From a virus, in IMG/VR virus record IMGVR_UViG_3300025110_000105, positions 1 through 26,881 of that record: a stretch of DNA of 26,881 bases; one strand, given 5' to 3'. A model generated the notes under the pieces. The model ran no database searches. It was not told the DNA's origin and saw only the letters and a list, made by a program, of their open reading frames with translations. The translations under genes and the position numbers were made by a program. Positions 1 to 26,881 of this stretch are shown here, in pieces (positions within the stretch are counted from its first letter, which is position 1; the number at the start of each line of letters is the position of its first letter).

Positions 1-518
1 GCACAAGCACTCGCCGCAAATCCTGCCGCATCTAATGTTCCTGAATTAGAAACAAATCCTACAGAATTGTTAGTGCCGTCTAATTTACCTAACCATATAC
101 CATTTTCTAGTTGTTGTCCAACAGAACCTGCAACTGTACTTAATATGAAGTCAGAAAAAGAATTTGGTAGATCACCATTTAAATTCATACCTTGACCTAA
201 CCAAGTTGGAAATACAGTTCCTCTACAGATTTGCTCATTAACTTTATAGTCGGTTAATGTCAATAGAGATTCTGTAGTTTCTATATCTGTATCGTTATCC
301 CAATCACAACCCGCCGCCTTTACAGGACTTGAAGCGGTAATATTATTGATCACGGCACTTTTAGTTAAACCGTCTAATTGTCTTACATAACCTTTAGCTA
401 CAGTATCGGGACTTTTAACCGCCGCAGTAACATAAGGCATTGCGTGTATCCCTGCATAAGTATCTCCAGAGATATCTATGTCGGTAGCAAAATTTCTTTT
501 TTTATTTAATTTACTCAT
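1..518 (-). CDS. Major capsid protein, N-terminal part (cut by window edge)
   Basis: The reading frame opens at ATG 518 (MSKLNKKRNFATDIDISGD) and runs off the left edge with no stop, so about 172 N-terminal residues are visible. The protein would form the shell of the head. The assignment rests mainly on position: it directly follows a prohead protease and a scaffold-like gene in the same transcript, the classic protease-scaffold-capsid order. The composition (Gly/Ala/Asn/Thr-rich, with short stretches such as WLGKLDGTNNSVGF) suits a capsid subunit, and the sequence looks like Bacteroidota phage capsid proteins I have seen. No short diagnostic motif exists for HK97-fold proteins. The start is preceded by an A/T-rich leader with no Shine-Dalgarno site, as is normal for Bacteroidota. 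Family assignment is moderately sure. Confidence 0.7.
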   Translation of the reverse strand, partial: MSKLNKKRNFATDIDISGDTYAGIHAMPYVTAAVKSPDTVAKGYVRQLDGLTKSAVINNITASSPVKAAGCDWDNDTDIETTESLLTLTDYKVNEQICRGTVFPTWLGQGMNLNGDLPNSFSDFILSTVAGSVGQQLENGIWLGKLDGTNNSVGFVSNSGTLDAAGFAASAC

Positions 519-533
519 CTTATTAAAATTTTA

Positions 534-1169
534 TTATTTAAGGTTATTTATATAATATACCGCCCTATCGTGAGAGGACATTTTAGTTAAATCAACCGTA
601 GTGTTCATTGTTTCGCCCTCTGGATTGTATTTTAATTCCGTAGTAGCGGGTGCACCTGATAATTCAACTATTTTACTATTTAATTCTTCAACTTGAGTCA
701 TAAGTTCACTTATAGTGTCTGATGACATTTCAGTTTTTTCTTCATTAGACGTTTCTACAGACGCTTCAACTTTATCAGCTTTTAGATCCGCAACCGCATC
801 TTCTAAATTTTTAATTCTTTTTTCCATTCCTGCCCAATCATCAACCGCCGCCTCATCATCTTCCGCCATTTCTTCTTTTTCATCTTCTTCCTCTGCAGAT
901 ATTGCTTCTTCACCTAAATCAAGAATTTTAGAATTTTCATCTAGTGTTAATTTTAGTCCGTCTGACATTTCATAAGTTCCTGCAGATAAAGATTCTGCAG
1001 AGCCGTCATCTGAAACGGCGAAAACTTTAGATCCGATCATAAATTGCTCATCTTCTGTAGCAATCACTCTACCGTCCTCTAATTTCATTTCAGCGTAGAA
1101 TTTTACGCTATAAGATTTAGCTTCGTTTTTCATTTTTAAAATATTTAAAATTTTGTCTAATGTATTCAT
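534..1169 (-). CDS. Putative capsid scaffolding protein
   Basis: This 211-residue acidic protein lies between the prohead protease and the capsid gene, 15 bases before the latter. Residues about 17-80 form a beta-rich segment that looks like a small folded domain. Residues 88-108 are an extreme acidic linker (EEEDEKEEMAEDDEAA). Two heptad-like helices follow, at about 113-137 and 149-170, and then a short C-terminal tail. Acidic, coiled-coil-forming proteins at this position usually act as internal scaffolds that guide capsid assembly and are then removed by the protease. The role is inferred from composition and neighbours. A minor capsid or decoration role is possible but less likely. Confidence 0.65.
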   Translation of the reverse strand: MNTLDKILNILKMKNEAKSYSVKFYAEMKLEDGRVIATEDEQFMIGSKVFAVSDDGSAESLSAGTYEMSDGLKLTLDENSKILDLGEEAISAEEEDEKEEMAEDDEAAVDDWAGMEKRIKNLEDAVADLKADKVEASVETSNEEKTEMSSDTISELMTQVEELNSKIVELSGAPATTELKYNPEGETMNTTVDLTKMSSHDRAVYYINNLK

Positions 1170-1211
1170 AACTATTAATAAATATAAATTATCACCTTTT
1201 TGTTTAAATGT

Positions 1212-2210
1212 TTACCTTTTTTTTCTCCAACCACCTGTTTTATTTTTGATAGCGGCACAAACTTTAGCCGCCGTTTCTTTGTCACCATATTCCTTGATTT
1301 GATCCCGCATACATTCGTCCCAAGAATATTTCAATATTGCTTTGCGTTTAGCGAAATTAATATTTTCTAATATCTTATATTTTTTTTTGTATTTTCTTTT
1401 TCCTGTTTCAGAATGTTCCTCTTTCATTGTTGCAGAACTATGATCAACGCACGGCATAAATAATTTAACCCCGTCCACAGTATGAACGTGACTACCACTA
1501 CAACCTTTGAACATTTCGGCGTATAATTCAGCTTCATCTTTATTTCTAAATAATGGCTCACCGTCTAAACTACTTACGGGATTTAATTCGTTTTGTAATA
1601 TTAAACTTTTAATTTTACCGAGTGTTATTTCGTCAGGACAATCTTCGCAAGTTTCGTCTAATATATCTTTTGGTTTAGAGTGTTCTATTAATTTGTCAGT
1701 AAACCAACCCTCTATACTAAACCCCCTAACCTCTTTGTTTTTTATTTTTTCCCATATTTCGTCATTACCCTCTGCGGACACTTGCACAAACCAAGTTCCA
1801 ACAGGCATATTCTTAAATCCCCACATATTTGACTTATCAAATTTCTCATCTTCTTTAATCCAAGATTCTACAACAGTAAGTCCGTCTATAGTTTGTTGGT
1901 GTTCTAATGTGTGGTTATTGTTGCGTAGATTTGACATAAACAATTTCTGTGCCTTTTTAATAGTTTCTTTAGTAAAGAAAACATCATATTCCTCATTAGT
2001 TTCCTTATCAAACCTATTTATTTTTTTATCGGGTATAAGTATGGCTCCGACTAATTGCTTTTGTTCTTCGTCAATTTTAGCGAGGGATAGAAAATCATTA
2101 TTAAAAAAAACAAAGTTTTCTTCTATTGCAGGGAATTTCACTACAGATATGGCTTCAACGCCAAACATTTCTGCAGTTTCGTCAATTATAAGTTCTATAA
2201 GTTTCTTCAT
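1212..2210 (-). CDS. XkdF-like prohead maturation protease
   Basis: This 332-residue protein resembles the XkdF putative phage serine protease family (peptidase S78_2), which cleaves scaffold and capsid during head maturation. Visible features are the NNHTLEHQ segment (His100, His104), VVESWI at about 113-118, MPVGTWFVQV at about 135-144, and GFSIEG at 163-168, whose Ser165 is the likely nucleophile. The C-terminal third is a separate module. It has a Cys/His cluster (GCSGSHVHTVDG, then MPCVDH), a basic stretch, and a final SWDECMRDQIKEYGD helix followed by ETAAKVCAAIKNK, a signature that I recall from many phage head proteins. The gene sits directly upstream of scaffold and capsid, as expected. 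The odd point is that a tape-measure-like gene, not the portal, precedes it. Confidence 0.85.
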   Translation of the reverse strand: MKKLIELIIDETAEMFGVEAISVVKFPAIEENFVFFNNDFLSLAKIDEEQKQLVGAILIPDKKINRFDKETNEEYDVFFTKETIKKAQKLFMSNLRNNNHTLEHQQTIDGLTVVESWIKEDEKFDKSNMWGFKNMPVGTWFVQVSAEGNDEIWEKIKNKEVRGFSIEGWFTDKLIEHSKPKDILDETCEDCPDEITLGKIKSLILQNELNPVSSLDGEPLFRNKDEAELYAEMFKGCSGSHVHTVDGVKLFMPCVDHSSATMKEEHSETGKRKYKKKYKILENINFAKRKAILKYSWDECMRDQIKEYGDKETAAKVCAAIKNKTGGWRKKR

Positions 2211-2239
2211 ACTAATAAATATAAAATTTTGAGTTTTGT

Positions 2240-4231
2240 TTATAAAGTGGACTGTATTTCTAATTCTTCTTGTAATGCTTGGGCGTCTGAAATTTCATTT
2301 TCTACTACATACGCTTGAATAGGCGGTTGGTTAGAATTATCGTTATTCATATTAGGCAATAAACCTGAAATTGATCCCGTTGGTATTTGTTCATCTACAG
2401 ATTGATCACCCCCACCTAAATCCACACTATCATCACCGCCACCCCCACCGTCACCAGGCACTTGGCTTAATGTTGCTTTAGCGGAGGCTATTCCTGCAAG
2501 TACGGTAGCAACACCACTTGCTATTGCACCTAAATTAGCAGGGAATACTAAACCCGCACCTGCCTGTATAGCCGCAGATATACCCCTTGCCGTGTCTATT
2601 AATATTTGCAACATAGCATTTCTTTTTTCCCTTTTCAATGCCTGTTTTTCTATTTTTCTTGTTTGTTTATCAAATTCCTTTTGAGATATTAAACCTTCGT
2701 CTAATTGTTCTTGTAGGTGTCTTTTTTCATTTTCTAACTCAAGGTTTGCTATCCGTGTTAAGGCGTCAAACGCTTTTAGTGCGGCATCTGCCCTTAAATT
2801 ATATTCGGCTTCTAATTCTTCATTAGTTAAATCGTAAAGGGTTTTCTTACGTTCACCCTCTTTAAGATCCCAATTATCATCTATTTCCGCTAATTTTTCT
2901 CTCAATTCCTCTTTTAAGGCAAGTGTTTCTTCAATTTGCTGTGTAGCTGTTTGATTTCCTGAAAGATAATCTTTAACACTCAACTTCTGCAACTCGTCAT
3001 AGTGATCTCTTATTTCTTGTTTTTCTTTTTCTCTCCCACTAATATTTCTGTTAGCAACTTTATTGTGGTATTCTTCATTTTGTTTTATCTGTTTTTGCCT
3101 TTGTTCCTCTAAATATTTATTGTATTCTCTTTGGGCGTCCTCTGCCTCTTTAATTGCGTCGGTTTGTTCCTGTTGTAAAGCGGTTAAATTGATTAATTGT
3201 TCTGATCTTTGCCCTGTAATTCTTTCGTCTAAATCCGCCATTTCGGTTTTAGCATTGGTCAAAGCAACCTGTAAATCAATATTGTCCTTATTTTTATCTA
3301 ACTCTTTTTGAGCTAATTCTATTTTCATTTGAGCAACCCTCTTTTCGTCCTCAAATTGTTTATCTAATATTCTCCCTAATTCTTCATTGGCGGCTATTCT
3401 TTCGTCTATAGTTAAACTAATATCATCTCTAATTTGCCTTTGTATCTCCGCCTCTTTTTGGTAGGTCATCTGTAGCAACCTTTGTTCCGCTTCCGCTAAT
3501 TTTACCTCGTTTCGTAAGTTTACTAATTCTTTTGCTAATCGTCTATTTTTCTGAATAAGGGTTTCCACTTGTTCACCCTGTTCCTCATAAGAGGAAGTTA
3601 ATCCGTCTAAATCCTGTGTTACAAAATTCTTAACTACTTTTCCTATTTTTTTAAAGAAATTAAATAATTTCTCTCCCTTTTCTACTACAACCTTAATCAC
3701 CTGTTGAAAAGTAATACTTATGGTTTCAAGTGCAATATTAACCTGATCCATTACCTTTTGGTTTTTACCTAAAGCTTCTTGTAATTTTACAAAAGCGGCT
3801 ATAATCAAACCAATACCTGCGGCTTTTAACGCCATACCAAACGCCTTTGTTGATAGGGTTAGTTTTTTAAACCCACCCTCACCTTTTTTTGCACCCTTTT
3901 CTATATCAGATGCGGCATTTCCTAATTTTTTGACATCAGGTATACTTTCTAAAGCACTTTCTCCTACCGACTCTACACTTTCGCTTAATTTCTCAAAATC
4001 AGGTATACTTTTGTCTGCACCCTTTCCAATATTCTCTGCACTTTTTGCGGTTTGGTTTATATCGGTATCTAAATTTTTTAATACATTTTTTGCCTTACTA
4101 CTATCTAATTCAATAGGTGTAGTTTTCCTTAATTCGGCATAAGTAATATCTATTTCCCCCCTAACCTTTTTTAAATCGGTTATAGCGTCACTCGTGTCTA
4201 ACTTTATTTTGATCGTTTTATCTACCGCCAT
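2240..4231 (-). CDS. Tape measure-like tail protein
   Basis: This 663-residue protein has the architecture of a tape measure protein, which sets tail length. It has a charged N-terminal region with Asp/Lys repeats and a hydrophobic segment at about 130-148 (FGMALKAAGIGLIIAAF). A very long charged coiled coil follows at about 220-500, rich in Glu, Lys and Gln. A second Ala/Gly-rich hydrophobic region at about 540-590 (starting ILIDTARGISAAIQAGAG) comes before a Gly-Asp-rich linker. It is short for a tape measure, implying a short tail if the usual proportionality holds. The gene lies after the large tail proteins and just before the prohead protease, whereas tape measures normally follow the tail chaperone directly. 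A structural coiled-coil protein of another kind cannot be excluded. Confidence 0.75.
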   Translation of the reverse strand: MAVDKTIKIKLDTSDAITDLKKVRGEIDITYAELRKTTPIELDSSKAKNVLKNLDTDINQTAKSAENIGKGADKSIPDFEKLSESVESVGESALESIPDVKKLGNAASDIEKGAKKGEGGFKKLTLSTKAFGMALKAAGIGLIIAAFVKLQEALGKNQKVMDQVNIALETISITFQQVIKVVVEKGEKLFNFFKKIGKVVKNFVTQDLDGLTSSYEEQGEQVETLIQKNRRLAKELVNLRNEVKLAEAEQRLLQMTYQKEAEIQRQIRDDISLTIDERIAANEELGRILDKQFEDEKRVAQMKIELAQKELDKNKDNIDLQVALTNAKTEMADLDERITGQRSEQLINLTALQQEQTDAIKEAEDAQREYNKYLEEQRQKQIKQNEEYHNKVANRNISGREKEKQEIRDHYDELQKLSVKDYLSGNQTATQQIEETLALKEELREKLAEIDDNWDLKEGERKKTLYDLTNEELEAEYNLRADAALKAFDALTRIANLELENEKRHLQEQLDEGLISQKEFDKQTRKIEKQALKREKRNAMLQILIDTARGISAAIQAGAGLVFPANLGAIASGVATVLAGIASAKATLSQVPGDGGGGGDDSVDLGGGDQSVDEQIPTGSISGLLPNMNNDNSNQPPIQAYVVENEISDAQALQEELEIQSTL

Positions 4232-4395
4232 ATTATTCTATTTAGTTGATTTAACATTCTTTTTATATTTGTGTGGTATTCTTCCATACCGTAAACAAAA
4301 TCCAATTCCTTATTTTTATATTCCACTAATTGTATGTGTTCTATAGATAAAATTATAGCCTTACTACCTTGTTGTATATATTCTTTTAATTCCAT
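4222..4395 (-). CDS. 57-residue hypothetical protein between tail protein and tape measure
   Basis: A short open frame starts at ATG 4395 (MELKEYIQQGSKAIILSIEH) and stops at TAG 4222. It overlaps the end of the large tail gene by 10 bases and the start of the tape measure gene by 10, so it fills the only gap between them exactly. Close packing with overlaps at both ends is the gene style of this operon and is the main evidence that it is real. The product is predicted to be largely helical, charged and soluble. No family was recognised. A small tail-assembly or tape-measure-associated factor is plausible from position alone. Confidence 0.6.
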   Translation of the reverse strand: MELKEYIQQGSKAIILSIEHIQLVEYKNKELDFVYGMEEYHTNIKRMLNQLNRIIWR

Positions 4396-7300
4396 AACAT
4401 ATAGTTTCCATTTTCAAATTTTATTATATCCCCATTTTGGAATAAAGCATAATTTGCGTCCCACTCAAAATTCATATTCTTAATAGAATTTATATCTAAA
4501 TCTATAGATAATTCCCAAATTCTCTTTGTATTCCTGTTAGCATCATCTAATCCAAATCTTAAAATACGATCTTGGTATAAATCTATATATAGTGTACACA
4601 TTGTTGGTAAAGCACCCTCTTTTATAGAAAATTCTTGATCACCCCCTTGCGTTCCTAATTGATGAGTTAGTGTACCTAAAGCAGAATCACCACCAAGCCT
4701 AAAGGCGGTATAATAAGAAAAAGCCTCAGTTGATCCTATTGGATAATTGCTATCAGTAGATGAAACAACAGTAGATATCCCCTTAACCCTTATTATTGTG
4801 TTGGTGCTATGAGGTAATTCAAAAGGTATAGATTTTTGATTGCCCTGATGATAAGCGTAACCGCGACTATCACCGTCAGTAAAACCTGTTAACACAATCC
4901 TGTGACTTTCACCTATCAGTTGCGGAATGTTTCTAGGATCGGTATTGTGGGATATAACTATATCATTTCCGTATTTAGGTATTAAATTTTGAGAATATTT
5001 AGTCGTATTTACACCACGCACTAATGGATTATTTAATCCTATAAATATTCCCTCAGTTAATCCTTTAACCCCGTTTGTATGCAGGATAGATCTATTACCA
5101 AAAATACTTTTTAACGTAATAGGTAAACTACCTGTATTCGCCATACAAGGATACATACCTTGATTTGCGTAATTACTAAAGGCGTACTGCGGTGTTCCAC
5201 CATTACACTCACAACAATCAGGAGTAACAAAGACACCTATTGCCGTGCCTGAAACAATAGGAACACAATTAGGATCATCTGCGGGACACCACATATAGTA
5301 GAAACTAGAATATAAGTTAACCCCGTCTACACTACCTACTACAAAATCACAATCTATACAGGTTTCAAAACTATCTATGGATTTTATAAATGTAACTTTA
5401 GTCGAAGCTGATCCGTCAACCTGATAATTGCTAATTTTTAGTATTTTCCAATAAGTGTCATTTATATAAATGTCATCACTAAACTTGAAATTAAAAATAT
5501 CCGATACATTCAAATTCATATAACATTCCATAACCCTAGCCTGAGGTGAATAAAGGGTATCTAAATAGGGTTTCCAATATTTACCATATAATGATCCATT
5601 AAACCAATTACCGTAGTTTCCGTTATAATTAAATACAGTTAAATTCCCAAATAATGGTGGTGACGCATTCCAATAAAGGGACGTATTATCTTGGGTGATC
5701 GTATAAGTGTTGACACCTGCACCAGGATCAATATCAAAAGGACTACAAATTGGATAGTGTTTGAATTGCATAGCTTTAATTTCCATTCCGTCACCAATGG
5801 GTGGTGGACTATAATAGGTTCTATGAAAATAAAAGCCGTCATCTAATGGATCGTTGTCCACACCTAAAACGTCAACAGGTGTTCCGCAATAATAAAACAA
5901 TTTAGGTTTGGTTGCTGTCATTTTATATTCTGCAACGCCGTCTTGTGTCATATTGTAACTACGTTCATATTGCACAGTCATATTTGGAAGGTATGTTTCA
6001 AATTCCTCTTGATCATTTGAAAAAACCATACTATTAATAAAGGGTGAAAAAATAGATTTATTGGTTAATTTACCTTTAGCAAATTCACTAGGACTTGTCA
6101 ATTCTATATGCCCATAGACATTTATATCAGGCTCTCTTTCCTTAATACTTTTATTGTATAAATCTTTATCCTCTAAATCCGTGAAAATTGTTTCTTTTTT
6201 TTGTAATGAGGTGGTATCTGTTATTTTAATTTCTTTTTGGGTATTCACCTTATTAGACCAATTTTTTATTTCACCACCATTAACAAAATCCTTATATGGC
6301 TCTATTATTAGGTTTGTTTCATCTTCTGCACTTGTGGAAATGATTAAGTTAAACCTTTGCAAGATGTCTTTTAAAAAACCCGCTTGAGTAATAGTTGGAT
6401 CTATACAGGCAGGAATATCAATAATTCCACCATAAGCATTATCGATACTATATCCTACCCAATTCCCCCTTATATTTGACATAGCTGTTCCACAACCTAC
6501 ATCTGCAGAATAGGCACCCAATTTGAACATAGCGCTATTTGAAGAACTTTTACGACCTATAAGGCTTGCAGATTCAACATAGAATCTCATTTTACTACCT
6601 ACAGGAAACCAAAAGACAGGAACAGTAACACTACATAATTGAGCAGAGCCATTAATGGGACCCACCTGAGTCATATAAACGGTGAAATTGGTGTCCCAAC
6701 CCCAATCATTAAAATTTGTGTCACCATTTGAATATACACCATAAGAGGAAATCCTTAAATTAATTTGGGACTGTCCCCCACTATTACAAAAAAGGTTTTC
6801 AAAATCAACTCTAAACCTTATGGTTACCTCTTTTAATTGTGGATCTATCCTTGTTAGACAATCTTCAAAAGTACCTGAAGTTTCCCAACAATCATCGGGA
6901 TCATTAGGAATAGTACAACCTGTAGCGGGTGTATCATTTTCTGCGGGTATTTTTTCTTGTATATATACACCCCCCGAACTAGGTATATATTCCTGTCCCC
7001 ATTGGTTGAAATTTTGAACTTCAAAAAATCCACTTGGATTAACATTTCGATCAGTTGTAGGTAGGGCGTCTAATTCTAAATGATTACAGCTTGTAGTAAA
7101 TAATCTACCAAAATATTCACTATCTATAAATGATGAGGTATAAGAATAACCCGCCTTTAATATTATTTTTGTTAATAATTCTTTAACCTGTATAGCTGGT
7201 CTAAATTGAGCAAAAGGAACAGTTTTTTCAGACGCCGCAGTCATACCGATACTATTAACCAAATTATCAGAGTCCGTCTGATCCATATTCATATATTCAT

Positions 7301-7922
7301 TTACATTTTGATCAAAATAGAAATGTTTTTGAGTTACGGACATTGGATAAATAACTTTTGAGATATTAGGTGTTAAAGAGGTATCACTAATGGTATCACC
7401 GTCTGTATTCTGTAAGGTTGCTGTCCAAGATTTATAAAAGGTATTATTCTGATAATCCGTATGGATTAATTGGTGATTTAATTCTTCACTAAAACCCCCA
7501 CTACTATCTTTATAAACATCTTGAAGTTTACTCTCACCAATAACTGAAAATAAAGTTGCCGTTGTTGATAATAGGGTGACCTCGTAAAGTTTTGCCTTTT
7601 TTAATACACTTTTTAATTGTAGTGTTCCCTCAAATTGTGGTGTAGAGCCTGAATACAAAATAGCTTCAAACTTTTTCCTTGTGCTAAAAACCAATGTTTC
7701 CAAATTCACATTATACCAATCTTGAAAAAATCTATTATTTTTATCTGTAAAGGGTAATTTAAAAGTTTGGGAATAATTACTTTTCCTTTTTTCAGGCTCC
7801 TTAACGTCGGCAAATTGAAAATTTAATCCAATATTAGGCGACTCTTGTAGGTCTAACTCATACGTGGTATCTGCCGTAGTTCCTATTTGATTCGGTCTAT
7901 AAGCTACTAATCTTACTTTCAT
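4386..7922 (-). CDS. Large tail tip / baseplate-type protein (1178 residues)
   Basis: This is the largest gene in the window. Its N-terminal region (MKVRLVAYRPNQIGT, then NYSQTFKLPFTDKNNRFFQDW) looks like a beta-rich structural domain of the kind found in large tail proteins of Bacteroidota phages. The rest is mostly beta-strand-rich, high in Asn, Tyr, Thr and Gly, as expected of tail tip or receptor-contact proteins. A Cys-rich insertion lies at about residues 857-907 (CIDCDF, then MWCPADDPNCVP, then DCCECNGG). The C-terminal ~110 residues have a lectin-like, jelly-roll-like composition (LYQDRILRFGLDD, FENGNYMLWN). It overlaps the upstream tail gene by a TAATG. A role in tail tip or host contact is inferred, and no enzyme motif was seen. 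Confidence 0.6.
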   Translation of the reverse strand: MKVRLVAYRPNQIGTTADTTYELDLQESPNIGLNFQFADVKEPEKRKSNYSQTFKLPFTDKNNRFFQDWYNVNLETLVFSTRKKFEAILYSGSTPQFEGTLQLKSVLKKAKLYEVTLLSTTATLFSVIGESKLQDVYKDSSGGFSEELNHQLIHTDYQNNTFYKSWTATLQNTDGDTISDTSLTPNISKVIYPMSVTQKHFYFDQNVNEYMNMDQTDSDNLVNSIGMTAASEKTVPFAQFRPAIQVKELLTKIILKAGYSYTSSFIDSEYFGRLFTTSCNHLELDALPTTDRNVNPSGFFEVQNFNQWGQEYIPSSGGVYIQEKIPAENDTPATGCTIPNDPDDCWETSGTFEDCLTRIDPQLKEVTIRFRVDFENLFCNSGGQSQINLRISSYGVYSNGDTNFNDWGWDTNFTVYMTQVGPINGSAQLCSVTVPVFWFPVGSKMRFYVESASLIGRKSSSNSAMFKLGAYSADVGCGTAMSNIRGNWVGYSIDNAYGGIIDIPACIDPTITQAGFLKDILQRFNLIISTSAEDETNLIIEPYKDFVNGGEIKNWSNKVNTQKEIKITDTTSLQKKETIFTDLEDKDLYNKSIKEREPDINVYGHIELTSPSEFAKGKLTNKSIFSPFINSMVFSNDQEEFETYLPNMTVQYERSYNMTQDGVAEYKMTATKPKLFYYCGTPVDVLGVDNDPLDDGFYFHRTYYSPPPIGDGMEIKAMQFKHYPICSPFDIDPGAGVNTYTITQDNTSLYWNASPPLFGNLTVFNYNGNYGNWFNGSLYGKYWKPYLDTLYSPQARVMECYMNLNVSDIFNFKFSDDIYINDTYWKILKISNYQVDGSASTKVTFIKSIDSFETCIDCDFVVGSVDGVNLYSSFYYMWCPADDPNCVPIVSGTAIGVFVTPDCCECNGGTPQYAFSNYANQGMYPCMANTGSLPITLKSIFGNRSILHTNGVKGLTEGIFIGLNNPLVRGVNTTKYSQNLIPKYGNDIVISHNTDPRNIPQLIGESHRIVLTGFTDGDSRGYAYHQGNQKSIPFELPHSTNTIIRVKGISTVVSSTDSNYPIGSTEAFSYYTAFRLGGDSALGTLTHQLGTQGGDQEFSIKEGALPTMCTLYIDLYQDRILRFGLDDANRNTKRIWELSIDLDINSIKNMNFEWDANYALFQNGDIIKFENGNYMLWN

Positions 7923-9394
7923 TAACTGTTGGTGTTTATTGGATTAGAATATTCGATTGTTATGGTATATTGAATATTTGCCTTATTATTTGCTCTTGTT
8001 TTCCTGATTATATTTGTATCAACCACTCTAACAGGCACGGTTTCCTCTGTGTCACCATTTTCGATCACAAAGACATCAGTTGACATCATTAATTTTTCTA
8101 ATAATATTGTGTCCGCCTCTGTAATAAAATCGGTATTTAATGTTTCCTTTTTTGTCGCAGTTGTTCTTAAAACCTTATTTTGACTTTCGTAATTATAATA
8201 GGAATATTGTAGTGAATTAAAATCACCTATAGCTTGTCCGTAGGTGTTTCTTTTAACCTCTATAGATTGTACAGATTTCATTTTAAAGTTAAAATAATCC
8301 CAACAACCTAAACTATTTATCCAACCTAACCTGCGTGTTATATAACCCTTACAGGCTTTTTCTTGCCTCACAAACCAATAACGCCTAGCAACTTGATAGG
8401 TTAAACTCGCACTTTTCGCCTCTATTATATAATATGCCCAACCAATATTAGCGCCAGATGAAGGTCTTTGTGTATTAGTCCCACCGTTGTTATAGGCTTC
8501 TAAATTAGCGGGACCACAACCAAAATAAATTATATTCTTATCGGTGTCTATTCCCGATTGTAATGGAGCCTCTCCGCCTGTTGTACTATCGTTTGTAATA
8601 TAAGTTTGGGTTAATTGAGTGCCTGAAGCATTATAAAATCGAACTAAAAAAGTCCCCACGTTAGCGGCTAAATCATAATAACTATTTAGAAATCCTACGG
8701 TGTGGTAATCCCCCACTTGAACTTTATTGATCAATTCCTTTTCATCTGCAGTAAACCCCGCAGTAGGTGGAACAACATCATAATAACCAGGTCTTACATC
8801 ACTCAAAAGATAACCCGTTGATGTCAGGTTACTATATATATCTTTAAAAGTTGTCCCTTGAAAATAAGTCATATTCCCAGACACCCCCCTTTCTGCAGTT
8901 AAAGGCAAAGATGCCGCAATAAATTTAAGGGTTGTAGTTGTATTTTCGGAATTATCTTCGGTTGGAAAAGCGTTTTCTACTGTGGAATAAGATTGATACG
9001 CTTTAACATAAATATTCCTAATCTGATAGCTGTTACCTGAATAGATGTAAGTGTCTGTCCCATTAGCGGCTAAAGTGTGTATCGGCTCACCTGATTCGTT
9101 TTGATCCTCATAGGTTTTTTGTATAAATGTATTTACTATATCTCGCACGTCAAAAGTGGTATAAACATTAATTGTGCCTGTAGTGTAACCGTTAGGTCTT
9201 TGTTTTATTTTTGCTATTAAAAGTCCAGAGGCATCGTCTATACGAATCTCCAAAACAAATTTAAAATAGAATAAACCTGTTATATTCGTCTGTTTTACCG
9301 TATAGGGTACAATAGGTGTCCAATTAGTTAGTACGGGTGTATCGTAAGTGCTATTTTGGGGTCGCTGTGAAAAACTTATACTTCCTAAAGCCAT
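7922..9394 (-). CDS. Tail-associated structural protein (490 residues)
   Basis: This beta-rich protein opens with MALGSISFSQRPQNST and a segment (FYFKFVLEIRIDDASG, then FDVRDIVNTFIQ) typical, as I recall, of structural proteins in Bacteroidota siphoviruses. The middle is rich in Thr, Asn and Tyr. The C-terminal part contains basic, aromatic stretches (ARRYWFVRQEKACKGYITRR, then INSLGCWDYFNF). It sits between the neck-like gene and the 1178-residue tail protein, with a TAATG overlap to the latter, so a distal-tail or baseplate role is likely. No catalytic motif was recognised. The major tail tube subunit has not been identified in this window, and this protein is too long to be the obvious candidate. 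Confidence 0.55.
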   Translation of the reverse strand: MALGSISFSQRPQNSTYDTPVLTNWTPIVPYTVKQTNITGLFYFKFVLEIRIDDASGLLIAKIKQRPNGYTTGTINVYTTFDVRDIVNTFIQKTYEDQNESGEPIHTLAANGTDTYIYSGNSYQIRNIYVKAYQSYSTVENAFPTEDNSENTTTTLKFIAASLPLTAERGVSGNMTYFQGTTFKDIYSNLTSTGYLLSDVRPGYYDVVPPTAGFTADEKELINKVQVGDYHTVGFLNSYYDLAANVGTFLVRFYNASGTQLTQTYITNDSTTGGEAPLQSGIDTDKNIIYFGCGPANLEAYNNGGTNTQRPSSGANIGWAYYIIEAKSASLTYQVARRYWFVRQEKACKGYITRRLGWINSLGCWDYFNFKMKSVQSIEVKRNTYGQAIGDFNSLQYSYYNYESQNKVLRTTATKKETLNTDFITEADTILLEKLMMSTDVFVIENGDTEETVPVRVVDTNIIRKTRANNKANIQYTITIEYSNPINTNS

Positions 9395-9397
9395 ATA

Positions 9398-9952
9398 TTA
9401 AATATTTAATAAATTAATTAATTCTGTTTCTATATCTTCACCAACCGCATCAAGTATTTTGCGATCATATTTTTGTAATTGTTGCTCATAAGGTGTACTA
9501 AAAAATAATGTTCTTTGCAACCCCCTTTGAAATATTGACCTTTGTATAAAAAAGGCAAAAGTTTTCCTTTTAATAAATTTACCCTTTTTCCTTGCCTGTT
9601 TTAGTGGTTTTCTAACTATCCACCTATCTATTGCACCTCTTGGGGGCATTTTTGTGGTGTACTTAAATGGACTTCCTTGTCCTCTTTGTTTACCAGGAAC
9701 CCTATAACCGTTGTCATCAGGTTGATTAGTTCCTCTTACGCCTTGATCAACAAATATCCAATAATCCTCCGCCTTACCAAACTCCCATTCTAAACTTACA
9801 CTATCAGGTTTAGAGGTTACCGTATAATCGAAATCCTTATATAATGTATTAGACGAGGTTTGTTTCTTATCTTGTGTTAATATTTTTCTACCCTGATCAA
9901 CTACAGATGATCCTAATTTTTGTAATACTTGTATGGTGTTGCTAAATTTCAT
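9398..9952 (-). CDS. HK97 gp10-like neck / tail completion protein
   Basis: This 184-residue basic protein has the layout of the HK97 gp10-like tail-component group. It has EDYWIFVDQGVRGT around residues 62-75, a Gly/Pro loop, SPFKYTTKMPPRGAIDRWI around 94-112, and AFFIQRSIFQRGLQRTLFF around 133-151, then a C-terminal helix. Such proteins sit at the head-tail junction or complete the tail. The call is from remembered pattern only and is moderate. The gene overlaps the upstream 207-residue gene by TAATG and is 4 bases from the next gene, so it belongs to the same late transcript. Confidence 0.55.
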   Translation of the reverse strand: MKFSNTIQVLQKLGSSVVDQGRKILTQDKKQTSSNTLYKDFDYTVTSKPDSVSLEWEFGKAEDYWIFVDQGVRGTNQPDDNGYRVPGKQRGQGSPFKYTTKMPPRGAIDRWIVRKPLKQARKKGKFIKRKTFAFFIQRSIFQRGLQRTLFFSTPYEQQLQKYDRKILDAVGEDIETELINLLNI

Positions 9953-10575
9953 TATGTAGTAGGGTCACTTTGTTCATCTACACCAAGTTTATTTTTTTGT
10001 ACAAATCCTATAGTTGGTGCGGCACATAAATCATTGGTGTTGGTTGCTTGAACTTCAATTTGACAAGACCAACCTGTTAAAAGGTTGTTAAATCTTGCAG
10101 TAAATGGCTCCATACTTATTGGTGTGGTTAATATATAATCTGTTCCTACGGGCGATCCACGTTCCCCCTCTATCGAGGTTCCGGGATATTCTACAGCAAA
10201 CAGGTTTTGCTTAAATGATGTAATAACGGTTTTTAAAATATTAAGGGTATGGGAAAAGACGTCCTCTCTACCCCTGTTTTGTTTTTCGGTATCATAAACG
10301 GAGAATGGGACTATTTCTGTCGAGGGAACAATAGCATCAGGAACTTGATCCAACATATATACGTTAAAAGAAAAGGTTAATGTTCCTGTATCTAATGTAC
10401 TTGTGCTTGGCTCTACATATAACAAAGGAAACGAGGCACCGTCTAATTTATTAATATCTACCTCATCTAAAAAACCCGAACTAAAGCTATTAACCCTAGC
10501 GGTAAAAATTGCAACTTGCCTCCACATATCTATGACAGTTCTATAATTCGCCTCTTTATTCGCTATCTCTTGCAT
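9952..10575 (-). CDS. Tail terminator/connector-like structural protein
   Basis: This 207-residue protein follows the tail chaperone pair and overlaps the end of the frameshifted frame by 20 bases. The central part (FPLLYVEPSTSTLDTGTLTF, then FNVYMLDQVPD) and a Cys-containing C-terminal strand region (GWSCQIEVQATN, then DLCAAP) look like a small alpha/beta protein of the tail-terminator or connector type. It contains no catalytic motif. Its position next to an HK97 gp10-like gene fits a head-tail joining role. The evidence is composition and synteny, so the exact role is uncertain. Confidence 0.45.
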   Translation of the reverse strand: MQEIANKEANYRTVIDMWRQVAIFTARVNSFSSGFLDEVDINKLDGASFPLLYVEPSTSTLDTGTLTFSFNVYMLDQVPDAIVPSTEIVPFSVYDTEKQNRGREDVFSHTLNILKTVITSFKQNLFAVEYPGTSIEGERGSPVGTDYILTTPISMEPFTARFNNLLTGWSCQIEVQATNTNDLCAAPTIGFVQKNKLGVDEQSDPTT

Positions 10576-11313
10576 AATTATTACTTTTGGTATTATTATT
10601 ATCTTGTCTATACGCCAAAAAGGTTAAAACCTCTAATATTGGGCGCCTTGTCACCTTATCTATATTTAAAATATTATCACCACATAAACCATAAATTATA
10701 TTATACCAACCCCATTTTGAATCCATAGTTTTTTGCGCTACACGTTCGTCATCTGTTTTTGTAAATAATTGCCCGAAATCCTTGCTAATTTTTCTCCTAA
10801 AGTCAAAAAAAAACCTAACGAATTTAACGCTATATCCATAGGACATTTTTTAAATAATTCCTCTTTGAACTCATCAGGGTTATAATCTTCAATAGCGTAA
10901 CGATCACCCATAGTGTTGGTTATTTTCCTAAATATTATGCTCATTATAATATGCAAATTTTCAATAGGGTTTTTTGTGTACGTTTCTAAATCTATATACT
11001 CACCTGTGGTTAACCTTGATAAATCAGGAATAAAACCATACTCCTCATTATTCAAAAAAAACTTTTTCCTTAACTCACTTTGTTTTGGCTCTTGATTTGT
11101 CAAATGTTTTAATATTTTAATGATGTCGATTAAATCAATATAATCCATTTTAGTGATTATTTTTTTATCTACGTTACATAAAACGGAAACACTTTCAATA
11201 ACTTTCTCTTTTTCGTCCTTTTCACTCTCCTGTATTTTTAAGTATTCTTGATACACCTCTATAGTAATATCTTTCCATTCGTTTGGGATTGTTAATTTAA
11301 TTTCTTTCATCAT
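10556..11313 (-). CDS. Tail assembly chaperone, predicted -1 frameshift product (gpGT-like)
   Basis: Slipping back one base on the heptamer at 10807-10813 joins 169 residues of the chaperone frame to 83 residues of the -1 frame, giving a 252-residue protein that ends at 10556. The join reads SLGFF-FDFRRK. The -1 frame stays open for 83 codons past the slip site and contains a conserved-looking segment (SKWGWYNIIYGLCGDN, then ILNIDKVTRRPILEVLTFLA) that resembles the second domain of chaperone fusions in related phages. This frame also has its own ATG at 10846, which would give a separate 96-residue protein. That is less attractive because the start lies inside the upstream gene and the overlap holds a perfect slippery site. 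Frameshifting is inferred, not shown. Confidence 0.65.
10738..11313 (-). CDS. Tail assembly chaperone, unshifted form (gpG-like)
   Basis: This 191-residue protein (MMKEIKLTIPNEWKDITIEV at the start) is helical and charged, and is followed by an overlapping frame in the -1 phase. That is the arrangement of lambda G/T-type tail assembly chaperones. Such proteins coat the tape measure during tail assembly and are made in two forms by frameshifting. A run of nine T residues on the coding strand near the C-terminus (codons GGT TTT TTT TTG) gives a slippery heptamer in the correct phase. In the unshifted frame translation continues another 22 residues and ends MTNV. Here the chaperone is separated from the tape-measure-like gene by five other genes, although the two are usually adjacent. 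Confidence 0.75.
   Translation of the reverse strand: MMKEIKLTIPNEWKDITIEVYQEYLKIQESEKDEKEKVIESVSVLCNVDKKIITKMDYIDLIDIIKILKHLTNQEPKQSELRKKFFLNNEEYGFIPDLSRLTTGEYIDLETYTKNPIENLHIIMSIIFRKITNTMGDRYAIEDYNPDEFKEELFKKCPMDIALNSLGFFLTLGEKLARISGNYLQKQMTNV
10807..10813 (-). promoter_or_regulatory. Slippery heptamer for -1 ribosomal frameshifting
   Basis: On the coding strand the heptamer reads T TTT TTT in the frame of the 191-residue gene, inside a run of nine T (10805-10813). It therefore fits X XXY YYZ exactly, and both P- and A-site tRNAs can re-pair after a one-base slip. It lies where a chaperone fusion requires it, within the overlap of the two frames. No strong downstream hairpin was obvious by eye, so the stimulatory element, if any, is unknown. 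Confidence 0.65.
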
Positions 11314-11390
11314 ATATAAATATAAATATTACCGTTTTGTCTTTATTTGATCAGAATATAAAAGAAACTTTATATATAGTTGCAGGTGTG

Positions 11391-11406
11391 TAAAGGATTT
11401 TTTATA
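11391..11406 (+). promoter_or_regulatory. Promoter-like element upstream of the lone plus-strand gene
   Basis: The 16-mer TAAAGGATTTTTTATA starts 44 bases before ATG 11435. It differs by one base from the 16-mer at 20837-20852, which also precedes a plus-strand gene, and closely resembles elements in the divergent region at 19521-19639. Spacing to the start codon is nearly the same in three cases (44-48 bases). A role as an early promoter element is inferred from recurrence and position. The rest of 11314-11434 holds only A/T-rich leader sequence. Confidence 0.45.
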
Positions 11407-11434
11407 TTGTATTATATTTAAAAATACAAAAATT

Positions 11435-11593
11435 ATGTCTTACTTAATAAAAATACTTGATACAAACGAAATTTGGGATTTTAATACAAAGAACGAAATG
11501 ATCAATTTCTCTGATAATCTTGGTGAATCTCATAAATTATATGAAGTTGATTCTAATGATGATTGCAACGAAATAAAAACTATTTGGTTTTAA
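11435..11593 (+). CDS. 52-residue protein on the opposite strand within the late operon
   Basis: A short plus-strand frame (MSYLIKILDTNEIWDFNTKN) ends at TAA 11593, immediately beside the terminase stop codon on the other strand at 11594. It occupies an otherwise unexplained 280-base gap in a tightly packed minus-strand gene array. A promoter-like element shared with the rightward early genes lies upstream. The product is acidic, small and probably soluble, with Asp/Asn/Glu-rich stretches (YEVDSNDDCNEIK). No family was recognised. Position and opposite orientation are typical of a moron-type gene with its own promoter, expressed separately from the structural genes. Confidence 0.6.
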   Translation: MSYLIKILDTNEIWDFNTKNEMINFSDNLGESHKLYEVDSNDDCNEIKTIWF

Positions 11594-12766
11594 TTACATA
11601 ATATAATATTTACCTCTATTACCTACATTTAATTTATTTAACGCTACATACCTACAGGCATCTATTCCGTGATTATAATTATCTACAGGTTTGTTAGTTA
11701 TTTCGTTATTTTTATCTTTTATCCATTTATAATTTCTAAATTCCTTTATAACGTTCTCACTATTACGTTTTATATTTATTTTATGCCTACGCATAATATC
11801 AATTCCTACTCTAATTGAATCTGCACCTTTTTTTGTAGGCTTAATATTTATATTACCCATTCTGTAAATTTCTTCTATACTTTTTGGCTCGGCACTATCT
11901 GCAAATATTTCTATGTTTCGTTGAATACCTAAATCTTTTATTCTGTTTGCTATATCTTGATTTGTTAATCCTTTCTCATAAATTAATTCCTCAATAAATA
12001 TATCTAGGTCGTGTTTGTATAATTTAATCAATGCCGTAGGATCAGCACTAAAACCAAAATCTAAACCTAATGCTATTTCTTTTGCATTTTCGGGTATATG
12101 ATCAACAACTGTAAAGGTAGGAAATATTGTTTCCATAGATATACCCCTTTGTCCTGTTCCGAATACTCGCCATAAATTTGCGTCTGTTTCTTTTAACCTT
12201 TCTATTTCTTTAATAGTAATATCATTTAAAAAAGGATTATCCTTGTATGTTGATATATGGAAATCTACATCATCTCTATCTGCGTCTATAAGTTGGGTAT
12301 ATAACCAATGAAACTCCTCGGACGGGTTAAAATCAATTATTATTTTAAAAGTTGTCCTTAAAGATAATTGTATAAAATCGTCCATACTAAACTCGTTTGC
12401 CTCATTCATAAACAGGACGTCCCTCTTTCTACCTCTCACCCGTTGTGGCTGATCGACTGAGATAAACTCAAAGTGATTACCATATAGAGTATATAGACCA
12501 CTACTTTTATTATGGTTTCTCTCATCATAAATATTTTCTTGTTTTAATATTTCAAAAAAATCCCTCATAGCCGTACCCCTTAAAGCGGGGAACGTCTTAC
12601 GCGCTATTGTAACATATAATCCTTTACCTTTATTTTTATAAGCAAATTCAATTAATGCTAATATTATAGAATAGGTTTTACCACTACGAGTACCCCCCTG
12701 TAATATGCAAATCCTCTTTTTAGAATTTTTTACATCAAAGTATGGTTTCGCCTGTTTCATCTTCAT
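11594..12766 (-). CDS. terL: Terminase large subunit
   Basis: This 390-residue protein is the ATP-driven DNA packaging motor and genome-cutting nuclease. The ATPase half has Walker A GGTRSGKT at residues 24-31 and Walker B DVLFMNE at about 116-122. The C-terminal RNase H-like nuclease half shows the expected acidic residues in LGLDFGFSADP (Asp236), IFADSAEP (Asp290) and NYNHGIDACRY (Asp369). The length is normal for the Terminase_3/3C type. It overlaps the small subunit gene by 32 bases. The gene ends directly against the convergent 52-residue gene, so late transcription must continue through that small gene in antisense to reach the tail genes, unless a new promoter lies in 11314-11434. Confidence 0.95.
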   Translation of the reverse strand: MKMKQAKPYFDVKNSKKRICILQGGTRSGKTYSIILALIEFAYKNKGKGLYVTIARKTFPALRGTAMRDFFEILKQENIYDERNHNKSSGLYTLYGNHFEFISVDQPQRVRGRKRDVLFMNEANEFSMDDFIQLSLRTTFKIIIDFNPSEEFHWLYTQLIDADRDDVDFHISTYKDNPFLNDITIKEIERLKETDANLWRVFGTGQRGISMETIFPTFTVVDHIPENAKEIALGLDFGFSADPTALIKLYKHDLDIFIEELIYEKGLTNQDIANRIKDLGIQRNIEIFADSAEPKSIEEIYRMGNINIKPTKKGADSIRVGIDIMRRHKINIKRNSENVIKEFRNYKWIKDKNNEITNKPVDNYNHGIDACRYVALNKLNVGNRGKYYIM

Positions 12767-13076
12767 CTGTATTTATCCAAGACGGTGGTGTAGCACTAAC
12801 GTTTACATTTTGATCAGGCAATCCCTCAATTCTGTCCAATATTTCTTTTATTGCCCTTAATTTTTCGTTATTATTACTTTCCTGACTAAATGCTATTTTT
12901 ATTAACATTTTTGCAACGGGTGATCCGAAATGTCCTTCCCCACCTATATTTTTGTCTTGTGTTGATAATAATTCTTTTAATACTGTTGCAACATTCCTAC
13001 TACCTTTAGGACGTCCTTTTTTTTCAGGTTGGTTTTTAGAACTAAATTGTGTTGCCTTATTAGGAAATTGACTCAT
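12735..13076 (-). CDS. terS: Terminase small subunit-like protein (DUF5681-like)
   Basis: This 113-residue protein lies directly upstream of the large terminase and overlaps it. Its N-terminal part (SSKNQPEKKGRPKGSRNVAT, residues about 12-31) matches the basic, Gly-Arg-Pro-rich signature that I associate with DUF5681-type proteins encoded next to terminases. The middle is helical (LRAIKEILDRIEGLPDQ) and the end is acidic. Small terminase subunits recognise the packaging site and regulate the motor. The assignment rests on synteny and this signature, and no classical HTH was evident. The short leader before its start contains two ACGGTA repeats. Confidence 0.7.
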   Translation of the reverse strand: MSQFPNKATQFSSKNQPEKKGRPKGSRNVATVLKELLSTQDKNIGGEGHFGSPVAKMLIKIAFSQESNNNEKLRAIKEILDRIEGLPDQNVNVSATPPSWINTDEDETGETIL

Positions 13077-13085
13077 AATATACCG

Positions 13086-14051
13086 TTATTTTACCGTTAA
13101 ATGTTTTTCTAACATTTTTAAATAATTTAATTTTTTATATTTAGAACTATGGTGTTGTTGTTTCAATATCAACCTATGCCTTTTGTCTTGATCATTCGTT
13201 AGGTTATCTATTTTTTCGTATAATTCGTCTAATGTGTTAAATAATAAATCATCTATTATTACTTCACTATGACAAGTGTTCTCATTATTCATAACCAAAG
13301 GACACAATCCTAAACTAATGCACTCGTGAATACTTGTTCCAAAGTTCTCTAATTCTGCAAATGACACTACAAAACCACATTCTTTAATTAATGATTTATA
13401 CTGTATAAATGGTATTTTAAAATAAAAGTTTTTATATAATCCTTTTAGTTTTGGTATTACACCTAAAGCTCCTTTAGGACTTGATATAATAAACCTATCC
13501 CTATATTCATCTTTTATCTCATATAATTTTTTAAATCCTTTTTCTGTAGATAATCTTTGATTAAATAATATTTTGGTTTCTTTTGAGGGTTTACTAAATT
13601 CATTATCAATAGGTAATCCTAATGGTATAGTTTTTGCGTTTATATATTTACTTAAAAATTTAGAATTAGTAAATAATTTATTCGCCATTTTAACTATTCC
13701 GTCCTCATAATATTTTAACCTTAAATCTGTGCCTACATCACCGGGTTGATTATTAGATGAGTGTAATATTCCATAGATTTCTTTTACAAATCCTGCTTTT
13801 ATAAAATTATTACTAAAATCATCTATGTAATTAATAAAAAAAGCTTTGGTTATTTTTTCTTTCCTCATTATCTCTATGAGTTGTGCCTCGTATCTCATCT
13901 GCATTGATCGACCAGGTAAATATGTTTTTTCTGTAAATTTTATAGGATCATAGAATATATCCCCAAACAAATTGTTTAGTTCTTTCGCCCAATTAATATC
14001 GTAACAATGCTTAACTAATATTATATCATTTCTTTTTCTCATATTTGTCAT
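13086..14051 (-). CDS. GT-B type glycosyltransferase, second of a tandem pair
   Basis: This 321-residue protein has the C-terminal half of a GT4-like glycosyltransferase. It has a donor-side strand NQRLSTEKGFKKLYEI at about 164-179, a typical FVVSFAELENFGTS segment, and the E-x7-E pair Glu235/Glu243 (ELENFGTSIHE region) followed by SLGLCPLVMNN. In this family the E-x7-E motif contacts the nucleotide sugar of retaining enzymes. The N-terminal acceptor half is divergent (GRSMQMRYEAQLIEIM at about 47-62). It overlaps the other transferase gene by 26 bases and lies directly upstream of the terminase. The acceptor could be phage DNA, a virion protein or a host surface glycan. The region is visibly more AT-rich than the tail genes. 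Confidence 0.75.
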   Translation of the reverse strand: MTNMRKRNDIILVKHCYDINWAKELNNLFGDIFYDPIKFTEKTYLPGRSMQMRYEAQLIEIMRKEKITKAFFINYIDDFSNNFIKAGFVKEIYGILHSSNNQPGDVGTDLRLKYYEDGIVKMANKLFTNSKFLSKYINAKTIPLGLPIDNEFSKPSKETKILFNQRLSTEKGFKKLYEIKDEYRDRFIISSPKGALGVIPKLKGLYKNFYFKIPFIQYKSLIKECGFVVSFAELENFGTSIHECISLGLCPLVMNNENTCHSEVIIDDLLFNTLDELYEKIDNLTNDQDKRHRLILKQQHHSSKYKKLNYLKMLEKHLTVK

Positions 14052-15381
14052 AGGTTAAGTTGTAAACAAAACCAAACTCTTTAAGTAATAATTGTAATTT
14101 TTGAATAGGAAAAGATTGACTTGCATATCCTAAAGAATAAACAAATGTTCTAAATTTACTCATATCTATTAATCTGTTTTTGTCTAAAAATTCTTTAATT
14201 TTAATTTTTGAATCCTCTTTTTTTATACGATTAAATACTAAATCCTTTTCGCTTGTAGGTTTTAATTCCTGAAATATATTATCTATATTTTTTGCGTGGT
14301 TAGTTAATAACAATTTGTCTTGTTCTTTATAATTGTATTCTGTTATAGCGTTATCTAATATATATTTAATCTTTTCTTCTTGTTCTGTTTCATTGTCAAA
14401 TAAATAAGGATAACTTTCGTCTAATAATTCAGGGAATGTACAACGATTAGGCGCTATTATTATTTGATTATTTAAAATACTTTCGGCAATACTTATACAG
14501 TATGTTTCGTGGATAGAATTAATTACATTAGCGTGACATTTAGATAATTCCTTAATATAGTCGCTATGTCGCCTTAATGATTTAACCACAACATAAGGTT
14601 TTTTTTCTAATGTTGAAAGGTTATCCCGATCACCTGCAGTAAATATTACTTGAAACTTATAACCTTCACTATATAATTTGTCGAATAATTCAAATGTGGT
14701 TTTCCAACGTTTATATCCACTTAATCTATGATTGTAAATAAAAGTAAATATTTTATGTTTTTCTGTTGTTTGTATTTTTTTGCTATAACCACCCAATTTA
14801 ATATGTGATATTTTTTTTAGGTTTTCTATTTGTTTTTCATTTAATACATCTTTGGCTTCTTCAAACATCATATTATAGCAATATTCGGTATGAAAATAAT
14901 TATAATCTACAAGCATACTACCCATAATTTGATCTAACAAAATATGTCGGCACGGATTATAATAGGTGAGTTTATCTAAACTCCTGTGTATTACATAATG
15001 GTGATAATTAAAAACTTTAGGTCTAAAATGATCAACCATAATATCTTGAAAATATTTAAGGTGATGCCCTTGCTCAACAACATTGTTCCAAATTATGTCT
15101 ATTGGATATTGCTTAAATATCTTATCTAATATATTAGGGTTAAAATAAACAACTTGGTGTTTTTTACTTTGGGGGAATGGTATTCTTAAAACTTTCACTC
15201 GTTTGTCTAAATCCCCTTGAACGTAAGGTCTTTTGGCGTCTAATAATAATATAAAATTATACCTATCTGTTTTTAGTAATTCATTACAAATTTGCTTTAT
15301 TATTATGTAATTGCTATCGGCATTAATATTGTGTACCGATAACATAGGATAAATTAATATATTTAGTTTATTACTTTGCAT
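14026..15381 (-). CDS. GT-B type glycosyltransferase, first of a tandem pair
   Basis: This 451-residue protein starts with a Rossmann-like strand (NILIYPMLSVHNINADSNYI). Its C-terminal catalytic half includes FTFIYNHRLSGYKRWKTTFE at about 212-231, FQVIFTAGD at 243-251, and SIHETYCISIAESILNNQII with the E-x7-E pair Glu292/Glu300, then APNRCTFPELL. This pattern is of GT4-like retaining glycosyltransferases, and similar proteins occur, as I recall, in marine tailed phages. The last ~60 residues (DMSKFRTFVYSLGYASQSF onward) form an extra tail with no family recognised. It overlaps the ParB-like gene by 19 bases and the second transferase by 26, suggesting coordinated synthesis. The substrate is unknown. 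Confidence 0.75.
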   Translation of the reverse strand: MQSNKLNILIYPMLSVHNINADSNYIIIKQICNELLKTDRYNFILLLDAKRPYVQGDLDKRVKVLRIPFPQSKKHQVVYFNPNILDKIFKQYPIDIIWNNVVEQGHHLKYFQDIMVDHFRPKVFNYHHYVIHRSLDKLTYYNPCRHILLDQIMGSMLVDYNYFHTEYCYNMMFEEAKDVLNEKQIENLKKISHIKLGGYSKKIQTTEKHKIFTFIYNHRLSGYKRWKTTFELFDKLYSEGYKFQVIFTAGDRDNLSTLEKKPYVVVKSLRRHSDYIKELSKCHANVINSIHETYCISIAESILNNQIIIAPNRCTFPELLDESYPYLFDNETEQEEKIKYILDNAITEYNYKEQDKLLLTNHAKNIDNIFQELKPTSEKDLVFNRIKKEDSKIKIKEFLDKNRLIDMSKFRTFVYSLGYASQSFPIQKLQLLLKEFGFVYNLTYDKYEKKK

Positions 15382-15890
15382 TTTATATCCGCGTGTTTGG
15401 TGGTTATTTCATTTAATTGTTTATCTATTTCTTTATATGTTTCTATAGACATAAATAATTCTATCTTAACCCCGTCATTAAATGTATCTGAAAAATCTTC
15501 AATCTCATCTTCTTTAAATTCGAAACTCTTTAATCCTAATTCTAAATCACTAAAACCCCAATCATTTAAGTCCGCTATTTCAAACTCATTAGCGAGGATA
15601 TCCATATCAAAATCACCACCCGATTTATTTAATCTAACATTTAATTCCTTTTCTTGCGTTTTATCTAAATCTAATTTTACACAAGGCACTTTTTTAATAT
15701 TTAAACTTTCGGCAACCTTTAACCTTTGGTGACCACCTATAACCGTATTATCTTTATTGATCAATATGGGATCTACTAAACCAAATTTCTGAATTGAGGT
15801 TTTTAAATCTTCAAATTGTTTTTTGGTTATTTGTCTTGGATTATATGTTGCGGGGATAAGTTTATCTATTTCTATTTCTATTATTTTCAT
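15363..15890 (-). CDS. ParB/Srx-fold domain protein
   Basis: This 175-residue protein begins with a clear ParB N-terminal-like domain. It has LIPATYNPRQITKKQFEDL at about 11-29, SIQKFGLVDPILIN at 32-45, and GGHQRLKVAESLNIKKVP at 52-69. The NPR and GGHQR motifs form the nucleotide/phosphate-binding site of this fold. There is no C-terminal HTH or dimer domain of a partition ParB, so chromosome segregation is unlikely. Phage versions are often linked with DNA-modification or DNA-processing genes. The acidic C-terminal half (KEDEIEDFSDTFND) is unrecognised. It overlaps the HNH gene by 29 bases and the first glycosyltransferase by 19, tying it to that block. Confidence 0.8.
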   Translation of the reverse strand: MKIIEIEIDKLIPATYNPRQITKKQFEDLKTSIQKFGLVDPILINKDNTVIGGHQRLKVAESLNIKKVPCVKLDLDKTQEKELNVRLNKSGGDFDMDILANEFEIADLNDWGFSDLELGLKSFEFKEDEIEDFSDTFNDGVKIELFMSIETYKEIDKQLNEITTKHADIKCKVIN

Positions 15891-16185
15891 ATTCTTTTAG
15901 TTTTTTTTCTAAATTAATTAAGGCATAAATTTGACTACATACATTTTCTAGGTGTTTTATTTTGCAGAACATATTGAACATAGAATCTGATTCTGCCTTT
16001 TGATGACATTCCCGACAAACCCCAATTAGATTTTCTATATAATCTTTTTCCTTTTTTTTACCGAATTTACTTTGCCTTTCTAAATGGTGAATATCTACCG
16101 CCTTTGATCCACACATCTCACAGGGAATAAAATCTTGTTCCCCATAATCAAAAAAATCCATATATACTTTAGTGTGGGTTTTCAT
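15862..16185 (-). CDS. HNH endonuclease
   Basis: This 107-residue protein has a zinc-stabilised HNH nuclease core. Structural Cys pairs are Cys22/Cys25 (PCEMC) and Cys57/Cys60 (VCREC). The catalytic motif is DIHHL at 31-35, Asn52 in DYIENLIGVC, and His61 right after the second Cys pair. A helical C-terminal tail follows. In many cos-type phages a small HNH protein near the terminase helps the packaging motor cut DNA, and this one lies five genes upstream of it in the same transcript. A homing or host-DNA-degrading role is possible. The start overlaps the preceding zinc-ribbon gene by ATGA. Confidence 0.85.
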   Translation of the reverse strand: MKTHTKVYMDFFDYGEQDFIPCEMCGSKAVDIHHLERQSKFGKKKEKDYIENLIGVCRECHQKAESDSMFNMFCKIKHLENVCSQIYALINLEKKLKEYENNRNRNR

Positions 16186-16316
16186 TTTTTTGGTTTTTTA
16201 TGCAAATCATCTTTAATAGAGGATAAAATAAAATCCCCTTTACAAAAACAACATTTACCTTTGGTGATCAAGGACATTCTAACACAACGCAAACAAAATC
16301 TAAATATCTGATTCAT
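16182..16316 (-). CDS. 44-residue zinc-ribbon micro-protein
   Basis: A short frame starts at ATG 16316 (MNQIFRFCLRCVRMSLITKG) and stops at TGA 16182, sharing ATGA with the HNH gene. Two Cys pairs, Cys8/Cys11 (CLRC) and Cys22/Cys25 (CCFC), are spaced like a minimal zinc ribbon, and the rest is basic. It overlaps the end of the upstream gene by 17 bases. The overlaps and paired Cys argue that it is real. Its function is unknown; nucleic-acid binding is plausible. Confidence 0.5.
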   Translation of the reverse strand: MNQIFRFCLRCVRMSLITKGKCCFCKGDFILSSIKDDLHKKPKK

Positions 16317-16683
16317 TTTTTTCTATTTTGCAACTATTTTCGTAAACACCCTCTAATTGTGTTAATATGTTTCTGATACAAGAGGTGCACCTTGTAGGCT
16401 CCTTTTTTGCTTTAAATGTTACATTATATAATTTAAGGATAGATAAATGTTGAGAATGAGTTAAAGCACCCTTTTTTATATGAGGCAAAAGTGATTCATA
16501 GATTCCCATTTCGTCGGGTGTAAATTGTCGGGGATTTTTATAAGGAAATAATTTATTTAATTTTGCTTTCCTTTCTTCACAACCACAATCTTCACCTAAA
16601 ACTTTTTTAGCAACTTTATCTATGCCTGTTGCTTTTAAAACCTTTTCTACACTATCACCTAAACCTTTTGATTTTTTTACCAT
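16300..16683 (-). CDS. Conserved phage protein with CxC and CxxC motifs
   Basis: This 127-residue protein starts KGLGDSVEKVLKATGIDKVA, continues with CGCEERKAKLNKLFPYKN (Cys33, Cys35) and ends with a CTSC pair (Cys99/Cys102). I recall proteins with this GLGD...EK...ATGI...CGC..R...LN..FPY layout from Bacteroidota phages, without a known function. The Cys residues could bind zinc. The gene follows the 30-residue membrane protein with a few bases of overlap and precedes the zinc-ribbon gene. Function is unassigned. Confidence 0.65.
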   Translation of the reverse strand: MVKKSKGLGDSVEKVLKATGIDKVAKKVLGEDCGCEERKAKLNKLFPYKNPRQFTPDEMGIYESLLPHIKKGALTHSQHLSILKLYNVTFKAKKEPTRCTSCIRNILTQLEGVYENSCKIEKNESDI

Positions 16684-16769
16684 ATTGCTATTATTAATAA
16701 TATTATTATTATACTCACCACACTACCTATTAATACAAACTCAATAAAATTTTCTTCATTTTGCAACAT
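16677..16769 (-). CDS. 30-residue single-span membrane micro-protein
   Basis: ATG 16769 opens a 30-codon frame starting MLQNEENFIEFVLIGSVVSI and continuing as an almost pure Ile/Leu run to a terminal Trp, with TAA at 16677. The first ten residues are acidic and the rest would form one transmembrane helix. The frame fills the gap between the sigma-like gene (2 bases away) and the next gene (7-base overlap), which supports translation. It is too small for homology-based calling. The role is unknown. Confidence 0.45.
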   Translation of the reverse strand: MLQNEENFIEFVLIGSVVSIIIILLIIAIW

Positions 16770-16770
16770 T

Positions 16771-17274
16771 TTATTTTTCATTTTTTAGGTATTTTTTAAC
16801 CTTTCTTATTGAATGGTAAATAGTGTTTCTGTTTATTTTGGTTACTTTGCTTAATGAATTTAAACTATGATTTTCCCGAAAATACAATTTAAATATTTCG
16901 GCATCAAACCAATTAAAATTCTGTAATTTTTCTTCTATCCACACCAAACGTTCCTCTTTTATCCTGTCCTCATCTGTTTCAAAAAAACCTCGAGTAATAT
17001 TATCATTAATTTGGGTTACATAGTGGGTATAGTATTTTTTATATTTCTTATAGTAGCGACTCGTTTTACTAAAATATTGATTAACCATAATCCGCGCTAT
17101 GTAAAACGTCATCTGTTTTTTCTTTATAATTTCATTTAATCTTGATTGATCACATTTATAAAGTTCTTCAATTACAAAACTCAACAAATCGTCTTTGTCT
17201 TGATTTCCGTTGGTTACATTGAACGCCATATCTTTTAATTTATCATAGTTATTAATAAGATATTGATCAAGCAT
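16771..17274 (-). CDS. Sigma-70/ECF-like transcription factor
   Basis: This 167-residue protein has the size and layout of a small sigma factor. A sigma-2-like helical region lies at about 10-75 (GNQDKDDLLSFVIEELYK, then TFYIARIMVNQYFSKTSRYY). A charged linker follows. A sigma-4-like helix-turn-helix is at about 112-164 (WFDAEIFKLYFRENHSLNSL, then SKVTKINRNTIYHSIRKVKK). It lies in the middle of the leftward transcript, after replication genes and before packaging and structural genes, where phages often encode a late-gene activator. It could redirect host RNA polymerase to late promoters. The sigma likeness is by pattern only, and a phage regulator of similar fold that is not a true sigma factor is possible. 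Confidence 0.7.
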   Translation of the reverse strand: MLDQYLINNYDKLKDMAFNVTNGNQDKDDLLSFVIEELYKCDQSRLNEIIKKKQMTFYIARIMVNQYFSKTSRYYKKYKKYYTHYVTQINDNITRGFFETDEDRIKEERLVWIEEKLQNFNWFDAEIFKLYFRENHSLNSLSKVTKINRNTIYHSIRKVKKYLKNEK

Positions 17275-17561
17275 AATTTAATTACTGACGGAATTTTATT
17301 TTGTTTATATATTAGATATTCTGTAAAGGTTATTTTAGTTGTTTCTATTTCTGCAATATTTTCAAATATAGTATTAAATTTTTTATAAATATATTTTACT
17401 ATATTTTTGTCTTTTTTCAAATCTCTTAAAACAAATCCCATATTTGCACCCGACTCAAAGAAAATTATAAACAAATAATTGTTAGTATCTTGATAATTCC
17501 AATGGAATCTTCCGTTTCGGGTGTTGTAAAAAGTTTTTTTAATTTTTTTCTTGTTCAACAT
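17235..17561 (-). CDS. 108-residue hypothetical protein
   Basis: A basic N-terminus (MLNKKKIKKTFYNTRNGRFH) is followed by an aromatic, beta-prone core (NNYLFIIFFESGANMGF), a charged helix and a hydrophobic C-terminus. It overlaps the sigma-like gene by 40 bases and the upstream 46-residue gene by 23, so the three may be translationally coupled. No family was recognised. The C-terminal hydrophobic stretch (IKLCLINILLITMIN) could be a membrane anchor or part of a helical pack. Very AT-rich codon use is like that of its neighbours. Confidence 0.55.
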   Translation of the reverse strand: MLNKKKIKKTFYNTRNGRFHWNYQDTNNYLFIIFFESGANMGFVLRDLKKDKNIVKYIYKKFNTIFENIAEIETTKITFTEYLIYKQNKIPSVIKLCLINILLITMIN

Positions 17562-17679
17562 ATTCTATAGCCTCTGCGTTTGCGTGTGAATAATTTACTG
17601 CAATAAATTCGCCGTAAGTTCGCCACCACTCTAATTCATCTTGTATATTGTTTCTCATAATTAATTTAATTTGATTCAT
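17539..17679 (-). CDS. 46-residue hypothetical protein
   Basis: A frame from ATG 17679 (MNQIKLIMRNNIQDELEWWR) to TAA 17539 starts inside an ATGA shared with the VRR-NUC gene and overlaps the next gene. The product is acidic, with aromatic residues (ELEWWRTYGEF) and a helical end (HANAEAIEYVEQEKN). An internal ATG at 17658 (MRNNIQDE) is an alternative start. No family was recognised. Tight coupling on both sides supports expression. Confidence 0.55.
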   Translation of the reverse strand: MNQIKLIMRNNIQDELEWWRTYGEFIAVNYSHANAEAIEYVEQEKN

Positions 17680-18044
17680 AATTTTAAATATTGATCTATT
17701 TCTTTAATTGTATTTTCCCAACCGTTGGTTACTTTTGCTAAATACCCCCTTTTATTTAATTGATCAATCCAATCCTTTTGTTTTTCGGACGCTTTATTAT
17801 ATCCTATCTTTAATTCTAATGCTAAACCATAATATTTACCTCTAGGCTCATAGATAAAGAGATCAGGAAATCCTGATTTGTAACCCGATTTTTTTGCTTT
17901 TATTCTAACAGAATGATATAATTGATACTGACCACCCATAGAGCCACAATATAATAAATCTTTAGTATCTAAATATTTACAAATCATACATTGTAAATCG
18001 TATTCTTTTAATAATGACTTATTTTTTATTTTGCTTTTTTCCAT
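17676..18044 (-). CDS. VRR-NUC domain nuclease (PD-(D/E)xK fold)
   Basis: This 122-residue protein is a stand-alone VRR-NUC-type nuclease. The core reads SGFPDLFIYEPRG at about 57-69 and LALELKIGYNKASEKQKDW at 74-92. Asp61, Glu77 and Lys79 provide the PD...ExK catalytic set, and Gln89 follows in the conserved helix. Such phage enzymes cut branched or replicating DNA or act in recombination. It overlaps the replisome organizer gene by 19 bases, fitting a role in replication or Holliday-type junction resolution. Length is normal for phage forms. Confidence 0.85.
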   Translation of the reverse strand: MEKSKIKNKSLLKEYDLQCMICKYLDTKDLLYCGSMGGQYQLYHSVRIKAKKSGYKSGFPDLFIYEPRGKYYGLALELKIGYNKASEKQKDWIDQLNKRGYLAKVTNGWENTIKEIDQYLKL

Positions 18045-18811
18045 ACCATACCTGCATTAGGTGAATATACACTAGTCCAACCTATTGATTTCAAATGATT
18101 ATAATATTCTGTTCTTTTTGTTTCGTCGGGTAATTTTCTACTAAATTGAAGATCCCAATGATCAGGAAATTTATTTTTATTAGCCGAACTAAATCCATTA
18201 TTCGCCCAACGTTTCATTCTTCGCCCTAAATCCCAAGTTTTCTCCATTTCAAATCGTAGTTTACTACCTGATTTGTTAGGTTCTGTCCAATATTCAACAA
18301 ATGCTATCTTATCTTCTTTGATCATATCAACATCTTTAGATATAACAGAATTGCTAAATTCTGTAACCCTCTGTTCTAATGTATTTTTATTTGATTTGAT
18401 TTTATTTGATTTTATTTTATTTAATTTTATAGCATTACGATCGCTATGCGTTTGTTCTGCGTTCGCATTATTCCAACGTTTTTTAGCACTTTCAGAGGCT
18501 TTTATACTTTTAGATTGAATTTCATTAATAACATTATCTAATCTTTCAGAATAAAAACATTTACCGTCAATTTCAAAGAGATCAAAATTTAATATTATAT
18601 CCTCTAATTTATTACTATCACATTGTAAACCAAAGGCTAATGTTTCAAAATCATCTATGCACAATTTATTATCTTCACTAAATAATAATTCAATTAAAGC
18701 AAAATAGATTCCATATCCCTCATACCCATACTTTGATCGTAAACGGATAAGTTTAATATCATTACGGGCATTAGAATCGTGAGAAAAGTAAGTTTGTTTT
18801 ATTTTTTTCAT
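18026..18811 (-). CDS. Replisome organizer / replication initiation protein (Lin1244/DUF4373-like)
   Basis: This 261-residue protein has the N-terminal domain found in phage replication organizers. It reads YFSHDSNARNDIKLIRLRSK at about 8-27, then YGYEGYGIYFALIELLFSE, then a helical continuation to about residue 90. A basic, low-complexity linker (NKIKSNKIKSN) at about 128-142 is encoded by tandem DNA repeats. The C-terminal part (EDKIAFVEYWTEPNKSGSKL, then FEMEKTWDLGRRMKRWANNG) resembles the DnaD-like or helicase-loader-contacting tails of these proteins. It would bind the origin and recruit the host replicative helicase. No phage helicase or polymerase is present in the window, so host replication machinery is probably used. 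Confidence 0.75.
   Translation of the reverse strand: MKKIKQTYFSHDSNARNDIKLIRLRSKYGYEGYGIYFALIELLFSEDNKLCIDDFETLAFGLQCDSNKLEDIILNFDLFEIDGKCFYSERLDNVINEIQSKSIKASESAKKRWNNANAEQTHSDRNAIKLNKIKSNKIKSNKNTLEQRVTEFSNSVISKDVDMIKEDKIAFVEYWTEPNKSGSKLRFEMEKTWDLGRRMKRWANNGFSSANKNKFPDHWDLQFSRKLPDETKRTEYYNHLKSIGWTSVYSPNAGMVWKKAK
18384..18429 (-). repeat. A/T-rich tandem repeats inside the replication gene, possible origin
   Basis: On the coding strand the unit AAATAAAATC occurs twice in direct succession, flanked by shortened copies (AAATAAAAT before, AAATC and AAATAAAA after). It encodes the NKIKSNKIKSN linker. Lambda O and many phage initiator genes carry their origin as iterated sites within the gene, so this is a candidate origin. 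The evidence is the repeat itself plus host gene identity, and low-complexity drift is the alternative. Confidence 0.4.
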
Positions 18812-18824
18812 AATAGTTAAATAT

Positions 18825-18852
18825 AAAAAAACCCCCGTATTTCTACGAGGGT
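18825..18852 (-). terminator. Intrinsic terminator after the SSB-like gene
   Basis: On the minus strand the stem ACCCTCGTA pairs with TACGGGGGT (nine pairs, one a T-G wobble) across a GAAA tetraloop. Seven T residues follow immediately (18831-18825). It lies 12 bases past the stop of the SSB-like gene and 14 bases before the replisome organizer start. It is the clearest terminator in the window and should end or attenuate the Cro-like/SSB-like transcript. Confidence 0.85.
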
Positions 18853-18864
18853 CTTAAATTAAAG

Positions 18865-19278
18865 TTAAGCGAACGGTAGAGGTTGATTTCTGTCTAACAC
18901 CCAATCTGCAAAAAAGGTTGCTTCAGATATTATATCTTCTCTAGTATATATACCCCTAGCAATACATATATCTACTGCACGTTGCAAAGAACTTTGTTTT
19001 ATTATGTATTCTTGCACGGCATCATTTTTTTTAAATGATCCCCCACCCCCACCTGTAAATCCTTGAGAGTAAACGGGATTAATTTTAGGGAATTGTCCGT
19101 CTTTAAATTCATAATCGACAATTTGTCCGACAACAAATTTAGCTTGTTCTTTAATTTTGGAGTTATATTCTCCTATATCTCCGTTTTCCATTTCTATTTC
19201 GAACTTGTATTTTAATCCATATTGTGAATCCCAAGTTCCATTTGGTGTTACTTTAGTAACCTTACTGTTTTTCTGCAT
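18865..19278 (-). CDS. Putative single-stranded DNA-binding protein
   Basis: This 137-residue protein has a beta-rich N-terminal domain at about 5-68 (KVTKVTPNGTWDSQYGLKYK, then EIEMENGDIGEYNSK, then FVVGQIVDYEFKDGQFPKI) compatible with an OB fold. A Gly run at 76-80 follows, then a helical C-terminal domain. The protein ends NQPLPFA. The PLPF tail recalls the C-terminal tip of bacterial SSBs, which ends in Pro-Phe and recruits partner proteins, although the acidic run is weak here. The gene is second in the leftward operon, with a 17-base overlap with the Cro-like gene, and ends at an intrinsic terminator. SSB function is inferred from fold-like pattern and context. Confidence 0.5.
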   Translation of the reverse strand: MQKNSKVTKVTPNGTWDSQYGLKYKFEIEMENGDIGEYNSKIKEQAKFVVGQIVDYEFKDGQFPKINPVYSQGFTGGGGGSFKKNDAVQEYIIKQSSLQRAVDICIARGIYTREDIISEATFFADWVLDRNQPLPFA

Positions 19279-19495
19279 AATTAATAATATTTGGTTTAGT
19301 AAATTCGTTAATATCTATTTTTAAATGATCACATAATAAAATAGCTTCATCTAAAGTAATATTACCCGTATTTTCTAATCTACTGAAAATTGTAGGATAA
19401 GATTTTTTTAGAATGTTTTTCAACTGTGTTTTAGTGACCTTGTTTTTAAACATAGCAAAACTTAAAATATCTTGCCGTAATTTATTTCTATTCAT
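19262..19495 (-). CDS. Cro/CI-like HTH regulator
   Basis: This 77-residue protein is of Cro size. Helices suggesting a helix-turn-helix run from about residue 18 (NKVTKTQLKNILKKSYPTIF) through SRLENTGNITLDEAILLCDH to LKIDINEF, a pattern of Cro/CI-type DNA-binding domains. It is the first gene of the leftward operon and lies beside a divergent control region that holds a perfect 25-bp palindrome (19565-19589), the natural operator candidate. It probably represses one or both divergent promoters. The HTH call is by eye. Confidence 0.65.
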   Translation of the reverse strand: MNRNKLRQDILSFAMFKNKVTKTQLKNILKKSYPTIFSRLENTGNITLDEAILLCDHLKIDINEFTKPNIINYAEKQ

Positions 19496-19520
19496 AATTA
19501 ATATTTTAAAATAAAGTATA

Positions 19521-19540
19521 AATATAACAAAATTCCTTTA
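19521..19540 (-). promoter_or_regulatory. Promoter-like element for the leftward operon
   Basis: Read on the minus strand, TAAAGGAATTTTGTTATATT begins 45 bases before the Cro-like start codon at 19495. It shares TAAAGGA followed by TTTT and TATA with elements upstream of the plus-strand genes. It lies on the leftward side of the palindrome at 19565-19589, where a repressor could control it. Function is inferred. Confidence 0.4.
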
Positions 19541-19564
19541 CATAATGAAAAGATTATCTTACAC

Positions 19565-19589
19565 TTATTAACATTTCAAATGTTAATAA
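19565..19589. promoter_or_regulatory. Perfect 25-bp palindrome, candidate operator
   Basis: Two 12-base arms, TTATTAACATTT and its exact complement, flank one central base at 19577. It lies in the 176-base intergenic gap between the divergent Cro-like gene and the rightward gene cluster, between the candidate promoter elements of both directions. A perfect dyad of this size at the switch position is what a dimeric Cro/CI-like protein would bind. No second full copy was found by eye in the window. Confidence 0.7.
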
Positions 19590-19593
19590 ATAA

Positions 19594-19639
19594 TAAAGTA
19601 TTTTTTACATATTTAAATAACTATCAAAGATATTTTATA
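19594..19639 (+). promoter_or_regulatory. Candidate rightward promoter region with two similar elements
   Basis: Two elements lie in tandem: TAAAGTATTTTTTACAT at 19594-19610 and CAAAGATATTTTATA at 19625-19639. Both resemble TAAAGGATWTTTTATA upstream of other plus-strand genes. The second merges into TATATTTG (19638-19645), which matches the Bacteroidota -7 consensus TAnnTTTG and lies 27 bases before ATG 19672. A clear -33 TTTG box was not seen. This should drive the plus-strand cluster and abuts the palindrome. Confidence 0.45.
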
Positions 19640-19671
19640 TATTTGTTTTATAAATCAATTATTAAAACGAT

Positions 19672-19836
19672 ATGAAAAAAGAATTTAAACCTATTTATAA
19701 AAAAGAAGAAATAATGCTATTAGATAACGAATATTTATCTAATGTAATATGTTCTCAAGAACTCGAAATACATAATTTACATAATGAAATTCGAGAAATA
19801 TTAAAGGAGTGGAAACAATCAATTAAATCTAAATAA
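19672..19836 (+). CDS. 54-residue hypothetical protein, first of the rightward cluster
   Basis: The frame MKKEFKPIYKKEEIMLLDNE ends at TAA 19836. The product is charged and predicted mostly helical (LEIHNLHNEIREILKEWKQS). It is the first gene after the divergent control region, with a TAnnTTTG-like -7 box 27 bases upstream. It lies 2 bases before the next frame. No family was recognised. As the first gene under the presumed early promoter it may act on the host, but nothing in the sequence shows how. Confidence 0.6.
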   Translation: MKKEFKPIYKKEEIMLLDNEYLSNVICSQELEIHNLHNEIREILKEWKQSIKSK

Positions 19837-19838
19837 TT

Positions 19839-19925
19839 ATGATCAAATTTAATTATATAATATTATTTATATGTGCAACCTATATTATAGGTAGATTTTT
19901 AACAACTATAATATTTGGGATATGA
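19839..19925 (+). CDS. 28-residue membrane micro-protein coupled to a zinc protein
   Basis: ATG 19839 opens a 28-codon frame (MIKFNYIILFICATYIIGRF) ending TGA 19925. It is almost entirely hydrophobic and would form one membrane helix. Its stop overlaps the next start as ATGA, so the two are probably translationally coupled. It could be a functional membrane peptide or merely a coupling leader. The evidence is frame packing only. Confidence 0.4.
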   Translation: MIKFNYIILFICATYIIGRFLTTIIFGI

Positions 19926-20176
19926 GTTATCAGGATTATTTAGACGATAAATTCCATAAATATCAACATACAATATCTGGCGAAAGTGATTGTTGTGGTT
20001 ATCCTGTCATAGATGATTTAGAAATATGTTCTCAATGCTATGATTCTTGTACTGATATATCTAAAGAGCCTATAAAATGTGGTTATTGCGGTGATGAGAT
20101 TGAAGATGAAGATGATCAATTTTGTTCTGATGATTGTTGGAGAGGTTATAAATGGGAAAACTTTGAAAAAGATTAA
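19922..20176 (+). CDS. Double zinc-knuckle acidic small protein
   Basis: This 84-residue, very acidic protein has two Cys clusters. Cluster one is Cys24, Cys25, Cys36, Cys39 and Cys43 (CCGY, then CSQCYDSC). Cluster two is Cys53, Cys56, Cys68 and Cys72 (CGYCGDEIEDEDDQFCSDDC). Each is spaced to hold one zinc ion, like small zinc-ribbon proteins. High negative charge is unusual for a DNA binder and would suit a protein-binding inhibitor or DNA mimic, but that is speculation. It sits in the presumed early cluster, where phages keep host-takeover and anti-defence genes. Confidence 0.7.
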   Translation: MSYQDYLDDKFHKYQHTISGESDCCGYPVIDDLEICSQCYDSCTDISKEPIKCGYCGDEIEDEDDQFCSDDCWRGYKWENFEKD

Positions 20177-20182
20177 TAAACA

Positions 20183-20210
20183 AGTCCTAAAGGGGTACCC
20201 CTCTTTGACT
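20183..20210. repeat. 28-bp imperfect inverted repeat with GC-rich core
   Basis: The core AGGGGTACCCCT (20191-20202) is a perfect 12-base palindrome. It is framed by AGTC and GACT at equal distances, so 11 of 14 positions in each arm pair. Such a GC-rich block stands out in this AT-rich DNA. It lies between the zinc protein and the 133-residue gene. No T-run follows and there is no loop, so an operator or protein-binding site is likelier than a terminator. Confidence 0.5.
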
Positions 20211-20241
20211 AATATGGAACCAATTTAAAAATTATAAAACT

Positions 20242-20643
20242 ATGAAATATTTATCCGACTATATGAACGATAGACAAACCAAACTATTCAAAAATAACCA
20301 ATGTTTTTTTGCATTTAGTATAAAACAAATGGAAGATTCTTTATTTGAAACTAAACAATCTAAAAAAGATATAATTTCTTTAGGTAGTGGAATGTTTTGT
20401 CCTCGAGAAAACGCTAAATTTGTGATCAAACAATTAGATAAAATTTATAAGGAATCAATCAAACAAGATTTGAAAGAAAACGGAAAAGAAAAAATAATAT
20501 ATAGGGAATTATCTAACCACGAGTGTTTTTATGTAAGCGACTATACCGATTGTGTTGATAAACTTATAGATTATCCTATAACACCTGAAGAAATTAGAGA
20601 GGTGTATCTTAAAAATTATCAAAAAGAAATGTCTAAATTTTAA
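20242..20643 (+). CDS. Conserved Bacteroidota phage protein (133 residues)
   Basis: The sequence MKYLSDYMNDRQTKLFKNNQ, then FFAFSIKQMEDSLFE, then LGSGMFCPRENAKFVIKQL, then ELSNHECFYVSDYTDCVDKL resembles a protein family that I recall from Bacteroidota phages and mobile elements. In these, a short N-terminal helix, an FAFS strand, a G-x-G-x-F/Y-C-P-x-E-N turn and an NHE motif recur. The function is not known to me. It is the largest gene of the rightward cluster and is followed after 3 bases by the next gene. The inverted repeat 31-58 bases upstream may regulate it. Confidence 0.65.
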   Translation: MKYLSDYMNDRQTKLFKNNQCFFAFSIKQMEDSLFETKQSKKDIISLGSGMFCPRENAKFVIKQLDKIYKESIKQDLKENGKEKIIYRELSNHECFYVSDYTDCVDKLIDYPITPEEIREVYLKNYQKEMSKF

Positions 20644-20646
20644 ATT

Positions 20647-20829
20647 ATGAAATATAAAAACATTCACAATATAAATACTTTTTCTTGTTCAGATAACGAA
20701 GTTTATTTGTCGGGTGAAGATGAAAATGGAAAGGAGATCACCATAATATTAAGCGCTTTTGAGGTGTTGGAATGGTTTGATATGGATTACATCAAATTAC
20801 AAACATTAAAATATATAAAAGAACTTTAA
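20647..20829 (+). CDS. 60-residue hypothetical protein
   Basis: The frame MKYKNIHNINTFSCSDNEVY starts 3 bases after the preceding stop. The first half is beta-prone (VYLSGEDENGKEITIILSA) and the second helical and aromatic (FEVLEWFDMDYIKLQTLKYI). It is small, acidic and soluble. No family was recognised. Its tight spacing with its neighbour and the same strand as the other small genes support expression in one transcript. Confidence 0.6.
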   Translation: MKYKNIHNINTFSCSDNEVYLSGEDENGKEITIILSAFEVLEWFDMDYIKLQTLKYIKEL

Positions 20830-20836
20830 TAAATTA

Positions 20837-20852
20837 TAAAGGATATTTTATA
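20837..20852 (+). promoter_or_regulatory. Promoter-like element upstream of the last two rightward genes
   Basis: TAAAGGATATTTTATA lies 73 bases before ATG 20910 and differs by one base from the element at 11391-11406. A TATATTTA box follows about 30 bases from its start, as also near 11413. It suggests a second transcription start within the rightward cluster, for the genes at 20910 and 21078. Inferred from recurrence only. Confidence 0.4.
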
Positions 20853-20909
20853 CTATGATAGAATAGTGTTATATTTATATATAATTAAAAACGATATAAT
20901 ATTACAATT

Positions 20910-21074
20910 ATGACTTACGAAGAAATGAATCAAAAAGAATCAATTAAAAATTTTATAATATCTAATTATCCTATTGTTTCTAACAATACCAAACTAATGA
21001 AAAGTTTAAAATCGTATTCTTTAGAACAATTAATACAATTAAAAAATATGATTGATCAAAATAATAATAAATAA
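20910..21074 (+). CDS. 54-residue hypothetical protein
   Basis: The frame MTYEEMNQKESIKNFIISNY runs to TAA 21074 and ends 3 bases before the next ATG. It looks helical, with a C-terminal segment (SLEQLIQLKNMIDQNNNK) like a short dimerising helix. An A/T-rich leader and a promoter-like element precede it. No family was recognised. Confidence 0.6.
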   Translation: MTYEEMNQKESIKNFIISNYPIVSNNTKLMKSLKSYSLEQLIQLKNMIDQNNNK

Positions 21075-21077
21075 ATT

Positions 21078-21305
21078 ATGAATACAAATTTTAAATTTGG
21101 TACTCACAAACAGATAGTTTTTGATTACCTCAACAAAGGAAAAACATTGACAACTCGAACGGCTATGATAGATTTGGGAATAGGAGACCTACAAGGTACT
21201 ATAAGAGATTTGAAAGAATCAGGTATTTCTATAGAATCAAAATACATCTCTGTACCAACAAGATATGGTAAAAATGCTACAGTAAAAGAATATAAATTAT
21301 TTTAA
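21078..21305 (+). CDS. Winged-helix/HTH small protein (HTH_39-like)
   Basis: This 75-residue protein reads FGTHKQIVFDYLNKGKTLTT at about 7-26, then AMIDLGIGDLQGTIRDLKES, then GISIESKYI. This is the layout of the short phage helix-turn-helix domains in which a helix with a K-G-K-x-L-T turn precedes a recognition helix and a beta wing. It probably binds DNA and regulates transcription or replication. It is the last gene of the rightward cluster, and its stop overlaps the convergent 45-residue gene by 9 bases. Confidence 0.7.
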   Translation: MNTNFKFGTHKQIVFDYLNKGKTLTTRTAMIDLGIGDLQGTIRDLKESGISIESKYISVPTRYGKNATVKEYKLF

Positions 21306-21434
21306 CTTTTCGGTGATCATATTAAAATACCTTTTAAGTTTTTTAATATTATAAACCTTTCTGTATGCACTATCATATTTATATTCCACCTCTAATTTAA
21401 TAGGTGTGCTATATGTATGTTTAGTTTTATTCAT
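21297..21434 (-). CDS. 45-residue basic protein at the convergent end
   Basis: ATG 21434 (MNKTKHTYSTPIKLEVEYKY) shares ATGA with the end of the metallophosphoesterase gene, and the frame stops at TAA 21297, overlapping the convergent HTH gene by 9 bases. The product is very basic, Lys/Tyr-rich and possibly nucleic-acid-binding. It is the last gene of this minus-strand block. No family was recognised. The start/stop overlap supports translation. Confidence 0.5.
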   Translation of the reverse strand: MNKTKHTYSTPIKLEVEYKYDSAYRKVYNIKKLKRYFNMITEKLK

Positions 21435-22156
21435 AGTTCCATTAACAAATTTATAGGAATTTTGCCGTTATTCAAAACAACACCGCAACCTATAGCGGGT
21501 TTCTTTCCTGCCTTTGCGTAAGCCATTGCATAACTTTCGTGATCGATCCCACACCCAACTTGGATTCCAAAAACTCTAAATTTTTGTCCTACATAGTGTT
21601 CTGTATAACATTGAGTGTGTAGATGCCCTTGTACCGTGTTCATCATATCTGCCCGACATTTAGTCCTTGCCGTTCCGCCCTCACCGTGTATGTATTGAAC
21701 GCCGTTCTCAACATATCGTTCCATAAATTTCCATTTAGGAACTTCCAACACTTCTTTATATGATTTAATCCATTTACTTGGTATAGCACTCGTTTGTGCC
21801 TTTCTCATAATTAATCTATCGTGGTTTCCAATTATGACTATAGCGTTAGGGAACGCCTTGTACCAACGTGAAATTCTTTTAATTGATAATTCTAACTCAT
21901 CTGCACCACCCATTCCATCTGCACTCGTTTCGTGGTAACTTGCGAAATGGTTATCTATAATGTCGCCAATAAATATTACTTTATTGCAATTATAAGTGTA
22001 ATATTGATCAACGCAAAAATCTAAATATTTATCTAAACAGAACGGCTCGTGAAGATCGCCAATTATTAGAATGTTAGAGTTGTTTTTATCTCGACCTAAT
22101 TTTATTAAATCGTTCTCGGGTTTTGTAAGGCGTAATCTATATTCCTTTTTCAACAA
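21431..22156 (-). CDS. Calcineurin-like metallophosphoesterase
   Basis: This 241-residue protein carries the full two-metal phosphoesterase motif series. It has GDLHEP with Asp34 and His36, GDIID at 64-68, GNHD at 110-113, His157 in YIHGEG, and GHLH at 177-180. Such enzymes hydrolyse phosphodiesters or phosphomonoesters. Phage versions include nucleotide or cyclic-nucleotide phosphodiesterases and DNA-processing enzymes. The location directly after the lysis genes, at the end of a late transcript, gives no clear pathway. Degradation of a signalling or defence nucleotide is a possibility not shown by the sequence. It overlaps the upstream membrane gene by 7 bases. Confidence 0.85.
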   Translation of the reverse strand: MLKKEYRLRLTKPENDLIKLGRDKNNSNILIIGDLHEPFCLDKYLDFCVDQYYTYNCNKVIFIGDIIDNHFASYHETSADGMGGADELELSIKRISRWYKAFPNAIVIIGNHDRLIMRKAQTSAIPSKWIKSYKEVLEVPKWKFMERYVENGVQYIHGEGGTARTKCRADMMNTVQGHLHTQCYTEHYVGQKFRVFGIQVGCGIDHESYAMAYAKAGKKPAIGCGVVLNNGKIPINLLMEL

Positions 22157-22398
22157 TTACACTTATTTCCACACTTCCGTTTCTCAAACATTGACAAACA
22201 TAGAGGCAAAATACCAATGGCGCACAATACCACGCCGTCCCAACTAATGCTTTCACCCATAGTGTTTAGGGCATATAGTACAATAGCGCCACCGATAGTT
22301 CTTTTAGATGACCACCTTTTGTTGTCACCGAATCTCTTGTCTTTAAAAATTGAGGTTATATCTAACCCCTTTAATATGTTTTTAATGTGTCCCGCCAC
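22150..22398 (-). CDS. Small membrane protein with two predicted spans, lysis region
   Basis: This 82-residue protein has a basic amphipathic N-terminus, then two hydrophobic spans at about 35-47 (IGGAIVLYALNTM) and 54-71 (DGVVLCAIGILPLCLSMF), and ends in a Cys-rich tail (KRKCGNKCNC). Both ends probably face the cytoplasm. It lies after the endolysin and another small membrane protein, so a holin or holin partner role is plausible. It overlaps the upstream gene by 17 bases and the metallophosphoesterase by 7. Confidence 0.6.
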   Translation of the reverse strand: MAGHIKNILKGLDITSIFKDKRFGDNKRWSSKRTIGGAIVLYALNTMGESISWDGVVLCAIGILPLCLSMFEKRKCGNKCNC

Positions 22399-22555
22399 CT
22401 TTTTTATAGTTTGGGATTATGACATTAAAAATACTATCTAACCAACCGAAAATTTTATTATCATTTTCTGTGGGTGTAAGATTAGTTATTATTTTTAAAA
22501 ACGCCATTAATCCTATTAATAATTCTAACCAATTTTGTGCTATAAAGTTTTCCAT
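22382..22555 (-). CDS. Small single-span membrane protein, holin-like
   Basis: I place the start at ATG 22555 (MENFIAQNWLELLIGLMAFL) rather than at the upstream ATG 22582. It is preceded by an A/T-rich leader typical of this genome and avoids running into the endolysin stop. The 57-residue product has one hydrophobic span at about 8-26 and a soluble tail (TPTENDNKIFGWLDSIFNVI, ending KKGGGTH). I recall similar NLTPT.. .DNK.FGW proteins near lysins in Bacteroidota phages. A lysis role is inferred from size, span and position. Confidence 0.6.
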   Translation of the reverse strand: MENFIAQNWLELLIGLMAFLKIITNLTPTENDNKIFGWLDSIFNVIIPNYKKGGGTH

Positions 22556-22566
22556 ATATAAATAAT

Positions 22567-22950
22567 TTAATAATAAGTCCAAATTAATTTTTGAGTTTTT
22601 TCGTGGTCAATATCACAATGGATAAAATTATTACCAATTCCAATCCTTGTAAAACCTGTTTTTAATAAAGCGGTTAATATCTTATACCTTGAACTTGAAT
22701 CAGAGGTATAAATGTCTACCGCCAAACCTTTTGTATGTGCTGAATTTTTTGATGTTTTATAACCCTCTTGCATTAAGAGTTTATTATACTCTGGTGTTCT
22801 GAATCCTGATGTTATTTTAAATGGTATTCCTGCTAATTCTCTAGCATCATCTAACATACAGATAAAATTTTCATTCATATTGTCTATACCCTTACCTTTT
22901 CCACTCTTACAATCAAACTCTTTCCACCTGAAATGCTTGAAAATAGCCAT
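22567..22950 (-). CDS. Endolysin, M15A peptidase (D-Ala-D-Ala type)
   Basis: This 127-residue single-domain enzyme cleaves peptide bonds in the host cell wall. The zinc-binding and catalytic pattern of peptidase M15 is present: SAHTKGLAVD (Ser70, His72, Asp79) and FIHCDID (His111, Asp113), with KITSGFRTPEYN at about 45-56. It begins FKHFRWKEFDCKSG, as such phage enzymes often do. There is no signal peptide, so export needs a holin, and several small membrane proteins adjoin it. It starts in a TAATG shared with the upstream membrane gene. Confidence 0.9.
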   Translation of the reverse strand: MAIFKHFRWKEFDCKSGKGKGIDNMNENFICMLDDARELAGIPFKITSGFRTPEYNKLLMQEGYKTSKNSAHTKGLAVDIYTSDSSSRYKILTALLKTGFTRIGIGNNFIHCDIDHEKTQKLIWTYY

Positions 22951-23123
22951 TATTTGCGTTTTAAGAGATTTTTAACCCATTGATATATGTCTTTACTCAT
23001 CATAGCCACAAAACCCCCTAGAAGTCCTAAAACAACCGTTTCCATTAATGTTTGCGTTGGTATCATTCCTATAGTTAGTAAATTACCGCAAAAAAAACAA
23101 CTTAAGTATTCTAATTTTTCCAT
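22950..23123 (-). CDS. 57-residue membrane protein upstream of endolysin, holin candidate
   Basis: A short frame from ATG 23123 (MEKLEYLSCFFCGNLLTIGM) to TAA 22950 joins both neighbours by TAATG overlaps, filling a 170-base gap exactly. It has a weaker hydrophobic stretch at about 8-21 and a clear one at about 28-43 (ETVVLGLLGGFVAMM), then a basic end (YQWVKNLLKRK). Small size, membrane span, basic C-terminus and position just before the endolysin make it a good holin candidate. Confidence 0.65.
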   Translation of the reverse strand: MEKLEYLSCFFCGNLLTIGMIPTQTLMETVVLGLLGGFVAMMSKDIYQWVKNLLKRK

Positions 23124-23662
23124 TACATTGGTACTATTTTATAAGTGGTATAAACAGACATACTCCAATCACCGTTAAAATTAGAGTTCGCCGTAATATA
23201 CATAGGTTTATTCTCTAAAGTACCACCTATAATAACGGGATCCCCTGTCATCATCTTAGTGGGTCTATGATCAAAGGTCGCGGATTTATTTCCATAACCT
23301 TGATAAAATTTACCTGCGAGACACCAGCAATGCCCCGCCGTAAAGGTTTGACTTGCACCGATTTGTAAAGCGGAACCCGAAGTGTTTTCTACAGATATAT
23401 ACTCGCAATTCGTAGTAACTGATATTAGTTGAACGAAAAATCCCGCACCTGGTGTAGGTACAATCTCATATCCTGTCGCCATAGCGTTAATCTGTGAAGA
23501 TGTTAAATTCAGAATATTAGTATTTAGAGTATATTCCGCTTTTATTTGTTTTGAAGTTCCCAATGGACTACCTGTGGTGTCTGATACGTCCACAACCATA
23601 AGTAAATCCTCTTTAGCTAATGATGTTGCTATCGCCTTGTCGGTTAATCTTTGTCCCGCCAT
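23123..23662 (-). CDS. Putative fibre- or head-decoration-type structural protein
   Basis: This 179-residue protein begins MAGQRLTDKAIATSLAKEDL and continues LMVVDVSDTTGSPLGTSKQI, an opening that I associate with phage fibre or spike N-termini. The rest is beta-rich (VENTSGSALQIGASQTFTAG, then YKIVPM at the end). It follows the connector-like genes and precedes the lysis cassette. A virion surface role is inferred, and whether head or tail cannot be told. The 74-base gap upstream, 23663-23736, is a low-complexity A/T tract without a supported gene. Confidence 0.5.
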   Translation of the reverse strand: MAGQRLTDKAIATSLAKEDLLMVVDVSDTTGSPLGTSKQIKAEYTLNTNILNLTSSQINAMATGYEIVPTPGAGFFVQLISVTTNCEYISVENTSGSALQIGASQTFTAGHCWCLAGKFYQGYGNKSATFDHRPTKMMTGDPVIIGGTLENKPMYITANSNFNGDWSMSVYTTYKIVPM

Positions 23663-23736
23663 AATTTAATTTTTTTAAATAATTTTTTAACCTCTTAAAA
23701 TTTTTTTTAGTAGAGGGGTATTTTTGGTATTTTTTT

Positions 23737-24324
23737 TTAACAACTTTCGCCATACACCGTAATATTAGTTGCCTGCAAAAAAGCCTTAAGTTTGTTACTC
23801 ATAGGTCTAACAGGATCAAGATTTAAATTACTATAATAATTACTTGTAGTTGGTTTTAAATCTGCGCCTGTATTAGTACTGTATTTTGGAAATAAAGCGG
23901 TATTGTTTTTTATGTAATCGATCAATCTTTGTCTATAAAACTCACCTGCGTTTGTCGCCGTGTCCATAACAGGTTTTAAATCCTCGTAAGTTGCAGACGA
24001 ACTTTGTTCCGTTGCACCCATAATAACCACAGCGTTATTAACAAACCTTAGTCGTAAATAGGGAACTAATTGAGTAAAAGAATATTGCACCAAAGCAGGT
24101 TGAATATATGTTTCTACAAGCGTTTTATTGTCATCGGCTAAAGTATTATTCTGTATATGTGATTTTAAATCCTGATCTAATTCTGTGCCTAACACGGGTA
24201 ATATGTGCATATCCTGTGCTAACAAAATATACGGCATTACAAGGTTGTCGTCCACAGCTTGACTCAGGGCGGTATCTCTTTTTAATCTGTTGGTGCTTAT
24301 ATATAATGTATGTTCTATAGCCAT
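23737..24324 (-). CDS. Head-tail connector-like protein
   Basis: This 195-residue protein is mainly helical. It opens MAIEHTLYISTNRLKRDTAL, followed by an ILLAQDMHILPVLGTELDQD segment and YIQPALVQYSFTQLVPYLRL, a layout that I recall from head-tail connector or adaptor proteins of Bacteroidota phages. It lies two genes after the portal, where an adaptor belongs. It is 2 bases from the upstream gene. The assignment is from layout and synteny, without a decisive motif. Confidence 0.6.
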   Translation of the reverse strand: MAIEHTLYISTNRLKRDTALSQAVDDNLVMPYILLAQDMHILPVLGTELDQDLKSHIQNNTLADDNKTLVETYIQPALVQYSFTQLVPYLRLRFVNNAVVIMGATEQSSSATYEDLKPVMDTATNAGEFYRQRLIDYIKNNTALFPKYSTNTGADLKPTTSNYYSNLNLDPVRPMSNKLKAFLQATNITVYGESC

Positions 24325-24326
24325 AT

Positions 24327-24644
24327 CTAAACGTCTTTTGCTTTACTTAAATCTATTATTACATTTGCACCCCGATCATCTTTAATATTGGATTGGGTTT
24401 TTAGGGAATTATACGCCTGAGTAATGGGATCAACACCTTTATTAGATATGTCCATAGTAAAATTGAACGAAAGGGTATCCACAGGTAATAAATTATTTGC
24501 CCTTGAGATAGCATCTTTATATATTTGCACAAAAGCCGCAGAAGAAACACTTTTTAAAACATTAAGTTCTACTTTGTATATTCGCCAATAAGCTGTTTTT
24601 ACCTCTATTCCGTGTGCAGTTGTGAATGATTGTTCTAAAGCCAT
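24327..24644 (-). CDS. Small structural protein after the portal
   Basis: This 105-residue protein starts MALEQSFTTAHGIEVKTAYW and contains a beta-strand pair (WRIYKVELNVL), a helix (AAFVQIYKDAISRANN) and a C-terminal region with basic and acidic residues. It lies between portal and connector-like genes, 13 and 2 bases from them. Its size and position suggest a head or joining accessory protein. No family was recognised with certainty. Confidence 0.55.
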   Translation of the reverse strand: MALEQSFTTAHGIEVKTAYWRIYKVELNVLKSVSSAAFVQIYKDAISRANNLLPVDTLSFNFTMDISNKGVDPITQAYNSLKTQSNIKDDRGANVIIDLSKAKDV

Positions 24645-24657
24645 AATATTTTAGTTT

Positions 24658-26481
24658 TTATTTAACACCAGGATAATGTCCTTCATTAGGCATATTAATA
24701 GGTGCTTTTTCTGCTGTTTTTTGTCCTTTTATGTCAGGCATATATTCCGACGGTATTTTATTAATTTTATTGTAGTCATTATCTATGGTAGCGCCTTTTA
24801 ATTTCGTTCCGTCTTTTAATCTATACAATATTGTTTTCCAAGCGTGACGGCAATAAACCCCGCCTTTGAACAAAAATAAGTCATATTTTTTGCCTTTATG
24901 TCCTAATTGCCTATTAACACCTGCCCGACTAGCATTATTAATATCTTCAATCCTATAAACAAATCCACCTTTTGCTAAAGTCATCATATTCTCACAGAAT
25001 GTTCTTGTACCATTCCTTTTTTTAGTATATGGGTTTATTTTATTAGCTTTTCTACTCTTTTTAATGTATTTAAATCTAATTCTATAATGTGACTTATCTA
25101 ATTTACTTTTTTTGTTTTCTCGACTTACAATTTCATCTGCAAAATTATATTTCTCATCTTTTTCTATAAAGTGGTTTGCCCAATCGTCATAATCCTCTAC
25201 TAATCCCTCGTCCTGTTCATCAACGATCTCCCAAACATCAGAATCTATTTTGTCACCGTGCAAATTGTTAAGCACATCGTCCATATCCTCATCTGACATT
25301 TCCACAAAATCATCTTGAGTAACACCCTCTTTTTCCTGATCTTCTTCTGATTGCGTTTCTGTTACTTCTAAATCTATGAAATCCGCAGGTTTTAAAGACG
25401 TAAAATATAAATCTAAGTCAATATCATTAACCTTAAATATTTTATTCAATCCTTTAAGCAAAATGTGTTGAAATGGAATAATAACGGTATTATTAAATAA
25501 TGAATAAGCGTCCCTTAATTCTTCTGCGTTTGATCCTAAACCGCCACCTTCTGCTCTAATTCCAAATAAAAGTGGACTTGTTACTCTATGTCCCGATAGT
25601 ATTTTATTAACAACCTCTTTAGATAAAAATTGATAACTCTCTGATGCACTATTAGAATCAATAGGGATTATTTCAGGTGAATTATCTTTGCCGTCATTGA
25701 AAGTTATCATAATACGCCCACTATTTCCTGATCCCGAAAACTTATCCTGTATTTGCCTTTCTATGGTACGCCTTTCTTCTTCTGTTGGTACACCATTAGC
25801 GAAATTGATAGCCATACTTGGAAACATTCCATTACTAATATTAGCTAAATGAAATTGAGCAATTTCTAAATCTAATTGTATATAATCTGTAGATGCAATA
25901 TAATCAGGTGCAAATCCATAGAACATAGCGGGGTTTTTATCCCTGATCATTAATATTTGACTAGCTTGAGTCCTGTCTGTTGTAGAAAAAGCCTTGTATG
26001 GGCGTGGTTTATATTCCTTTTTTTTGCATTTAGACCAATCCGCACTATAATAATAGGTTTCTACTTCACCGTCAACTAATTTACCACTCCTTATATATTG
26101 AGCGCCAATGTGAGAAATTTTACTTATCTTTTTCCTATCCCTTGACCATATTACATTCACATAACAACCACCGAACAATTTTAAATCTAAAGCTAAATCT
26201 TTTAGAACGTCATCAGATGAATTGTCTAAAAGTTCGTTTATTTTTAACCAACTTTCTTTTGTAGCCTCACTTTCATCTACATTGGTTGCATTTAATCCCT
26301 CTCCATAAATCATAGCGCCAATAGATTTTACTAATGCACCATTGATAGCACTACCTAAAAATAATTCTAACAAATAATTAGGGTATAAATTATCTTCCCC
26401 AAAACTTATCCATTCCTGATTGGTTTTTTCGACTAAATGTGGTATGTTATAATGTGAAAGTTCTACAAAATTTAATTTCAT
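24658..26481 (-). CDS. Portal protein with an unusual C-terminal extension
   Basis: This 607-residue protein forms the DNA entry/exit ring of the head. Residues 1-370 look like a portal: WISFGEDNLYPNYLLELFLG at about 24-43, IGAMIYGEGL at 54-63, FGGCYVNVIW at 103-112, and a late helical stem region (VVNKILSGHRVTSPLLFGI). An acidic linker at about 375-455 leads to a separate basic domain (about 463-570) with RTFCENMMTLAKGGFVYRIE and DLFLFKGGVYCRHAWKTILY. The Cys-x-His-x-x-Trp motif there is not part of ordinary portals. The gene is far from protease and scaffold, which usually follow it. Confidence 0.8.
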   Translation of the reverse strand: MKLNFVELSHYNIPHLVEKTNQEWISFGEDNLYPNYLLELFLGSAINGALVKSIGAMIYGEGLNATNVDESEATKESWLKINELLDNSSDDVLKDLALDLKLFGGCYVNVIWSRDRKKISKISHIGAQYIRSGKLVDGEVETYYYSADWSKCKKKEYKPRPYKAFSTTDRTQASQILMIRDKNPAMFYGFAPDYIASTDYIQLDLEIAQFHLANISNGMFPSMAINFANGVPTEEERRTIERQIQDKFSGSGNSGRIMITFNDGKDNSPEIIPIDSNSASESYQFLSKEVVNKILSGHRVTSPLLFGIRAEGGGLGSNAEELRDAYSLFNNTVIIPFQHILLKGLNKIFKVNDIDLDLYFTSLKPADFIDLEVTETQSEEDQEKEGVTQDDFVEMSDEDMDDVLNNLHGDKIDSDVWEIVDEQDEGLVEDYDDWANHFIEKDEKYNFADEIVSRENKKSKLDKSHYRIRFKYIKKSRKANKINPYTKKRNGTRTFCENMMTLAKGGFVYRIEDINNASRAGVNRQLGHKGKKYDLFLFKGGVYCRHAWKTILYRLKDGTKLKGATIDNDYNKINKIPSEYMPDIKGQKTAEKAPINMPNEGHYPGVK

Positions 26482-26491
26482 CTTAATCGTT

Positions 26492-26881
26492 TTATGCCGT
26501 TATTGTTGAGTATACCGCGTTTGTGTCCGAAGCGTCACCATATTGTTTGTAATGCACCTCTTCGGCGTTGTAAGTTGCACTATCGGTATCATTAGGAAAC
26601 ATAAAAACCGTAGTATCATTATTACGCCTAACTATATCCGACATAGTTATATCCGCAGGTGTTTCTGATTCATACACCGTCAACTGAAATTGTCCTAAAG
26701 GTGGGAAATCTTGATCGAACACAACTTCATAATTGTTAGTTGGTGTTAGTGATGGATTCATAGAGCCATACCAAACCAAACCCGCATTTTGATTAATCAC
26801 AATACCACGTTTTGACAGAGAGTTCCCACCGTGTGGTAAACCAGGAGTAATGATTTTTACTTTTTTGGTGGTTAAATTTTT
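26492..26881 (-). CDS. Unidentified protein, N-terminus beyond window edge
   Basis: The open frame runs from the right edge to its stop at 26492, giving 129 visible residues. A GTG at 26800 could be read as a start, but the frame stays open and sensible upstream (ITPGLPHGGNSLSKRGIVIN), so the true start is probably outside the window. The product is acidic and beta-prone (NYEVVFDQDFPPLGQFQLTV, then VFMFPNDTDSATYNAEEVHY). It is 10 bases before the portal in the same transcript, suggesting a virion or packaging-related role. No family was recognised. Confidence 0.55.
   Translation of the reverse strand, partial: KNLTTKKVKIITPGLPHGGNSLSKRGIVINQNAGLVWYGSMNPSLTPTNNYEVVFDQDFPPLGQFQLTVYESETPADITMSDIVRRNNDTTVFMFPNDTDSATYNAEEVHYKQYGDASDTNAVYSTITA

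Follow-up and report, generated by a model that had tools for sequence, protein, structure and literature searches.

By hypermodifying their DNA, phages gain protection from restriction enzymes and CRISPR nucleases, and the enzymes involved can be put to use. To our knowledge, all characterised DNA glycosyltransferases (GTs) use a hydroxylated or handle-bearing base, and characterised DNA glucosylation requires a hydroxymethylated base. Several described systems resemble parts of the locus analysed here. The beta-glucosyl-HMC-alpha-GT of phages T2 and T6, which belongs to the TAGT family, adds a second sugar, and TAGT has a GT-A fold (PMC13216743). Contigs encoding the carboxymethyltransferase CmoX frequently have ParBc genes, the role of which is given as unknown (PMC12783734). 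The DNA of Stenotrophomonas phage DLP3, whose GT is a remote homologue of the enzyme named GTB below, resists 15 of 15 restriction enzymes, a resistance that may have another cause (PMC7326821). In an excerpted account of cryoconite phages, methyltransferases and an acetyltransferase are gained and lost in a 2-kb region of the packaging module that includes ParB (PMC7468147).

The window analysed here, a whole viral DNA stretch of 26,881 nt, carries two GT genes, GTA and GTB, next to a ParB gene. We propose, with a probability of about 65%, that a phage DNA-glycosylation cassette is built around GTB as its catalytic core, that GTB is recruited by ParB, and that GTA adds a second sugar. This proposal rests on direct observation of gene order, conservation, slot swap, catalytic residues, GT-B fold and cargo-linked ParB tails. 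We infer that DNA is the acceptor.

Organisation of the locus and its glycosyltransferases

On the minus strand of the window, two GT-B glycosyltransferase genes, a ParB gene and an HNH gene form an overlapping tandem that reads into the genes of the small and large terminase subunits (TerS and TerL):

11594..12766, minus strand: large terminase subunit, TerL (PF04466, 1e-25; PF17288, 1.5e-17)
12735..13076, minus strand: small terminase subunit candidate, TerS, the 3' border of the slot (phrog_2538, 4.9e-4; conserved position)
13086..14051, minus strand: GTA, second GT4-like glycosyltransferase and optional partner, 321 aa (PF00534 above cut-off)
13323..13349, minus strand: E-x7-E motif of GTA, Glu235-Glu243 (four-homologue comparison)
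14026..15381, minus strand: GTB, GT4-like glycosyltransferase of GT-B fold and proposed cassette core, 451 aa (PF00534 above cut-off; AlphaFold2; Foldseek)
14029..14250, minus strand: basic C-terminal domain of GTB, residues about 378-451, proposed DNA contact (predicted winged-helix topology)
14482..14508, minus strand: E-x7-E motif of GTB, Glu292-Glu300 (conserved in 60 distinct GTBs)
15363..15890, minus strand: ParB N-terminal-domain protein, putative partner of the modification enzyme, 175 aa (PF02195)
15366..15509, minus strand: C-terminal tail of ParB, last 48 residues, cargo-specific (tail similarity comparison)
15862..16185, minus strand: HNH endonuclease, a lineage gene outside the conserved cassette, 107 aa (PF01844)

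The preliminary description had placed the two GT genes, ParB and HNH in this way, and all four open reading frames were recovered on the minus strand together with their overlaps (GTA/GTB, 26 nt; GTB/ParB, 19 nt; ParB/HNH, 29 nt). The end of GTA lies 9 nt from the start of TerS, and TerS overlaps TerL. The four-gene layout with its conserved catalytic motifs is real, far beyond chance. A conserved unit of all four genes was not supported and was discarded: HNH (PF01844, 9.4e-8, 32.5 bits against 21.4) goes with the phage lineage and not with the cassette. It is conserved along the TerL lineage regardless of cargo, is present in GT-less sister phages and had no phmmer match in G002-G010, the nine further GT-carrying genomes in the comparison. 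The position of the cassette beside TerS and TerL is the one observed link to packaging, during which the cassette might act.

Both GTA and GTB match PF00534 (Glycos_transf_1) above the Pfam gathering cut-off (28.8 and 29.8 bits against 26.4). GTB has more than 80 relatives in viral contigs; a scan of bacterial genomes built on two short patterns gave no confirmed GTB, and none was found on plasmids. The virus is a small phage of bacteria, and GTB-carrying genomes measure about 30 kb. The E-x7-E pair previously noted in GTB proved fully conserved, with Glu292 and Glu300 kept in 60 of 60 distinct full-length homologues, as are H218, R219 and K224. The AlphaFold2 model of GTB (pLDDT 77.7, pTM 0.78) matched MshA, PglA, BshA and T4 AGT in a Foldseek search of the PDB, which assigns it to the GT-B fold. 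For GTB, the structural comparison with known transferases that had been envisaged for both enzymes placed small-molecule and polysaccharide GTs closest in the PDB, with T4 AGT ranking only 30th. It failed for GTA, whose model is too poor for the fold to be read (pLDDT 54, built from four sequences).

Beyond its catalytic part, GTB contains a C-terminal domain with a pI of 9.7, which is kept across the family. DSSP analysis of the model placed helices at residues 389-401, 407-416 and 426-435, a short strand at 404-405 and strands at 438-441 and 446-449, giving the topology H-S-H-H-S-S; the pLDDT of these elements is mostly 75-93. Since the domain sequence had no match in the PDB or Pfam, the winged-helix reading follows from topology only. 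On the basis of this model, the domain may contact DNA.

GTA is confined to four contigs, where it directly follows GTB each time, and GTB mostly occurs without it. The E-x7-E pair described for GTA stood in part: Glu235 is invariant in the four homologues, and Asp replaces Glu243 in one, L011. Because GTA is seen only after GTB, while GTB is usually found without GTA, GTB would act before GTA. The earlier suggestion that the two transferases work in sequence fits this distribution, with which a second-sugar step for GTA is also consistent.

ParB and the slot before the terminase

ParB matches PF02195 (3e-9, 37.2 bits against 26.3), and its best PHROG is phrog_498, the ParB-fused 'DNA methyltransferase' (1.8e-37, residues 1-140). 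As a full partition protein (ParB/RepB/Spo0J, TIGR00180) it scores below the cut-off (34.5 bits against 58.45). Among the 70 loci in which DNA upstream of a GTB homologue is visible, ParB lies directly 5' of GTB in 69, with an identical 19-nt overlap in 54; a terminase is downstream in 68 of 69. A GTB group of 33% identity keeps the order ParB-GTB-TerS-TerL, though its phages have almost no other gene in common with the window.

In related phages, the space from ParB to TerS is filled by exchangeable genes. Where TerL is 70-87% identical to that of the window, the gap contains an N6/N4 methyltransferase (alone or fused to ParB), a C5 methyltransferase, TAGT or other genes. More distant relatives carry Tet/JBP, Mom, a DndC/PAPS-reductase-like gene or QueD/QueE/FolE/DpdA-like genes (7-deazaguanine). 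ParB-methyltransferase fusions are found in L013 and L036, L078 has a GTA-like GT4 within a 7-deazaguanine gene set that adjoins ParB-TerS-TerL, and the occupant in L035 is an ABC-GNAT fusion without known DNA-modifying role. None of the local TET, TAGT, C5 methyltransferase and N6 methyltransferase profiles matched the GTB loci, so the alternatives are mutually exclusive. Because the GT genes fill a slot that holds DNA-modifying enzymes in relatives, the sugar is probably put on viral DNA. The DNA target considered in the preliminary description thus gains indirect support from the slot swap, from the fusion of ParB to DNA-modifying enzymes or its position before them, and from the winged-helix-like domain of GTB.

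The C-terminal tail of ParB tracks the neighbouring enzyme, and not phage lineage or the similarity of the N-terminal part. At an N-part similarity of 0.5-0.7, tail similarity is 0.39 for the same cargo versus 0.12 for different cargo, and 0 of 2000 shuffles of the tail-cargo labels, in which related phages are not independent, reached the observed effect. This pattern suggests that ParB acts as an adaptor. In the proposed mechanism, ParB would be made just before GTB, via the 19-nt overlap, and its cargo-specific tail would bring GTB to phage DNA. GTB would grip the DNA via its C-terminal domain and move a sugar from a nucleotide-sugar onto a base, to which GTA, in some phages only, would add a second one. 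The product may shield phage DNA from host nucleases.

The acceptor and its handle

For the families tested, the earlier observation that the window lacks a base-hydroxylating enzyme holds, and none was recognised beyond the cassette or in other GT-carrying contigs. Across 15 records (G000-G014; 14 GT-carrying contigs), the Tet_JBP dioxygenase (PF12851) was found in 0, the same search detecting it in 5 of 5 positive-control records; enzymes of the dCMP hydroxymethylase/thymidylate-synthase type (PF00303 superfamily) were likewise found in 0 of 15, with the control genomes detected. Two partial PF00145 matches in GT-carrying contigs, G002 and G014, span no more than roughly one third of the profile and were not taken for C5 methyltransferases. 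A co-inherited hydroxylase was dismissed, since phmmer, BLAST and HMM comparisons of 11 GT-carrying with 10 GT-less genomes left GTB as the one family that every GT-carrying genome has and every GT-less genome lacks; the two other BLAST candidates represent a scaffold-like head gene that a profile search also finds in GT-less genomes. The annotated thymidylate synthase of DLP3 was rejected as a handle maker, since Pfam identifies a tyrosine-phosphatase-like protein. The missing hydroxylase is the most interesting point of the cassette.

It is possible, at clearly less than even odds, that DNA is the acceptor and that its hydroxyl or amino handle comes from the host or from an unrecognised phage enzyme, in which case a hidden enzyme would act first and the glycosylation would be of the ordinary hydroxy-base kind. 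The use of such a handle by the characterised DNA GTs known to us, the numerous small unannotated proteins in these phages and the GT4 beside 7-deazaguanine genes in L078 all favour this explanation. However, since only GTB separates the two sets of genomes, the handle enzyme would have to be common to all of them, differ from one lineage to another or be supplied by a range of hosts. More tentatively still, ParB and GTB may be self-sufficient, putting a sugar onto a canonical base, or onto a handle made inside the ParB-GTB complex, without prior hydroxymethylation; ParB would then serve as a loader for DNA-modifying enzymes in general, recruiting different ones through a tail that can be exchanged. 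This would represent a new DNA glycosylation chemistry and a new modular logic of phage DNA modification. A widespread ParB-tied family that swaps with DNA methyltransferases, Mom and TAGT, with no recognised hydroxylase in genomes of ~30 kb, would point to new acceptor chemistry.

The main rival to a DNA acceptor is a protein acceptor, which we consider unlikely: the GTs would glycosylate capsid, terminase or ParB itself. The genes adjoin packaging genes, GT4 enzymes take many acceptors, the fold neighbours of GTB include the protein-glycosylation enzyme PglA, and the failure to find a base hydroxylase in the window or in other GT-carrying contigs is in line with this explanation. ParB is conceivable as an acceptor whose gene the GT gene overlaps, but it is found in the equivalent place next to DNA methyltransferases, TAGT, Tet/JBP and Mom as well and is therefore not a GT-specific acceptor. 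Phages of the G010 group, moreover, retain ParB-GTB without a detectable structural protein in common with the window, and a protein acceptor leaves the basic winged-helix-like domain of GTB unexplained.

Alteration of host surface glycans, for receptor masking or superinfection exclusion, was raised in the preliminary description and was proposed by the DLP3 authors for the GT of that phage (PMC7326821); it now appears very improbable. The fold neighbours of GTB, which include LPS and polysaccharide GTs, still agree with it, but genomic context weakens it: the cassette alternates with DNA-modifying enzymes, stays linked to ParB and is accompanied by no flippase or membrane protein. Least probable, and disfavoured, is that the GTs are unrelated accessory genes in a permissive spot before the terminase, for which the excerpted cryoconite account offers a precedent of inserted and deleted methyltransferases and an acetyltransferase (PMC7468147), but ParB adjacency in 69 of 70 loci, an overlap that stays at 19 nt even among divergent phages, and ParB tails linked to cargo are not expected of random insertions.

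Comparison with known systems

The proposed DNA-glycosylation cassette resembles T4 AGT and BGT (PF11440/PF09198) in its GT-B fold, matched for AGT by the fold search, in being phage-encoded and in the DNA acceptor proposed here. Unlike them, GTB is linked to ParB, has an E-x7-E motif of the GT4 type and an additional domain at its C-terminus, and no hydroxymethylase was found in GTB contigs; the window GTs gave no Pfam match to either T4 family, only PF00534 and one sub-threshold match. Sister phages have TAGT (PF20691, no match in the window) in the equivalent slot between ParB and TerS, and the second-sugar role of the T2/T6 enzyme is the one proposed for GTA. In contrast to GT-A-fold TAGT, both GTB and GTA are of the GT-B type.

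Among cultured phages, distant GTB homologues (profile-profile probability 99.1%) lie at most two genes from ParB in Arthrobacter phages Kitkat and DanielleIgnace and in Stenotrophomonas phage DLP3. The GT-ParB loci of DLP3/DLP5 and Kitkat/KellEzio are thus comparable to the window, and that of DLP3 also precedes TerL. They differ in their ~20-25% identity, in larger genomes and in a GT placed 5' of ParB, not 3', and the DLP3 GT is adjoined by sugar-nucleotide genes. The packaging-module islands of cryoconite phages share variable cargo near ParB, whereas their excerpted account describes neither a glycosyltransferase nor a cargo-linked ParB tail (PMC7468147). Finally, ParB-fused or ParB-linked phage DNA methyltransferases have the same ParB N-terminal module ahead of a DNA-modifying enzyme; unlike these and CmoX, the partner of ParB here is a glycosyltransferase. 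The cargo-linked tail offers a testable answer to the question of why phage DNA-modifying enzymes are so frequently found with ParB domains, a reason that has been given as unknown (PMC12783734).

Overlapping genes and the predicted structure of GTB

The preliminary description of overlapping HNH, ParB, and glycosyltransferase genes running into the terminase proved correct, with all genes on the minus strand:

15862-16185, minus, HNH
15363-15890, minus, ParB
14026-15381, minus, GTB, a GT4-like glycosyltransferase
13086-14051, minus, GTA, a second GT4-like glycosyltransferase
12735-13076, minus, TerS
11594-12766, minus, TerL

From HNH through GTA, neighbouring genes of the glycosyltransferase block overlap, and GTB and GTA both exceed the PF00534 cut-off. 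The E-x7-E pair reported for each holds fully in GTB, where E292 and E300, together with H218, R219, and K224, are invariant in 60 distinct full-length proteins; in GTA, Glu235 is kept in four homologues, but position 243 is Glu or Asp.

An AlphaFold2 model of GTB (built from eight sequences; pLDDT 77.7, pTM 0.78) combines a GT-B fold with an additional domain at the C-terminus. Its top Foldseek matches are the retaining GT4 enzymes MshA, PglA, and BshA; T4 DNA alpha-glucosyltransferase is matched at rank 30, and Arthrobacter phage glycosyltransferases stand near the top among viral models. In the model, residues 389-449 form a helix, short strand, helix, helix, strand, and strand, a winged-helix topology. 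This basic domain (pI 9.7) is conserved across GTBs; because no sequence profile recognises it, its putative DNA binding is proposed from this topology.

A variable slot between ParB and TerS

Phages with a TerL sharing 70-87% identity with that of the window keep the gene order HTH-u127-HNH-ParB-[slot]-TerS-TerL, and their slot is either empty or occupied by varied genes. GTB and GTA in the slot set the window apart from its sister phages, and HNH is a lineage gene.

Slot genes in related loci (L-numbers)
TerL 70-87% relatives:
N6/N4 DNA methyltransferase: L013 and L036 (fused to ParB); L014
C5 methyltransferase: L021, L023, L028, L031, L040, L041
TET-associated glycosyltransferase (TAGT, PF20691): L016 (8760-9503), L022 (8934-9674), L024 (8934-9674), L025
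ABC-ATPase and GNAT fusion (phrog_11143), single case: L035 (8609-9685)
More distant relatives:
Tet/JBP: L062, L069, L073, L082, L084
Mom: L042, L090
DndC/PAPS-reductase-like: L070
QueD, QueE, FolE, GTA-like GT4, queuine-tRNA-ribosyltransferase-like: L078 (4972-10909; IMGVR_UViG_3300012919_000025)

Tet_JBP has no match anywhere in the TAGT contigs of L016, L022, and L024 (G016, G018, G019). The L078 set, including ParB, directly precedes TerS-TerL and possibly specifies a glycosylated 7-deazaguanine DNA modification. In L070 (703-3665), two different ParB genes flank the DndC/PAPS-reductase-like gene upstream of the terminase. Variability of a packaging-module region through methyltransferase insertion and deletion was reported earlier (PMC7468147).

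The N-terminal parts of ParB track phage lineage, and the tails track cargo. Compared with TAGT, C5-methyltransferase, and empty-slot sisters, the window ParB has an N-part similarity of 0.6-0.7 and a tail similarity of just 0.08-0.15 (last seven residues, encoded by DNA shared with the GTB start, omitted). Its best tail matches all come from GTB loci, even at N-part similarities of 0.2-0.3. None of 2000 label shuffles matched the observed tail-cargo value, an optimistic figure since the sequences are related. This leaves two readings: the tail may serve as the enzyme's adaptor, or recombination inside ParB may make the two travel together.

The ParB-GTB unit across phages

A profile scan found more than 80 GTB homologues in viral contigs. 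ParB lies directly 5' of GTB in 69 of 70 loci with upstream DNA (in the exception, L169, only a short fragment precedes the contig end), with the exact 19-nt overlap in 54 of these 69. A terminase follows within 1.8 kb in 68 of 69 loci with downstream DNA, a count including seven large ORFs of 436-444 aa, of which the one tested matched Terminase_6N. The adjacency is maintained across phages with different terminase families. GTA directly follows GTB in four contigs, and two scans found none elsewhere. L120 (2600-8882) carries ORFs for a left-handed-helix-like acyltransferase, a GT2, and a GT4-like protein ahead of its HNH-ParB-GTB-TerS-TerL run, which hints that a larger glycan is made.

Remote GTB homologues occur in ten of 50,697 phage records, in three groups: Kelleziovirus (Kitkat, KellEzio, BeatusComedenti), DanielleIgnace, and Stenotrophomonas DLP3/DLP5/Summit. 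Profile-profile comparison gave 99.1% probability and covered the N-terminal acceptor domain. In the phage inspected per group, ParB lies within two genes, and in DLP3 the order extends to TerL. All 15 restriction enzymes tried failed to cut DLP3 DNA; its authors concluded that the DNA is modified in an undetermined manner and suggested an LPS role for the glycosyltransferase (PMC7326821). The link between this resistance and the glycosyltransferase is only suggestive, because many DLP3 genes have unknown function. The annotated thymidylate synthase of DLP3 (L217:40757-41533, QIN95304.1) matches tyrosine-phosphatase-like Pfam families and is probably misannotated.

Candidate acceptor and proposed pathway

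When the window's genes were compared by phmmer with ten contigs that carry the glycosyltransferase and ten that do not, GTB was the sole gene found in every GT-carrying contig and missing from every GT-less one. Four GT-less contigs, but no GT-carrying one, encode N6/N4 methyltransferases. As previously noted, the window encodes no recognisable base-hydroxylating enzyme: neither Tet_JBP, PF00303 (thymidylate-synthase-type, including dCMP hydroxymethylase), nor other base-modifying Pfam families matched its proteins. Tet_JBP (detected in 5/5 controls) and PF00303 were absent from all 15 GT-carrying records, which are contigs not certified as complete, and from Kitkat, DanielleIgnace, and DLP3.

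The window, a 26,881-bp IMG/VR virus record, probably represents almost an entire genome with its ends close to the capsid gene, because a scaffold-like head gene and the portal lie at opposite ends and no major capsid match was seen:

534-1169, scaffold-like head gene
24658-26481, portal

Since the closest relative measures 28.6 kb, a short capsid-bearing stretch is probably missing. A Bacteroidota host is likely, because the closest relatives of TerL are gut and Bacteroides/Phocaeicola phage terminases (~40% identity).

We infer that DNA is the acceptor and that GTB acts before GTA. With the tail as adaptor, ParB would load onto phage DNA and recruit GTB, which would glycosylate a base aided by its C-terminal domain; GTA may then extend the sugar. 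Gene anatomy, conservation, and substitution pattern are what the sequences show directly; the cassette itself we read as a new form of phage DNA hypermodification whose acceptor is putative.
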